A stretch of 64,000 nt of DNA from Petasospora fabianii (Eukaryota; Ascomycota; Saccharomycetes; Phaffomycetales; Wickerhamomycetaceae). The stretch is taken from contig CP048717.1 of the NCBI GenBank assembly GCA_022641835.1, positions 1,054,001-1,118,000 of the forward strand, read 5' to 3'. The notes under the pieces were generated by a model. That model did no database searches, was not told the DNA's origin, and saw only the letters and a list, made by a program, of their open reading frames with translations. A program made the position numbers and the translations under genes. Below are positions 1-64,000 of this stretch, piece after piece. Position 1 is the first letter of the stretch. The number at the start of each line of letters is the position of its first letter.

Positions 1-231
1 TATATGATATTGATATGATATATTGATGAGATATATTGATATGATATATTGATATGACATTATGATATGATATTATGATATGATATATTGATATATTGAT
101 ACATTGATATATTGAAAGATTGATATGATATTATGATATGATATATTGATATATTGATACATTGATATATTGAAAGATTGATATGATATTATGATATGAT
201 ATATTGATATAATGATTATATGATTTTATGA
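1..231. repeat. AT-rich tandem repeat
   Basis: The whole stretch is built from short words such as TGATA and TATTGA. From about 64 to 216 there is a higher-order tandem repeat with a period of 58 bp. The word TTGAAAGAT recurs at 112-120 and 170-178, and the surrounding sequence is nearly identical. It lies just 3' of the glucanase gene and runs off the window edge, so the full array length is unknown. No gene is visible in it. Confidence 0.85.
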
Positions 232-1719
232 TCAAAAGGCAACCTGCTTGAATATAGCTAACGCCTTATCAAATCCTTGTTCCCATTCCCATACAAATCC
301 ACTATCACCACGGGCAGAAACATGTTCTTGAAGACGAGCATTTCTCCATGCGGTTGTACGACCAATAACAGATCCATTAAACTTTGCAAACTCAATACTA
401 TCAGCCCAAGCAGTGGTGAACCCTTCACGATATCTCCAATGTTCCCATTTTTCCTTTGGATTCTCTTGATCCCAATATTGTGAATGAGCCTTATACTCCT
501 GTTCAACAATCTCATTAAATTTATCATCAGCTGGTATATTAGCACTAGTTGGATGCTTTGGGATAGCTCCATTGTTAACTTGTGGAATAAACCCCCATTC
601 TCCACCATCACCATGTTCAAATTTTAGTGTCCAAAAGTAACTACCGGCATTGGCACGGTTAGAAAAGATTTCACTTTGCTTTTGACCATATTGCTTAACA
701 AGTTCATTACGATCATGTTGAGCAGATTGATAAGATGCACCATCAAGGACACATGAGTATTCACCAACGATAAAATCTGCTGATCCACTTAAATTCGTCA
801 AGACATCCTTATCTAAATCTTGAATGATCTGTTCTGGACTCTTCTTCTTATCATCTTCGGAGAAACAACGATAAACATGAGTATCAATAACAATCCCTGA
901 TGAACCAACACCACTCTTCTCCTCCTTTTGAAGCCATTTAACCCATTGATCTGGCCACCAACCATCAGATATAATAACTGGTATACCGGGATCAACACCT
1001 CTAATCTTCTTTAGAGCATGGGCATAATAACGTTGTTGTGCTTTAGCATCATTACTAAACTCTGATTCATTAACAATTTGTAATCCAACAATGTTGTCAA
1101 ATGATTTAACATCATCAGTGATGAATTCAAGTAATGTAAATGTAGCCTTTTGATATTTGGAGTTATCCCAGAATTGTGCACTCTTATTCTCAATACCACT
1201 ATGTTCTGAACAATTAGCACCACCTGGTAAAGCATGTAAATCAATCAAGACACCAATTTGGTACTCTGAAGCTTTCTTAATGATATTCTTCAAGATTGGC
1301 CAGGCATTCTTATAAACAGCAGAGATCTTTTCAAATGGAGTTCCCTTAGTGTATAATCCACCATTAACATGCCAATAACCAATTGGAATTCTTACGGAGG
1401 TAACACCAACAGAAGCTAACCATTTCCAATCATCATCAGTGACAAATCCATTCCAATGATCTTCAAGATCTTTACGAGTCTGGTCTAAACCATGTTCTTT
1501 GATATATGAAGAGACACCACTGAATTCAGTGTTTGAACCATCTGGAAAGAATTTACCAAATATAAATGATTCTTGAACAAATAAAGATCCAAAATTAACA
1601 CCAAAGTTATGACGAGATTGGTAGATTGACTTGATAGTTGGTGGTTTACCAGGTGGAGCAGCTGGTGATGATGCGGTAAGGGAATCTGATCCCAAGTTTT
1701 TAAGCTTTTCAAGTAGCAT
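232..1719 (-). CDS. GH5 family exo-1,3-beta-glucanase-like protein (YBR056W-like)
   Basis: This 495-residue protein resembles the S. cerevisiae YBR056W branch of glycoside hydrolase family 5, relatives of the secreted exoglucanases Exg1/Spr1. Family features visible are a TIM-barrel-like order with VRIPIGYW near residue 110, the putative acid/base glutamate in the segment VNESEF near residue 217, and the putative nucleophile in VGEYS near residue 319. There is no signal peptide: the N-terminus is MLLEKLKNLGSDS followed by a Ser/Ala/Pro-rich stretch. The protein is therefore probably intracellular, possibly mitochondrial, rather than a cell-wall enzyme. The usual NEP catalytic triplet reads NES here. 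The ATG at 1719 is the only sensible start. The substrate is inferred from the family and not shown by the sequence. Confidence 0.85.
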   Translation of the reverse strand: MLLEKLKNLGSDSLTASSPAAPPGKPPTIKSIYQSRHNFGVNFGSLFVQESFIFGKFFPDGSNTEFSGVSSYIKEHGLDQTRKDLEDHWNGFVTDDDWKWLASVGVTSVRIPIGYWHVNGGLYTKGTPFEKISAVYKNAWPILKNIIKKASEYQIGVLIDLHALPGGANCSEHSGIENKSAQFWDNSKYQKATFTLLEFITDDVKSFDNIVGLQIVNESEFSNDAKAQQRYYAHALKKIRGVDPGIPVIISDGWWPDQWVKWLQKEEKSGVGSSGIVIDTHVYRCFSEDDKKKSPEQIIQDLDKDVLTNLSGSADFIVGEYSCVLDGASYQSAQHDRNELVKQYGQKQSEIFSNRANAGSYFWTLKFEHGDGGEWGFIPQVNNGAIPKHPTSANIPADDKFNEIVEQEYKAHSQYWDQENPKEKWEHWRYREGFTTAWADSIEFAKFNGSVIGRTTAWRNARLQEHVSARGDSGFVWEWEQGFDKALAIFKQVAF

Positions 1720-2178
1720 TGTGTAGTCTGCTTATAGTTTGTAGTTTAACTGGGTGTACAGATCAATCAGTAGATCAATTCACCCTTAAATACATCCTGC
1801 ACAGCCGAGAGCAATAAAGCAAACAGCAATGAGTGTGCACCTGCCACAGTGACACCTGGTGGCTGTGGGGGAAGTGAGATGTCTGGGTGTATCAAATAGT
1901 TACCCGGGTTTTAAAGACAGAAGTTAATTGTTTACAGTTAGCGGAGTTTTATAAATATTAATAGCTGTAAAATAACCATTTGGGTGAGAAAGGATGAGCG
2001 GTAACTTGTAGTTTATTTAATTGTTTATTTATTTTGTTTTGTTTTTGTTTACATCTTTCATCTATACCATTTGCCACCATCTTATACACTTATATTGAGG
2101 CGGTTAGCTTACCGCCCTGGCTAATCTCATTCAATCAGTCCATCAATCCATCTATCAGTCTTCCATCATATCTCGCTA
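1720..2178. promoter_or_regulatory. Divergent promoter, glucanase-like gene / Zn2Cys6 regulator
   Basis: This is a 459-bp spacer between two divergent genes. It holds a Rap1-like element at 1878-1890, whose reverse complement is ACACCCAGACATC. A T-rich run of repeated ATTTTGTTTTG-type sequence at about 2015-2050 precedes the regulator gene. I see no RNA gene. Confidence 0.5.
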
Positions 2179-5100
2179 ATGAATATGAATCATTCAATGG
2201 AGAGTATCCTATCATTTGGTGAGCCAGCGCTACCTACACCAACGGCGGATGACACTAATGATCAAACAACACGGCGGAAGAGACAAAGATTATCATTAGT
2301 TTGTTCCTATTGTAAACGACGCAAGATCAAATGTGATAGAGCTCGTCCTCATTGCAGTAGTTGTATCAGATTGGGTATTGAGTGTCAATATGAAGCGCCA
2401 CATTGGGTTAATGCTTCGCTTCAAAACAACAGTACATTAGAGATGAAAGTTACTCGTGGATCTGAGTTCAATGATAAGACTAGAGAAGAACTTTGCAAAA
2501 TGATTTATGAACTTAAAGATTCTTTGGAAGCTGCAAGAAATAAAACTCAATTGGAGAGAACATTGAATACAAACATGTCGGTATCTATGCCATCATCCGC
2601 TGCATCTATGGGAGACTCATCATCATCAACTCATCTTAACCAAACTTCTTCATATGATAATGTTCTTGATTCCCATGCTATTGACTTCTTTCAACCATAC
2701 AACTCTTTATCATTAAAAGGATCAAGTCATGAAGATCATAAACCGCTTTGTTCTCTCGCTATCCATAAGAAAGATCATTACCAGGCTTTCTTTACATGTT
2801 ACCTCTTCCTAACACTCAAACTAAACAGTCTCTTCATCCATGATCTGTTTAGAGACGATTATCGATCTAAACATACAGATGGTGGAAGTAAATGGTTATT
2901 GCTATTAGATACCAAAGATGAAACTACTTCCTTGAAAGACACCATCCAAAGGATCATATCAGATAGAGCAAGTCTTTTCAGAATGGCTGCATTCCCATTC
3001 ATGTCCATTAATGATTCATACGAAGATAATGTCAACAAAACAGTCGAGTTAGTTCTAAAGCATCTCCCATCAAAGGAAACAATCGAAGTTTATCTCAATT
3101 TCTATTGGAATCATATGTGGAGTATAAGACCTTACATTGATCGTGAGATGTTTGAAAGTGATATCAATAGAATCATCGTCAGAGATAACCAAACTGGTAA
3201 AGTCAGTTTAAACCTTTCTCAAAGATCAGATTTCGCAGTTATGGCTTCTTTACTTATCATCATGAGATACTCACACACCTCTATGTCACTCATATCTTTA
3301 GAAGAACTCGACGAAAAGTACAAAAGCATTCAAAAAAGTCCAATCTCTGTTGATCTCATCACCGCAGCTGAAACGTGTCTTTGCTTTTACAGAATCTCAA
3401 GGAAAACTACACTCCCCATAATCCAGGCTTTCCTGTTCTTACGAGCATATCATAGAGACGCCCCAGAAGATGGTGATGGTATTGCCCTATTCCAATCTCA
3501 AAATCTTTTTGGATTCATCTTACAATCCGCTTTACAAATGGGTCTAAACAGAGATCCAAATAACTATTCACAAACGGCAAATAACATCCAAGAAGCAAAT
3601 TTGAGAAGACGTCTATGGCATTCAATAGTTACGATAGATGCTTATCAATCAATCCTTGCCGGTACGATATCGACTTTACCTGATCCATCTGTTGTTGATG
3701 TTCATTTCCCAATGATTGTATCTGTTGATCCAATGGAACACACGGAACGTGATATCTTGATAAGGGCTTCTGCACTCAATGAGATGTATTTCAAGATATC
3801 CAAAATGGTAAACTCGGCAAAAGAAAAATGTAACTTACATGAATTGTTAAAATTGATTCATCAAAGTGGTACCTACGTTGAAACTCATTTCTCACTGGAC
3901 AAAATGACAAAACTTGAGAATTATCCAAAAGACTCAAAGGCTTATTATGCATCATTAGCTTTAAATGGTGGTGCTATAGCTCATAATTTGGTACAGGCTT
4001 GTATGGAACTCCAAATTTATTTCTCACTTTGTATTCACTATGAGTCTAATTCCAACCTAAACGTTGTCTTTTACAAGAAATTCTTTGAAGAAGTTGTTAA
4101 AAAGGGAGCCACCATCTATGACCTATCGGCTGCTTATCTCCAAGGTGATTTTAAAGATTATGTTACACAAGCTTTCAATTTTGAGATCTTGCCTATCTTA
4201 AACAGTGCTCTTTACAGATGTCTCTCTGTCTCACTAAGTGGGATCTTAAGAGCTTATCATGCTCAGGAACTCATTCTTACACCAATGCATAAAAACAAAC
4301 AAGCATCAAGTCCAAGTGCATTTGATCAGTTTGTCAAAGTGATGACTGCGAAGTGCAAGTATATGATTGGTCTGTTCAAGAGTAAACTCGCTATGAGATA
4401 TTACCAATCCATGAAGGCCACTGCATATCTCCAATATGCCATTACTTGTCTCACAGCTCACAAATTTAAACCAATGAACACAATCATCAAATTCCTTGAG
4501 TCTAATGACAAGTATGACATTGATGAAGAAGAGAGAATGACTTTTTCATCGGCAAAGAGAGATGATATCAAGAAACGTCTTCAGATGGATAAGAGTCTGA
4601 TAAACATTCATGCTGAGTGGATGCAAGTGTCAAGTTTCACGAGTGGAGCCAATGGTGATCAAGAGACTAGTCAGATTGTTAACATCAACAACAGTAATAT
4701 GTTTTTGGAATTTACCGAGGAGGAATTGGCTGCTCATTTGCATAATCATATCAAGTTTAAATGGAGTAAAGGTCTTCCAAATTTCGACATGTGTGGTGAG
4801 ATACATGTGCCTGATACAAGTAACGGTATTGTATTAGACTACCCAAAGCAAGAGCAACTTCAAAACTTGAATGTTAATGGTGCCCTAAAATCGTTTAGTG
4901 AATTCGACTTCTTTGAACAAAACATGACAGACGATGATTTCTTTAAAAACTTGTTGGATGATTTCGACATGACAGGTACAGATGTCGTTGCTGTTGAACC
5001 ACAGTCACAGACACCAGTGTCACAAGTTCCTCAGAATATTAATGAACAGGCACCATCTGTGGCTTCACCATCGATTGCATTTCCACCACAACCGTCTCAG

Positions 5101-5289
5101 CAGGCATATCACCAGCAGCAACAGCAGCAGCACATTCTTCAGATGCAACAACATTATCAGAACTTCTATGGTTCAACACATTTAGCTCAGCAGCATAATC
5201 AGTCTCAATCAATGCCACAACATCCAAAACAGCCACAACAGCCGCAACAGCAGCCTCAATATGGTCCAGACAGCGATGTGTTCATGTAA
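2179..5289 (+). CDS. Zn2Cys6 transcription factor with glutamine-rich tail
   Basis: This is a 1036-residue fungal zinc-cluster regulator. Six cysteines at 42, 45, 52, 59, 62 and 69 follow the CX2CX6CX6CX2CX6C pattern. They are preceded by a basic RRKRQR stretch and followed by a linker and a short coiled-coil-like segment (about residues 100-125). The middle (about 290-560) resembles the fungal-specific transcription factor domain, including the WHSIVTIDAYQS segment. The C-terminus (about 935-1036) is rich in Gln, Pro and His, typical of an activation region, preceded by an acidic-aromatic patch (DDDFFKNLLDDFDM). The zinc cluster most resembles Hap1-like factors to my eye, but I cannot assign an orthologue or target genes. 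The start at 2179 lies just after a pyrimidine-rich leader. Binding is presumably to CGG half-sites. Confidence 0.9.
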   Translation: MNMNHSMESILSFGEPALPTPTADDTNDQTTRRKRQRLSLVCSYCKRRKIKCDRARPHCSSCIRLGIECQYEAPHWVNASLQNNSTLEMKVTRGSEFNDKTREELCKMIYELKDSLEAARNKTQLERTLNTNMSVSMPSSAASMGDSSSSTHLNQTSSYDNVLDSHAIDFFQPYNSLSLKGSSHEDHKPLCSLAIHKKDHYQAFFTCYLFLTLKLNSLFIHDLFRDDYRSKHTDGGSKWLLLLDTKDETTSLKDTIQRIISDRASLFRMAAFPFMSINDSYEDNVNKTVELVLKHLPSKETIEVYLNFYWNHMWSIRPYIDREMFESDINRIIVRDNQTGKVSLNLSQRSDFAVMASLLIIMRYSHTSMSLISLEELDEKYKSIQKSPISVDLITAAETCLCFYRISRKTTLPIIQAFLFLRAYHRDAPEDGDGIALFQSQNLFGFILQSALQMGLNRDPNNYSQTANNIQEANLRRRLWHSIVTIDAYQSILAGTISTLPDPSVVDVHFPMIVSVDPMEHTERDILIRASALNEMYFKISKMVNSAKEKCNLHELLKLIHQSGTYVETHFSLDKMTKLENYPKDSKAYYASLALNGGAIAHNLVQACMELQIYFSLCIHYESNSNLNVVFYKKFFEEVVKKGATIYDLSAAYLQGDFKDYVTQAFNFEILPILNSALYRCLSVSLSGILRAYHAQELILTPMHKNKQASSPSAFDQFVKVMTAKCKYMIGLFKSKLAMRYYQSMKATAYLQYAITCLTAHKFKPMNTIIKFLESNDKYDIDEEERMTFSSAKRDDIKKRLQMDKSLINIHAEWMQVSSFTSGANGDQETSQIVNINNSNMFLEFTEEELAAHLHNHIKFKWSKGLPNFDMCGEIHVPDTSNGIVLDYPKQEQLQNLNVNGALKSFSEFDFFEQNMTDDDFFKNLLDDFDMTGTDVVAVEPQSQTPVSQVPQNINEQAPSVASPSIAFPPQPSQQAYHQQQQQQHILQMQQHYQNFYGSTHLAQQHNQSQSMPQHPKQPQQPQQQPQYGPDSDVFM

Positions 5290-5472
5290 TGTATAGTTTA
5301 CGACACCCAATATAGGTTACATCATAGAGAGGGTCATTCAGTAGTCTAATCGAATTTAAGAATATATACATCTACAAAACTTGTTCTTTCAATCGTCCTA
5401 GATTCAATAGGGCCGTTATAAACGGAGAGGGAAAACACACATAAAACACTAAACCGATATTGAACACCCGAA

Positions 5473-6735
5473 TCAACGCTTGTTCTTCAATTGTAAAGCT
5501 CTAACCTGATCATCAAGAGCCTTAACTTTTTGCTGAATCTCATCCAAATCAGCATTGAGTCTGTTTCTCTCATTGACAATGTTTTGTTCCCATTGTCTAA
5601 ATCTTTGCTCTTCAGCCTTCACTTGATCAGTGAAGAACTTCTTCAGAGCATTCTCTTCTTCTTTGAATTTTGGATTGTGTAGCTTTCTCGTTGTGGTGAT
5701 ACCACCTTGTGTTTCATTGTTTTCACCATTTTCCATTCTGAGTGTTCTGTAAGTTTCATAATGTAACTCTTCTGTACTCAACACTAGATCAAGCAAGTTT
5801 GTTCTAAGGAGAAGTGATCTAAGTTTTCTGAAATCAGAGTGTGTCTCATTCTCAACCTCAGCGATACCCCATGGATATTTTCTTCCTCTAACGAGTTGAC
5901 CAGATCCGTTATCATACTCGTACTCAGAGCCAATGATTGCGAATGGCATGCTTTCAATCAATTGCTTAGCGTGATCAGCAGCTGCCTGGTCATCGAGTTC
6001 GATTGGGGGTGTATAAATTCTGATCTCTTGTGCCTCAATCACGGCTCTGATTCTATTCTTAAACTCGGAGATCTCAGTTGGAGACAATGTATCACTCTTA
6101 GCGATAACTGGGATCAAATTGACTCTTGTGGAGAGTTTCTTCATAGTCTCAATGTCCAATGGCTTAAGTGAATGACCCGTAGGTCTGATGAAATAGAGAC
6201 ATGCGTGAACTCTCAAATCATGCTTCTGATGACGTTGTGGTTGTTGTTCCTGACGCATGTAGGAGTCGTGCTGGTCGTCAATGAAGTCAATGATTGGCTG
6301 CCATGAGTTCTTGTTATCAATGTTATCACCAAAACCTGGTGTATCGATAATATTGAGACGCATCTTGAAGTTCTTCTCATCAAGCTCAGCACGGATGATC
6401 TCGATCTCGGTGGTGGAACGGATTCCACGCTTATGACGCGTACGGTTATCAACTGGTTGTTTCAGAAGGGTCTGGTACAAAGTGTTCACGAAGGTGGACT
6501 TACCGAGACCGGACTCACCGGCAACCATCATGGTGAAATGAGCACCCTGTTTAGAGACAAGTTTGTATCTGTTGATGTCATGTTAGTAAATTGTTGTCTT
6601 ATGGGGTCGGGGTGTATATGATTCCAATCTGGCGATTAGATCTGGCCTTTTGATCTGGTGGGAATGAAGGAGTGGGCCCAAGGGAGACACGTACCTCTGA
6701 TTTGGCAGGGAGGAAATACCAATTGGCTCGACCAT
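5473..6735 (-). CDS. CDC12: Septin CDC12
   Basis: This septin GTPase of the bud-neck hetero-oligomer has two exons. Exon 1 is 6695-6735 (MVEPIGISSLPNQ plus two bases) and exon 2 is 5473-6568. The 126-nt intron begins GTACGT, has the branch site TACTAAC at 6582-6588 and ends in CAG. Splicing restores the conserved ISSLPNQRYK start known from Cdc12. The product is about 378 residues with a P-loop GESGLGKS near residue 31, switch DTPGFGD, specificity motif AKSD and the septin-unique element near KYPWG. A C-terminal coiled coil (KAEEQRFRQWEQNIVNERNR onward) closely matches Cdc12. A CTG codon in exon 1 sits at the conserved Leu of SLPNQ, indicating standard decoding. It converges on the zinc-cluster gene. 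Confidence 0.97.
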
Positions 6736-7063
6736 TTTATATGCTTCTTTTGATATGGGATCACAGAGACGAGCTACCAGGTGTATACAAGACTCTGTAT
6801 AGATGTTGAGAAGGACGTGATTTGTTTAGTACGTGTCGCAGCTCTGAATTTTCTGAAGCAGCGGATCGACGACGCGAAATTCCAAAACAAACTTGACGCG
6901 TTTGGTGTCCGGGTGTTTAACCCGTTTATTCTTATCACGTGCATAGTCACATGACATGTTTATGTAAGCGGGGGATTTGACTATATAATCAATAAAGTAC
7001 TACGCAATGAGATAATGGTGTCATGAGGTCATTTATCATTAGTGGGTTGTATATGGAGTGATT
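6736..7063. promoter_or_regulatory. CDC12 promoter / CNL1 3' region
   Basis: This 328-bp spacer upstream of CDC12 contains an ACGCGAAA element near 6872-6880 (an SBF-type cell-cycle box by S. cerevisiae standards). It also contains a Rap1-like site at 6904-6916 (reverse complement ACACCCGGACACC) and one CACGTG E-box at 6936-6941. The three lie within 70 bp and about 140-205 bp from the ATG, a plausible promoter core. Confidence 0.5.
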
Positions 7064-7609
7064 TCAAGCCTTATAGTATTTCTCCAGTGAGTCAATGCGG
7101 TCTTTAAACTCTTGTACGAACATACCAATCTGTTCAAGCTTTGCAAACTCCATCTCAATGTCGTCACACGCTTTCATTAGTTCTCGTAGTCTTTCCATAG
7201 AGTTTTCAGCATCAACTAGTTGTTGGTTCACCTCTGCTTCCTTTTCACAAACGGCAAGCTCTGTCTTTTCAGCGATGGCCTCCATCTTGGTGCCTATGCG
7301 GTACATTAGATAGTCAAAGCTCAACGCTAGTTTCTTGACACCGAGTGGGTCGTCTTCCTCCTCATCGTATGTTGAAGGAGCCTCCGGTTCGTAAATGTCA
7401 TCATCTTCCTCGTCATCTTCGCTTTCATAAGCCTCGTTGTCGTTGTCATTGTTGTTGTTATATCGATGATACTCTTCAATAGATTCACTTCCGAGCCGGC
7501 TATGGCCAGTATCATGAGATGACTGTATCGAGAGCCCCGAAGCCGCAATTGAAGGCAACGACTCCGCTGATAACACACGTTGGTGACCCGATTTCGTTGG
7601 TGTTGACAT
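7064..7609 (-). CDS. CNL1: BLOC-1 subunit CNL1
   Basis: This 181-residue protein carries the Cnl1 signature in its C-terminal half: DDPLGVKKLALSFDYLMYRI, then a long coiled coil ending in QEFKDRIDSLEKYYK. The S. cerevisiae protein has the equivalent [20 protein letters not shown]. Cnl1 is a small helical subunit of the yeast BLOC-1 complex, which acts on endosomes in Rab5/Vps21 regulation. The N-terminal half (residues 1-85) is longer than in S. cerevisiae and is low complexity: Ser-rich, then Asn/Asp runs, then an acidic patch. This makes the protein about 60 residues longer than its relative. A TTCGCGAA palindrome lies at 7703-7710 in its promoter. Confidence 0.88.
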   Translation of the reverse strand: MSTPTKSGHQRVLSAESLPSIAASGLSIQSSHDTGHSRLGSESIEEYHRYNNNNDNDNEAYESEDDEEDDDIYEPEAPSTYDEEEDDPLGVKKLALSFDYLMYRIGTKMEAIAEKTELAVCEKEAEVNQQLVDAENSMERLRELMKACDDIEMEFAKLEQIGMFVQEFKDRIDSLEKYYKA

Positions 7610-7800
7610 TTGGTGTAGTTCTACAACGATCCTGTTTGGTTTAAGGAGGACAATGGAGATTATGAGTTCTTAAGAGAGTCTGGGGGCCGAGTATCGAATA
7701 GGTTCGCGAAGTAGACATCAACGGGGCCCTTGGTGTCAAAGAACCTTCATATCATCAAAACTAATTAGAGTATTCATACTCATTCTAATCATTCATTCAT

Positions 7801-8907
7801 TCATTCATTCTCATATTCATAAATCTTGGAAATGTGGGAAAACAATTGCTTCTTCATCACGGCGAGTGCCACTTCTGGACCTGCAGAAACTTGTTTATAA
7901 CACATTGCAATAAAGTCAACCAGAGCTGACCCTGTTGGTGTATCCTTCTGATTAACAACATTCCTTAGTAATATCACCATAATTGCTCTAAAAACAACAA
8001 GAATGTCGCATAATGATTCGAAAGTGATCAGTTTGAACACCATGCTATCTGTACGTTTGAACTTGGGTATGTATCCATCACCTTCCTTTGGTGTGATTAC
8101 CTCAATTGTGACAGTCCAATATTTCGAATCGTTTTGCAATGTCAAATGGATATCAAACGTTTGATCTCTATCGAATAATACAAGTCGAGGACCAACAGGA
8201 CGTAGGAGGAACTGGAGAGTATCAACCATTGCATGATTCTCTCTCTTCAAAGCATCAATGATACAATCAAGAAGCACATAAGAGAACGTTGTTTGATATA
8301 CAGAACGAACTTGTGTGAATTCTCGTAGTGTCTCAGCTGCTGCTGAGTCTCTATCTGGTAAGATATCACCTTGAAGGTCAAGACAAATCAAGTTCAACAG
8401 ATCTTGCACTTCTGACTTTAATCTCGCCTCTGTAGTGATGGTGGTTGCAAGATCCTGATCCTCTTCATTATAATGTTTCACCACCACGAACACAAACCAT
8501 TGATTCTGTGATAGGTAAAAGCACCCCTTTGATCTGATATTTGCCTTATTTGTACGCTTGCATTTCTTAGACGTGCCTAAATGTTGTTCAAAATGACTTG
8601 ATGCTGTCATTGTCGAGCCGTACGACTTGCAACCTCCACAGATGACAATGTCTGATAGTACAAGGAGATTTTCCAACTCTGGCCACTTCGTCGCATCGAG
8701 GTAGTTGTTTCGACAATCTGGGAAAACTTTATGGTACTTCAAAGGTGGACGTAGCATGTGACCATACTGTTCTTCGAGATGAGGAAATAGCTTGGATGCC
8801 TTTGTCCCATGCGGGTCAGTCAATCGTCGTGTCCTTGTGTCAATCAACAACCCACTCTCATGCAGCAGGAACCCATGTCCAATATCGATGGACTTCTCTG
8901 AGCTCAT
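7801..8907 (-). CDS. Unknown zinc-finger-like protein A (paralogue of the 10166-11536 product)
   Basis: I do not recognise this 368-residue protein. Near residue 90 it has ICGGC followed by histidines (SSHFEQH) and a further cysteine about 22 residues on, a likely CxxC...H...H/C metal-binding module. The N-terminus has GFLLHESGLLID. The C-terminal half alternates beta-rich and helical segments, ending near VALAVMKKQLFSHISKIYE. The protein at 10166-11536 shares this order: HRDVGLVVN, LCGGC...H...C, FDLKLSLRQ and a helical end. The two are diverged paralogues flanking a UCH37-like gene. The stop codon lies within an (ATTC)n microsatellite at 7788-7812. The start at 8907 is the first ATG and shares a 175-bp divergent promoter with the deubiquitinase. 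Function unknown. Confidence 0.75.
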   Translation of the reverse strand: MSSEKSIDIGHGFLLHESGLLIDTRTRRLTDPHGTKASKLFPHLEEQYGHMLRPPLKYHKVFPDCRNNYLDATKWPELENLLVLSDIVICGGCKSYGSTMTASSHFEQHLGTSKKCKRTNKANIRSKGCFYLSQNQWFVFVVVKHYNEEDQDLATTITTEARLKSEVQDLLNLICLDLQGDILPDRDSAAAETLREFTQVRSVYQTTFSYVLLDCIIDALKRENHAMVDTLQFLLRPVGPRLVLFDRDQTFDIHLTLQNDSKYWTVTIEVITPKEGDGYIPKFKRTDSMVFKLITFESLCDILVVFRAIMVILLRNVVNQKDTPTGSALVDFIAMCYKQVSAGPEVALAVMKKQLFSHISKIYEYENE

Positions 8908-9082
8908 GACTCCTTGGTTTACTAAGGAAAACGTGTCTTAAGAGAAGAGACAATAACGCGTCTTTTGAACTCATCAATGATCTGCCATTTTGTATCGGGC
9001 AAAATGTTCTCCACATAACTTCAACTTGACCTCTCAGTGGCGAGATTGTATTTGTTTAAGTGTCTATTTATCGACAGCAACG

Positions 9083-10100
9083 ATGTCTGCAGGTGGCTGG
9101 AACACAATTGACTCTGATCCGGTTCGTTAATTCTTGTATATCGGCGTCGAAGAACGCATTACTAACATGGTTTGGAAAATAGGGTGTCTTCACCGAGCTT
9201 GTTGAACGTCTTCAGATTAAGGGCGTTCAATTCGAAGAACTGTACTCCCTTGAACCAGGTTGTCTTGCTCCCCTTGCTCCAGTATATGGTATCATCTTTC
9301 TTTTCAAATACGGTAAGCTCGATTCTACAGTGGAGCTTCAGGCTGGTGAGTACGACGAAGACGCACAGAATATCTTCTTTGCTCATCAACGTATTCAAAA
9401 CGCGTGTGCCACTCAAGCAGTTCTCAATGTGTTAATGAACCGTGATGACGTGGAATTGGGACCCGTATTAAGTGGATTTAAAGAATTTGTATCGTCATTT
9501 GACGCTGAGTTAAAAGGTGAAACGATCTCCAACTCTGATGAGATCCGACTAGTTCACAACTCGTTCTCATCACCAAACATGTTCATTGATGATACCAAAC
9601 CACCACGTAAGGCCACTGATGATGACGATGTCTATCATTTTGTTGGTTATGTCCGCTCTCAAGGACTATTATATGAACTTGACGGTCTTAGACCTTACCC
9701 AATTGTTCATGATGTTTGTGAAGATGATGATGAGTTCATGGAGAAGATCCCTGAGATTCTAACACAACGTATTGCCAGATCAGGTGGAGAACTCAGATTC
9801 TCGGTGCTTGCCATGGTCAAGGATAGAAGAGAAGTATACCAAGAGATTGGTGATGAGAATAGTGCTGCCATGGAACAACATAAGAGAGATCAATGGAAAT
9901 CTGAGAATGAAATGAGAAGGAAAGATCATATCGGTCTTGTTCATCAAATCATAAAGACATATGCAAAGACCGCAACAGATGAACAATGGAATGAATCAAT
10001 CAAGAGGGCAAATGGTAAAGGTGTTGCCAGAGTCATGGGAAACAAATTCAAGAACTTGGACCTCAGTTCGCTTCAACAATCTAATGCGTTCAAGCAGTGA
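9083..10100 (+). CDS. UCH37/UCHL5-type ubiquitin C-terminal hydrolase
   Basis: This cysteine deubiquitinase of family C12 has two exons. Exon 1 is 9083-9121 (MSAGGWNTIDSDP) and exon 2 is 9183-10100. The 61-nt intron begins GTTCGT, has TACTAAC at 9160-9166 and ends in ATAG. The product is 318 residues. Counting from the spliced start, the oxyanion Gln is 82, the catalytic Cys 88 (QNACATQ), the His 165 (VYHFVGY) and the Asp 180 (YELDG). This is almost the numbering of human UCHL5. The C-terminal helical extension (about 230-318, ending in KFKNLDLSSL) corresponds to the ULD that binds Rpn13 in other eukaryotes, so a proteasome-associated role is likely. S. cerevisiae has only the shorter Yuh1. 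Confidence 0.92.
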
Positions 10101-10165
10101 CTTTGAAAACTTTGACAAAGTACTTTATAATCATAACTCGTTCATTAATTTTCATCATGTTGTCA

Positions 10166-11536
10166 TTATATATTAGCCTCATTAGGGAACACCATTGTGT
10201 ACAGTTGTCCCGAGATAGCAGCACATGCCTTCTCCGGATCACCGATCCCCATACACAACTCAACAAACGTAGCCATTTCATTCTCACCGGGTATATCTTC
10301 CCCTTTCAGCCCACAACTGATTACTGCATTGATAATGCATCGATATAACACCACTAAATGACACATCTCAAGATATTGTAAACTCTCAGCCTCGATCTTA
10401 TCACTTCGTATGAATAGTTCTCCTAATGCACTTTCTCTCTTTGATGTTCCTGATATGGAAACCATCCATTTTTCTCTGGAAACATTGTGTTGCCTTAAGG
10501 AGAGTTTTAGATCAAAGTGGCCCCGTGTATCGGACATGACAATGTCTGAATCTTTCATAAGTATAAATGACTTGATCTCAGAAATGAGAGACTCATTGGG
10601 ACACCAATCATCAAGAGCAATACATTGGAGGATTGTAGTTGTATGTTTCTGTTGGATAACAAGTGACGTGGCAACAAATTCTGTTGTGTGGATGTCGACA
10701 TTCTTGCCGATCTTCGTTGTCAGACTGTGGAAGAATTCATCAACCACGGTGACAACATTAGCATACTTGTATTCTGGTGACGATATTTGCGAGACAAGAG
10801 AAACCGCTGTTTCATTACTCGGAGATAGTGTACTAGGATCAGGTGTTATCAATGATGATTGTTGATGAGTGACAGCATTATCATTGACTTTTTTGAGGTC
10901 ATCTTTAACAGTGACACCAAGCTGTGAAGGTGGCTCAGATACGGAAGACCCCACAATTGAGGAGATCAAACACCACAATTTCCCGTCAACAACAACATCA
11001 ATTCCCATTATAGGGAACCACGTGTGTTTATGTGTCTTTGGGCATGTCTTGAGATGGTCTGCTCGAGTTGGCCTTTTCCCGACAAGTGTAGCATATTTCC
11101 AACAACCACCACATAACCATCCCTTCTTGAGAGGAACGTTATCGTTTTTGGTCAACTTGATTACACTCCAGTTATGATTTGCATCTCGAAGAAGATATAA
11201 CCTCTCGTATGTCTCCAATGCTGACTTGTAATGATCAACCAATGACTGGTTCCCCTCATCGGCATTCAAGAACTTTTTATCCAATGGGTTAATTGCAATT
11301 CCTGTCATTTGATTCACTACTAGTCCAACATCCCTGTGAATCATGAAATCTGGACCGAATGGCTCAAACTTATCACCGGGGATCCAATGGTCGTGTGGTG
11401 GGATCGTATCCTCTCGTGGCTCTGACTTGACAATGGTAGTCGTCTTACCCTTCTTCTTCTTTAAAAGTGGACCTTCCGTTGATGATGTAATACCTGAAAC
11501 TCCAGCCGCCGTGGTGGTTCTACCCGACCGCTTCAT
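10166..11536 (-). CDS. Unknown zinc-finger-like protein B (paralogue of the 7801-8907 product)
   Basis: This 456-residue protein is unrecognised. A basic, Ser/Thr-rich N-terminus (KKKKGK near residue 26) precedes FMIHRDVGLVVN. Near residue 140 there is LCGGC, then H and C in RADHLKTC, a probable CxxC...H...C zinc module. A low-complexity Ser/Thr/Pro linker (about 200-250) is followed by a domain with FDLKLSLRQ and KWMVSIS. The helical end is EMATFVELCMGIG through AAISGQLYTMVF. These blocks align by eye in the same order with the 7801-8907 protein, although identity is low. It is convergent with the UCH37-like gene (65-bp gap) and divergent from HOM2. It is about 90 residues longer than its partner because of the N-terminus and linker. 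Confidence 0.75.
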   Translation of the reverse strand: MKRSGRTTTAAGVSGITSSTEGPLLKKKKGKTTTIVKSEPREDTIPPHDHWIPGDKFEPFGPDFMIHRDVGLVVNQMTGIAINPLDKKFLNADEGNQSLVDHYKSALETYERLYLLRDANHNWSVIKLTKNDNVPLKKGWLCGGCWKYATLVGKRPTRADHLKTCPKTHKHTWFPIMGIDVVVDGKLWCLISSIVGSSVSEPPSQLGVTVKDDLKKVNDNAVTHQQSSLITPDPSTLSPSNETAVSLVSQISSPEYKYANVVTVVDEFFHSLTTKIGKNVDIHTTEFVATSLVIQQKHTTTILQCIALDDWCPNESLISEIKSFILMKDSDIVMSDTRGHFDLKLSLRQHNVSREKWMVSISGTSKRESALGELFIRSDKIEAESLQYLEMCHLVVLYRCIINAVISCGLKGEDIPGENEMATFVELCMGIGDPEKACAAISGQLYTMVFPNEANI

Positions 11537-11674
11537 CTAGCCACACACAAACAAACTCTTGACTAAACCTGAGAGCATATGTATATATAACTCTTTGTAA
11601 AAGCTAAGCGCCCTGCTCTGTTGTTGTTATTGTTTAAGTCGCGTCGTGTATTTTGTTTTCGAAGAGATGATGGT

Positions 11675-11732
11675 CACGTGATTATTCTCTTCATATCACG
11701 TGATATGAAAAAGAAAACGAATCACGTGACTC
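11675..11732. promoter_or_regulatory. Triple CACGTG (Cbf1-like) cluster upstream of HOM2
   Basis: Three CACGTG hexamers lie at 11675-11680, 11697-11702 and 11723-11728. Each is preceded by GT, AT or AT (RTCACGTG, the Cbf1 preference). The third overlaps a TGACTC (11727-11732). They sit about 150-205 bp upstream of the HOM2 ATG, in the divergent spacer shared with the unknown protein B gene. Cbf1 control of methionine-pathway genes is established in S. cerevisiae; its use here is inferred. A TTCGCGAA palindrome is at 11775-11782. Confidence 0.65.
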
Positions 11733-11809
11733 TCCACTGCATAATAACTTACGTCATCAACTGCTGGACAAAAATTCGCGAAACCCCCCGATCGACTTTT
11801 ATATCGATT

Positions 11810-11817
11810 TGAGTCAT
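11810..11817. promoter_or_regulatory. Gcn4/AP-1 site upstream of HOM2
   Basis: TGAGTCAT is a perfect Gcn4 site (reverse complement ATGACTCA). It lies 62 bp before the HOM2 ATG, and a GCN4 gene is encoded in this same window. HOM2-type genes are general-control targets in S. cerevisiae, so this fits. Its closeness to the ATG, downstream of a TATA-like stretch at about 11799-11805, is unusual. Confidence 0.6.
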
Positions 11818-11878
11818 CTCAAAAGACCATAGAACAACTCTTTAACTCATCTCCCTAAAGACAACATATAAAAAAAAA

Positions 11879-12970
11879 ATGGTTAAGAAGGCTGGTGTTC
11901 TCGGTGCTACCGGATCTGTCGGTCAGCGTTTCATCCTTCTTCTCTCTGAGCACCCAGACTTTGAGCTCTCCGTTCTCGGTGCATCTGCCAGATCCGCTGG
12001 TAAACGTTACGAAGACGCTGTCACTTGGAAACAGACCCATCTCCTACCAGAATCCGCTAAGGACATTCCTGTCTCCGAGTGTACATTTGAAGCATTCAAG
12101 GACTGTGACATTGTCTTCTCCGGTCTCGATGCCGAATATGCTGGTCCAATCGAGAAGGAATTTAAGGAAGGTGGTCTTGCTGTTGTCTCTAACGCTAAGA
12201 ACTATAGAAGAGAGGCCGATGTTCCACTTCTCGTTCCAATCGTTAACCCAGAGCATTTGGAAGTAGTTGAGAATAAGCTTAAGTCCGCCAAGGCTAATGG
12301 TGAGAAGAAACCAGGTTTCGTTATCTGTATCTCTAACTGTTCTACCGCTGGTCTCGTTGCTCCACTTAAACCTTTAGTGGAGAAGTTTGGTCCAATCGAA
12401 CTCTTGACAGCTACTACTTTACAAGCGATCTCCGGTGCCGGTTTCTCTCCAGGTGTTTCTGGTATTGACGTTTTGGATAACATTGTTCCATACATCTCTG
12501 GTGAAGAGGAAAAAATTGAGTGGGAGACTAAGAAGATCCTTGGTGGTCTTAACGATGCTAGAGACGGGTTTAACATCCTTGGTGATGATGAGATCAAGGT
12601 CTCTGCTCAGTGTAACAGAATCGCTGTGTCTGATGGTCACACCGAATGTATCTCTCTCAAGTTTAAGAACAGACCTGCCCCATCTGTCGATCAAGTGAAG
12701 CAATGTCTTAGAGAATATGTCTGTGATGCTTACAAGCTTGGCTGTCACTCTGCTCCAAAGCAGACCATTCACGTGTTGGAGCAACCAGACCGTCCTCAAC
12801 CAAGATTAGATCGTGACAGAGATGCCGGATTTGGTGTTTCCGTTGGTAGAATTAGAGAAGATCCAGTGTTGGACTTTAAGATGGTTGTGCTTTCTCATAA
12901 CACCGTCATTGGTGCCGCTGGTGCTGGTGTCTTGATCGCTGAGATCTTGTTGAAAAAGGGTTTGATCTAA
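11879..12970 (+). CDS. HOM2: Aspartate-semialdehyde dehydrogenase
   Basis: HOM2 (363 residues) reduces L-aspartyl phosphate to aspartate semialdehyde with NADPH, the second step toward threonine, methionine and (via homoserine) isoleucine. The N-terminal Rossmann motif GVLGATGSVGQRF is at residues 6-18. The catalytic cysteine is at about 154 in ISNCSTAG. Later motifs include SGAGFSPGVSGIDVLDN and the substrate-binding QCNRIAVSDGHTE. The length matches the 365-residue yeast enzyme. An A-rich leader ends in a run of nine A's directly before the ATG, typical of highly translated yeast messages. The coding sequence is rich in preferred codons (TCT, GGT, GCT, AAG), consistent with high expression. 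The promoter carries Cbf1-like and Gcn4-like sites. Confidence 0.97.
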   Translation: MVKKAGVLGATGSVGQRFILLLSEHPDFELSVLGASARSAGKRYEDAVTWKQTHLLPESAKDIPVSECTFEAFKDCDIVFSGLDAEYAGPIEKEFKEGGLAVVSNAKNYRREADVPLLVPIVNPEHLEVVENKLKSAKANGEKKPGFVICISNCSTAGLVAPLKPLVEKFGPIELLTATTLQAISGAGFSPGVSGIDVLDNIVPYISGEEEKIEWETKKILGGLNDARDGFNILGDDEIKVSAQCNRIAVSDGHTECISLKFKNRPAPSVDQVKQCLREYVCDAYKLGCHSAPKQTIHVLEQPDRPQPRLDRDRDAGFGVSVGRIREDPVLDFKMVVLSHNTVIGAAGAGVLIAEILLKKGLI

Positions 12971-13197
12971 ACTGTGCATATAATTTAATCAGGTAAAGTG
13001 TTTTGAGAGTTGAAAAGTGTTATGTAGAAGATATATATGTAGAAGTATACGCCATTGTCTCTGTATGTTTAATCATAGGGAAGAAAAGAAAAAACCACCA
13101 CGCGCCCCGGGTAACATACTCATCTCATCTCTTTATGACTGGACAATCCAATCTAACTACCTGACTAACTGCTAGCTAGTTGCTTCTACATCCACTA

Positions 13198-13998
13198 ATG
13201 ATACCCCAACCTCACCCTGACCTCGAACAAATCACACTTGATGATCCCTCATCTCACATTTATGAGCTTCATTCAACGGCTCCATCTTCAGATCTTGGAA
13301 TCCTACAACGAACACCAACACTTTCCCTAACGATAAACGATACAGATTACAAATTCACACAATCGATCTCATCCCTTAATAAAGATGGTTCCACCACTGG
13401 GTTTGCCATGTGGAAAATCAGTATCCCATTTGTCAAATGGCTAATTACGTCTCCCCTATACGACCTGCACGGGAAATATATCATGGAGTTAGGTGCTGGT
13501 GTCACTGGTCTCTTCTCATGTATATTAGGGAAAGTGTGTGATAGATATGTGGCTACTGATCAATCACATTTGTTAAAGTTGTTAAAGTCTAACATCGTTG
13601 ATAATGTTAGGGATGTTGAGAGTAGTACGATTGATGGGATTGTTAAACAGAGGAAAGTGATAAAGGGGAAGATCGATGTAGTTGAGTTTGATTGGGAGGA
13701 ACCTGATCAAGGTTGGTATAACTTGAAAGAAGTCTGTGGTGATGAGAAGCCCGATTTCGTCATTGGATGTGATATCGTTTACAACGATTACCTTGTGGAG
13801 CATCTAGTGGAGAGCTTGGAAAGAGTAGTTGGTGAGAGCACCATTGTGTTGATAGGGCTTCAAGTGAGACTTCCAGAAAACATGGAGTTGTTCGTTGAAA
13901 CTCTGTTGCAACACAATTTCAAGGTATTCTTACACACTCCTGAAGTGTTAACAGATGAATTGAGTTCTGGGTATGCCATATACTACATTACAAGATGA
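13198..13998 (+). CDS. RKM5: Family-16 lysine methyltransferase, RKM5-like
   Basis: This 266-residue S-adenosylmethionine-dependent methyltransferase is most like Rkm5, which methylates ribosomal protein Rpl1 in S. cerevisiae. Rkm5-type features are SISSLNKDGSTTGFAMWK (about 60-77), the SAM motif I ELGAGVTGLF near residue 101, the ATDQ strand end and a later DIVY motif (IGCDIVYND). I start at the first ATG, 13198; an in-frame TTG at 13180 also extends the frame but lacks support. The protein is shorter than the 367-residue S. cerevisiae Rkm5, mainly through missing N-terminal and loop insertions. It lies co-directionally 227 bp downstream of HOM2. Efm6-like assignment is a less likely alternative. 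Confidence 0.75.
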   Translation: MIPQPHPDLEQITLDDPSSHIYELHSTAPSSDLGILQRTPTLSLTINDTDYKFTQSISSLNKDGSTTGFAMWKISIPFVKWLITSPLYDLHGKYIMELGAGVTGLFSCILGKVCDRYVATDQSHLLKLLKSNIVDNVRDVESSTIDGIVKQRKVIKGKIDVVEFDWEEPDQGWYNLKEVCGDEKPDFVIGCDIVYNDYLVEHLVESLERVVGESTIVLIGLQVRLPENMELFVETLLQHNFKVFLHTPEVLTDELSSGYAIYYITR

Positions 13999-14081
13999 TA
14001 AAAAGTCATTCACATATGTTCATAGGGTTTGCATATAAAGCATCAGCATAATCAGCATTATCACAACTTCGAAGCATTATC

Positions 14082-14624
14082 CTAGTAGTTTCCCTTTTCA
14101 ATCTTCTCCTTCAATTCCTCATGCAACTTACCTAATGCCTCAAAATCAGTTTCCTGAGCTGGCCATCCCACGCCCAAACCGGTCTTATCATCATTCTTTG
14201 GGATGACGTGGAAATGAACATGATCAACCTCCTGATGAGCGATACGACCATTGTTCTGAAGGATATTGTAACCTGGAGTCTTTTCAGCACCATCAACGGC
14301 GACATCGAGAAGCTTTGCAACTTTTTTGGCAACTGGAAGAAGATCAGCAAGGGATTCATCAGAGAGATTGTGCAATTTCTCACCATGCTCCTTTGGGATC
14401 ACGAGCGCATGACCACGGGCAGTTGGTTGGATATCGAGGAAAGAGTATGTCTTCTCGGTTTCGAAGAGCTTAAAAGATGGGATATCACCTGTAATGAATC
14501 TGATTTAGTACATGTTCAACAAGTAAGGGGGATCGGAGTTTGACAAAATGCCAGAATCATATGGAAAGAGAAACATACCTTTAATGATCTTGCAAAAGAT
14601 ACAGTTGGCAGACATTCTGTTCAT
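14082..14624 (-). CDS. HNT1: HIT-family adenosine 5'-monophosphoramidase HNT1
   Basis: This histidine-triad nucleotide hydrolase of the Hint branch cleaves AMP-lysine-type phosphoramidates. It has two exons. Exon 1 is 14579-14624 (the ATG at 14615, giving MSANCIFCKIIK, is an alternative start) and exon 2 is 14082-14488. The 90-nt intron begins GTATGT and ends TTACAG, with a weak TACTAAA branch site. The splice falls after CIFCKIIK, as in the intron-containing S. cerevisiae HNT1. Visible motifs are IPSFKLFET, DIQPTARGHALVIPK, NGRIAHQEVDHVHFH (the HxHxH triad) and the C-terminal VGWPAQETDF. An insertion DGAEKTPGY lengthens the middle slightly. The 5' end is 325 bp from the divergent ARC35. Confidence 0.95.
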
Positions 14625-14949
14625 GAGTTTCTCGTATGTTCAATTGGAAGCTAAGAAAGACAGAAAGAAGAAGATGAAGAAGATGAAGAGAGAAGAGAGA
14701 AGATCAAAAGTGGAGTCACGTTTAGTTTCCGCGCTGTTTATTCAACTCCGAGCGGAGAAGAAAAATTATTTGAATTAAATATACTTTAAAGAGATTCGAA
14801 CTCGGGCATAAAAATTGTTCATTTATTAACACGTCGTTCGCGAATTTCGGCAGTTTCCAAATTAAAGGAGGAGCCGTTGTGGCAGTTGTAATCTACCACT
14901 TGATTAGTGCTTTCCCTTTATATATCCATTGACTGCTTGTAACGTCATT

Positions 14950-15891
14950 ATGCTTCAGCTATCCGTTGATAATTTGCTCATAAAGAAGTCCTTCGAGGAG
15001 CTCATTGCTTCACCGGTCCTCGTGGACCGTATCGTCTCCGACTTTGATTACACTACATACCACCTCTCAACTCCAGAATCCAAGACAAAGCTTCTCTTCT
15101 CTATCCAGTCTAAGGCATTTAAGGATTTGCAAAAGTATGGTGCCATTGAGAAGCTACACTCTGTGTATGGTGAATTCGAGACCGGTACCACTGAGCCAGG
15201 TTACGACTACTCAATCTACATCGATCTCGAGGAGATTGCCAAACTTGATACCGAACAACAACAAGACTTCATCGAAAAGATGGCTTTGTTGAAGAGAAAC
15301 ATGCTTGCTGCTCCATTTGAAGCTGCGTTTGCCGAATACGAGAAGTTGAATGCTCAGTATCAACAATCAGGTGTCGAGCCAGACACAAGATCTGCCGTCT
15401 ACGAGATCAACTATAGAGACGAGGAATCCATTTACATAACTCCATCTTTCGATAGAGTCACTGTCATCTTCTCCACTATCTTCAAAGATGAAACGGATAC
15501 CATCTTTGGTAGAGTCTTCTTACAAGAATTTGTTGATGCTAGAAGAAGAGCTGTTCAAAACGCACCACAAGTGTTGTACTCACACAAGGAACCACCTCTT
15601 GAGATTAGAGACCTTATCAAATATAGTCCAAACGAGAAAAAGGGTTATATCACTTTCGTTCTCTTCCCAAGACATTTGGTTCCACAGAAGAAAGATAACA
15701 CAATCTCACACATCCAATTGTTTAGAAACTATTTCCATTACCATATCAAGTGTTCCAAGGCTTATATGCACTCGAGAATGAGATCAAGAGTCAATCAATA
15801 CTTGAAAGTGCTCAACAGAGCCAAGCCAGAGAATGAAGAGGCTGCAGAGAGAAAGACAGCTACTGGTAGACGTTTCCAAACCAGTCACTGA
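14950..15891 (+). CDS. ARC35: Arp2/3 complex subunit 2 (ARC35/ARPC2)
   Basis: This 313-residue p34 subunit of the Arp2/3 actin-nucleating complex matches the family throughout: MLQLSVDNLLIKKSFEELI at the start and the duplicated alpha/beta fold. The C-terminal half has PPLEIRDL, YITFVLFPRH and LFRNYFHYHIKCSKAYMHSRMR, the ARPC2 actin-contacting helix. I use the ATG at 14950; the upstream in-frame TTG at 14929 adds seven non-conserved residues. It shares a 325-bp divergent promoter with HNT1 that carries TTCGCGAA at 14837-14844. Codon use suggests good expression. Confidence 0.96.
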   Translation: MLQLSVDNLLIKKSFEELIASPVLVDRIVSDFDYTTYHLSTPESKTKLLFSIQSKAFKDLQKYGAIEKLHSVYGEFETGTTEPGYDYSIYIDLEEIAKLDTEQQQDFIEKMALLKRNMLAAPFEAAFAEYEKLNAQYQQSGVEPDTRSAVYEINYRDEESIYITPSFDRVTVIFSTIFKDETDTIFGRVFLQEFVDARRRAVQNAPQVLYSHKEPPLEIRDLIKYSPNEKKGYITFVLFPRHLVPQKKDNTISHIQLFRNYFHYHIKCSKAYMHSRMRSRVNQYLKVLNRAKPENEEAAERKTATGRRFQTSH

Positions 15892-16037
15892 TCGTCTTGT
15901 CATCTCCCTCACTCGCAAATTTCTATGTATCATAACTACGACTATCACGATTTTTATTCAAAAACTAGCAATAAATGATTACGCTTAATATGTACATGTA
16001 TATGGAGGGTCATTAAAAAGTTTATGAATCGACAATA

Positions 16038-16559
16038 TCAATCCTTCTGTGGCTTCTTTGCACCGTATTTTGATCTCGATGTCATTCTGTTTGCAACACC
16101 ACTCAAATCTTGAGAACCACGAACACAATGATACTTAACACCTGGCAAATCTTGACATCTTCCACCTCTTACAAGCACAACAGAATGCTCCTGAGCATTA
16201 TGTCCTTCACCTGGAATGTATGCCGACACAATATTTCCATTTGTGAGTCTAACTCTACATGCTTTTCTCAAAGCTGAGTTTGGCTTCTTTGGCTTAAGAA
16301 CCATAACTCTCAACACAACACCTTTTCTCACGGGACAGTTCTCCAAATCTGGTGACTTTGTAGGACGCTTATTAAGAGGCTTAGTCATTCCTCTCTTAAT
16401 TTGGTTGATAGTGGCGAGTCTTGAATTGATCTTAATTGGTGATGCTTGGGCAAAGAGTGACTGGAACTGGGAGTATTGCGTTGGTCTCTGCGGTATGCTC
16501 TGACGCAGCACAGACGTTGTGGTGGCCCCTGTAAGGGACTTGAACATGAACTTGAGCAT
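16038..16559 (-). CDS. MRPS12: Mitochondrial small-subunit ribosomal protein uS12m
   Basis: This 173-residue protein has a basic, hydroxylated presequence ([20 protein letters not shown]) followed by a complete S12 domain. That domain has [22 protein letters not shown] (with the PNSALRK signature), [38 protein letters not shown] and a lysine-rich end. S12 shapes the decoding centre; here it serves the mitochondrial ribosome (S. cerevisiae MRPS12). It is divergent from the acyl carrier protein gene across 207 bp that contain a Rap1-like ACCCGAACACC at 16657-16667. Confidence 0.96.
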
Positions 16560-16766
16560 ATTGCTGGTAACCCTCCTTTCAAAGACTTCCCATCAAGTCT
16601 CTGATGAAGTCGTCGGTTTAAAAAGTTTCAACGTTCAAAAACCGCTGATGGAAAAAACCCGAACACCACACGAGTTCCCTCAAAAAAATTGAAAATGGAG
16701 AAACTCCGCACTTTCTCCTGTGATCCCCCACTAACCATCAAAACAACGTTGACACTCGTTATCACT

Positions 16767-17162
16767 ATGTTCAGAACTGCTCTATTTGCATCCAAGGCCC
16801 CATTGAGGGCCTTGGCCTCCATGTCTGTGCGTCAGCCTTCATTCGCCGTGTCTTCAATGATGCAGGTCAAAGCACCAACTATGCTTAGATTCTACTCTCA
16901 TGCCCCAGAATTGACACCAGAACTCGTTAAGGAGCGTCTTCTTGAAGTGCTTGAAGGTTATGACAAGGTTAACAAAGATGTTGAGATCACTTCTTCTACC
17001 GATTTCTCTAGAGATTTGGGTTTGGATTCGCTTGATATCGTTGAGGTTGTGATGGCTATCGAAGAGGAGTTCTCCATTGGTATACCTGATGAACAAGCTG
17101 ATAAGATCAGAACGTTTGGTGATGCCCAAAGATTGATTGAGACCCATCCACATGCTGTGTGA
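16767..17162 (+). CDS. ACP1: Mitochondrial acyl carrier protein ACP1
   Basis: This 131-residue mitochondrial ACP acts in type II fatty-acid synthesis, lipoate production and, through LYR proteins, iron-sulfur cluster and respiratory assembly. I start at the ATG at 16767, which yields an Arg-rich amphipathic presequence ([19 protein letters not shown]). An in-frame ATG at 16695 would add 24 residues lacking presequence character. The ACP domain follows [19 protein letters not shown]. The phosphopantetheine serine is at about 88 in [10 protein letters not shown], followed by [10 protein letters not shown] and the C-terminal helix. It is convergent with DBP6. Confidence 0.95.
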
Positions 17163-17361
17163 TCCATTGATTGGATTCATTGATTCCAGGCGGGCGGGAA
17201 ATTGGATTGTCATGGTGAAACTATCCCTCATGATCCTGATCTGATTCAAATGATTCGGGGTGATGTCTGTTCTTTCCAATCCATGACCCGAATTATTTAT
17301 TCTCTACTTATTTATTATAAACACCTTCCATACATTCACTTGTTAAAGCATTTTGTAAGCC

Positions 17362-19227
17362 CTATGACGACTTGTGGAACACCTGATTCTCCAACTCTTT
17401 CAGAGCAGCACTATAAAGATCTTGTTGCTCTTCTGTGACATTCTCAAGCTCAATGTTATCAACTTCATGAGATCTATTAATCGACAAACTGAACTTGTTA
17501 AAGAAGTTACCTTCACCTCTTCCAACGATGAAATTGTAAGCATCACCATCTTGATTAGCTCTAGCTGTTCTACCAACTCTATGAACGTATTCCCTTCCAG
17601 AATTTGGCAAGTCATAGTTGATCACATGCTTAATGGTGCTTATATCAATACCACGAGCAATCAGGTCAGTAGAGATAAGAATGTGCACTTCACCTTTGCA
17701 AAATTGATCTAAGAGTTTCGACTTGGCAGATCTTGAAAGTTGAGAGTTGATATTCGATATCACGAGGTTGAGACCAAGCTTAGCTGCAAGTATGGATAAA
17801 AGCTTGGATAACCTGAGAGTAGACTCATTAGATTTTGTGAAAATGAGTGTATCCTTTGGAAGGTCAAGATGTTGAAGAAGTTTGAGCAAATACAATGGTT
17901 TGAGACTAGATGCAGATGAAGGGAACTTGATGGTGTGTTCTCTTAATGTCGATGGTAAAGTAAAGATCTTATCCTTTTTCAAGATGGCCTCCTCATTGTT
18001 TACAATGATGAGTCTTGGTGTATGGAATTGCAAATTTGACAATTTACCAGAATCTGTTGTTAGTGTAGCGGAGAAGATCATCTTTGTCAGATTTGGTTTG
18101 AAGATTTTGGAAATGTTATTACCGTCATCGACTTCGTTCAATTTAGAGATAAGAACATTTGACCAATCTTGGAAACTTTGATTCAACAATCTATCAGCTT
18201 CATCAATGACACACCAAGTCAAATTCTTTAATGTCAAACTGTTCAAATTGAGATGATCAACGAGTCTACCTGGTGTAGAGATCACAATATCTGGAACGTT
18301 ATTGATCAACTTCAAATGTTCATCATGCATAGACATATCACTCTTACCCAAAGTGACAATATTGAGATCAATTCCCTTAGATAAAGAGACAAGGGTCTTA
18401 TAAACCTGGTTGATCAATGGCTTTGTAGGAACAAGTATTATAGCTCTTAGTTGTGGAACAACACGATTTTCCAAAGCTTGAATGATTGGAATGCAGTATG
18501 CTAATGTCTTACCAGAACCTGTGGATGCATTCACTAGAATGTCACCCTTGATAGCATTTGGATTAAGCTTATTGTTGATCTCTGGAAGTAACACTTCGAG
18601 GGTCTTTACTTGACAGGCAAAGGCACTTTCGAGTCCCATTGTATTAAGATTTTTCAAAATCTTGGTAGAGAGCGGGAAGTTTGTGAATGGTATTGTGGTC
18701 TCTGTCTTGATATACAGTGGTTCAGCGAGCCAGTTAAGGTTATGAGTTGTCATATCACGAGTAAGTCGTTGATCTCTTGGTAGAGCAGGTTGTGGAAGAG
18801 GTGCAACGTCATGTTGCTCAACTTGTTCTTCTTGTTCCTCTGAATCTGACTTCTCCGGGATATTTTTAGATTTTTGTATTGACTTGGTGAATCTTGAGAT
18901 GATAGATGAGAATTTGGAATCGTGTTCCTGAGTGATATCTTCATCTTCATCATCATCTTGGTCTTTCATCGATACATCTTCTTCTTCTTCTTCTTCCTCT
19001 ATGCCAGCACCAGCCTCTTCTGTTTCACTCTCAGAGGTAACATCTTCTTCTTCACTGTCATCACTTTCACTTTCATCTTCACTGCTTGATGTCTCGTCTT
19101 CACTTGAGTCCTTCACACTCTCATTGTGATCCTCTTCATCTGACTCGAGCTCAGCATCACTTAGCGTTCTCTTTGTCGGTGTCGTATTCTGCACAAGTGC
19201 AAATGGATCAAATCTTGTTGCAAACAT
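17362..19227 (-). CDS. DBP6: DEAD-box RNA helicase DBP6
   Basis: This 621-residue helicase for early 60S ribosome assembly in the nucleolus begins MFATRFDPF, very like S. cerevisiae Dbp6 (MFASRFDP, 629 residues). An acidic, Ser-rich N-terminal region covers about residues 20-140. Helicase motifs follow in order: motif I ASTGSGKT, Ia VPTKPLINQ, Ib STPGRL, II DEAD (VIDEADRL), III SATL (FSATLTTDS), IV LIFTKSNES, V DLIARGIDIS and VI HRVGRTARAN. The DDX51/Dbp6 branch is indicated by NLNWLAEPLYI before the Q-motif region. The promoter holds three CACGTG boxes at 19333-19376, fitting ribosome-biogenesis control. It is convergent with ACP1. Confidence 0.96.
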   Translation of the reverse strand: MFATRFDPFALVQNTTPTKRTLSDAELESDEEDHNESVKDSSEDETSSSEDESESDDSEEEDVTSESETEEAGAGIEEEEEEEDVSMKDQDDDEDEDITQEHDSKFSSIISRFTKSIQKSKNIPEKSDSEEQEEQVEQHDVAPLPQPALPRDQRLTRDMTTHNLNWLAEPLYIKTETTIPFTNFPLSTKILKNLNTMGLESAFACQVKTLEVLLPEINNKLNPNAIKGDILVNASTGSGKTLAYCIPIIQALENRVVPQLRAIILVPTKPLINQVYKTLVSLSKGIDLNIVTLGKSDMSMHDEHLKLINNVPDIVISTPGRLVDHLNLNSLTLKNLTWCVIDEADRLLNQSFQDWSNVLISKLNEVDDGNNISKIFKPNLTKMIFSATLTTDSGKLSNLQFHTPRLIIVNNEEAILKKDKIFTLPSTLREHTIKFPSSASSLKPLYLLKLLQHLDLPKDTLIFTKSNESTLRLSKLLSILAAKLGLNLVISNINSQLSRSAKSKLLDQFCKGEVHILISTDLIARGIDISTIKHVINYDLPNSGREYVHRVGRTARANQDGDAYNFIVGRGEGNFFNKFSLSINRSHEVDNIELENVTEEQQDLYSAALKELENQVFHKSS

Positions 19228-19332
19228 TCTCTGTGTGTCCGTTGAACGAGCGTTTCAAAGAGATAATAGACACAAGGAAGTATGTTCATCTCATCGCTAT
19301 ACAAAAAGACGTATAAAAAAATACATCTTAGT

Positions 19333-19810
19333 CACGTGCTTGTAAAAAACGAAACATTCACGTGCGTAATCACGTGATATCCCGGAGGGAGAATAATACT
19401 TTTACGCGAACTCGTTTTATGTGATTTTCCCCGCACTGACAATTTTTGATCCCGCCCCCCGGGGCCACAAGAGCAAATGACGTCAAACCACAATTTAGTC
19501 GCAGCTAAAGGAGGGGAGATAAGACGTCACGTCAAATCATTTGTCTATGAAGACTAGTTGTCCGTTAGGTAAAGATCTTTGAGTGTTATTGAAACATCTT
19601 AACAACTTGGAAGCTCTGTTACTCTCACTCGTGTCTTACCTTATCTCTCTGTCCTCTGGGCCGAATCGTAAGTCTCCGGGAAACTCGCTGCTGCATAATC
19701 CCGGGGTAATCCGTCTTCCTCGGCCCCGTTCTTTGGGACCTGTGTCTCCGGTCCTGCGAGATGTGGCAAGAGACTGGGGAAGCTGCGCATCCTGGCAATG
19801 CATATAAATA
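19333..19810. promoter_or_regulatory. Divergent promoter DBP6 / small membrane protein
   Basis: CACGTG occurs at 19333-19338, 19359-19364 and 19371-19376, about 105-150 bp from the DBP6 ATG. An ACGCGAA lies at 19404-19410. Nearer the small gene, a perfect CRE (TGACGTCA, 19478-19485) is followed by an AGGGG stress element (about 19512-19516) and a partial CRE (GACGTCACGTCA, from 19523). A TATAAATA box is at 19803-19810, 185 bp before that gene's ATG. The arrangement suggests Cbf1-type input on the DBP6 side and Sko1/Msn2-type stress input on the other; this is inference from motifs. Confidence 0.55.
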
Positions 19811-19994
19811 CTGCTACTCCCGCCCTTTTCTCTTGCTATTGTTTTTTCATCTTCTTTCTTATCTTAAGCTAACTACACCTCACACAACAATCACACTACA
19901 TACACTCAGACTCCATTGCTAATACACTGGAGACTTTATAACACTACACTACTTTACATCTTTTAACTCTACAACTCTACAACTCTACAACATA

Positions 19995-20159
19995 ATGGCT
20001 TCCATTAGAGCTTCTAACTGGTTGATGATCACCGGTGCCGCTACTGCCGCCCTCTCTGCTTATTCAATCTTGCAGTTGAGATCCAAGGCTAAGGAGAACT
20101 ATGGTGCCTTATCCACAAACACATACTCTCTGAACCAGGCTGAAGTTCTTCATAAGTGA
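19995..20159 (+). CDS. Small single-pass membrane protein (54 residues), unknown
   Basis: This short ORF follows a strong-looking promoter: a TATA box, a long CA-rich leader, and three copies of the 8-bp unit AACTCTAC ending four bases before the ATG. The protein starts MASIRASNWLMITGAATAAL and continues with a hydrophobic segment (about 9-28), then a basic, polar tail (LRSKAKENYGALS...NQAEVLHK). This looks like an N-terminal membrane anchor or a mitochondrial or ER tail facing one side. Codons are the preferred set (TCC, GGT, GCC, AAG), like HOM2 and unlike random sequence. A CRE and a stress element upstream suggest stress induction. I do not recognise the family. An alternative reading uses a GT at 20156 as a splice donor and would change only the last residues. 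Confidence 0.6.
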   Translation: MASIRASNWLMITGAATAALSAYSILQLRSKAKENYGALSTNTYSLNQAEVLHK

Positions 20160-21053
20160 GCAATGACCTATGCGCTTGACTGTTTTCTTCATTACTCTTT
20201 TTATCTTATGACACGCACTCTTTTTGCATACCTGCATCTGATTCTCTCATGATGCTAACTGCAGTGGCACCTCTTGATGAGGCTTTGCCGTACACACACA
20301 CTTTGAGTATCAGTTGCTCCTGGCTTATTCACTTCTTGCATGTACTTTTTCCATGACTAGTTGGTGTGTTTGTATCTACAACTCTATGGTTGCTTTCTCG
20401 AATGAAGCAAGCTATCCAGGAGTATGCAGTTATACAACCACTGACTCTATTTTTTGGGTATCACTCTGCTTTGCCTTCCCTGGATTGGCTATTACGAAGG
20501 CTCTGTATACTTGGTTAGCAATACAACTTTTTCGTTAGATGATCAGATGATGTTTTAAACCGTGTAGCATATCAACTGACGGTGTAGTAGATCACGTCAT
20601 ATGCATCTTTACTCCATTATGTTACCACCTCAAGTAGAGAACAAGAAATTGCACCAATGTGAAAAATATATATACGGAGCGCGTGATTTCTTAATCAAAG
20701 GGTCTACGACGGAGTTTAGCCTAACGCGCAACTCGATACCATGAGGCCTAGAGGACCTCTCTCAACCCTCGCTTTTAGTGCTTCTTATCTCATGTATAGA
20801 CCCATAACAGATAGGATATTATACTTGAGACTATAAACTTCAGACTCCGATTTCAGGTGGTTACAAGATTCACCTAAGTTACAACTTCTGCGTCTCCTTA
20901 TCCGGAGCTAAGGAAGCCCCCGGGATTATTACGATCCGGGATATCCCTTGAGAGACCGGTTATTGCCTTGTTGGGGAAGATACGGGATGGCTTCAGATTT
21001 CCTCGCAAAAAAAAAATAATAAAAAAATCAAAGTCAACAAAAAAAAGAAAATT
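20160..21053. other. 894-bp gap, no gene seen
   Basis: Between the small membrane protein and the tRNA there is no ATG-initiated frame of convincing length or codon use. A 74-codon open frame at 20314-20538 begins with TTG and looks accidental. The stretch ends in A-rich runs that, read on the minus strand, include the tRNA terminator. Confidence 0.5.
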
Positions 21054-21124
21054 TGAGCGGTGCGGGAATCGAACCCACGCCTAGTGCTTGGAAGGCACTT
21101 ATTCTACCACTGAACTAACCGCCC
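21054..21124 (-). tRNA. tRNA-Gly (UCC)
   Basis: The 71-nt cloverleaf on the minus strand begins GGGCGGT and ends ACCGCTC plus discriminator A; the acceptor stems pair with one G-U. The D-arm contains AGTGGTAG. The anticodon stem AGTGC/GCACT encloses the loop CTTCCAA with anticodon TCC. The T-arm is GTGGG-TTCGATT-CCCGC. The acceptor ends match S. cerevisiae tRNA-Gly(UCC). No intron. A T-rich Pol III terminator (TTTTCTTTTTT on the minus strand) follows immediately. Confidence 0.95.
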
Positions 21125-21478
21125 ATTTGTTGTAAGAGGTGCTTTCGCGTTTGACTTAGTCGTGAGGCGATGGAATGAGTTTAATTAAAACCCTCAATAA
21201 TAGCTTTGTCGACTGGGTCATTTAAAGCTAGAGAGATGTACTAAATTATTACTCACTGTAGTTCACTCCTACACTCTGTGCAACTCTGGTGTAGATCACA
21301 ACTCTGTAAAACACAATGTTAAAGAAGATATATCAACTTACTACCCTCATGTAATCGTTCTCTTGTTAAAACGCTCGGGCGCGCAATTAAAGCTCATTAT
21401 GAGTCTCTTGTCTCTTAACCATACAACCCTATTCACTGTTTCTAGTGTGCCAAGTCAACTCTTCGGAGACAATATGTT

Positions 21479-22507
21479 ATGCATTTGATATTCAATTCTC
21501 TTCTTTTCACTTTTTCCCTTCTTCCCATAACAATTCTTGCCCATACCACATTCCATCTCGATATCCCACTCTTCCTTGATGTCCCACCTTCACTTTCATT
21601 CCTCACAACAAAGGCACAACTTTTGATCAACGAATACATCTCTGAGCTTAATCTGTCAATTCCATACACAGTTACTTTCCAAGAGACACCAACTCCATCA
21701 AGCTATGTCATACGATTGGGTTTCTCCGATCACGAGTCCTTCTTCATCGACCCTCAGGGACGGTCAGCATTAGTGTTCCAGACAGATGCTTTAATTATTC
21801 ATGGTGAAATGACTGTATTCATCAAAGATGTCGTTGTGAGACATATCCTAGATTGTGAATTGAACATGTGGTCTCAAAACTTTGTTAATGATGGTGTGGG
21901 TGCTGTGTTGGACCGTAATATGAATGTCATGATTAAAGTGATGAGTGATGTGAAGTTCTTGAATTGGGAACAATCGTTGTTTGAAGACGTTTTCGATCCA
22001 CTACTGTATGAGGTTGAAAGATTAACTAGTTTAAAAGTTGATTTTGAGATGGAGAAAGTGGATGATTTCATTGAATTTAATATTGACAAGTTGAAATGGG
22101 ATCATGAAAGGTTAATGTTTTACGTTGTCTTAACTCAGGACGATGACGAGATACCATCAATAGTGGTTCCTCAAAAAGGTGCTGTTCTCAGCAGGAGAAT
22201 TCTTCATCCACTCACACAAATGGATCAAATTGAAGTCATTGAAACTCTTGCTGGTCAAATCTTGAAAGTTCTAGGTTTGCCACAATGTGAACCTAAATCT
22301 CCATTCATTCGTCTTGACTTCATGGTACGAAGACAACTCTATAAGAATTTCATATCTTTACAACAAGAGTATAAGGCTCCCGTTCTTGAACTTATCGATG
22401 ATTACGACTTTGACTCGGCATTGCAACTTTCATGGGACTTGCTTAAGATTACAAACACTGCCAACATTACACTTCACGATCGAACTAGCCATCACAGTAA
22501 TGAATGA
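21479..22507 (+). CDS. GPI17: GPI transamidase subunit GPI17 (PIG-S-like)
   Basis: This 342-residue protein resembles Gpi17/PIG-S, a subunit of the ER complex that attaches GPI anchors. It has an N-terminal hydrophobic anchor (about residues 3-21). The luminal domain carries the family's segments: LNWEQSLFEDVFDPLL and VEFEM-like strands in the middle, IPSIVVPQKGAVLSRR, then QILKVLGLPQ followed by SPFIRLDFMVRRQLYKN. S. cerevisiae Gpi17 is 534 residues with a second membrane span near its C-terminus. Here the protein stops after HLSNEL-like LQLSWDLLKITN, and no C-terminal span is encoded before TMA64 begins at 22555. It is either naturally short or diverged. A tiny overlapping ATG at 21474 lies just upstream in another frame. 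Confidence 0.7.
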   Translation: MHLIFNSLLFTFSLLPITILAHTTFHLDIPLFLDVPPSLSFLTTKAQLLINEYISELNLSIPYTVTFQETPTPSSYVIRLGFSDHESFFIDPQGRSALVFQTDALIIHGEMTVFIKDVVVRHILDCELNMWSQNFVNDGVGAVLDRNMNVMIKVMSDVKFLNWEQSLFEDVFDPLLYEVERLTSLKVDFEMEKVDDFIEFNIDKLKWDHERLMFYVVLTQDDDEIPSIVVPQKGAVLSRRILHPLTQMDQIEVIETLAGQILKVLGLPQCEPKSPFIRLDFMVRRQLYKNFISLQQEYKAPVLELIDDYDFDSALQLSWDLLKITNTANITLHDRTSHHSNE

Positions 22508-22554
22508 ACTCGACATGATATTATGACCAATACATAGACTCTATGATTCCCCAA

Positions 22555-24346
22555 TCACTTCTTCTTCTTACCCTTAGACTTATCTTCAAAGGAGATCCAG
22601 GTGGTATGCAAACCATACTTCTTAGTCAACAGATCAATAACAATCTTTGAATGTGGACCTTGAACTGTGACTTCAACAAGTTTTGGATTCTGTACATTTT
22701 GACCAATTGTACTAGATCCAGAACATCTCACTTTCAGTTCCGAAGAGAGTTGTTCTGGATCAATACCAAATGCTTCAAAATTAGATACTCTAGTGATTAA
22801 CTTACGACCAATCTTGGTCTCAGTGATGATCTTAACTTGTGGTACTGCACCCTTTCTTGGTGGTTCAGAATTCTCGGGGGAATCTGGATCATCTGGGTTT
22901 GTGATCTTGTAATGTTCACTAAATTTCTTAAGAATTGGGTCCATGATCTTATCACGGCCCTGAGATGCTTCTTTCCCTGGCATGAAACTCTTGAGGAGAT
23001 CATCACATAGGATCATTTTTTTGTTCTTTGGGTTCACGAGTTCATGCTTGGCAATGTATTTGTTGATTAGATCCTTAACCTCATTACTTGTATAGAATGC
23101 TGTATAGTTCATATCCAAGTCGTTTAAGATTGGACGAACTGGAGAAGTTGGTTTGTAATACTTTGTCAAGATCAATTGAGATGAATTTGTCTTGGATGAA
23201 GGTTTGGCACCAGAGGGTTTAGACTTCTTTACCTTGTGTGGAACAAAGTTCTTAAGGTCTTCGTTATTATCCTTAGTGGCAGCAGAGACAACTGTGATAT
23301 CATCACCTTTCCCCTTGAGTTTGAGGAACCCATCTTTCTCCATCGCCTTGAGGAACTTGGCACTTTTCTTCCATGAGGTCTTCTTCATCTGAATTGAGTT
23401 GTCATCAGATGACAAGTTGTTCACAATGTGGTTCATGAAAGTTGAAGCTTGAAGTGGGAGAACTAACTCAGGTGGTTGGGTCAAGGTTTGCATTAAGGAA
23501 CGTTTAAAGAAATGATCAACGTCCTCAGTGGTAAGTGTAGCCACTTCTTCTGCGAGTTTCTCAACCACTGGCTCTGATGGCTCTTCTTCTCTCACTTCTC
23601 TCACTTCTCTCACTTCTCTCACTTCTTCTTGTGTAGTATGGACTTCTGCCTCCTCTTGGACGATCTCTGTCGTCTCCACTTCAGGCTCATCTGGCTTGAA
23701 CTGGATCTCAGTATCCACTTCCTCGGGCACTCTAATCTTTTGCTTTGCCAATTGATACAACATATCACCATTAGTATGATAAACCTCGACTGCAACACCT
23801 TTAGTACCAATTGTACGCTCTAATGGTGCTAAATCAAGACATGCTCTTCCGACAGCCATAACGACATCTGGCTTATGTGTACTCGCCACTGCAACGATAC
23901 GACCCTTTAAGCACCTTTCAGGGAAAGGTGGTACAGATCCTGGAAGCATGAGATCTGCTCCTCCTTCAAGGACTTCAATTACATGTGGATGGGTCTTTAC
24001 AATGGGTAAGATGAATGGTGCCTTCCACAAGGTATAGACAGTTGGGATGAGCTCACTGTCTTTAGTCTTAAACCAGATGGGTGTTTGTGCCTCATCGGTG
24101 TAAATGGTTCCCGTATATCCCTTAATGCTTTTGAAAGTGGTCTGCTTCACTATAGACGGTACAATGCGTTCCTCGCACTCCTTTGTGAGTCCAGTGGGCA
24201 ACGCATAGAGCTCAGTGATGGTACTGAGCATACGTCTGCGCTCCGAAGACTTGAGATTAGAGAGAGCTTTGATCTGATTACTATGGTTAGTATATGCTAT
24301 CACAATCACATAGGTTACAACTCACCTGTGGATCTTTTCGAAACAT
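22555..24346 (-). CDS. TMA64: eIF2D/ligatin homologue TMA64
   Basis: This ribosome-associated factor helps remove tRNA from recycled 40S subunits. Exon 1 is 24326-24346 (MFRKDPQ) and exon 2 is 22555-24273. The 52-nt intron has GTGAGT, TACTAAC (24286-24292) and ATCAG. The spliced start MFRKDPQIKALSNLKSSERR matches Tma64 (MFKKEPHIKALSNLK). The product is 579 residues. The N-terminal DUF/PUA unit contains GTIYTDEAQTPIWFK and GADLMLPGSVPPFPERC. An acidic linker (about 220-270) contains a 9-bp tandem repeat coding REV four times (23591-23632). The central SWIB/winged-helix-like region and the C-terminal SUI1 domain (KIGRKLITRVSNFEAFGI to HTTWISFEDK) are intact. It is divergent from APC4. Confidence 0.95.
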
Positions 24347-24562
24347 CGTTGAATCAACCGTCTGCTTGCCAGAGCAAAAAAGAAGTCGAGCTCAGAGATC
24401 CTTTAGTCCAACGTTTTATATGAGAGAGAAGATGGTTCGCGGGAACCTACGAAATGTAAACAAACGAAGAGGTCAACCTTCTCTTTACCATCTCTCTCCT
24501 ATTCTCTACGTTATTCTTGTCTCATCTCAGTCAAGACACATAAGACGTACGTCCGATTAGAA

Positions 24563-26425
24563 ATGACTTCTCTGGTGCCGAAGGTTTTCCCTGAAGCTGT
24601 TGATGCATTGTGTTACTCATGGTGTCCGACAATGGACCTCGTCGCCATCACTGTGGGGAATGGGAAGCGAGTACTCATCTTCCGAATGAATGGTACCAAA
24701 GTATGGGATATTCCGATAGACCAAGGTATTGTGAAAGATCTTGTATGGCGTCCAGATGGGAAACAGCTTGCTATCACCTTGACTAAGTCACAGACTCTTG
24801 TCTATGACACGAACACGGCACGTCTCCTTTCAACTCTCTCCACGACGCAGGATGCTAACTTTGGCCATTGGATCGTCAGTGATGCGCCTCCTACGAATAA
24901 TAAGTTTGCTGGAATCATTGATAGTGATGTTATGAAGAGTCTTCCGAGACTTCCACCTCTCCCATCCTCTTCTAAGACTGCTCACACGTTCGCTACGCGT
25001 GAAGCCATCGATGTGATCCAACACGAAAAGAACAATATAATGGACCTTCTTTTCCTCTTTGGCGACAAAGACGTTACAATCACCCTTCATGGTCTTTTTC
25101 TCCTCGGATCTGTCAACATTATCCCACAAGATAGTGACGATGATATCGTGAATGCTGCGACCCGCACAGTGGAAGACCACTACGTTCTCACCTCCTCATT
25201 CACAACCATGCAACATACACTACGACGCTTCTCAACTCAATTCGTCCAAAGCTATGACTTTCTACAGGACATTACGCTCTCCAGTTCTAAGATTATCGCG
25301 TTACTTGGCTACATTGAAGAGATCTTAATCTTCTCTACACAGGCTATCAAGGCATACACCGAGTTCAACACCAAATTTGTAGGGATCTTAAAAGAAGAGC
25401 TCACAAACAAGAATGAGGTTGTTGTTGATGAGTTATACAACCTTCTTTTAACTGGAATGATGAATGATGAGGTTAAGGATTGGATCCAAAACACAGTTGG
25501 TGATCGTGGTGTCAAGAGATGGAGTAAGATTGGAGAAACAGCATTTGAGAGTACTCGTCGTACAATCTTATATCATTTGGTACCAGCTTGTGAAAGATTG
25601 ATCTTGCTTCTGAGTAAGCTGAACTCTATGTCCAAAAGTTCGGTCACGTTGAGTGAGAAGTTCGAACTGGAACATCTCAATAATTCAAGTCAAGCTGTCA
25701 AGAAGTTGTTAAAGTTACTATTTGACTTTGTCTTCAAGATTAACAGAGAGCAAGAGCTCTTCAATTCCTTTATCATATGGATCCACAGTACACTCTCCGA
25801 GCTTCAAGATGAGATACCAAAGGAGAAATATGTAACATCTGAGGTTTCAACATTTATAAATGATCATCTTGAAAAATCGGTACTCATGATGCTCGTTCCA
25901 TACCTAAGAAGAAACTTTAACGAAGTCAAGATTCATACCTATGACATGTTTGAATCCATCAAATCACACATAAGATCTAGTATTACCCCAGATAACTCAT
26001 TTGCTATCCCATTGGGTAGATGTACTGAAAAACAGGCCATGAAATTCATCGATGGTGAGTTATATGTCGTTTCCTACTATGAAACCACTCTCGATATCTA
26101 CAAAGTTGATGTCACGAGCCAAAGCACACGTTCCCTTTCAGTCGTTTTCCCCAATGAAATCAAAGATGTCCAATTGACAGAAGATGCGCAAGTCTTCATC
26201 ACTATAGAGAGTTCACTTCTTCGCATTGATACACCACCACTATTCATAAACTCAGATCTCATATCACAGAAGCTTCAACATACTGATATCGCTACAATAT
26301 CTCATGACGAAGTTTCTGGTCTCGATGTGAAGCATATCACTATAAATGGTGCCAGAAACATCGGATGTGCCATTTCGGAGGACTTGCTTCGATACACCAT
26401 CTTCTTCCTACACGAAGAGGACTAA
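24563..26425 (+). CDS. APC4: Anaphase-promoting complex subunit APC4
   Basis: This 620-residue scaffold subunit of the APC/C ubiquitin ligase is close to the 652-residue S. cerevisiae protein. The N-terminus begins the WD40 propeller (SWCPTMDLVAITVGNGKRVLIFRMNGTKVWDI, DLVWRPDGKQLAITL). The Apc4 long helical domain runs through about residues 240-480, including LGYIEEILIFSTQAIKAY and EVVVDELYNLLLTGMMNDEVKDWI. The C-terminal propeller closes with EISEDLLRYTIFF-like sequence. It lies 216 bp from the divergent TMA64 and converges on an unknown gene. The securin gene, whose product is an APC/C substrate, begins 1.2 kb downstream. Confidence 0.9.
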   Translation: MTSLVPKVFPEAVDALCYSWCPTMDLVAITVGNGKRVLIFRMNGTKVWDIPIDQGIVKDLVWRPDGKQLAITLTKSQTLVYDTNTARLLSTLSTTQDANFGHWIVSDAPPTNNKFAGIIDSDVMKSLPRLPPLPSSSKTAHTFATREAIDVIQHEKNNIMDLLFLFGDKDVTITLHGLFLLGSVNIIPQDSDDDIVNAATRTVEDHYVLTSSFTTMQHTLRRFSTQFVQSYDFLQDITLSSSKIIALLGYIEEILIFSTQAIKAYTEFNTKFVGILKEELTNKNEVVVDELYNLLLTGMMNDEVKDWIQNTVGDRGVKRWSKIGETAFESTRRTILYHLVPACERLILLLSKLNSMSKSSVTLSEKFELEHLNNSSQAVKKLLKLLFDFVFKINREQELFNSFIIWIHSTLSELQDEIPKEKYVTSEVSTFINDHLEKSVLMMLVPYLRRNFNEVKIHTYDMFESIKSHIRSSITPDNSFAIPLGRCTEKQAMKFIDGELYVVSYYETTLDIYKVDVTSQSTRSLSVVFPNEIKDVQLTEDAQVFITIESSLLRIDTPPLFINSDLISQKLQHTDIATISHDEVSGLDVKHITINGARNIGCAISEDLLRYTIFFLHEED

Positions 26426-26451
26426 TCAAAATACAAAATTGCATACCAAGT

Positions 26452-27366
26452 TCATTCAAGACTTTCAAAATATGTATCCTTTGTAGCAACATTAGGTCTT
26501 GCATATGCATACTTGTTCAGTGAGATGTTGAAGTCTTTATCGATAGTGTATGTCTTTCTCAAGAACTTTTTATACTCTCTGCGCACCTCAACACCCAATG
26601 AACCAGCAACTGGTGGCTTCTCATACCATTCATCAACGACTTTAGTAAGAATCTCGAAATCAGCAACTTCAAGAGGTGGTAGTGTAGTGAAAGCCGAGCG
26701 GATATGTGCAATTTTCTTCTTTACAACATTCTTCTTGCGTGCTTCTGAAACATCATCACCGAGTGCTGTCAAAGGGATCTGTGCAATGGGTGAACCGAGG
26801 TTTCTGGAGTGTAGGAAGCTGTTAGACCTCAAAAATTTATAAAGAGTGAGCACTTGCGTAAGCATAGTGTTGTGTTCTTGGTCAAGATCTGTGTAGAGGG
26901 CCCCATTGATAGGCAAGGGATCAAGTTCTTTGGCTGAAGAAGAATCAAGATCTGAAGCAAGTATCGACGTTATAGAAGGGATCTCACGCTCTGCGGGTGA
27001 TGGGAATGTAATGGATGGAATCATCTTTGAGTTATTAGACATATAATCAAGAGTGTTATTCTGTTGTTCAAGAATCACTCGAATACTCTCACTTGGCCAT
27101 GAATCGATCTTTGCCTTAAGGAAGTAACGTATTAGTTTGTGATCTCTGTAGAGCCCTTGAAGATAACATCTCTCCAGCACAGGTTGTATTGCATGTGTAT
27201 CATTATCATGGATTCTGTCAACTAAACCTTTAACCTCTTGAAGAAGCTTCGGTTGACTTCTTCGTGTACGTTTGTTGATCTCCCTTAGCAAAAGACCCTG
27301 TGTATGCTTGTCCAAAAAACAGCTCCTCACTTTCTCCATAAGCTGTTTAACTGCATTGGCCTTCAT
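26452..27366 (-). CDS. Uncharacterised protein, possibly mitochondrial (GEP5-like at most)
   Basis: This 304-residue, Lys/Arg-rich protein has no family I can name with confidence. The N-terminus is helical and basic (KQLMEKVRSCFLDKHTQGLLLREINKR), followed by LYRDHKLIRYFL. The C-terminal block (VLTLYKFLRSNSFLHSRNLG through SEARKKNVVKKKIAHIRSAF) recalls LYR-type or GEP5/RRG5-type mitochondrial proteins of yeasts, but this is a weak resemblance from memory. A classical cleavable presequence is not obvious. It shares a 256-bp divergent promoter with the securin gene, containing TTCGCGAA at 27484-27491 and TGACTCAT at about 27371-27378. The start at 27366 is the first ATG. Confidence 0.6.
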   Translation of the reverse strand: MKANAVKQLMEKVRSCFLDKHTQGLLLREINKRTRRSQPKLLQEVKGLVDRIHDNDTHAIQPVLERCYLQGLYRDHKLIRYFLKAKIDSWPSESIRVILEQQNNTLDYMSNNSKMIPSITFPSPAEREIPSITSILASDLDSSSAKELDPLPINGALYTDLDQEHNTMLTQVLTLYKFLRSNSFLHSRNLGSPIAQIPLTALGDDVSEARKKNVVKKKIAHIRSAFTTLPPLEVADFEILTKVVDEWYEKPPVAGSLGVEVRREYKKFLRKTYTIDKDFNISLNKYAYARPNVATKDTYFESLE

Positions 27367-27622
27367 TCTCTTGACTCATTAAACCATACACCTCTCCTCA
27401 TAGACAGAGTAACATTGGATCTTCCAACTGTTATATATATAAAGACTTCGGTTTAAACTAAAGATGTAGTGCCCCTACCGGTGTTCGCGAATATTTCCTC
27501 TGTCAGCCACAAAACAAAAAGGCACCACTTATACCACCTTATACCACTCATTGACCTTTATATACCAACAATAACAGCGATAAAGAGACTGAGATTGGTG
27601 TTATAATTGACAGATTAGGATA

Positions 27623-28483
27623 ATGGAACGGCTTCAAAACTCGCAATTCACTTTTACAAACAAGGAGAACTCGCTTCTACCGCATAAGGCTGTGCCAAAG
27701 ACACCGCGTCAGTCCCACAACAACATCTTTAAGAATAACAACAATGGCAATGACAATGACAACAAGAACCATAAGAACCATAAGATCCCAGTGTTTGATG
27801 ACTCGATCAGTACCCCAAACAAGAAGTCTACGAACAACAACGTGAAGAGAGTGCCTCTTGGTGGTAAGGACAAGAATTCGACACGTTTGGGTCTCCCACA
27901 GAAGAGCGCTGGTACGCTTCATGATAGGGGGCTTCACTTATCTGCTAGTGCAAAGAAAAGAGCAAGAAGACTTCGGACTCCCTTGGGTAAAAGTGTGAAC
28001 AGAAAACTGGATATCTTACGTGATCCTGAAGTTGATAATGATGTTGTGGTGAAGAAGGCTACTGCTACTACGAATGATGTTAACCCATTCTCAAGGCCCC
28101 AGTCGTCTGTTTCAATTGATGACTATGATGAGATCGAACATGTCCCTGCTAAGCAGCCAGAGTTACCATATATCCCACTGAATTATACACCTTTCACCGA
28201 TGAGGATTTGGAAGTTTTGAAACGGTCACCGAGTGCAAGATTGGAGGATAAGCGAGACTTGTTAAGTGATGTGGGCAGTTCCGATGCTGAATTGTCTGTT
28301 AACTTTGATTTTGATGACTATGATGATGATGAATTTGACTTTGATAAGAAGAAACCAAACACAGGTTTACCACATTTCATGGAACCAACTTTTGTATCCA
28401 ATGCTAAGAGAGTCTCTAAAGTTGATGTCTTCCAAGATGGTTTGACATCAGCTGAATTACAGAAGTTGATTGATGAAGAGTGA
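27623..28483 (+). CDS. PDS1: Securin PDS1-like
   Basis: This 286-residue, largely disordered protein has the hallmarks of securin, the separase inhibitor destroyed by the APC/C at anaphase. It has a KEN box at residues 14-16 (TNKENS) and a full destruction box RTPLGKSVN (RxxLxxxxN) at 118-126 inside a basic patch. An Asn-rich N-terminal stretch, several S/T-P sites and an acidic C-terminal half are present. The segment ELPYIPLNYTPF (about 180) resembles the proposed separase-binding stretch of fungal securins. Sequence similarity across securins is low, so the call rests on motif order and composition. The promoter has a TTCGCGAA palindrome of SBF-like character, fitting G1/S expression. The gene lies downstream of APC4. 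Confidence 0.75.
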   Translation: MERLQNSQFTFTNKENSLLPHKAVPKTPRQSHNNIFKNNNNGNDNDNKNHKNHKIPVFDDSISTPNKKSTNNNVKRVPLGGKDKNSTRLGLPQKSAGTLHDRGLHLSASAKKRARRLRTPLGKSVNRKLDILRDPEVDNDVVVKKATATTNDVNPFSRPQSSVSIDDYDEIEHVPAKQPELPYIPLNYTPFTDEDLEVLKRSPSARLEDKRDLLSDVGSSDAELSVNFDFDDYDDDEFDFDKKKPNTGLPHFMEPTFVSNAKRVSKVDVFQDGLTSAELQKLIDEE

Positions 28484-28529
28484 TTATACCCTTATACCAT
28501 TATGCCCTTCAACCCTTAGTAAGACGATA

Positions 28530-28625
28530 TCAAAGGCATAATACACAGCATGACAATATATCATTGAAAGACTACATAAGTTGTACACAGCATGACAGTT
28601 CTATATCAGTGAGACTACATCAGTT
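28530..28625. repeat. Imperfect direct repeat 3' of securin
   Basis: The word ACACAGCATGACA occurs twice, at about 28542 and 28580. Each copy is followed by a related ATATCA...GACTACATAAG/GACTACATCAG stretch. It is a small two-copy tandem duplication in the convergent spacer between PDS1 and XDJ1, with no gene. Confidence 0.6.
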
Positions 28626-28712
28626 TCATAACATTAATTGAGTACCATTTCAATAAACATAAGTGGGATGTATTTACAAGAGTTTATCAAACTAGTACAG
28701 CAACTAATCTCA

Positions 28713-30134
28713 TCACTGTTGTGGACATCCTGGAGTGAAATCATCATCGTAGCCATCTTCATGATCTTCACCTTCAAGAACATATTCTGGTAATTCATGA
28801 ACTTCAACAATGTTGAAATCCACAGAGTCAACATTAGATCCAATCTTTTCTTCATCTTCAATATCAACATCATCAAGTGTCTTATTCTTCTTTGCAGAAT
28901 TAGAAGTTGGAAGGATGTTCAACACGTTTTGAAGTTCAGATTTTTCACTGAACCAAAAATCTGGTGGGAATTCAACGTTTAATTTAAGGTAAAGATCACC
29001 TTTCTTAGATGATCCCTTGATTGGGAAACCTTCATTCTTTATCTTGAGGTATTGATTTGGTCTAAGCACTTTACCCGTTGGTGTTGAGATCTTCAAGAGG
29101 CGACCATCAAGATGCTCGAGAACAACTTTATTCTTAAACCCACAAAGAGCTTCAGCAAGTGAAATGTTAAGATCAGTGTATAGATCATTTTCAATTCTTT
29201 CAAAGGGACTCGTCTCTGATTTTTCATGAACTTCTAATATAACATCACCAGTTTCCTTACCGTATTCTTCATCACTTTCACCCTTCAGTACAACTTTATC
29301 ACCGAAACGAGAACCCTTTTCAATAACAAACTCCAAGATCTTAGTTTCTTCTTCTGTTGTTGAGCCTTTGCATTTCTTACAACTGTCTTTAGTCTTGTAA
29401 GTATGACCTTTACCCTTACACGTTGTACAATCAATGTAATCCTGAGTGACCATACCGGGACCAACTCTTCTAATCTGTCTCACGGTACCAGTTCCATGAC
29501 AAATACCACATTCTTTCTTCTTAGCACCTTCTTTAACACCACGTCCTTCACATTTTTTACATAAAACATTTCTCGTTGATGTGATCTTAACAGTTTTCCC
29601 ATTGTAAAGATCCGCTAATGAGACGTTAACATCAAGATGAGCATCTTCGGTTCTTGGCTTGGGACGATGCCTTTGACCACCATTACTGTGTCCACCGAAT
29701 CCACCAGCTCCACCACCAAAGAAGTTGAAGAAATCATCTGGACCAAAGTCGGGCATATCACCATATCCTCCATATCCACCACCACCATTGCCCATACCGG
29801 CACCAGGTCCAGATGCATCTCCATATGTATCATAATTTGAACGTTTAGTTTCGTCACTTAATACTTCATATGCAGCAGATATCTCTTTAAACTTAATCTC
29901 TGATGCTTCTCTATGTTCTTCGGATACTTTATCTGGATGATGACTTAGAGCGAGCTTACGATATGCCTTCTTGATCTCAGTGGCGGTGGCTGTTTTCTCC
30001 ACGCCTAAGATCTCATAAAGATCTGTGCTCACTGTGAAAGTTGGGTTAGTAAGTATTCCATTGATTAGACCTTTGGATAACTTACTGGTCCTAAATCCCT
30101 TATAATCTTTTAAATATGAAGGAATATAACACAT
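28713..30134 (-). CDS. XDJ1: Class A J-domain co-chaperone XDJ1
   Basis: This Hsp40 has a J domain with HPD (LALSHHPDK), a Gly/Phe-rich linker, and four CxxCxGxG-type zinc motifs ([32 protein letters not shown]). The C-terminal substrate domains have the Xdj1-specific [26 protein letters not shown]. It ends CPQQ, a possible farnesylated CaaX box; S. cerevisiae Xdj1 ends CCIQ. A 54-nt in-frame intron (30032-30085; GTAAGT, TACTAAC, TTTCACAG) is predicted near the 5' end, with exons 30086-30134 and 28713-30031. Splicing joins A to TG, creating ATG and the start [11 protein letters not shown] (439 residues). Unspliced RNA also stays open, with an N-terminal extension from 30134. Xdj1 docks at the TOM complex in S. 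cerevisiae. Confidence 0.93.
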
Positions 30135-30456
30135 GATGAAGACTTCTCCACCAAAAGGTCAAAAGCTCATGTTTTTCACTGTGCTGATAATTACGCGTGT
30201 GCGGGGTAAATTGTGGTACACATTTGCTCTATTAACTAATGTCCTTATCACTTTAACACTTTAATTGTCTTAAATGTCTTATCTATTTTATATGACTTTG
30301 GTTCATATGAGAGAGAAAATCATATCAGTTATGCTTTGAATGCCATGATATCTTTTATTCGCCTGTGCGAATGGATAACTGTTCTCTTAGGTGAAGATCA
30401 TTCCCATGGGAACATATCTTGAATAACACAATGCTTCAATGGAATAAAGGTGCTTA

Positions 30457-31158
30457 TCAATCATTATAAACCATGTAATCGAAAGTGACTCTTCCTTCAT
30501 CAATACTCAATTTTTCCAAAGTCTTGAAACCCCAATGTTCATAAACCAATGTAGCTTTCTCACCAGCACTTTCTAAAACAACAGGGACTTTATCAACTTC
30601 AACTGCTCTTTGCAAGATTGGTTTAACGATTGAACTGATAGCACCTTTAGTTGTTGAATCATTTGCTTTAAGTGGATCTTTAGCAAGGAATTGTAAATGC
30701 CAATGTGGTCTCTCATCAAACCCATTCCTCTTTGAAGCTGATGCAAAACATGCACCTAATTCTTGAAATTGAGGTGGAATCTCCTCTAACTCTTCCTCTT
30801 GGTCAGGTGAAGGTTGAGCTTTAGCAAAATTTGGAGGTAACCATAATGCCACTGCAGCATGATCATGTGATTGAATGATTATTCCCCCCTTAGAAACGTA
30901 TTTGGTTAAAGTCTTAAAGAAGTGTGCTTCAACCTCATGTTGTGGAAGTCCCTTATGCGTCGAAGTCTTGAGATAGAGTGAAACGGGGAGATCATTAAAA
31001 GCTCTTGCCACTGTCTGTGATGCCTTATTGATATCATAGATAGTGGAAGCAGGTGACACAATAGATTGCTTTATATCAGCTGCTGTTAACAGTCTTTGAA
31101 TAGATTGTTTCGACACATTCTGAGACGTAGCTTTCAAAGAAGAGAACAATGTTTGCAT
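30457..31158 (-). CDS. GNAT-family N-acetyltransferase, unassigned
   Basis: This 233-residue protein has the shape of a GCN5-related acetyltransferase of a fungal type. It has a DINKASQTVARAFNDLP-like N-terminal helix, AAVALWLPP after a beta strand and a substrate segment around RPHWHLQFLAKDP. It ends LESAGEKATLVYEHWGFKTLEKL, the classic GNAT motif B (YE..GF). Substrate unknown. I start at the ATG at 31158 (MQTLFSSLKATSQ); the frame continues upstream only through a GTG. It shares a 685-bp divergent region with PIC2. Confidence 0.75.
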   Translation of the reverse strand: MQTLFSSLKATSQNVSKQSIQRLLTAADIKQSIVSPASTIYDINKASQTVARAFNDLPVSLYLKTSTHKGLPQHEVEAHFFKTLTKYVSKGGIIIQSHDHAAVALWLPPNFAKAQPSPDQEEELEEIPPQFQELGACFASASKRNGFDERPHWHLQFLAKDPLKANDSTTKGAISSIVKPILQRAVEVDKVPVVLESAGEKATLVYEHWGFKTLEKLSIDEGRVTFDYMVYND

Positions 31159-31843
31159 AAGCACTTTTAGATCAACTGTAACTGTAAACCTACTTAAAAC
31201 CACCTTAAAATAAACAAACTAAGTAACTGATAAAACATCGTCCAACTGAGATAAATTCGTACAACTATTTTGTTGCTTATGTAATCAAACTTCTTTTCGC
31301 GAAACTAAACTCGGCTCGGACACCGAAAGCTCCGAAGGAGATCCGAGAGGACTAATATAAAAGAGAGATTGTTAAGTGTTGATGGAGGGTAATTGAGACG
31401 TCTGTAGGTGTTAATTATACTCATCCGAGGTTGTTATTGTTGGTTTTAGTGTTATTTTAGTGTAAAGTAAGAGAATGCGTGGGTGGTGAAGGAGTGGGGG
31501 TTAATGTCCTTATCGGTAACTCGATAGAGTCAGGCCGACACTATACAACTAAACATATCGATTGCGATGACAGGACAGTGACAAGAACTGTTACAGGTTC
31601 TTTTACAGAATATCTAACAGACTCAATTGATGAAGCATTGACTTATTTATTTGTCTCCAAAGATTGATCTAACTAGTTGAAAGATATCTCTTATAGTCTT
31701 CAGTACCCGATCCGTATCATCCGTCTGTGGCCGCAACAATACCCGCTCCTACCGCACATAAATAGAGCAATCTTCCCTGTAATTGACCTTAATTTCTTAA
31801 TCTTAACTCGTTTCAAGTCTTCAATCCCTTCTATAACACTGTA
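31159..31843. promoter_or_regulatory. Divergent promoter GNAT / PIC2
   Basis: The region contains a TTCGCGAA palindrome at 31296-31303 (137 bp upstream of the GNAT gene) and CCGAAAGCTCCGAAGGAGATCCG, a cluster of CCG/CGG-like words at about 31321-31345. A 62-codon open frame at 31479-31667 starts with GTG and has no ATG, so I do not call it a gene. The PIC2 leader is pyrimidine-rich. Confidence 0.4.
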
Positions 31844-32866
31844 ATGTCAAACAACAGGGGCTCCACCTCGATTCCGGGCCTCCCAGGTACCGCACAATAC
31901 TTCATCCATTCACCTGTCTCCAATGGTTTACACAAGATTGATCAGGAAATCAAGGATGAATTCAAGGGAATCAAACTCTTCTCCAAAGAGTATTATTGGA
32001 CTTGTACCCTTGGAGGTATTCTTGCCTGTGGACCAACTCATTCTGCTGTGACACCATTAGATCTCGTCAAATGTCGTAGACAAGTTGATTCTTCCCTTTA
32101 CAAGTCAAACATTGAAGGTTGGCGTACAATTCTTAAGACTGAAGGATTTGGTGGTATTTGGACAGGTTTTGGTGCTACTTTTATCGGTTATTCGTTCCAA
32201 GGTGCTGGTAAATATGGGTTCTATGAGTTCTTCAAAGAGAAGTATACTGAACTTGTTGGTGAAAAGACTGCTACTAAGTACAAGACTACTCTTTACTTGG
32301 CTGCATCTGCATCTGCAGAGTTCCTTGCTGATATCGCCTTGTGTCCATTTGAAGCCATCAAGGTTAAGACTCAAACTACTATTCCTCCATATGCTACAAA
32401 CGTTTTCGATGGCTGGTCCAAGATCACTGCTAAAGAAGGTATCGCTGGTTTGTACAAGGGTTTGACTCCATTATGGTTACGTCAAATCCCATATACTATG
32501 TGTAAATTTGCCACATTTGAAACTGTTGTTGAATGGATCTATAAGCAAATGGCAAAGCCAAAGAATGAATACTCTAAATTGCAACAAACTGGTGTTTCAT
32601 TCGTTGGTGGTTACATTGCTGGTATCTTTTGTGCTGTTGTTTCTCATCCTGCTGATGTCATGGTTTCCAAGATTAACAATGAAAAAACCGCTACTGAATC
32701 AACTGCACAGGCATCTGCTAGAATTTATAAGAGAATTGGATTTGCTGGATTGTGGAATGGTTTACCTGTTAGAATCTTGATGATTGGTACTTTGACTGGT
32801 TGTCAATGGCTCATCTATGACAGTTTCAAAGCCTATATCGGTTTACCAACAACTGGTGGTCACTAA
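31844..32866 (+). CDS. PIC2: Mitochondrial phosphate/copper carrier PIC2
   Basis: This 340-residue member of the mitochondrial carrier family sits in the inner membrane. Three repeats each carry the carrier signature: [20 protein letters not shown] and [10 protein letters not shown]. Near-identity to Pic2 is visible in [62 protein letters not shown] and the end [16 protein letters not shown]. Pic2 imports phosphate and copper in S. cerevisiae. The N-terminus is about 40 residues longer than S. cerevisiae Pic2 and is not presequence-like. Codons are strongly biased toward the preferred set. Confidence 0.96.
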
Positions 32867-32873
32867 ACTACCT

Positions 32874-32975
32874 TTGTATGACTTACACTGTCTATACTGT
32901 TGTATCACTTACACTTGGTATACTTGTATGACGTACACTGTCTATACTCTTGTATGACTTACGCTTGTTATATCC
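32874..32975. repeat. Short tandem repeat 3' of PIC2
   Basis: Four imperfect copies of a 24-26-bp unit of the form TTGTATGACTTACACTGTCT begin at 32874, 32900, 32924 and 32950, directly after the PIC2 stop. Alternate copies resemble each other most, so the higher-order unit is about 50 bp. It may lie in the PIC2 3' untranslated region. Confidence 0.75.
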
Positions 32976-33117
32976 ATATTCCCTACTTAGACCTGGACTT
33001 TGTAGTTGAGATATGATACAGCTACATAACACATCATATCGTAGCAACATTCATAAAGTCTTTAGTTAATAAATATAGCCATAATATAGCCCGTTGTAGC
33101 ATCAGAAAGCAAATATA

Positions 33118-34865
33118 TCATAAACCTTCATCCAACACTAAGACACTTGTCATAGCACTCTCCAGATCTGATTTTTCACCACAAAACACAGGCTCACCAT
33201 TACCCTTACCAAATTCGATTCTGTTAACTTCAATCTCATTACCAAACACCTTAGTACTATCCCAATATGCATCTGAACTCTTATAAGTAGCTAATTCCAT
33301 CCTTTGAGTGGCATATATCGGTTGTCCCATAAAGCAAGTCTCAATCTCAACTTCTGCTAATGGAGTTCTAGAAACCACAGTTGCCTGACGATCAACAATC
33401 TCATCAACTGGTTCAATAGGGATATAATCAGGTAAAAGACTCTCGGGTATAGCATGTGATGGTAAAGTGTATTTGGTATTAGTGTTACCCTTCTCGTCAA
33501 TGACAAATAAGTCATCACCGACAAGTGCTAAGAGTTCCCCCTTAATAGAGCAAAGTCTTGAAGCTTGCATGTTTGGTAAGACCCAATTTTGAGATACATC
33601 CGATTGGAAACAGTGTATTGAACCACTTGACCTTGTTACAATCTGGAATGAATCATTAGAGGACCAGTGGATCTCATCAACAACAGATCCGGTCTTCCCA
33701 CGGATTTGAATATCCAAGAGGGAAACTTCGAGTGGTACACGAGTGATATCCCATTTATAGATTTGATCACCTCGTTGAGTTATGGTACACATGTGTGTGT
33801 TAAAGGGTGATAGTGAAAGGTTTGATACTCCATTTGGTGGTTGGAAAGATGCAATGATTCGTTGTGTTACCAAATCCATTATCACAACACGATGTGTTTG
33901 TTTCATTCCATTGATCAGATTAGAGATGTAAGTCTTCAAGTTTGACTTTAGAGAATTGTCATTTAGGATGTATTTCAACGTGTTGATATCTGAAAGTTTG
34001 CTGATTCCATCAATTGCAGTTGATGAAAGATTCTGCAAGATCTTTGAATATATCGAATGGTTATGTGAAGGTACATCCATCTTTGTCAATGCTGAATCTG
34101 ATACTAGCTCATCTGAGACATACGTCAAGTATCTTCCAACAATGTCAAACAGAACCTGACCATTAATGACACTGGCTTCGAAAGTTATAGGTAAAGGATG
34201 GCCCTTTACCTCATCAAAGACGGTTAATGAACCTTCATTTGTAGCGATACCAACAAACTTATCTGATCCTTTGATAGTATAAGGGTTAGCTCCGTGTACG
34301 GAGGGGGGTAAGATTAACGGTCTCAAAGCATCATGTGCCTCATCGGAGAATACTTGACCAAACTTATACACGGAGAATACCACTTCACCTTTGAACTTAA
34401 CAGCTAATAGTACCCTATAAGTATTTGAATCCTGTTGCATTTCCAATGGTTGCATATCTTCGATTGCTCCAGCCACAGTGAGTGATGCCACTAGATACAT
34501 CGGACGTTGTTGTTGAGCATCTGCCGACGATGATAACTGTGATGATTGCATTTTCATCATCTGAAGACTTGAGGGCATCCAATCCCAAACCTCGACTGTG
34601 TGACCATAGGCAATCACCACTTCACCGTGACATCCAAACTTGACAACGTGGGAGGTACGCGCAGACCCCGGACGGGAACCCGAACGGGAGCTCTGTGCCG
34701 TGTACTTAACTTTGGACCACGCAGCATGTGCACCGAGTTTACACGAGCAACGAGGAGATACCGGCCTAATGAAGGTTAGTAACTGTATCCTAGAAAGAGA
34801 GAGAATTTGTGGAGAAAAGGCACTCACGAGCGGAAAAGACGCGTCGGGTCGTGGCCTGTAGGCAT
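33118..34865 (-). CDS. WD40/beta-propeller protein, possibly BCAS3-like
   Basis: This two-exon gene has exon 1 at 34828-34865 (MPTGHDPTRLFR plus two bases) and exon 2 at 33118-34765. The 62-nt intron has GTGAGT, TACTAAC and CATTAG. The product is 561 residues. Visible blade-like sequence includes FGCHGEVVIAYGHTVEVWDW near residue 58, GIATNEGSLTVFDE, and VSNLSLSPFNTHMCTITQRGDQIYKWDI near residue 340. The last resembles the core of BCAS3/PROPPIN-type propellers (a phosphoinositide-binding autophagy family), but I do not see a clear FRRG motif. The family assignment is tentative. The C-terminus is acidic and unstructured. Its promoter carries a Rap1-like site at 35069-35081. Confidence 0.8.
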
Positions 34866-35402
34866 TGCTTTGTGATGCGTGTTTGGATCTTTGAGATACG
34901 CTATCAACGTTCAGATATAAAGTATGTGATTCTTTCTTAACGAGTCTCTGTAAAGGAATAAATGGCTGCTTTTGTAGGTTTCAAGGGTGTTTGACCAAGT
35001 GTTCTTAAGTGGCGACAAAGGCAAACTGCACCTCCACAACTACGCACTTCTTATCGCGATAATGCAATGGTGTCCGGGTGTTTTTCTTTAGTTAAAATTT
35101 TAGGGGTAACTGGGGCAACAGGGGGATGCTGGTGTTGGGGTGTAAAACCAGTCAATATAACTACTAATTAAGAGTTAGACAGTTGTAGCTTGGAGTTTGA
35201 AGGTGGTAATTACAGTAGATTGTATCAGTAAGAGCGGAGACCTAGACAGGGTCCAGTTGAGGACATGATAACAAGAGCCAAAAGCTCATGAGATCTGTAG
35301 GCTGCAGAGTACAACGTACTGGTTGCAGATCTAACAATAGTCAAGATATATGAAAGATTCATTATTGTCATTCAACTCATATATTCATAATCTCTTGTTT
35401 CA
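34866..35402. promoter_or_regulatory. Promoter of the propeller gene / JHD1 3' region
   Basis: It holds a Rap1-like site at 35069-35081 (reverse complement ACACCCGGACACC) and a related GTGTTTGGATC at about 34879-34889. Around 35275-35330 are inverted words (AAAGCTCATGAGATCTG and CAGATCT), and a TATA-like ATATAAAG is near 34915. No gene was seen. Confidence 0.45.
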
Positions 35403-36860
35403 TTATTTTGTAGTCGTATCTGTCTTAATATCACTTCCCAGGGTGTTAGTCTTATCATTCAACCTTCTGCGTTTGGTTGGTATCTCTTTCAGCTCTTCAG
35501 ACTTGACTTCAGCCACAGTGACATTCTTCTTGACGAAATCTTCAAATCTTTTCAAGAAACTCTTAGCATTACCAATGTATTTCGTAGGAACACTTTCTCT
35601 TACCCCACGTTCTTTACGATCCACTTGTGCTTTCAAATATTCTAGTAACTCAACACACCCTTTAGCATCAATAGTCTCACCAACTTCAATGTCTCCTTCA
35701 AGTATTCTCCAAGCTGTCAACCACATCAATTTACTAAAATTAGGGAATTTAAATTTCTTCCCCACTTTAGTCTTAATCTCAATATCGATAATCTTCAATT
35801 GTTCTGGGATGTTGAAACTAGTCAAGAAGTTACCACCAATGACTAATGTATCAACAGGTGTGTATACTGCATGGATCCATCCACTTGGGATAATCATAAC
35901 GTCTCCGGGCATTAACTCAACTTTAAGACCATTTTCCAAACCCAAATCACCTAAAAATTGCATTGATAATGAAGTATCAGTGATCCAATTAACATATTTC
36001 TTCAAATTGTGATCTGTTGGTGGGAAGAACATAAACTGCTTTGATCCATAAATAACAGTATAATACACTGAAGTACCTGCAAAATCAAGATGGAAATCAG
36101 TATAAGAATCTTGAACACCCATAAGACAATATTTTTGCACAATTGGTCTACCTTCAAGATCCTGGGGCCAAACACGATCAACTAAATCAACATCTTCAAC
36201 ATATGTTGGTCTCTTAATCTTTTCACCTAATTCACAATTACTTATTTCGAGACTAAGCACATTATAGATTCTTTCCCTATCTTGCTTATTCTTGAAATAG
36301 TCTCTCCATTCAGATAATTTCCATGAATGCTTTGTACCATTTTGAGTCAATACATCCATCACTTCAATATGAGCATCTTCACCCATACTCTCCACTAATG
36401 TATCAACATCATACTCCTTTGGGATAACAAGCCCAAGACCTTGCTTCTTAGCACATGGAATCTTTACAGGAGCAGGTAGTCTAGTGCTTAAAGCATATGC
36501 TTTTGTCAATTGCTTCCCATCCAACTCCTGAACTTGACCTTTACTCTCACCACTCCACTCCACAAATCTCTTTATATGTGGATGTTGTTCAATCATCGAG
36601 GTTTCAACTTCACCTGCATCCAATGCCACATAGTCTATCTTTGTCCTTTTTCTACCACTAGTACGCTTATATTCAGTGGGTCCATGCACTATAGTACACT
36701 TAGCACAATGGAATCTTAAGATCTTTGAAGTTTCAGAGAGTGATAGATGGAGACAATGGTTATGGAACCATGTTGTACACGATTCACAACAGATCCAATG
36801 TTGTTGGAAAGGTGGTGTTTCCGTGTATGTGTCACACAGAGGGCATGTCTCCTCAGACAT
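35403..36860 (-). CDS. JHD1: JmjC histone demethylase JHD1
   Basis: This 485-residue Fe(II)/2-oxoglutarate dioxygenase removes methyl groups from histone H3 Lys36 (S. cerevisiae Jhd1, 492 residues). An N-terminal PHD finger (CPLC...CCESC...FHNHC...CAKC, residues 6-54) is followed by the JmjC core. Iron ligands are the HxD pair in TDFHLDFAGTS (about 257-259) and a later His in SGWIHAVYTP (about 328). VYYTVIYGSKQFMFFPPT supplies the cofactor strand. The C-terminal half is Lys-rich and less conserved. It is divergent from RSM18 over 219 bp with two Rap1-like sites. Confidence 0.96.
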   Translation of the reverse strand: MSEETCPLCDTYTETPPFQQHWICCESCTTWFHNHCLHLSLSETSKILRFHCAKCTIVHGPTEYKRTSGRKRTKIDYVALDAGEVETSMIEQHPHIKRFVEWSGESKGQVQELDGKQLTKAYALSTRLPAPVKIPCAKKQGLGLVIPKEYDVDTLVESMGEDAHIEVMDVLTQNGTKHSWKLSEWRDYFKNKQDRERIYNVLSLEISNCELGEKIKRPTYVEDVDLVDRVWPQDLEGRPIVQKYCLMGVQDSYTDFHLDFAGTSVYYTVIYGSKQFMFFPPTDHNLKKYVNWITDTSLSMQFLGDLGLENGLKVELMPGDVMIIPSGWIHAVYTPVDTLVIGGNFLTSFNIPEQLKIIDIEIKTKVGKKFKFPNFSKLMWLTAWRILEGDIEVGETIDAKGCVELLEYLKAQVDRKERGVRESVPTKYIGNAKSFLKRFEDFVKKNVTVAEVKSEELKEIPTKRRRLNDKTNTLGSDIKTDTTTK

Positions 36861-36951
36861 TTTTGTATCAATAATGAGGAGAAAGGGATCAGTTTATATC
36901 ATAAAGTAGGGTAAATGGTGTCATAATCGACTTTATTGTTTAAATTTATGT

Positions 36952-36983
36952 GGTGTTTGGATGTCTTCTTGGTGTTTGGATGT
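36952..36983. promoter_or_regulatory. Twin Rap1-like elements between JHD1 and RSM18
   Basis: GGTGTTTGGATGT occurs at 36952-36964 and again at 36971-36983, start-to-start 19 bp, on the same helical side within about two turns. The reverse complement ACATCCAAACACC resembles Rap1 sites of ribosomal-protein promoters (ACAYCCRTACAY). The pair lies about 97-128 bp upstream of the RSM18 ATG. Confidence 0.6.
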
Positions 36984-37079
36984 TTTTGTCGGATCTCGAC
37001 GCTATGATAAAAAATGAAAAGGTTGAGGAACTTAATGAACTTGACTTCTTAGTTTATATTTAAGATAAACAGACCCAAA

Positions 37080-37574
37080 ATGTTCAGATCTACAAGTCTT
37101 ATAGCTACAAGAGCTTTTTCTACAGGCAGATTTGTTAGTGCTCCTGGTTCAACATTATCAAGATTTGATTTTGTTCCACAGGCGAGAGATTCTAATCAGA
37201 GTGAAGCACCAGTAAAGCTTGAATCTAACGTTGTTAGATATTTTGCCTCTGATGAATTATATGATCCATTTGATTTCTCTCTTGCTAAGCTTAGACTTGA
37301 GAGAAGGGCATATGCTGAGAACAATGCTGGAAGAAAATTCTTTGATGAGAAGAGAGTTAATCCACTTGATTGTTATACCAATACCAAATATCTAAGTTCA
37401 TACCTTACAAGTACTGGAAGAATTCATCCAAGGGAAGTTACAAAACTTAGTTTGAAGAACCAAAAGAGATTAGCAAAGGCTATTAAGAGAGCTAGAGCTG
37501 CTGGATTGCTTAGTAGTGTTCATAAGGATGCTGATCTTTTACAATTTACCAATGATTTTAGTATGAGAGGTTGA
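37080..37574 (+). CDS. RSM18: Mitochondrial small-subunit ribosomal protein bS18m (RSM18)
   Basis: This 164-residue protein has a mitochondrial presequence (MFRSTSLIATRAFSTGRF) and the S18 core near the C-terminus: NPLDCYTNTKYLSSYLTSTG, then REVTKLSLKNQKRLAKAIKRAR and AAGLL. S18 sits on the platform of the small subunit. The protein is longer than the 138-residue S. cerevisiae Rsm18 because of the middle segment. The tail FTNDFSMRG is not conserved. It shares a divergent promoter with JHD1 and converges with PKP1. Confidence 0.94.
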   Translation: MFRSTSLIATRAFSTGRFVSAPGSTLSRFDFVPQARDSNQSEAPVKLESNVVRYFASDELYDPFDFSLAKLRLERRAYAENNAGRKFFDEKRVNPLDCYTNTKYLSSYLTSTGRIHPREVTKLSLKNQKRLAKAIKRARAAGLLSSVHKDADLLQFTNDFSMRG

Positions 37575-37640
37575 TACTACGCATTATGAATTCATGTATA
37601 TAATCTTCAATGAAGTTGACTTAATGTATATAAGTAGACA

Positions 37641-38798
37641 TTATAACAACGAGTTATCAGGGCCAATCAATTCAACATAAACGTCAGTACCTAAACCATA
37701 ACAACTTTGTAATTCCAATCTACCACCAAATTGTTCAACATAAGCTTTTGTTAAAGGTAATCCATACCCCATCCCAGCAACATTATCAACATCTTCACCT
37801 GGCATAACGTTATCACCCATACCACTTTGCTTTTCTTGTTTTTCAACCGAGGTGAAAGAGTAATCAAATATATGTTGTTCAATCTCTGGTGGGATACCAC
37901 CACCTTCATCTCTAAATCTTATACCAAGAGTTCTCTTACCTTGTATAGTGGAGTTTTCCACGATGGTGACCAATACAGGTGAATCTGCCCTATCATTTTC
38001 AATATGGGCACGGATTGAATTCTTTAATATCTCGGTAAAGACATATTCAAGATGTGGTGCGATATATGGGAATTCGATATCTTCACCAAAATCAATTTTA
38101 ACAGGCACTTGTTTATAATATTTGATAAAAGTCATATCGTTAACGAATCCTGCAAAGATATGAACAAGATCTGAGATTTTCAACTTGGTGTTAACGATCC
38201 CCATATGGTTTTCTGGTGCGTTGATACTTTGGATGAAGTTATTTGTCATTGTTTCCATATTGATCTTATCACGGAAGTGAGCATTTAAGAACTTAACAAT
38301 CTCTTCCTTTGGGAAGAAAGTGGAAACTTCTTGGAACCCTTTGGATAAAGATGGTATAGCATCACTATGAATCTCTGAGAATTTGGTAAGTGTTTGATAA
38401 ATCTTATCTGTATCTTCAACTCTGTGTAAGTTAAGAAGTAATTCAAGAGATTTAAGATATAAGTTATAAGTCTCTGCAATGTGTGGATTAAGAACAACAA
38501 TGTATGGTAATTGACGGAAAGCCTGGAGTCTCTTTGCGTTAAAAGTTGTTAAGTAGTTCACTGATGCTAAACCATTTGTTATTGGAGGTTCCCTTGATAA
38601 TGATATAAGTGAATTAAGAGATATCTGGGGGATATCCTTTTGAGAATAATCTGTAATGAGTCTTTCTAAAGAAGATCTGATTGAATATTCTTGTTCAAAT
38701 GATAAATTTGGAGGAGAGATATGATGATGTAACTTTGTAGCTCGTGATAATGTACGGTGTCCCGTATGGAGTGACCTTCTAATCATTGGTAAGAGCAT
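37641..38798 (-). CDS. PKP1: Mitochondrial protein kinase PKP1 (pyruvate dehydrogenase kinase family)
   Basis: This 385-residue GHKL-type kinase inhibits the pyruvate dehydrogenase complex by phosphorylating E1-alpha. I start at the ATG at 38798, giving the Arg-rich presequence MLLPMIRRSLHTGHRTLSRA; the longer frame begins with TTG. The ATPase has an N box EILKNSIRAH, a G1 box DEGGGIPPEI and a G2 box GMGYGLPLTKAYVEQFGG. The length fits S. cerevisiae Pkp1 (394) better than Pkp2 (491). The loop between G1 and G2 (VEKQEKQSGMGDNVMPGEDVD) is longer than in animal PDKs. Its promoter has a partial Rap1-like element at 38946-38958. Confidence 0.9.
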   Translation of the reverse strand: MLLPMIRRSLHTGHRTLSRATKLHHHISPPNLSFEQEYSIRSSLERLITDYSQKDIPQISLNSLISLSREPPITNGLASVNYLTTFNAKRLQAFRQLPYIVVLNPHIAETYNLYLKSLELLLNLHRVEDTDKIYQTLTKFSEIHSDAIPSLSKGFQEVSTFFPKEEIVKFLNAHFRDKINMETMTNNFIQSINAPENHMGIVNTKLKISDLVHIFAGFVNDMTFIKYYKQVPVKIDFGEDIEFPYIAPHLEYVFTEILKNSIRAHIENDRADSPVLVTIVENSTIQGKRTLGIRFRDEGGGIPPEIEQHIFDYSFTSVEKQEKQSGMGDNVMPGEDVDNVAGMGYGLPLTKAYVEQFGGRLELQSCYGLGTDVYVELIGPDNSLL

Positions 38799-40080
38799 GG
38801 TAGACGGATAAAGCCGAGTCAAGAGATAGTCTAGAATCTGATAATGCCAAGATGAAGCAATCAGTCACACTTAGTTTGTAGACTGATGGGTAAGCCGACG
38901 GTTAACCTGTGGATCCGAATCTGTTGTTAATTGTGATCGTACCTTGGTGTCCGGGTTAACCTCTTTTATTTTATTTAATTAAATAAAAATAAATAAAATA
39001 AATAAAAATTGAAATACGCGAACCTGTTTGATTCGCGAACTACCTTACATAAACATGCATTAGCCCGCCACCATGCCGTTGGCTTCTCCGACGGTCCAAA
39101 GGACCGTCGGGCGTAGTATAACGATTAAAAAGGCAGCACTTAACAACCAGCATTCGCTTTATCTTGCGTTATTTGTAGAAATATGATTGGATAGATGGGT
39201 AAGAGTTAGTAGATTGTACATAGACGTAGAGCGTATACAGAGACAGAGACATAAACATAGGGCATAGACTAGAGTATGTGATTACATCAGGAGATCCGAG
39301 GTAAACCTGCCACCGCGAGTCAACAGATGGGCCCCTTGGTCCCTGGACAGGAAATTGATTCTTTGCAGATGGGAATTAGACAGGTTGCACCTACTTACGC
39401 ACACTAAAGAGACGTTTAACGGGGGATCTACTCCGAACAATCAGAAGCCGTTGGTGAACTCCGGCGTGGCTGTTAATAAGCCAAGGATTAAACCTCGTAT
39501 GTTAGTACTCTAAGAGTAAACTAGTCAGGGTAAGGATAAACTAGTAAGGGGAACATAGACCGGATACAGCCGGTATCACGTATATCTTCATTCCCCTCTC
39601 AATACAACACAAGACATAATGATTTAGTTAAAGATAACAGAGTAATAGAAACGAGCGGAGCGCCAATCAAACGCCGCCCGCGTTTCTTTTTTTTTTTTTT
39701 TTGTCTTTGCCTCCGTTGGCGATGAGCTTTATGATAAGGATAAAGGAGCCAGTGGACCTTTATAAGAGGAGAGTTGGTGGGATAGATGTATATATAAAGT
39801 AACCCTCTGTTCTATTCTACTAGCTCTCTATTGATCTACATTACTTCTGTGTCCTGTTCGTTGATTATCTCTGTGATTGTCACTATAAGCTAATCTTCTG
39901 CAGACGCATCTCTCAACAGTAAGAACAAACGTCCCGTGGTGCCGCACGACAACATACTTAAGCGCGCCGTCTGCCACTCATCGTTCCTTCAACTCATATA
40001 GAAGGAAACTTTCTCTTCAGCTCAAGCTCTAACCCTCAGCTCTTAAGCTCTTAAGCTCTATTCCCCAAAACACCACCATT
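38799..40080. promoter_or_regulatory. 1.28-kb promoter region PKP1 / FCY2
   Basis: This long divergent region has no ATG frame of note. It contains GGTGTCCGGGTTA (38946-38958), an AAATAAAT-type run (about 38960-39008), ACGCGAAC (39016-39022) and TTCGCGAA (39032-39039). It also contains a perfect hairpin (39088-39110), a poly-T tract of 18-20 (about 39686-39704) and a TATATAAAG box near 39789. The FCY2 leader has a repeated CTCTTAAGCTC word just before the ATG. The length suggests regulated expression of the permease. Confidence 0.45.
39088..39110. promoter_or_regulatory. Perfect 10-bp inverted repeat
   Basis: CCGACGGTCC, three A's, then GGACCGTCGG: a flawless palindrome with a 3-nt loop. It contains CCG and CGG triplets in both arms, the half-sites typical of Zn2Cys6 regulators. 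It could be an operator for such a factor or an RNA hairpin. It lies about 290 bp upstream of PKP1 and 970 bp upstream of FCY2. Confidence 0.6.
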
Positions 40081-41613
40081 ATGTCTACCGACCAAAAGAT
40101 GGTTGATATTGAAAAGGCCTCGTCAGTTGACGGTCAGGACCTTTATATGGGTGAATCATCTGAAGGTTCCCAAACTGAAACTAAGTTATCATTCTTTGAT
40201 AGTCTTGCTTCTGTTCTTCATGCTGAGAAGAAAGGTATCGAGAGAGTTACAGAAGAAGAAAGAGATCCAAATGAAACTGTCTTCTCTTCAGCTTCTATGT
40301 GGTTCTCTGCAAACATGGTTATCGCATCAATGTCCCTTGGTATGCTTGGTCAATCCATCTTTGGTATCTCCTTTTGGCAATCTTTCTTTGTTATTATCTT
40401 CTTTAACATTATCGGTTTGATCCCTGTGGCCTTCTTCTCCATGTTTGGTCCAGAATTTGGTCTTAGACAAATGATCTTGTCTCGTTACTTGACTGGTGTC
40501 CTTGCTATGAGAATCTTTGCCTTCATCACTGCAGTTGCTTGTGTTGGTTGGGGTGCTGTTAACATTATGGTTTCTGCTCAATTGCTTAACATGGTTAATA
40601 GACCACATAACTTACCACCTTGGGCTGGTTGTCTTATCCTTGTCATCTCTACTATCGTTGTCTCTTTGTTTGGTTATAAAGTTGTTCATCTTTATGAAAA
40701 ATGGGCTTGGTTACCAAATTTGTTTGTGTTCCTCGTGTTCATTGCTCAAATTGCCAAATCTGGTGATTTCACTGGTGGTGGTTTCCCAAATAATGGTCAA
40801 GCTACAATCGCTGGTGTCTTATCCTTTGGTGGTACTATCTATGGTTTCGCTACAGGTTGGACAACTTATGCTGCTGATTACACAGTTTACGTGAGACATG
40901 ATTATCCAAAATGGAAAATCTTTGTTGGCTTGTCACTTGGTCTCTTTACCCCATTGGTGTTCACCCAGGTTTTAGGTGCTGCTTGTTACTCTGGTGTTTA
41001 CCAAAATGAAACTTGGATGGAGTATTACACTGAACATTCTGCTGGTGGGTTGATGTATGCTATGCTTTCTGTTAATGCTCTTGGTGGATTTGGTCAATTC
41101 TGTTCTGTCTTACTTGCTATGTCTACTGTGGCAAACAACATTCCAAACATGTATACCATCTCTTTCTGTCTTCAATCATTCTGGTCTCCATTATCCAAAG
41201 TTCCAAGAATTGTTTGGACTCTTGTTGGTAACTTTTTAACATTGGCCATTTGTATCCCAGCTTATTACCATTTTGAAGAAGTTATGGATAACTTTATGAA
41301 CTTGATTGGTTACTATTTGGCCATTTACGAAGCTATCTCACTCTCTGAACACTTTATCTATAGAAGAGGTTTCAAAGGTTATGATATCTCAATTTGGGAT
41401 GATAAATCCAAATTACCAATTGGTATCGCTGGTACTATTGCCTTTTGCTTTGGTGTCTTTGGTGCAGTGATGGGTATGGATCAAGTTTGGTATATGGGTG
41501 AAATCTCAAAGAGAATCTCTGGTGCTGATATTGGATTTGAATTATCTTTTTCATTTGCCTTTGTCACTTTTAACATTGCTCGTCCACTTGAACTTAAGTA
41601 CTTTGGTCGTTAA
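40081..41613 (+). CDS. FCY2: Purine-cytosine permease (FCY2 family)
   Basis: This 510-residue NCS1-type nucleobase transporter of the plasma membrane has about twelve membrane spans between residues 75 and 500. Family marks include ERVTEEERDPNETVFSSASMWFSANM at the start of the membrane domain, FGPEFGLRQMILSRY and GFATGWTTYAADYTVY (substrate region). Later come MYTISFCLQSFWSP and NLIGYYLAIYEAISLSEHFIYRRGF. S. cerevisiae has FCY2, FCY21 and FCY22; I cannot say which this matches beyond the FCY2 type. The N-terminus is acidic and soluble, with lysines that may serve ubiquitination. Strong codon bias suggests abundant expression. Confidence 0.94.
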   Translation: MSTDQKMVDIEKASSVDGQDLYMGESSEGSQTETKLSFFDSLASVLHAEKKGIERVTEEERDPNETVFSSASMWFSANMVIASMSLGMLGQSIFGISFWQSFFVIIFFNIIGLIPVAFFSMFGPEFGLRQMILSRYLTGVLAMRIFAFITAVACVGWGAVNIMVSAQLLNMVNRPHNLPPWAGCLILVISTIVVSLFGYKVVHLYEKWAWLPNLFVFLVFIAQIAKSGDFTGGGFPNNGQATIAGVLSFGGTIYGFATGWTTYAADYTVYVRHDYPKWKIFVGLSLGLFTPLVFTQVLGAACYSGVYQNETWMEYYTEHSAGGLMYAMLSVNALGGFGQFCSVLLAMSTVANNIPNMYTISFCLQSFWSPLSKVPRIVWTLVGNFLTLAICIPAYYHFEEVMDNFMNLIGYYLAIYEAISLSEHFIYRRGFKGYDISIWDDKSKLPIGIAGTIAFCFGVFGAVMGMDQVWYMGEISKRISGADIGFELSFSFAFVTFNIARPLELKYFGR

Positions 41614-42238
41614 TCTTTTCTCTTTGAATCCATGATTAATTTGTTCGTTGGTTTTACTTTGTCTATTCTCTTGTCCATTCTCTTGTCCATTCTCTCTTTA
41701 ACTATAAGCTGAGCCATTACGTGATCGTTTCAGTGTTATTAAGATACTGATTCGTGGCTCGTTTTATCTTTTTTTATAATCTCTTTAGATTTAATGATAC
41801 ATCTCTTTGAATATGTGTTGTAGACATCTCTTTGTATTATGTTGTAGATGATGATTTAGTATCATGTTTGGATAAGATATGCACAATACCTGCGTCATAA
41901 TACGCTAACGTTTCTTATGCATACGGTCATAATACAGTCCAACGTCCATGATAACAATTACCACTCTTGATATCAAACACCATGAGAAGTCAGTCAATAG
42001 CTTGGAAGGATATTGTGTATGCCTTATTCACAATAGTGTATAGACCCTCTAAGATCAAACAGCTCTTCTATATAGAATAGTATAACTCAATCAAACAACT
42101 ACAAACTGTTAAGAACTGAATTTTATTTTCCAAACTATATCAAACTCTTCTTTTTTTTTTGTTTTTCTGTTTAAAAATGTATCAATCAAAGCATATATCC
42201 ATAAAAGTGTTTTGTTTAAGCCAAAGAAGCCAGACAAA
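41614..42238. other. Convergent 3' spacer FCY2 / GCN4
   Basis: This 625-bp AT-rich spacer holds both 3' ends. A short tandem CTCTTGTCCATT repeat (about 41662-41695) follows FCY2, and the word GTAGACATCTCTTTG or close variants recurs near 41800-41845. No ORF or RNA gene was seen. Confidence 0.5.
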
Positions 42239-43102
42239 TTAATGCTGACCAAGTAAAGCTCTCAATCTTAAAACTTCAGCTTCCAACTCCTTGTTTCTAG
42301 AAACAAGATCATCAACTTTCTCCTCGAGTTGGTACATACGTTCCATCTTTCTAGCTCTAGAACGTCTAGCAGCTTCAGTGTTTCTAGCACGTTTAGCAGC
42401 AACAGGATCAGAGTTATCAACAACAATTGGAGTCAAAGGAGCAGTTCTTTGCTTTCTGTTATAAGCAGTAACACCAAATTCATCAACTTCATGGGTAGAA
42501 GAAGACAAACGTTTACCAGATGGTTGAGACAAGTCAGCCTCTGAGGAAGAACGTTTGGTGCCACAAGAAGCTGTCTCAAACAATGGTGAAGAGACAATAG
42601 ACTCTGGAGTTGGAGCAGAAGCAGAAGCGGAAGCAGTAGCTGTAGCTGTAGCAACTGGAGTTGGAATTGGAGCTGGCTTTTCCTCCTTAACAGGGATTTC
42701 CATCTCGCTTGGTTCAAATAGAGAAGTCCAGTTTGAAGAGTCAATTTCGACATCGTCAAACATTGGAGTTGATTCAACTAAAGATGGACTAAAGATGGAC
42801 TCAACAATAGAAGAGTGCAACTGAAGTGGAGTAACAGTACCAACGGAAGGACTCAACTCTGGAACTTCAAGCTTATCAAGACCAAGAGCTGGGAAATCAA
42901 TCTCCTCAGTCTTAACAAAGCGAGAAAAGACAGATTCACCAAGAACCTGTCTTGGTTTGGAGTTCATCTCCATAGTGGAGGAAGCGGTAAACATATTTTG
43001 GGACTCAGCAGCGGTATCAAACATTTCAAACAAAGTTGCAGTAGTAGAAGTAGAATCAGTGTAGTTTTTCATAGCAGTAGTAGCAGTAGTAGCAGTAGAC
43101 AT
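42239..43102 (-). CDS. GCN4: bZIP general-control activator GCN4
   Basis: This 287-residue transcriptional activator of amino-acid biosynthesis has a C-terminal DNA-binding domain almost identical to Gcn4. KRARNTEAARRSRARKMERM forms the basic region and a leucine zipper ends in LRLRALLGQH. An acidic activation region includes DDVEIDSSNWTSLFEPSEMEI, equivalent to the central acidic activation domain with its WTxLF-type motif. A Ser/Ala/Thr/Pro spacer follows, and a Thr-rich N-terminus precedes it. The phosphodegron-like TPLTP (before the bZIP) fits the rapid turnover known for Gcn4. The gene has a leader with six tiny uORFs, the hallmark of Gcn4 translational control. Confidence 0.97.
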   Translation of the reverse strand: MSTATTATTAMKNYTDSTSTTATLFEMFDTAAESQNMFTASSTMEMNSKPRQVLGESVFSRFVKTEEIDFPALGLDKLEVPELSPSVGTVTPLQLHSSIVESIFSPSLVESTPMFDDVEIDSSNWTSLFEPSEMEIPVKEEKPAPIPTPVATATATASASASAPTPESIVSSPLFETASCGTKRSSSEADLSQPSGKRLSSSTHEVDEFGVTAYNRKQRTAPLTPIVVDNSDPVAAKRARNTEAARRSRARKMERMYQLEEKVDDLVSRNKELEAEVLRLRALLGQH

Positions 43103-43161
43103 TTTCTTAATAAAATCTGGGATAGATATTGTAATATTGTTTTCTCAAAAGAAGGGGGCGA

Positions 43162-43416
43162 TTAGCGCGTCATGATGGACGGTAGTAGTATATTATTTCA
43201 CGGGGACATCTTGGAAGGGAAGTCGTTTTAAAAAACGGGTAGATAGAGATCTGGTGGGGATCTAATTTATTTCATTCTTTCATTCTTGGGGGAGAGATGG
43301 GGGTAGGGGACTCTTAAAGAGACTTTAGACAAACTTTTCTTTCACGGGCTCATGATTAATCGTTTGTTTTGTTATTACTGGGTGGACACACAGGGGGGAA
43401 TCGTTTAGAAGCACAT
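43162..43416 (-). promoter_or_regulatory. GCN4 leader with six mini-uORFs
   Basis: Read on the minus strand, every ATG between the TATA box and GCN4 opens a frame of only two or three codons. In 5'-to-3' order they are MCF (43405-43416), MSP (43342-43353), MKE (43272-43283), MK (43267-43275, overlapping the previous), MSP (43198-43209) and MTR (43162-43173). Both MSP frames end CCG-TGA. S. cerevisiae GCN4 has four such uORFs, of which the inhibitory 3 and 4 end in Pro CCG before the stop. The last stop lies about 59 nt before the GCN4 ATG, and none overlaps it. The arrangement implies reinitiation-based control by eIF2 phosphorylation. Confidence 0.85.
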
Positions 43417-43562
43417 CTTGACGTAGCGGTATAATTTGAACGAGATGTGAATTTGTAAACGGGTAGTGTATCGGCAGTAATTAGGAATGAAACTTGAAGA
43501 GAAAGAAGAAGAGAGGAAAAGGTGAATAGCCGCGCGGCTAATAAAAGGGCGGATTCTCTTGA

Positions 43563-43743
43563 TTATATACTTTTCGCGACAGCCGCCGCTGGTAAATTAA
43601 TAATTAAATAAAAAAAAAAAAAAAAAACTTAAATAATATGCGCGGGCCAATCAGATGCGACAACTGGGCGGGGATCACACATGGTAAGGGCCACTACACC
43701 TAAACACCTAAACACCAAAATAAAACCGTCACGAGTGACTCAT
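43563..43743. promoter_or_regulatory. GCN4 core promoter with Gcn4 site
   Basis: On the minus strand a TATATAA box lies at 43563-43569, 460 bp before the GCN4 ATG, with TTCGCGAC beside it (43573-43580). A poly-A tract at 43611-43627 and CTAAACACC repeats near 43699-43716 follow. TGACTCAT, a perfect Gcn4 site, is at 43736-43743, about 170 bp upstream of the TATA box. Transcriptional autoregulation is a possibility. Confidence 0.55.
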
Positions 43744-44257
43744 TTAAGATAGGCTTAGATTTTGGTTATTTATGTATTGTGTATTGTCATGTTTGATGGT
43801 TTACATGAGTAGATTCTTAGAATCTTAGGTTTGTACTGTCTTAGTGTTTATATGAATATAACAACTTAGGATTACTCCCCGTTGTATCATCAGACGTAAT
43901 CTGAGGCGGCCATAGTCCACCGCCGGTGCCGGAGATGTGTCCTGTGATGTTCTGTACCAAAGAACGCGCCGTTGCAGGAGCATTCTCCCCACTTAGAGAG
44001 TAGAGCTGTAGAGGTGTTAGAGCGTAGAGCTGTAGAGTTGTAGAGTTGTAGAGTTGTAGAGCTGTAGACCGATAAGGCAAGTATTGGGTTTCTGTTTATG
44101 TGCTGGTTTGGAGACTTGGTAGTTGGTTGTGTTCTATGTAAGCTTTACCTACGCTTCTTCATTACGGATATAGATGTACAGTAAACAGATTAAGTGAACC
44201 TAAACCAAAGGAAACTATGTATATGCAATAGTTGTAAACCAGCAAGACATCCATGTC
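43744..44257. other. Spacer between GCN4 promoter and cytochrome b5-like gene
   Basis: No convincing gene. A 79-codon open frame on the minus strand (43841-44080) has no ATG, and a 52-codon ATG frame inside it (from 43983) has poor codon use. The section 44001-44070 is a minisatellite. Confidence 0.45.
44001..44070. repeat. GTAGAGTT microsatellite
   Basis: Perfect 8-bp units GTAGAGTT occur at about 44033-44056, flanked on both sides by decayed copies (GTAGAGCT, GTAGAGGT). The reverse complement AACTCTAC is the same unit repeated at 19965-19991 just before the small membrane protein gene. Confidence 0.8.
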
Positions 44258-44947
44258 TCAATAATCATCCCATTTACGTTTCTCAAGTTTATAATAGGCC
44301 AGAGCTGCAAGTAATGCACCTAATGCAAGAATTATAATCAAATGTTCATCTTTTATCGTTTGTTTCTTCTTCTTTTGTTTCCTTAATCGTATCTTTTTGA
44401 AATATTCACTCTCACCAAGACTTACATTCTCAACTTGTCCAGTAATTGAATTCTTTATAGCTCCATCACCATTAATTGGACCACTAGTATATTCCCATGT
44501 TGGTGATAATGAAGATCTTCTACCAAGTTGCCCTGAATCTGTTATAACTCCACCCATAACAGATGAATCTAATGCACCATCTTCATCAACTATACCAACA
44601 AATAATGGATCAAGCATTAAGACCGAATCTCTTGAATGACCAACTTCATCAAATGCAATAGTGGCATCCATACCACCACAATCTAATAAGACTTCTGCAC
44701 CACCAGGATGTGAATCTATAACTGAAGTAGCATCATAAACATTACCATGAAGTACCATCCAAAGATCAGTTGGAGTATTATGTTTAGAAATTTGATCATA
44801 TGAATATGTTCGTACCGTTCCTGATGTTCGTGTTGTGTTGTTAAGGATATGTTCTTGATACTCCCGTCTTTTCTTCTTCGTATTCGTCGTAGTCTTATGT
44901 ACAGGTGTCTCATGTACTTGTTCTATACTGGGCGTTTTAGAGAACAT
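44258..44947 (-). CDS. Cytochrome b5-like tail-anchored protein
   Basis: This 229-residue protein has a heme-binding cytochrome b5 domain at about residues 47-120: YSYDQISKHNTPTDLWMVLHGNVYD, the HPGG axial-ligand motif in DSHPGGAEVLL and the second heme histidine in DEVGHS. A Ser/Gly-rich linker, a basic stretch (RLRKQKKKKQ) and a C-terminal membrane anchor (LIIILALGALLAALAYY) follow, then a short Lys/Arg tail. It is almost twice as long as typical Cyb5 (120 residues) because of its N-terminal extension and linker. The electron-transfer partner is unknown; ER or outer mitochondrial membrane location is inferred from the tail. I start at the ATG at 44947; the longer frame begins with GTG. Confidence 0.85.
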   Translation of the reverse strand: MFSKTPSIEQVHETPVHKTTTNTKKKRREYQEHILNNTTRTSGTVRTYSYDQISKHNTPTDLWMVLHGNVYDATSVIDSHPGGAEVLLDCGGMDATIAFDEVGHSRDSVLMLDPLFVGIVDEDGALDSSVMGGVITDSGQLGRRSSLSPTWEYTSGPINGDGAIKNSITGQVENVSLGESEYFKKIRLRKQKKKKQTIKDEHLIIILALGALLAALAYYKLEKRKWDDY

Positions 44948-45473
44948 GGTGCAAAGCTTTATGCTAAGCTGAGTGGTAGATGGTGTACTGAAGCTTGATG
45001 GATTATTGTGAATCACAGAAGTCTGGGATAGGATCAGGTGGTAAGTGATAGTATGAGGGTATCAAAGATATATCAAAGTCGACAATGTGATCTGTGGCAA
45101 GGCAAACCAAGATGTATAGATGATAGTTGTGATTATGAGGGGGAGTACTCTGTGAAAGGTCTTTGAAAGATCTGTGGATAAAAGCAATCAAAACACCCAC
45201 AAACAAAACAAATGCAGATAAAAGGAACAAAAGAGAAGAATCAATAACAGCCTGATGACTATATCAAACAATCAGATACTGTTAAGTAATGAAGTAAGTA
45301 AGTCCAACTATACAGAGGCTCGAAAAAGTTGACAGCGTCGCGACCCCGCGAAATCCAAAACGCGAACTTTCAACTGAATTTATCGGCCACATATTCAACA
45401 TCAACATAGTTTTGTCACTCTTGGAGTGTGGATCAACTGGTCGGAGTTGCAGATAACTAGTCCTTAGCTGATC
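44948..45473. promoter_or_regulatory. Divergent promoter, cytochrome b5-like gene / AGE2
   Basis: This 526-bp region contains a cluster of CGCGA words near AGE2 (TCGCGAC at about 45338, CCGCGAAA at about 45347, ACGCGAAC at about 45360), related to the TTCGCGAA palindrome found elsewhere. An ACACCCACAAAC lies at about 45194-45205. A 75-codon open frame on the minus strand has no ATG. Confidence 0.45.
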
Positions 45474-46538
45474 ATGAGCAGACGTTCCAACGATAAGAAC
45501 CAACAGATCCTTAAGGCTTTGCTTAAGGAGCAAGGAAATGGCACCTGTGCTGATTGTAAGACAGCCACTCATCCTCGTTGGGCTTCATGGAACTTGGGTA
45601 TATTCATCTGCATTCGTTGTTCAGGTATTCATCGTTCAATGGGGACACACATCTCTCGTGTTAAGTCTGTTGATCTTGATACGTGGACCGATGAACAAGT
45701 TGCTTCGATGGTGAAATGGGGTAACAATAAGGCTAATGTGTTTTGGGAGGCTAAACTACCAGGTGGAAGTCATACACCAGATGGATCCAAGATTGAAAAT
45801 TTCATTAGAACAAAGTATGATATGAAAAAATGGGCTGCTTCTACTACAGTGCCAGATCCTTCCTCTATTCAAGTTAATGGTACATCTTCTCAGACCTCCA
45901 CCACGGGTTCCACTGGGTTCCCTGCCCCTCCTACCAAGTCCACCCCACAACAGGATAACAGAAGATCACTTAATGCAAATCTTTTGGATCTTGAGTTTGG
46001 CTCTCCAATTGCAGCTCCTAACTATAGTAACTCTACACAGTCACTCCCACAATCCAGAAACCTTTCACCACAACTCACTTCTGGATCCACTTCAACCTCC
46101 AATTACCCATCCAACAGTAACATCACCGCAACAGCTACAACCCACACCCATAACAATAACACTGGTAACTCAACTCAATCTCTTCCACAACAACCACAGC
46201 GTGATGGTCTTAAGAAATCTATTCTGTCCCTATACTCTACACCAATGGCATCTTCATCCACCCCTAACTTCCCAATGAGATCTAACAATACAACACCAGC
46301 ATCTACCCAATCTTTCAACACATCCAATAACTCTACGCTGGCCGGTCTCAACTTTGGTTCCTCCAATAACATTTATGCTAATTCTACATCTAGTACCCCT
46401 TCTGCTAACCAATGGGCTGATCTATCATCAAACAATACAGCTTTCAATTCATCTAATGTTTGGGCATCTTCTTCAACCCCACAACAGCAAAAGAGTAATG
46501 GTCTCGATGATGATTTGTTTAAGAATGTCTGGAATTGA
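45474..46538 (+). CDS. AGE2: ArfGAP AGE2
   Basis: This 354-residue Arf GTPase-activating protein acts at the trans-Golgi. The N-terminal ArfGAP zinc finger has cysteines at about 25, 28, 46 and 49 (CADC...HPRWASWNLGIFICIRC), and the arginine finger is about Arg54 in GIHRSMG. THISRVKSVDLDTWTDEQV and GNNKANVFWEAKLPGG follow, as in Age2/SMAP proteins. The C-terminal two-thirds are low complexity (Ser, Thr, Asn, Gln), with short LLDLEF-like and SSNVWASS motifs that may bind clathrin or adaptors. It is longer than the 298-residue S. cerevisiae protein through this tail. Confidence 0.94.
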   Translation: MSRRSNDKNQQILKALLKEQGNGTCADCKTATHPRWASWNLGIFICIRCSGIHRSMGTHISRVKSVDLDTWTDEQVASMVKWGNNKANVFWEAKLPGGSHTPDGSKIENFIRTKYDMKKWAASTTVPDPSSIQVNGTSSQTSTTGSTGFPAPPTKSTPQQDNRRSLNANLLDLEFGSPIAAPNYSNSTQSLPQSRNLSPQLTSGSTSTSNYPSNSNITATATTHTHNNNTGNSTQSLPQQPQRDGLKKSILSLYSTPMASSSTPNFPMRSNNTTPASTQSFNTSNNSTLAGLNFGSSNNIYANSTSSTPSANQWADLSSNNTAFNSSNVWASSSTPQQQKSNGLDDDLFKNVWN

Positions 46539-46968
46539 AAAATTTGTTTGTCATCCTCTTCTTTAAGGCAGATATTTGTGGTTTCTCCAATCATGATTTG
46601 CATATTATGGCGTATGGGTTTTGTTGATGAGGTGGTTTCGTAATTGAATAGATGAATCTTGAGTAGCTAATGTAGATGAAATGACCGGCTTAGGCCAGTC
46701 CTATGGTGTTTATGACGCTGGATAATGTCACAGAATATCCTCAGATGGTATTGTTAATGGTATCACCTAGTCTATTAGTGTTGATTGTGCCTTTGACTCA
46801 ACACATTGCCATATGAAACTGAACCATATAATCTGAACCATATGAGCTGAATTATGCACATAGATTGAGATGAATGATATTAACTTTAATGATTACTTAG
46901 CACTCCTTTTATCCTGTTAAGATCAACTTAGTAAAAGAAATGATTATCACTACCCCGTTTTCTAGACT
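46539..46968. other. Spacer 3' of AGE2
   Basis: AT-rich DNA with no ORF. It contains small direct repeats such as TGAACCATAT (about 46823 and 46838) near its end. No trace of a second oxidoreductase gene is visible here despite the duplicated promoter-like DNA that follows. Confidence 0.4.
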
Positions 46969-47240
46969 TCTTCTAAATTTAAAATTTTTTTTAACATGAA
47001 ACCTCGAATTTAAAGCTTTCAAGTATCACAAAAGTTCAATCAATATATTACTGATTTTTGAGAAATCTATGAACCTTGAAATCCCTAGTTATTGTTGAAT
47101 TATATAGACTCCAAGTTAACGAATGTATTAATCTGGTGTTTGGGTTTATGTGTTATGGGATGTCCGGGTGTTATAGTATAGTGATGAGACGTTAACCAGT
47201 TTGTTACTTTGCTACACTAATTTATTGATTCACTCAAGTT
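46969..47240. repeat. Promoter-like repeat, copy 1 (OYE 3' side)
   Basis: This stretch is a diverged direct copy of 48748-49020. Shared landmarks in the same order are CTTCTAAATTTAAAATTTTTT, a GTTATTGTTGAA-type word, and ATCTGGTGTTTGGGTTTATG (47131-47150). GATGTCCGGGTGTT (47159-47172) and TTGTTACTTTGCTACACTAATTT (about 47201-47223) then follow. Spacing between landmarks differs by under 10 bp. It lies between AGE2 and the 3' end of the oxidoreductase gene. Confidence 0.7.
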
Positions 47241-47349
47241 CTAATAGACTGTAAATTTATAGGCACTAAAAGATAAATGCAAATGTTACAATGTAAAGTT
47301 TCTATAATTCTTGGTTAGGGTCTTTCCCCCTTATAACCATGCCAAATAA

Positions 47350-48597
47350 TCATAAGGCATATGGAGATGGGTGGAATGGCCAAGTGTATGACCAAGAAGT
47401 GTTTACTCTAACACCAAGTTCATCAGCCCAAGCCCAAACGAGACCAGGGTTCTTCAAAAATCCAGATCCAACAAGTGTAAAATCGGCATCACCACTTTGC
47501 AAGATTTCTTCGGCAAGGGTTCCACTAGTGATACGACCCACGGTGGAAACTATCAATTTGTCACCAACGTGATCTTTAATGGCCTTGGCCAATTCTCTTT
47601 GGAACGCTGGACCCTTAGGACCTCTCTGTGGACTGTGATAGTTACCACCATCGGATACATCAAGGAAATCAACACCATGTTCAGCGAGAACATCGGCAAG
47701 CTTCTTTGACTGTTCAATGGTCCAGGCACCTTCGACATCGTCGGCCTTGTCTGTGGCAGAGATACGAACGAACAATGGATGATCTGGGGAGACAGTGGCA
47801 TCGACGATTTCAGTAAGGAATCTGATACGGTTCTCAAATGATCCACCGTATTCATCTGTTCTCTTGTTGGAAATACCACTGTAGAACTCAGTGATTAAGT
47901 ATCCATGAGCACCATGGATCTCAACGAAATCGAAACCAGCAATCTCATAGCATCTCTTTGCTGCCTTTCTGAAATCTTCAACAATTCCCTTAATTTCCTC
48001 CTTTGTCAATTCCTTTGGGGTAACGTATCTTCCCTCTTCCCATGCAATGGCAGATGGACCCACTGTACCTGTGGTATCAGCCCAACCTTGGTATTCCTTA
48101 CCAACAGCCTTACCCAAATGAATAGGCATAGCAAATCCAGACGCTTTTCTACCACCATGACCTAATTGACATCCAATCTTAACACCTTGAGAATGAGCAA
48201 AATCGACAATCTTCTTCAGATCTCTTGCCTGTGCATCGGTCCAAATTCCAAGGTCCTCTGGGGAAAGACGACCCTGTGGGTTAACTGCAGCGGCTTCGAT
48301 GATGATTAAACCTGGTGCTCTCAATGCCATGGCTCCATAGTGTGTCTGATGGAATTGCGTAGCATGGCCTGTGAGTTCACCAGAGTTTGGAGCGGAGTAT
48401 GTACACATTGGAGAGACACCAACACGGTTGGTCACTGTCATGTTTTTGATCTTGAGAGGAGTGAAAAGCTTTGGAGCTTTAGTAGCATCTTCAGAATCGT
48501 GAAGCTTTCCAGCTGGGAAGTCTCTTGGTTCAGGGATGAAGAAATCAGTGTGCTCTGATGGCTTAACAGCCCAAAAGTCAACGTTGTTCTTGGTCAT
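47350..48597 (-). CDS. Old Yellow Enzyme family NAD(P)H:flavin oxidoreductase (YqjM-like class)
   Basis: This 415-residue FMN ene-reductase belongs to the YqjM/class II-III branch rather than the classical yeast OYE2/OYE3 branch. FMN-site residues are visible in VGVSPMCTYSA (Cys/Tyr of the YqjM type, about residues 61-71). Others are GLIIIEAAAV, QLGHGGRKAS, the substrate-binding histidine pair in VEIHGAHGYLITEF (about 227-240), YGGSFENR and the phosphate-binding VSTVGRI. No targeting sequence is obvious. The physiological substrate is unknown; such enzymes reduce activated alkenes and may be detoxifying. Good codon bias. The gene is flanked by two related promoter-like segments (see 46969-47240 and 48748-49020). 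Confidence 0.93.
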   Translation of the reverse strand: MTKNNVDFWAVKPSEHTDFFIPEPRDFPAGKLHDSEDATKAPKLFTPLKIKNMTVTNRVGVSPMCTYSAPNSGELTGHATQFHQTHYGAMALRAPGLIIIEAAAVNPQGRLSPEDLGIWTDAQARDLKKIVDFAHSQGVKIGCQLGHGGRKASGFAMPIHLGKAVGKEYQGWADTTGTVGPSAIAWEEGRYVTPKELTKEEIKGIVEDFRKAAKRCYEIAGFDFVEIHGAHGYLITEFYSGISNKRTDEYGGSFENRIRFLTEIVDATVSPDHPLFVRISATDKADDVEGAWTIEQSKKLADVLAEHGVDFLDVSDGGNYHSPQRGPKGPAFQRELAKAIKDHVGDKLIVSTVGRITSGTLAEEILQSGDADFTLVGSGFLKNPGLVWAWADELGVRVNTSWSYTWPFHPSPYAL

Positions 48598-48747
48598 TAT
48601 GGCGTTGATTCACTCAGATATGTTATGGATGACTTATGGACCACCTATGGAATGGGGTGTGAGATGAGCCGGCATTGCGCAGGTACTTATACGTGCGGGC
48701 CATTAGTAATGAGCGCTGGGGTGCCGTGCATAAGATAACCTCAAAAG

Positions 48748-49020
48748 TTCTTCCAAAATTTAAACTTTTTTGAAATTAAGATCTGATTTAATAGCATTAA
48801 AGTAGACTAAAAAACTCCATCACTATATGCCTGATCCCTAAGAATAATGTAAACCCTTAAAAGATCCAGTTATCGTTTCTTTAGTTGAACATGTGTATAA
48901 ATCTGGTGTGTGGGTTTATGCGTTAGGGGGATGTCCAGGTGTTACTGTTTTTATGACGCAGGTGCACCTGCTTGCTACTTTCCTAATTTGATTTTATTTA
49001 GTGATTTACTTAGTTTCTTT
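48748..49020. repeat. Promoter-like repeat, copy 2 (OYE 5' side)
   Basis: This is the direct counterpart of 46969-47240, positioned 150-420 bp upstream of the oxidoreductase ATG. It carries the paired elements ATCTGGTGTGTGGGTTTATG (48901-48920) and GATGTCCAGGTGTT (48930-48943), both related to the Rap1-like motif. It is probably the working promoter of the gene. Confidence 0.7.
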
Positions 49021-50122
49021 TAGTTTATCAAAGGTTAGACGTTTGTGAGATCTAGGAGAGATATATATTGATCTCATTTTTTGTCTAGGTGGGTGGAGTC
49101 AGGTGTCTTCTTTCCTCCCATGGACTGGAAGATAGTACCTGCGGGATGAGCCCAGTCCAGTCTTTGTCTAGTTTGATAGTAAATAAATTTGTAGATGTCC
49201 CTTAAGAGATCTTACTTTTGTGAATTCAAGACTTTTTACCAGTCCACGAGGAGTTTCCGGCTTTGATTCCGCTTAAATCCAGGTAAGTCAAGGCGCTAGG
49301 AGACCTTCATTGGGCAGTTGGTAGGGACTTTTGGCTCTAGGCAGAGTATTTAGGCAGGGCGCGCGCGCAGAGTTAGGCAGAGCCAGGCAGGGGTCTCCCA
49401 GACAGAGAGGCTCCCTCTGGTGACTTTCGTCACCACCTTCACCGGCCCCATGATTCCAGCACATGACGAATAACGATAATAACAGAGATACAAACGACGA
49501 CCCCTCCACTCCGGACCCTCCCATAAAGCCAGGGATATCAACAACTCTGAGCCATTTTCAGCAACCTCCCCAGGTGGAGTGACATAACCCATGCCACCTT
49601 CGCGGGATTAAACCCCTCGCCAAAACACTTTGAAGAGGTCCCCCAGACCCCATGGAAACTGTCTAACTACAATAGTATTGGTGTCTACCGACGCTGCATC
49701 AGTTGCAGATTTCTCTCCAACAAACAGCCCATTCGAAAACTCAATGGTGTTGTTCTGGCGTGTGCCCAAACGGTCTCTCTCCCCCCAAGCTCGTAACCCG
49801 TTCTCCGCGCAACAATCTCCCCACCCAAGCCTTTCTTTTGCTAAGATCACCATAGGCTAGCTTATAGTTGTCCCACCCAATGCACACCACTTCCCACTTT
49901 CCCACTGGCCACGCTTGATGTGTGGAGTGACCATCTGTGGCCTGGCAGAGCCGGTTAAGACACCCGAAACACAAGGTATAGTGCCAAGTGCCAGCCCACC
50001 CTGGGGGCATATATAAACCCACCAATAACACCCTCTAGTGTGTACACCCATAATGTCCTTTTACTCTCCACGAACACAAACAGACAAGATTACAGCACTG
50101 CACTACACTACACTACAACACC
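49021..50122. promoter_or_regulatory. Long GC-richer RGI1 promoter
   Basis: Composition shifts to higher GC than the surroundings from about 49240. It contains CCCCT stress elements (about 49501 and 49615), CCCCAC near 49815, a (GC)n run at 49358-49368 and an ACACCCGAAACAC element (49960-49972). A TATATAAA box lies at 50010-50017, 106 bp before the RGI1 ATG. Several open frames of 75-96 codons on both strands here are attributable to the GC-rich composition and are not called. The length and stress elements fit a gene strongly induced by respiration or nutrient limitation. Confidence 0.5.
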
Positions 50123-50611
50123 ATGGGTAAGAAGGATAAGCAACAGAAGAAGAGAGTAAGACAGCTCGGTAAGATTCTTGAGTTTGAGGACCTCTCTGAG
50201 TTTGAGCAGTACTTGAAGGATGAGCGTGAGGACAACGAGTTGACCCATTCTCATGCTCGCATCCAGTACATCCCACCATTTGTACTCGCTGCCTCTCATA
50301 ACGATCCAGAGAAAGTTAAGGACTCCCAGAATAGAAAGAACAAAAAGTTTGTTAGACACTTGCACCAGCATGTTGAGAAGCATTTGCTTAAGGAGATCCA
50401 GGCTTCTTCCGGTTTGGACCTCCACTTTGGTAAGCCAGAGACATTGGAGGACTTTGACACCATCACATGGAAGTACACCGATGATCAGTGTCTTGAGTCC
50501 GACGAGGGTAAGTTCAAAGTTCAGGTTGTTGTCAAGTGCAACTCTGATGGTGCTGCCATTGATGTTTCCTACGATGCTATCCCAATGGAGGACGTTGCAG
50601 TTCACCTTTGA
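50123..50611 (+). CDS. RGI1: Respiratory growth induced protein RGI1/RGI2
   Basis: This 162-residue protein matches the Rgi family, which in S. cerevisiae is 161-164 residues and is induced in respiratory growth and diauxic shift. Conserved blocks are a basic start (MGKKDKQQKKRV), FEDLSEFEQYLKDE, IQYIPPFVLAASHNDPEKV, KKFVRHLHQHVEKHLLKEI, FDTITWKY and VDVSYDAIP-like C-terminal strands. The molecular function is not established in the family; a role in energy metabolism is proposed. The unusually long promoter, TATA box and strong codon bias fit high inducible expression. Confidence 0.95.
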   Translation: MGKKDKQQKKRVRQLGKILEFEDLSEFEQYLKDEREDNELTHSHARIQYIPPFVLAASHNDPEKVKDSQNRKNKKFVRHLHQHVEKHLLKEIQASSGLDLHFGKPETLEDFDTITWKYTDDQCLESDEGKFKVQVVVKCNSDGAAIDVSYDAIPMEDVAVHL

Positions 50612-50819
50612 TTGATGACACTATATTGGGCTGCTTTATTTGGTCGGTGGTTTCTCCCTTCCCGGGAGTCTCTCACTTAAGGTTGGCCAACTACTTCCCA
50701 CTACTGATGATCCCTTTGCTTTGAGAGATGATTGAATGATTTTAAGAGAAATACGAATGATGAATTGAATGATTATTCTTTAGTCTTGAATGTGTAGCGA
50801 TATAGGCCTATATATTTGG

Positions 50820-52439
50820 TCACTGACCTATTGTACTCATCAATTCTTTCATCATGTCAACAGCATTATCTCCAGACATGAGGTCCTCATCAAAGTCCTT
50901 GTTAAGGAACTCCTCGCCAAACTCCGGAGCCCAAATCATCACCTTGGCATAAGCACGACGGTCAAGGGCCATGGACACCAAATATGTTCTCTCATCCTGT
51001 AATATAGGAATCTCTATGGCCTTTCCGTACCACTCGATCGCCTCTTCGTACTTCGCCTGCTCAAGTCGCACCTGCGCAAGCATGACGATCACCTCTTCGG
51101 CTCTTGGATCTAGTTCATAAGCCTTCTGCAAGTACTTCTCAGTCTCGGCAAACTCAGCTTCTGTTGGGTTCTCTGGATCTGCAGCAATAACCATACCGGC
51201 TCTATTACAAAGTTGCTTGGTTCTCATTACAGCAGTCGGCCAATTCTCACCATTAATGATGGCCTTGTCCGAGTATGCGACAGCCTCTTTTGATCTACCT
51301 TCGTCTGCAGCTCTCTCAGCTAGAAGGTTTAAGAATCCTGGATCCTCGGAGAGGTACTTCTCACCCCTTTCAAGTAGTTTCTTTATAAGCTGCTCATCAT
51401 TCTCAGCTTCAGCGAATGAGATCATCCTGCTATATGGGTATGAGTTCTCTGGCCACACGTCCATGAACTTCTGGTAGCTTTCCTTGGATTTCTTGAAATA
51501 CTGTGTCCCGACTTGATCATTACATAACATGTCATAGAGTTTAGCCTTGTAGTAATGAACTTCTGGCGCATTTGGACGCATTGTCTGAGCAGCCAACAAC
51601 ATCTTCTCGGCTTCTTCAAACTTTTGACTACCAATCAATGTAAGGGCCTGAACAACCTTGTTTCTTGCCCTAGCTGGGTCCCAGCTAGCTGCTGTCTCGA
51701 TTTCAGAGATACCATCAGAGTCACCTCTCAAGTACTTAAACAGACCGTTGTATTCAGCAGCCACAGCAAGTTTCTTTGTCAGTTCTGGAGACTTACCATG
51801 TTTCACAAAATGCTTTTTGTATTCACTCAGGGCCCTTACAACGAGTTCCTCGGCCTCTTGATATCTGTCAATATTGTTCTCATTTAGCTTCTTCAGCATT
51901 TGGAAGAGGAGGTTGTCAGCAGTGCCATCAACCAAGTTGTTCATATCCAAGAGAGCCAGAGCCTCAGCATCCTCGGGGAAACCAGCGATCAATTCGAGGG
52001 TACGATCCACACCCTGTAGCAGCTTTGGTCTTTCCTTCTCCATTTTCTGACAAATCATCTGTGTAGCTTGAGACATCTCCATAGCATGTTGCTTCTGTGC
52101 CGTCTTCTTTGCCTTTGAGTCGGTTTCATAATAGGACACAATGAGCCAGTCAAATGAGCACTCTTCATAGTCTCCAATTTCCTTATGTGCAAGTGCACGT
52201 CGCCTCCAGACTTTCAAATAGTCTCTTCTGAGTTTAAGAGCCGCTGTACAATCCTCAATGACTTTCTCCCATTGCTTAAGCTGCTGATAGCAGGCAGATC
52301 TGTTGGAGTAGAAGACGGCATCGGGCTGGAGATCGATGGCTTTGGTGTATTTCTCAATCGCCTGATCGAACTGCTTGTTTTTGAAGAGGGTATTTCCCTC
52401 TTCTTTGAGAACCTGGACCTGTTCTTGAGCAGAAGACAT
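50820..52439 (-). CDS. TOM70-like TPR protein lacking the membrane anchor
   Basis: This 539-residue protein consists of tetratricopeptide repeats from its first residues. The N-terminal TPR domain has the dicarboxylate-clamp residues that bind the EEVD tail of Hsp70/Hsp90: K12 and N16 (KEEGN), N46 (SNRSA), K76 and R80 (KVWRR). The remaining TPRs (about 150-500) align in order with Tom70, including the YLQKAYELDPRAEEVIVMLAQ helix. Unlike Tom70, there is no N-terminal transmembrane segment, and no plausible upstream coding exon in the 200 bp before the ATG. It could be a soluble Tom70-type co-chaperone or a paralogue. It ends in a novel acidic segment (NKDFDEDLMSGDN). A short uORF (ATGATGGATCAG...) lies in the leader. 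Confidence 0.8.
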   Translation of the reverse strand: MSSAQEQVQVLKEEGNTLFKNKQFDQAIEKYTKAIDLQPDAVFYSNRSACYQQLKQWEKVIEDCTAALKLRRDYLKVWRRRALAHKEIGDYEECSFDWLIVSYYETDSKAKKTAQKQHAMEMSQATQMICQKMEKERPKLLQGVDRTLELIAGFPEDAEALALLDMNNLVDGTADNLLFQMLKKLNENNIDRYQEAEELVVRALSEYKKHFVKHGKSPELTKKLAVAAEYNGLFKYLRGDSDGISEIETAASWDPARARNKVVQALTLIGSQKFEEAEKMLLAAQTMRPNAPEVHYYKAKLYDMLCNDQVGTQYFKKSKESYQKFMDVWPENSYPYSRMISFAEAENDEQLIKKLLERGEKYLSEDPGFLNLLAERAADEGRSKEAVAYSDKAIINGENWPTAVMRTKQLCNRAGMVIAADPENPTEAEFAETEKYLQKAYELDPRAEEVIVMLAQVRLEQAKYEEAIEWYGKAIEIPILQDERTYLVSMALDRRAYAKVMIWAPEFGEEFLNKDFDEDLMSGDNAVDMMKELMSTIGQ

Positions 52440-52640
52440 AGTTAGATCGTCATATAATGAACATTATGGGGAAATAACTGGAGAATACTGATCCATCATG
52501 ATTTTTTTTTTCTATGAGCTCGAGGTAATATGTCCGATCTGGTAGCGGCCACGACTTGCCTTTAAAGACTTAATGAGATATATATATATAAATCTACATC
52601 TTTGGGTTCAATCATGCATGCAACGTTAATTTTTTGACCA

Positions 52641-53521
52641 CTACTCGTCATCACTATCATCCAAATCTTCCTTCTTCTCATCAACTCTTTTGTAAATCGG
52701 TAAACTGGCACTTTCATTAGTCTTCACGAACAAACCTCTAATCTGGTTATTGTGCTTTAGGACACCTCCAGCTGGCTTAAACTTTGGATTCTTCAGGAAT
52801 TCTACCACACTAGCAATATTCTGTGTCACTTCATCTGCGGTCGAGTCCACGTATCCAACTTTCACAGTGATGGTGCCATCCCTGGCTGGAATGTAAAACG
52901 TGTTCTTGCAAATCGAACGCACTTGATCCCTCACATACTTTGGATCACACTTCTCCACCTTGTCCTGCTTCTTCACGGGCACACCGTCTGGCTTAGCGAG
53001 TTGAACCATGAATGGGACACGCTTGTGACCACGGTAGAAAACTTCGCCGAGGATATCTGGGAGTAGGTGATGTACGCGATGGTCTGCAACAACAACTTCG
53101 TAATCGGAGAAAAGCTTCTTAAGTGATTTGGTTGTCTTGCTCAATGAACGTAGCTTCTTGAGTGGCATAATATCCTTAAATAGGTCTTCCGTTGGTGAGC
53201 CCTTCTTGAGTATAGGTTCACGGTAGGGCGTGGATGGGTCTTTAGTGATGAGGAGGATGGATGATTCTGAGGCCTTGGCCATTCGGTTAGGGACGGGTCT
53301 ATAACGATATGTTAGTGGTGTTTCGGGCAAAATAGAGTTTGAAAAAGGACTCACATTATACGGGGCACATAGTCACGTTCTCTTGTGAGTGGCTTATCCG
53401 TGTTGATGACGAGATAGATGTATTTGTGAGATGGACCATTTGTCTTGAGTTCATGTGCGATGAGCGATTTCAAGGCCTTCTTGGTATCGGACTCGGCCTT
53501 TTTACCAAATGGAAAACTCAT
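52641..53521 (-). CDS. UTP30: U3 processome-associated L1-fold protein UTP30
   Basis: This uL1-domain protein is associated with 90S pre-ribosomes. Two exons: exon 1 is 53355-53521 and exon 2 is 52641-53298. The 56-nt intron has GTGAGT, CACTAAC (53311-53317) and TTATAG. Splicing joins DYVPRI to IPVPNR, matching NIPRIIPL of S. cerevisiae Utp30. The product is 274 residues, exactly the S. cerevisiae length. Conserved blocks are SILLITKDPSTPYRE, LFSDYEVVVADHRVHHLLPDILG, EKCDPKYVRDQVRSICKNT, GGVLKHNNQ and SASLPIYKR. An acidic tail (DLDDSDDE) ends the protein. Its promoter has an ACATCCGAACACC at 53652-53664. The S. cerevisiae gene has no intron. Confidence 0.95.
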
Positions 53522-56227
53522 TGTAGAGAAGTTTATACCTGAACTATGATGAAATAGAAAGAATCGGCCCTGTAATGTATGAAAACTGAACATTTTAAGT
53601 ACCATTAGACAAGAGCTCTGCCCACCATCAATTTTTTTTCTAGGCCACTAAACATCCGAACACCACCAGGAGGTCTAGTCTTCAACTATAGTGCTTTTTT
53701 ATCCTTCTCTTATTCCTAGATTTGTTGGAGTTTGTAGAATGTGGAGGAGATAAAGTCATTAGAGTAATGATAATATATCTCAGTGCCAATTAGTCCGTGC
53801 TCTGCTATGTTGTGGCCTGGTAAATCAACGGTCTTGTCCTCACTGATTATAGATTACTCTCCATGCTCTTGTACTTCACTCTTACATGGTTTTTCCTGTA
53901 TCTTATGTAAATGGCGGCCCTATTACCGAATTGATCTAAGCATGAGTCTGGCTGTATCTTGGCTATGCGACCAATGAGCATCTGATTATGACATATTTAG
54001 TAGTTGAACTGGCTTTTTGGCCTAAAGAGGCATATGCATAGTCAGTTTGTGCGCGTCAATATACGGAGATATGCTCGGCGCAGTCCGTTAAGTCTTTTAG
54101 TAATTGTATCAAGAATGGACACTAAAGCTATAAATATCCGCTGCTCTGTGGTAGCTGTGTGAGGACAGACTAGTGCCTAACCCCGGAACCAACCTTAAAA
54201 TCCGTGCTGTGACTAGTTCTTGTTATGTGTAACTAGCTAGGGCCAAGATCATTTATCAGATCAAAACTTGCTTCAGCTATCAAATATGACAACGTCTTCA
54301 GCTTCAATGGGTGTATAAACTGCTCCTATGTACTGGTATACACGGTCAACTAAGACTGGTAGAACATTTGGGGCCCTCAATAGGGCCATCGGTGATGATG
54401 TTGACGGATGCCGTTACGAGGCGCAGTAGCTGGAGTCGCTTGAAATGAGTACAGAGATCTTTGAGTGCTTGTGCTGTGATGTCTTCGTGGTAGTCCTTGA
54501 TTAGTGTAGTGACTTGCATCTGGGTGGATCAAGCTTATAGGTATTATTTATTATGTCTTGTCGTGATATGACTTTGATGTGCTTAGTCTGTAGCTCTTTC
54601 TTCCTCTGGCGTGAACGACGGCGTCCCTGATCAAAGGATTTGCTACCAGCTGCTTCGTTCTCAGCTGTAGATTTTCGCCTTTTCAAGCTGCAGATTCTCA
54701 TGAGACGGGTGAAGATGCTTTTGAGCATTGGTGAAGAGTAGTGCGCCGGTATGGTAAAGAAATGAATGTCGATGTGAGTGTGTTTGAGTCTTGGTGAACT
54801 CCAATATCTGAGGTACTTAAGGAGTATAGAGGGACGATCCCCTTTATTATGCATTAAAGCTATAGCTGGCGCTACCTTTACTTCTGTGAAGAAGAAGAAG
54901 TTGATGATGGCGAGGTACTGCTCGTGTCTTCAAAGGCAGAAGCGAAGGTATTGAAATCAAGGGTAAAGGATCACAGCGTCTATATATTACCAACATTCGG
55001 AACACAGTATTTTAAAAAGACCTTTGTAAATGTATATTCATTTCGAAGGGGGATACAACTAACATGATGCGCCCATCTCAATCTACAGTACTGCAGCATT
55101 GCAGTTGCCGATTCGGGGTCCCCTACATAACTGCGCCGCGTAGACTAAATCCAAAATTGCCGCAATAAGATATAAATAGATCATGAGATATCAACTTTAT
55201 ATAGTGAAATATCAAATTTAGTAGTTTGGACAGTAGATAGCAGTGATTCAGAGCTATGCAGCAAATTTGAAAGAGTATCATTATGTACCAGTTATGAACA
55301 AGAAAGAGGTCTTGATGATGCGAGCCCCTGCGTGCGAAGTCAATTTATAGGTAAGATGGAAGGATTACAGACAATTGTAGGGTTTTACTATACATAGAGA
55401 CAGACTACTCTTCAAATGCTTCAAAGAACTCATCCTTGAAAGCAACATTAATATCTTTGTCTCATTAGTGCGTTAATGCTGTTAAGCATTATATACAGAA
55501 TGCGCCGCCATTTGATCAAATATTATACTTTAAACAGACATCAGATGCCAGAACTTGAAGATTGATAGAGCTACTCTGATATCTAGCAAAGAAGACAAAG
55601 CTCCTTGGTAACCAGTACAAATTAAGTATAGAGAAGAGCACGCTGCCCTTATACAAACTACCACAATATCTGGCGCACTCGGCTTTTCACGGCTTTCCGG
55701 TATAAAATCTGCGCGCAGGTGACACAGATCTGAGTTTGGTGGCCGATAGCCCGCGGGGACCCCTGTAATCACCGGCAAACCCTCCCCGCTTACATAATCC
55801 CCATAATCCGCGAATCCTAAAGCTCGCACAGACGTTAACAAGTTGTACGGGCAGCAAAGGTGTACTGGGGAGGAGAAGGACGTGCTTTAACACCATACGA
55901 TTTTTATAAGTGAGCTGTTTGGGGAGTTCTCTAGATTATAGTTGGAGTTTTTGTTGGATAAGTGCACTTTCATCTGGCTTAGTATCTGCCACTTCAAACA
56001 GACACCGGCTTTTACGATCTACCCGACGGTCTCTCTTATCTATCGAAACTAGCCGTCTCATCACCGAAGGATTCATTGATAACCGAGTCACGTCAACCAG
56101 CAACTTCCAGGTCCTTCATATACACTCTCGTTCCCGTTGTACTGTTTCAAGGTCTCCCATTTGTCTCTTGCTAAACACACAGGGTTTCTCTCTTTAGCCC
56201 TTTAGTACTTGCCACCATTATCACACC
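53522..56227. other. 2.7-kb gene-poor region
   Basis: This is the longest gap in the window. Features seen are a Rap1-like site (53652-53664), TATA-like boxes at about 54131-54137 (plus) and about 54979-54985 (minus) and a stress-type CCCCCT on the minus strand near 55047. One ATG frame of 117 codons on the minus strand is listed separately. A 103-codon frame at 55530-55841 begins with TTG and is not called. The last 300 bp are probably the long leader of the zinc-cluster gene at 56228. An unseen non-coding RNA or replication origin is possible, but I see no signature. Confidence 0.5.
54501..54854 (-). CDS. Hypothetical small basic protein
   Basis: This 117-codon ATG frame has a possible alternative start at 54725 or nearby (MLKSIFTRLMRICSLKRRKS), giving about 75 residues. 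The product is strongly basic (QGRRRSRQRKKELQTKH) and resembles nothing I know. In support, a TATATAG box about 125 bp upstream and a CCCCCT element lie on the same strand, in an otherwise empty 2.7-kb gap. Against it, codon use is ordinary and there is no homologue I recognise. It may be a chance ORF. Confidence 0.3.
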   Translation of the reverse strand: MHNKGDRPSILLKYLRYWSSPRLKHTHIDIHFFTIPAHYSSPMLKSIFTRLMRICSLKRRKSTAENEAAGSKSFDQGRRRSRQRKKELQTKHIKVISRQDIINNTYKLDPPRCKSLH

Positions 56228-58528
56228 ATGCTTGTCACATTTGAAGCTAAGAAGTCTAACAAGAACAATTCGGTACCCTCATCTTCAACCTCATCCTCCA
56301 CAGCATCTTCTTTGATCTCCACAAAGAAGACTGTATCAGCTACATCTAATAATGAAGGTCAAGACGATGACCCCATCATCCATAATCTCGACTCGGCTAA
56401 CCCTCCAGATGACAAGGTTTTCCACTTTACTAAGAAGAAACTAAGAGGAGGATGCATCACATGTAAGATCCGAAAGAAAAGATGCACTGAGGAGAGACCC
56501 ATCTGTTCTGATTGTAAAAGGCTTGAGAAGAACTGTGTTTGGGCCACTGAGGACATGTCTAATGAGACTGTTCGTGAGTTGAAACGTAAAGTTGAAGAAG
56601 AGGAGAACAGTGCAAAGAAGAGAAGATTTGAAAAACTGGACAATAAGAAGAACAGAACAGGCCAAATCATTCTTGAGAATACTTTTAAGAGTGGTGTCCC
56701 GAGAAGTCAACCATCATCATCCATTAACAAACAGGAGCCACAACGTCGAGCTCGTTCAGTACAATTAGAGAATGGGGATGAAGATGAAGCTCCATTAGAT
56801 ACAGAGGCACAGTTCCCAGGACAAACACCTGTGTCTGCAAATCTTCTTCACTTCCCTCGCAGGTCACAACAGTTTGGTGCCAATGTACCACACACAGCAA
56901 TGGAATCAACATCTCCCATGGTTGTCCAAGTACCTGATCAACAACAATCATCATCATCACAACCTCCATCATTCTCACCGAAATGGGATATGATGAACGA
57001 TGCATTTGCTGAGTTCAACCAATTATTTGAGTCTAATATCCGTCATAACATCTCCAAATACTCAGATAAGATTACAAACCTTGATATCAATGATACCTCC
57101 AATCAACAACAACAACAGAACCGCAATTCTAACAACACACAACTGATCCAAACCAAAGCATCACCCAACCCATTTGAATTCCTATCACAAGGTTCTTCTC
57201 CGGTATTTGATTTTGTTAATCTTATGGACATCCCAACTTCTAATCCACAGATATTTATCCCCTCTGAACTTGACCTTGATCCTATGGGAGTCAGGTTGTT
57301 CGACTACTATCGCAATCGACTCGCAGGGATCATCTCAATTGTACCCGATGAATTGAACTATTACACGAAGGTGTTTCTACCAATGGCCATGGTTAACCCT
57401 GGTATCCTATATTCCATCATGGCATGGTCTGGGTATCATATGGGTGGTGAGTTCTTAAGAGAAGGTGAGAAGTATATGGAGAAGGCACTTGATCATATCA
57501 ATGCCACACCTGTTAAATCTGATTCTGATGCATTACAACGATTGGCTAATCTTTTGATTATGATTGGAGCAGAGATTTGTAAAGGTGATGTTAGGAAATG
57601 GCCTGTTTTCTTACAATGGGGTGCAAAGATTATAAATGATCGTGGTGGGTTATACAAGTTCAATGCAGATAAGGAGCAACATTGGTTAATATCAAGTTTT
57701 GCATATCATGATATCTTGGCAAGTTCTACAAGTGAGCGAGGTACTTATTTCTCTGTGGAGGATTATGATAATTTTATCGTTAATTTTGGGTTTGGTGTTG
57801 ATCCATTACAAGGTATAGTGAAACCGTTGTTTAACATCATTGGTGAGATTTCGACATTAGCAACTGAGACTAAGACATTACTTAAGATATCATCTAATTC
57901 TCTAGGGTATGGTATCATGAATGACGATGAAGAGGATCCAAATTTGAAGAATGATGCTGGAGACGATACAGATATTCCTGGTCTTGATGATACACCCGAC
58001 TCCATCCCAGATCAAAGAAAGAAGTATACACGTTATTCATCACTTCTTCAAATCATGCAAAAGGCATCGGTGATTGAGAGTAAGATCAACAATGCTAAAC
58101 CGAGTCCACAAGATCTCGAGGAGTTTAATGATAGTGAACTCGAACTGCAATTGACACTATTTGAACTTTTCCAATTGACTGCTAAACTACACTTACGTCA
58201 ATCAGTTCTTCGATTGAATCCATCATCACTTGAGACACAATTCATCTTGTGTGAATTACTTAAGTGTCTCGATATTGTACTCAAATCGACAGTTGAGTCT
58301 TCACTATGTTTCCCTCTGTTCATTGCTGGTATGAATTGTACAACTAAGAAGGATAGACGTATGATGCTTGAGAGATTCCAAGATATTATTGAACGTTATA
58401 GTTTTAAAAACTTGGAGAGGGCAAAGACGATTATGGAACAAGTTTGGTTGATTGATCCTAGTGGAACTAGATGTGTTGATTGGTATGAGATTGTTAAGAG
58501 GCTTGGTTGGGATATCAGTTTTGCCTAA
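56228..58528 (+). CDS. Zn2Cys6 transcription factor (Fungal_trans_2-like)
   Basis: This 766-residue regulator has zinc-cluster cysteines at 76, 79, 86, 93, 96 and 103 (GGCITCKIRKKRC...CSDCKRLEKNC), preceded by a Ser/Thr-rich N-terminus. A basic coiled region (RELKRKVEEEENSAKKRR) and a Gln/Asn/Ser-rich linker (about 230-310) follow. The C-terminal domain (about 360-760) contains VNPGILYSIMAWSGYHMGGEFL and DALQRLANLLIMIGAEICKG, typical of the Uga3/Arg81-type fungal regulator domain. An acidic insertion lies near residue 570-600. Target pathway unknown. The leader is long (more than 250 bp without other genes). Confidence 0.88.
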   Translation: MLVTFEAKKSNKNNSVPSSSTSSSTASSLISTKKTVSATSNNEGQDDDPIIHNLDSANPPDDKVFHFTKKKLRGGCITCKIRKKRCTEERPICSDCKRLEKNCVWATEDMSNETVRELKRKVEEEENSAKKRRFEKLDNKKNRTGQIILENTFKSGVPRSQPSSSINKQEPQRRARSVQLENGDEDEAPLDTEAQFPGQTPVSANLLHFPRRSQQFGANVPHTAMESTSPMVVQVPDQQQSSSSQPPSFSPKWDMMNDAFAEFNQLFESNIRHNISKYSDKITNLDINDTSNQQQQQNRNSNNTQLIQTKASPNPFEFLSQGSSPVFDFVNLMDIPTSNPQIFIPSELDLDPMGVRLFDYYRNRLAGIISIVPDELNYYTKVFLPMAMVNPGILYSIMAWSGYHMGGEFLREGEKYMEKALDHINATPVKSDSDALQRLANLLIMIGAEICKGDVRKWPVFLQWGAKIINDRGGLYKFNADKEQHWLISSFAYHDILASSTSERGTYFSVEDYDNFIVNFGFGVDPLQGIVKPLFNIIGEISTLATETKTLLKISSNSLGYGIMNDDEEDPNLKNDAGDDTDIPGLDDTPDSIPDQRKKYTRYSSLLQIMQKASVIESKINNAKPSPQDLEEFNDSELELQLTLFELFQLTAKLHLRQSVLRLNPSSLETQFILCELLKCLDIVLKSTVESSLCFPLFIAGMNCTTKKDRRMMLERFQDIIERYSFKNLERAKTIMEQVWLIDPSGTRCVDWYEIVKRLGWDISFA

Positions 58529-58654
58529 TGTGGTTGTAGTTATTACTAATGCATCAAGGTTATGTACATTATCGTAGAAGGTGTATATATATAACTGCAA
58601 AAGGATACCCGAGAAGAACTGATAATAATAAATAAGAGAGAATGAGTGAATAAG

Positions 58655-59191
58655 TCAACACTTTAGTTGCTCATGAGTCCGACGTTGACACTCTTCCATA
58701 ACATAAGCCATACCAAGTTTTGTATTCTTAATGTTTTCTTTAAACTTGTTATGAGACCATGATTCAATTTTGTTCTTAATACCGAATCCTGCGAAATTAG
58801 AACTGAATTTAACACTAAAGGCAACTGTTGTTGTAGAGTTATCTGGGTTAGACTTGAAAGTAGTATACTCTTCAACTCTAATGAACTTCTTATGATCTAG
58901 ATTACTCTGATATGTCACCATTTCCTTTGTATGTGGATCCACTATTGTCTTCTCAACAATCCATGATGACATAGACATCTTTCCTAGGAAAGGTTTCATA
59001 AAACGAGGTAGTTTCCCCTCTTTCTTAATGAGTCTTGTTGTATGTAGCTTACCATCAGTGATACGTCTATCGAGAACATCGACCGACAAGACATGTGAAG
59101 CATATGGATTTGGATATTTGTTAAAGAAAGCCAATGTAGCTGTCTCAAATGTGAACTTGTAATCGTGTTTGGAGTAATACCAGAGGACCAT
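58655..59191 (-). CDS. UPS1: Mitochondrial intermembrane-space lipid transfer protein UPS1
   Basis: This 178-residue PRELI/MSF1-domain protein shuttles phosphatidic acid with Mdm35 for cardiolipin synthesis. I start at the ATG at 59191, giving MVLWYYSKHDYKF, aligned with Ups1 MVLLHKSTHIF; the longer frame begins with TTG. Conserved blocks are AFFNKYPNPYASHVLSVDVLDR, LHTTRLIKKEGKLPRFMKPFL, SSWIVEKTIVDP, SNLDHKKFIRVEEYTTF, VKFSSNFAGFGIKNKIESWSHNKF and MGMAYV-like C-terminal helix. The length matches the 175-residue S. cerevisiae protein. It converges with the zinc-cluster gene (126-bp gap). Confidence 0.96.
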   Translation of the reverse strand: MVLWYYSKHDYKFTFETATLAFFNKYPNPYASHVLSVDVLDRRITDGKLHTTRLIKKEGKLPRFMKPFLGKMSMSSWIVEKTIVDPHTKEMVTYQSNLDHKKFIRVEEYTTFKSNPDNSTTTVAFSVKFSSNFAGFGIKNKIESWSHNKFKENIKNTKLGMAYVMEECQRRTHEQLKC

Positions 59192-59614
59192 GGTTATATT
59201 TGTCAAGTATATGGGCTATAGCCGTTAACTGCGGGGGAGGGAGTCGTCAGCTTAGAGTTATAAAGTCGATAATGAGAACGGAAAAGACAAGACACAGATA
59301 AGACAGTTAATCTCACTAAAGAGTAAGTAAATGATAAGATCAAACAAATGAATAGAGAAACTGAGATATGACAAATCAAAGACTCAAAGATCCTCAACAG
59401 TCACTCGACCATATTTTATTCAACTTTTTTCCTCGGATAAAAAACCACAGGCTGCGTTCCTTCTCGGCCGAGAGCGGAGCTTTGGTAAGTTATGCCGACT
59501 ACTACAATATCTAGTAGTTAAGAGTAACCCGGTTTAATGATTATATGGATATCTCAATACAAAGGCACAGATTAGTCATTAATGTATAAATATATATATC
59601 TAATAGTTGAATAA
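59192..59614. other. Spacer UPS1 promoter / transporter 3' end
   Basis: This 423-bp spacer has a small inverted motif in TTCTCGGCCGAGAGC (59460-59474) and a TATAAATATATATAT run (59584-59599) close to the transporter's 3' end. No ORF or RNA gene was recognised. Confidence 0.4.
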
Positions 59615-61138
59615 TCAATAGTTGAGTCCAACTTTGATGCAATAAGTCGTTAGGAATGGTAAAGAGATACTTAGTAATGGGTATTCAACAATATAAGTCA
59701 ATGCTAATGTGTCCATTTGTTTCCATGTTCCCTCAAGTGGAGTATAAAATGCAGTGAGATAAATTAGTGTAGTTGCATTAGGTAACCCCCACGTAATGGT
59801 ACACACAAATCTCAAGATATCATCATTGATAAACCATCCTAATCTGGAGAATCCAGAGATAATGGCACATCCGATTATCGGTAGCAAGATGAGACGTACA
59901 AGTGTAAGTAGTAATGGTGTTAATAACGTATGGAATGAAACATCAGATATCTCTAAACGGGAAAGAGTTGCTCCAAGAATGAGTAAACCTAATGGAACAC
60001 ATGCGTTACCCAAATAGTTAGTGAAATCTATAACAAAGGATAATGGTGGTTGTTCATCTGGGGCAGTAGGTAGTGTCGCTTGATTCGTAGTGGTGAAGAG
60101 AGCTTTGGTCCATGGGATCATCGACACAGTAATCGAAAGTATAAGGGCAATAGAGATTGGACGTTTGCAATTATCGAGTACAAACAGTCCAAAAGTCTTG
60201 AGTTGTGATAGTATTGTCCTCGTCTTCCCAGAAGTCTTGTTAGATGGAACAGGTTGAAGATCTGTTAAAGCAGCAGGAGCAGCTTGCATTCCTTCAGCAA
60301 GAGAAGCAGCTTGGGAGTATTCACGAACAAGTTCATTCATTGTTTGTGATCTGCTTCTTCTTAATGAGATGTTAGATACATGAGATTGTGATCTCTGTAC
60401 ACCACTAGGTTCTGTCAGTGGGATGACCTGATCTTCATACCGTGTTTGGTCCTCCGTTTCATCATCATCATCATCATCATCATCATTAGAACTGTACGAT
60501 CCAACATCAGATGCATTATCAACAACAATCTCAGGAACTATTCTCTCACTTTGTGTATCTGTCGTTTGATCATCAGATTCAATCTTCTTCTCCAGAGCAT
60601 TAACAGACTCTTGAGCCCTTTTCTGTTGATTAATATCATATCCAATCAACTTAAACATACCACAGTTGAATTGCATCAAGATTTGAAAAGCAGTAAAGAT
60701 ACATATGTATGCAACACCTTTCTCACCTTGTTTCTCTGTAAACACTAGTCCTGGTGCAAAAGTCTGAAGATATGCAATGGGTAAGTCACTGATGTTAGGT
60801 AATAGTGAAACACTTAGACATCCACCAAGCCAGAACTTTGGCTTGCCTATTAGGTAGGCAACCATTCCACCTAACCCACCAATAAGAGTCTGTAACAAAT
60901 AAACAAGACATATGATACCAATCTGTTTGATATCACTATTTTGAAGATTTGTAACAATCTTAGTAAAGATCAAACAGGGTAATATCAAAGATACAATGAT
61001 ATCTGAGATGTTTCGTGATGTTTCCACAGTGAGTACATTACGACGACCTAGAAAGTATCCACATGAGATAATGAAATAGATCTTAAAGATGGGCTTCACT
61101 GCTGTGTAAATGACTGGTCCCAGTGCAACTGATTCCAT
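59615..61138 (-). CDS. Auxin efflux carrier family (PIN-like) transporter 1
   Basis: This 507-residue polytopic membrane protein of the bile/auxin transporter fold is related to S. cerevisiae Ecm3/Ynl095c/Ylr152c. About five spans lie in the N-terminal half (AVKPIFKIYFIISCGYFLGR, IIVSLILPCLIFTKIV, GIICLVYLLQTLIGGLGGMV). A long cytosolic loop follows (about 195-335) with a run of Asp (SSNDDDDDDDETED) and Ser/Arg-rich stretches. About five spans follow, with the signature PLSFVIDFTNYLGNACVPLGLLILGATLSRL. Function in yeast is poorly defined; no role in auxin transport is implied. The true start is the ATG at 61138 (MESVALGPVIYTAVKP); the frame upstream opens with TTG. It forms a divergent pair with the gene at 61844. 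Confidence 0.9.
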   Translation of the reverse strand: MESVALGPVIYTAVKPIFKIYFIISCGYFLGRRNVLTVETSRNISDIIVSLILPCLIFTKIVTNLQNSDIKQIGIICLVYLLQTLIGGLGGMVAYLIGKPKFWLGGCLSVSLLPNISDLPIAYLQTFAPGLVFTEKQGEKGVAYICIFTAFQILMQFNCGMFKLIGYDINQQKRAQESVNALEKKIESDDQTTDTQSERIVPEIVVDNASDVGSYSSNDDDDDDDDETEDQTRYEDQVIPLTEPSGVQRSQSHVSNISLRRSRSQTMNELVREYSQAASLAEGMQAAPAALTDLQPVPSNKTSGKTRTILSQLKTFGLFVLDNCKRPISIALILSITVSMIPWTKALFTTTNQATLPTAPDEQPPLSFVIDFTNYLGNACVPLGLLILGATLSRLEISDVSFHTLLTPLLLTLVRLILLPIIGCAIISGFSRLGWFINDDILRFVCTITWGLPNATTLIYLTAFYTPLEGTWKQMDTLALTYIVEYPLLSISLPFLTTYCIKVGLNY

Positions 61139-61843
61139 GTTTGTGTATGTGATGTATATGGTATATGTGGTGTGCTGTTGGTGTTCTGTTGGTGTTCTGT
61201 TGGTGTTCTGTTGGTGTGGTATGGTAATATACGTGGGGTGTCGTGGGGTGATAGCTGAGGGACTATATCTGTGTATATATATCTGATTCTGTTGGTTCAA
61301 AGTTGAACCTATGGTGTAAACAAGTGATTAATAGCCAAATAGAACTGAACATTCAACAATCATAGATCTAGAACAGTGGAAATGTCTTTAACTATTAGAA
61401 AAGAGGTTTTTGGGTTTATCTCTTATGATTAAAAAAAAAAAAAAAAAAAAAAACAGTATTACTTACGTAAGCAACCCTAAGACTCATCGCTTTCCTTATT
61501 TGGTAATTTTAGTTTAACAAGTCTTTTGTTGGTATATGATATTGGCTATTACCTAGGTTTATAGAACTTAGGTATATGGATAACACCTGTTTATAAGAGT
61601 TTATGTTGTCGGACAATACACTATAAGACCGGTTTTTTTTTTTTTCTTTTTTCTTTTTACTTACCGCTTTTGATAAAGACCTCGGGACCCTTGGCTATAT
61701 GCTGTGCTTTGTGTGGTAGTAATCCTTTTGCTATTCATATCCACTGGATTCTCCAGTGGCTTTGTTGTTCATTAAGACCTATACAAGCTTTTCTTCCAAA
61801 CACTCATCATAACTACTCATAACCAGTCAACTACCTATGTACC
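61139..61843. promoter_or_regulatory. Divergent promoter of the two PIN-like transporters
   Basis: This 705-bp region holds an 11-bp tandem repeat next to gene 1 (61172-61215), a poly-A tract of about 23 (61431-61453) and a poly-T tract near 61635-61646. TATA-like boxes flank the centre. The long homopolymer tracts probably keep the region nucleosome-free. Confidence 0.5.
61172..61215. repeat. 11-bp tandem repeat
   Basis: Units of TGTTGGTGTTC are repeated about three and a half times immediately upstream of the first PIN-like transporter, probably within its leader. Confidence 0.8.
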
Positions 61844-63199
61844 ATGGCTTTCACAGAACTTCAAACTACAATATATACGGCAATCAAGCCGATATTAAAG
61901 ATCTATTTCATTATAGCATGTGGATTTGCCCTTGGTAGGGCAAATATCCTCACTACACAGACATGTAAACATATCTCTACACTAGTTGTTCTAATGCTTT
62001 TACCTACTCTTATCTTTTCCAAGATTGTGACAAATATCGGTATAGAGGACATTAAACAAGTTGGAATAATTGTATTAGTCAGTGTTGTATTATATCTTAT
62101 GGGTGGTATTATCACTTGGATCATCTATTTCATTACAAATGTCCCCGATGTTTGGTTTGGTGGATGTTTATCAGCGGGACTTTTCCCCAATGTGGCAGAG
62201 TTACCAATTGCATACATCTCAACTTTTAATTCATTTAGTGATGAAGAAGTTGAAAAAGGATTAAGTTATGTTGTTATGTTCTTGACGACTTATTGCATTA
62301 TTCAGTTTAACCTCGGTGGTATTGTATTGATTGAACGTGATTTTGACACGGAAAGAAGGCATTTGGAAGAGGAAGATATGACTATAGAGAACACTAAAGC
62401 CAACTCCAAGACAACAGGTGTTTCTAAACATACAGATGTTATGAATACATCAATCTCGAGAACAACATCTATTCAGTCTAACAGAAGTCATATGAGTAAC
62501 ATTGAACTACGCAATGCTGATACCGAAGATATTAGTGATATGATCTCAACATATCATAGAGATGACCTTATTGAAGATGAAGTCCCCCAATGGAGACAAC
62601 TCCTTAGGTTTAATCCACTAACTTTCATTCGATTCTTTGCACTTAATCTCAAACGTCCAATGTCAATTGCACTCATAGTGGCATTACTATGTTCATTAAT
62701 CCCCTGGCTTCGAGGGTTATTCGTCAATGTGAGACAAGTATCATACCCAACTGCACCAGACGCGGAACCTCCATTATCATTTATCATGGATTTTTGTGAT
62801 TATATGGCTAACGCATGTGTCCCATTAGGGATTCTAGTTCTGGGGTCTACACTCTCAAGATTGTCACTTAGTGGTACTACTCTAAGATTCTGGTATACAC
62901 CAGTGTTAATCTGCATCGGACGTGTTGTGGTATTACCGATCATTGGTGTACTATTTACAGATAGATTACATCAAATTGGATGGTTTGATAATGATCGAAT
63001 CTTACATTTTGTCTGTGCCATATCATGGGGGTTACCAAGTGCTACATCTTTAATCTATTTAACAGCTGCTTGTGCAGATCAAGATGGTCCACAGATGAAG
63101 TATCTTGCTGTTGTCTATATTGTTCAATATGCTGTGCTAGGTGTTAGCTTGCCCTTCCTGGCTACATGGACCGTCATGAAGAGTTTATCAGTGAACTGA
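61844..63199 (+). CDS. Auxin efflux carrier family (PIN-like) transporter 2
   Basis: This 451-residue paralogue of the neighbouring divergent gene starts MAFTELQTTIYTAIKPILKIYFIIACGFALGR. The N-terminal spans and the C-terminal block PPLSFIMDFCDYMANACVPLGILVLGSTLSRL are clearly shared, as is AISWGLPSATSLIYLTAA. The cytosolic loop (about 165-255) is shorter and lacks the Asp run. S. cerevisiae has three such proteins of 576-642 residues, so this copy is compact. Transport substrate unknown. The two copies probably arose by duplication and inversion, but they are well diverged. Confidence 0.9.
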   Translation: MAFTELQTTIYTAIKPILKIYFIIACGFALGRANILTTQTCKHISTLVVLMLLPTLIFSKIVTNIGIEDIKQVGIIVLVSVVLYLMGGIITWIIYFITNVPDVWFGGCLSAGLFPNVAELPIAYISTFNSFSDEEVEKGLSYVVMFLTTYCIIQFNLGGIVLIERDFDTERRHLEEEDMTIENTKANSKTTGVSKHTDVMNTSISRTTSIQSNRSHMSNIELRNADTEDISDMISTYHRDDLIEDEVPQWRQLLRFNPLTFIRFFALNLKRPMSIALIVALLCSLIPWLRGLFVNVRQVSYPTAPDAEPPLSFIMDFCDYMANACVPLGILVLGSTLSRLSLSGTTLRFWYTPVLICIGRVVVLPIIGVLFTDRLHQIGWFDNDRILHFVCAISWGLPSATSLIYLTAACADQDGPQMKYLAVVYIVQYAVLGVSLPFLATWTVMKSLSVN

Positions 63200-63483
63200 T
63201 TTCTCTTTTCGCTATGACTAATAGTTAAGTATAGTTAAGTATAGTAATGACCTTATGACTCTTATATATATATATTGCCATAGCAACGCATACCCCCCTA
63301 AAAAAAGAAAAAAAAAAGTGTGGAGTAAAAGACAAGAGCCAAGCGGTAGGGGACACATACACATGACCCCACACATTTTGCCACGTTTAAAAGACAAATT
63401 TTCCACTTTTTCTCTTCTTCTTTATATAAACAAGAGGTTTCCCTAGTTCTCTTTCAACTATTATACTTCTATTGATCATATCC

Positions 63484-64000
63484 ATGTCCTCACCAAACGT
63501 TGCTTATACACGCTCTAGGGCTATTCCGATCTCTTCTGAACTTGTTCCTTCACTTCCAGGCTCGCTTGCTAACTCTAGAGCCAACACACCAGCGGCTTCA
63601 ACCAGCGGTTCATGTCTTTTGAACTCTCCATTTGCTGTTCATAAGGCGATAGACCTTAACTATTCGTTTATCAACTCAGATTTCATTGATGAAGACGTTG
63701 CCGCTGGTCTCATCCCCGGTAGTTCAGTTGGATCGTTAGCCGCCCCACCACACACAGCGGCAACGACAGAGACAACTGTGTTCCGTAACTTGACTTCGAC
63801 ACCTCGTCATTCACATCCACTTTCGTTGCCTAAGTCACTTCCAATTGATTGGAAACTCTTCAATAAGCAATATGAGCTTCAACAGCGTCGCAGACAATCC
63901 CGTCTTAAACGTAAGCATGAGGAGTTTGAAAACACTTTTGAGAACTTGCCATATCCTGTCATTGACTTCATTGCTGATTGCGTCGAGTCTCAGAATGATC
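63484..64000 (+). CDS. Unknown protein, 5' end only (runs off the window)
   Basis: An open frame of 172 codons starts at the ATG at 63484 and is still open at the edge. A TATATAAA box at 63423-63430 and a pyrimidine-rich leader support it. The N-terminal part is Ser/Ala/Pro-rich (about 1-110), followed by a basic helical stretch (YELQQRRRQSRLKRKHEEF, about 130-150) and ENLPYPVIDFIADCV. That last segment could begin an F-box-like or helical repeat domain, but this is a guess. The codon choice is typical of coding DNA here. Confidence 0.7.
   Translation, partial: MSSPNVAYTRSRAIPISSELVPSLPGSLANSRANTPAASTSGSCLLNSPFAVHKAIDLNYSFINSDFIDEDVAAGLIPGSSVGSLAAPPHTAATTETTVFRNLTSTPRHSHPLSLPKSLPIDWKLFNKQYELQQRRRQSRLKRKHEEFENTFENLPYPVIDFIADCVESQND

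Follow-up and report, generated by a model that had tools for sequence, protein, structure and literature searches.

Six minimal upstream open reading frames in the GCN4 leader of Petasospora fabianii: a probable case of delayed reinitiation with a layout unlike that of Saccharomyces cerevisiae

The GCN4 leader is a textbook case of translational control by upstream open reading frames (uORFs), the rules of which come mainly from Saccharomyces cerevisiae. In the account given by PMC5972666, uORF1 of S. cerevisiae, backed by uORF2, keeps 40S subunits on the mRNA, and both of these uORFs have Cys as their last codon. uORFs 3 and 4, both of which end in CCG, remove the 40S subunits that have regained initiator tRNA; a preliminary description of the locus studied here had invoked this CCG rule correctly. 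Starvation slows the regaining of initiator tRNA, and some 40S subunits then arrive at GCN4 (PMC5972666). CCG is reported to lower reinitiation in S. cerevisiae (PMC5972666, PMC11375166).

Multi-uORF GCN4 leaders are already known across the budding yeasts. A survey of 18 fungi reports that most hemiascomycete GCN4 leaders have conserved uORFs, that all four uORFs are conserved as far as Ashbya gossypii, except in K. lactis, and that homologues of uORFs 1, 2 and 4 are found as far as Yarrowia (PMC1964767). Three or more GCN4 uORFs are given for all hemiascomycetes in PMC4027193. The C. albicans GCN4 leader has three uORFs and is reported to act Gcn2-dependently (PMC5972666). Neurospora crassa cpc-1 has two, a short permissive uORF and a later inhibitory one, and depends on eIF2α (PMC5972666, PMC5487733).

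The locus analyzed here lies in a 64,000-nt stretch of P. fabianii DNA (contig CP048717.1, positions 1,054,001 to 1,118,000; hereafter the window). The minus-strand ORF at 42239–43102 is, judged by its sequence, GCN4, as had been proposed. Its 287-residue product matches the bZIP families, and a search of solved structures returned GCN4 as the top match (2dgc, E 3.9e-18). A Cyberlindnera fabianii protein annotated as GCN4 (P0006, 159 aa) has two blocks that are identical to the window's GCN4 except for one residue. P0006 is without its N-terminus, an internal stretch and the end of the zipper, gaps that probably reflect a faulty gene model with falsely predicted introns. A second relative, P0001, is 99% identical to the protein here, with three substitutions and an N-terminal TAT repeat shorter by three residues. 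The repeat is encoded by an ACT/GCT triplet repeat at the start of GCN4 (MSTATTATTA; 43040–43099, minus strand), the length of which seems to differ among strains, given the shorter P0001 repeat. In all, 317 protein relatives were found, and the alignment took in 13 from the best 120 of the 317. No second GCN4-like protein was found in the 12.3-Mb genome at E 0.001, with five candidates scored.

The pathway partners on which GCN4-type control depends are also encoded. The C-terminal, anticodon-like domain of the Gcn2 kinase is found in a 1675-aa open frame of the genome. eIF2α is encoded with the segment LSELSRRRIRS, the serine of which is the phosphorylated residue (PMC5972666).

All minus-strand ATGs from 43700 down to 43103 were enumerated. 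The result is the six uORF starts and, beyond the TATA box, one further ATG at 43682. Every ATG on the GCN4 side of the TATA box opens a frame of only two or three codons. The enumeration bears out the positions and peptides of the preliminary description, along with its overlapping MKE and MK frames and the CCG-stop ends of both MSP frames. The features are collected in Table 1.

Table 1. Features of the GCN4 locus (positions in the window)
Feature	Position	Strand	Remarks
GCN4 coding sequence	42239–43102	minus	ORF, 287-aa bZIP activator; ATG at 43102–43100
uORF6, MTR-TAA	43162–43173	minus	ATG at 43173; 59 nt from stop to GCN4
uORF5, MSP, CCG-TGA	43198–43209	minus	ATG at 43209; 95 nt from stop to GCN4
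uORF4, MK-TAA	43267–43275	minus	ATG at 43275; overlaps uORF3
uORF3, MKE-TGA	43272–43283	minus	ATG at 43283; stop overlaps uORF4 start
uORF2, MSP, CCG-TGA	43342–43353	minus	ATG at 43353; 51 nt past uORF1 stop
uORF1, MCF-TAA	43405–43416	minus	ATG at 43416; A at −3
Predicted hairpin, four main helices	43374–43481	minus	uORF1 within the 3′ arm
CAAG behind CT-rich tract	43493–43496	minus	Candidate transcription start; leader of about 394 nt
TATA box, TATATAA	43563–43569	minus	Sole TATAWA match within 43103–43700
TGACTCA	43736–43742	.	Upstream of the GCN4 TATA box

Is such a cluster expected by chance? In 20,000 dinucleotide shuffles of 43103–43562, ATGs averaged 4.1, and 20% of the shuffles had six or more, so that the number of ATGs alone was rejected as a signal. 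The quality of the frames is another matter. None of the 20,000 shuffles had at least six frames of three codons or fewer, and none had two or more such frames ending in CCG; a single shuffle had at least six ATGs with A at −3 in every one, as is found at all six uORF starts here.

The genomic control points the same way. It comprised 121 mechanically called, non-overlapping ORFs of at least 200 aa from 314 kb of the 12.3-Mb genome (250 kb plus the window), with the 461 nt upstream of each ORF standing in for the leader. Among these 121 genes, GCN4 alone has at least three upstream ATGs that all open frames of three codons or fewer (six of six). The next-highest counts of short frames are five, in one gene with 11 ATGs, and four, in six genes. 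A subset of 81 genes has no neighboring ORF of at least 200 aa inside the 461 nt. The 80 genes other than GCN4 in this subset have 442 upstream ATGs, of which 74 (17%) open frames of three codons or fewer and 122 (28%) have A at −3; at these rates, and assuming independence, the chance of six out of six is about 2e-5 for short frames and about 4e-4 for A at −3. Even when only two ATGs, all short, are asked for, GCN4 remains alone in the subset. For comparison, the main start has A at −3 in 59 of the 121 sampled genes. Among 88 frames of two or three codons that precede the other genes, one has CCG as its last codon, versus two of the six here; CCG makes up 346 of the 3332 proline codons in the sampled ORFs. 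As a cluster, the minimal uORFs go far beyond chance.

These figures bear on the proposal that the main transcript does not carry the uORFs, i.e., that it begins downstream of most of them and that the frames are incidental parts of the promoter. ATGs are indeed common in promoters, averaging 6.2 per 461 nt in the sampled genes, but the lengths, contexts and CCG ends of the uORFs are far from chance, and the sole TATAWA match of 43103–43700 sits at 43569, on the distal side of all six. We consider this proposal very improbable. The CAAG behind a CT-rich tract, a fungal promoter motif, marks a candidate transcription start. Farther upstream is TGACTCA, a perfect Gcn4 binding site by sequence; autoregulation of GCN4 through this site is possible.

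Thus far, the locus has what is expected of a GCN4-type leader: a GCN4 orthologue as the main ORF, two or more short uORFs that do not overlap it and exceed chance, a late CCG-stop uORF (uORF5, and uORF2 as well), and the kinase and its target serine. S. cerevisiae shares the bZIP Gcn4 gene, the several two- or three-codon uORFs, two of them CCG-stop (PMC5972666), the encoded Gcn2 and eIF2α serine, and a uORF1 located about 300 nt or more upstream of the main ATG. Short uORFs upstream of GCN4 are likewise reported for other hemiascomycetes (PMC1964767), and multiple uORFs are shared with C. albicans. In N. crassa cpc-1, the inhibitory uORF is much longer, whereas the frames here are all of two or three codons.

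The departures from S. cerevisiae lie in the number of uORFs, the order of their last codons and their spacing. There are six AUGs rather than four, although the MKE and MK overlap means that they make at most five separate uORF units; S. cerevisiae has no overlapping pair. From first to last, the uORFs end in Phe, Pro, Glu, Lys, Pro and Arg, in contrast to Cys, Cys, Pro and Pro. Cys-ending first uORFs are therefore absent, uORF1 ending in TTC and uORF2 in CCG, and the second place is held by a CCG-stop uORF where S. cerevisiae has a permissive one. The AU-rich stretch that follows uORF1 in S. cerevisiae and related species is also absent: the 12 nt after uORF1 here, ACGATTCCCCCC, are C-rich, with A/T at 4 of 12 positions. 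The 3′ flank of uORF6 is C-rich too. The last uORF ATG is 71 nt from the GCN4 ATG, versus about 150 nt in S. cerevisiae (PMC3201031). Cys ends and an AU-rich flank are marks of an S. cerevisiae-type uORF1, not of GCN4 leaders generally.

Two local details need comment. The stop of uORF3 and the start of uORF4 have two bases in common (ATGA), which looks like a stop-start site. The overlapping pair is contained in a tandem 8-nt repeat, GAATGAAA occurring twice; the overlap need not be a device and may be incidental. The other detail is the likeness of uORF2 and uORF5, which the preliminary description had called two duplicated CCG-type uORFs. Their Ser codons differ (AGC and TCC), and their flanks match over a 12-nt core only. 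Fourteen uORF pairs with 25-nt flanks were compared by local alignment, with 1000 shuffles each; the uORF5/uORF6 alignment is invalid because the two stretches overlap, which leaves 13 valid pairs. uORF2/uORF5 was the best of the 13, its core score being reached in 14 of 1000 shuffles, a result that fails correction for multiple tests. Duplication is accordingly not supported.

We regard translational control of GCN4 by delayed reinitiation as the best reading of this leader, and a likely one. It is taken as the mechanism here, where the S. cerevisiae components recur: very short uORFs with favorable start contexts, frames that end CCG-stop, Gcn2 and the eIF2α serine. The proposed sequence of events is as follows. 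Scanning ribosomes would initiate at uORF1, probably a reinitiation-permissive frame, and part of the 40S subunits would remain on the mRNA past its stop and continue along it with no initiator tRNA bound. When the cells are fed, the eIF2 ternary complex would be regained quickly, leading to capture at a later uORF. The CCG-stop uORF2 and uORF5 are the probable sinks for recharged ribosomes, uORF2 by analogy under the CCG rule and uORF5 probably as the main one; since ribosomes would be captured at later uORFs, GCN4 would not be made. Upon starvation, Gcn2 would phosphorylate eIF2α, ternary complex would become scarce, and some 40S subunits would skip every later uORF and recharge just before the GCN4 ATG. 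Most likely, then, the uORFs are decoy frames that keep GCN4 silent until amino acids run short.

The spacing of 195–231 nt from uORF1 to the last uORFs supports delayed reinitiation, as the value taken for S. cerevisiae, 200 nt, is similar. Several features weigh against it: uORF1 ends in Phe and is without an AU-rich 3′ flank, the second uORF is already of the inhibitory CCG type, and the uORF6 ATG is nearer to the GCN4 ATG than is the last uORF ATG of S. cerevisiae.

Two other mechanisms would also place the uORFs on the transcript. One is leaky scanning in the style of C. albicans, where uORF3 alone of the three is reported to suffice (PMC5972666). A single inhibitory uORF near GCN4 would then do the work, being bypassed when eIF2α is phosphorylated, and the others would be accessory; uORF5 and uORF6 are both near GCN4. 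Against this, all six have A at −3, so that no single uORF would be expected to be bypassed for want of a good context, and serial passage of five units would multiply the loss. The start contexts thus argue mildly against C. albicans-type leaky scanning, which we judge improbable. The other is constitutive damping, in which the uORFs would cut GCN4 output, possibly along with mRNA stability, and would not respond to starvation. Upstream ORFs do generally lower expression of the main ORF (PMC4027193), but the uniform minimal lengths and two CCG-stop ends are what reinitiation control would require, and the Gcn2 pathway is encoded in the genome. Damping of this kind appears very improbable.

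Returning to delayed reinitiation, a two-step estimate of output was made by arithmetic with published S. cerevisiae rates for the ternary complex (0.046 and 0.0057 per nt; PMC3201031), applied to this leader. At these rates, the share of 40S subunits recharged on the way from uORF1 to uORF2 would be 90% when cells are fed and 25% when they starve. The derepressed output is estimated at 9% if uORF6 blocks and 15% if it does not, as compared with 18% for S. cerevisiae; that is, uORF6 as a block would about halve the derepressed output. In S. cerevisiae, a uORF added 100 nt past uORF4 is reported to halve GCN4 output (PMC3201031). For the derepressed state with n1 of 200 and n2 of 150, the simple form gives 18.4% and the published model 18.5%, the measured value being 27.9%. 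For the repressed state, the simple form gives 0.01%, the published model 0.012% and the measurement 2.8%; the repressed estimates are left unused because they are far below the measured value (all comparison values from PMC3201031).

Folding adds a lead concerning uORF1. The whole leader folds with z −3.48 (0 of 100 shuffles), and a hairpin is predicted around uORF1, pairing 10 of its 12 nt, the start and stop codons included. The hairpin has a free energy of −23.6 kcal/mol, where shuffles average −10.1 (z −5.2; 0 of 200 shuffles), and equal stability was reached in 1 of 5000 shuffles, for a window (43374–43481) that was picked after the leader had been folded and is the strongest fold of the leader windows compared. 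On a coarse grid, the upstream fold is more extreme in 5 of the 120 other genes, which makes the hairpin sixth of 121. The reverse strand of the hairpin also folds, at −26.8 kcal/mol, a value without a shuffle control. Rfam gave no match in 43000–43700 up to E 1. We treat the predicted hairpin as a lead only. Of the folded, reinitiation-promoting elements that may precede uORF1 in a GCN4-type leader, none was found wholly upstream of uORF1, 43417–43540 alone having z 0.77, which may weigh against delayed reinitiation. Two other folds came to light in the window. The GCN4 coding window 42861–42980 (minus strand) has z −4.98, about equal to the leader hairpin, and a divergent region at about 11537–11878, between two ORFs, has z −5.6 and −5.4, the two most extreme upstream folds of the 121 genes.

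How new is this layout? The preliminary description had suggested a distinct wiring of general amino-acid control. By order and spacing of the uORFs this is possible, and the layout does differ from that of S. cerevisiae; differences among yeasts in uORF number and sequence are already described, however (PMC1964767 and PMC5972666). Orthologous leader DNA was not found, searches of viral and prokaryotic contig collections giving 38 and 30 matches, respectively, and no relatives. In one literature library, no earlier account of a Cyberlindnera or Wickerhamomyces GCN4 leader was found, and "six uORFs" or "five uORFs" for GCN4 was absent among the literature matches listed.

A naturally occurring leader whose uORFs differ in number, order and spacing offers a ready test of which rules are essential. 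The rules open to test are Cys-stop first, CCG-stop last, the AU-rich flank and about 150 nt to the main ATG. Two features fit the standard model worst: a CCG-stop uORF that already comes second, and a last uORF that ends 59 nt short of GCN4. The layout merits an experiment. A tentative elaboration, to which we give a rather low chance, is that capture is distributed: an early CCG-stop sink, 51 nt past uORF1, would meet most of the reinitiating ribosomes of fed cells and would be followed by backup sites (the overlapping pair, uORF5 and uORF6), with uORF1 situated in a hairpin that would open and re-close with the passage of ribosomes. If this were true, the switch would be tighter and of lower output than the two-plus-two design of S. 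cerevisiae, and this yeast lineage would have a regulatory logic of its own.
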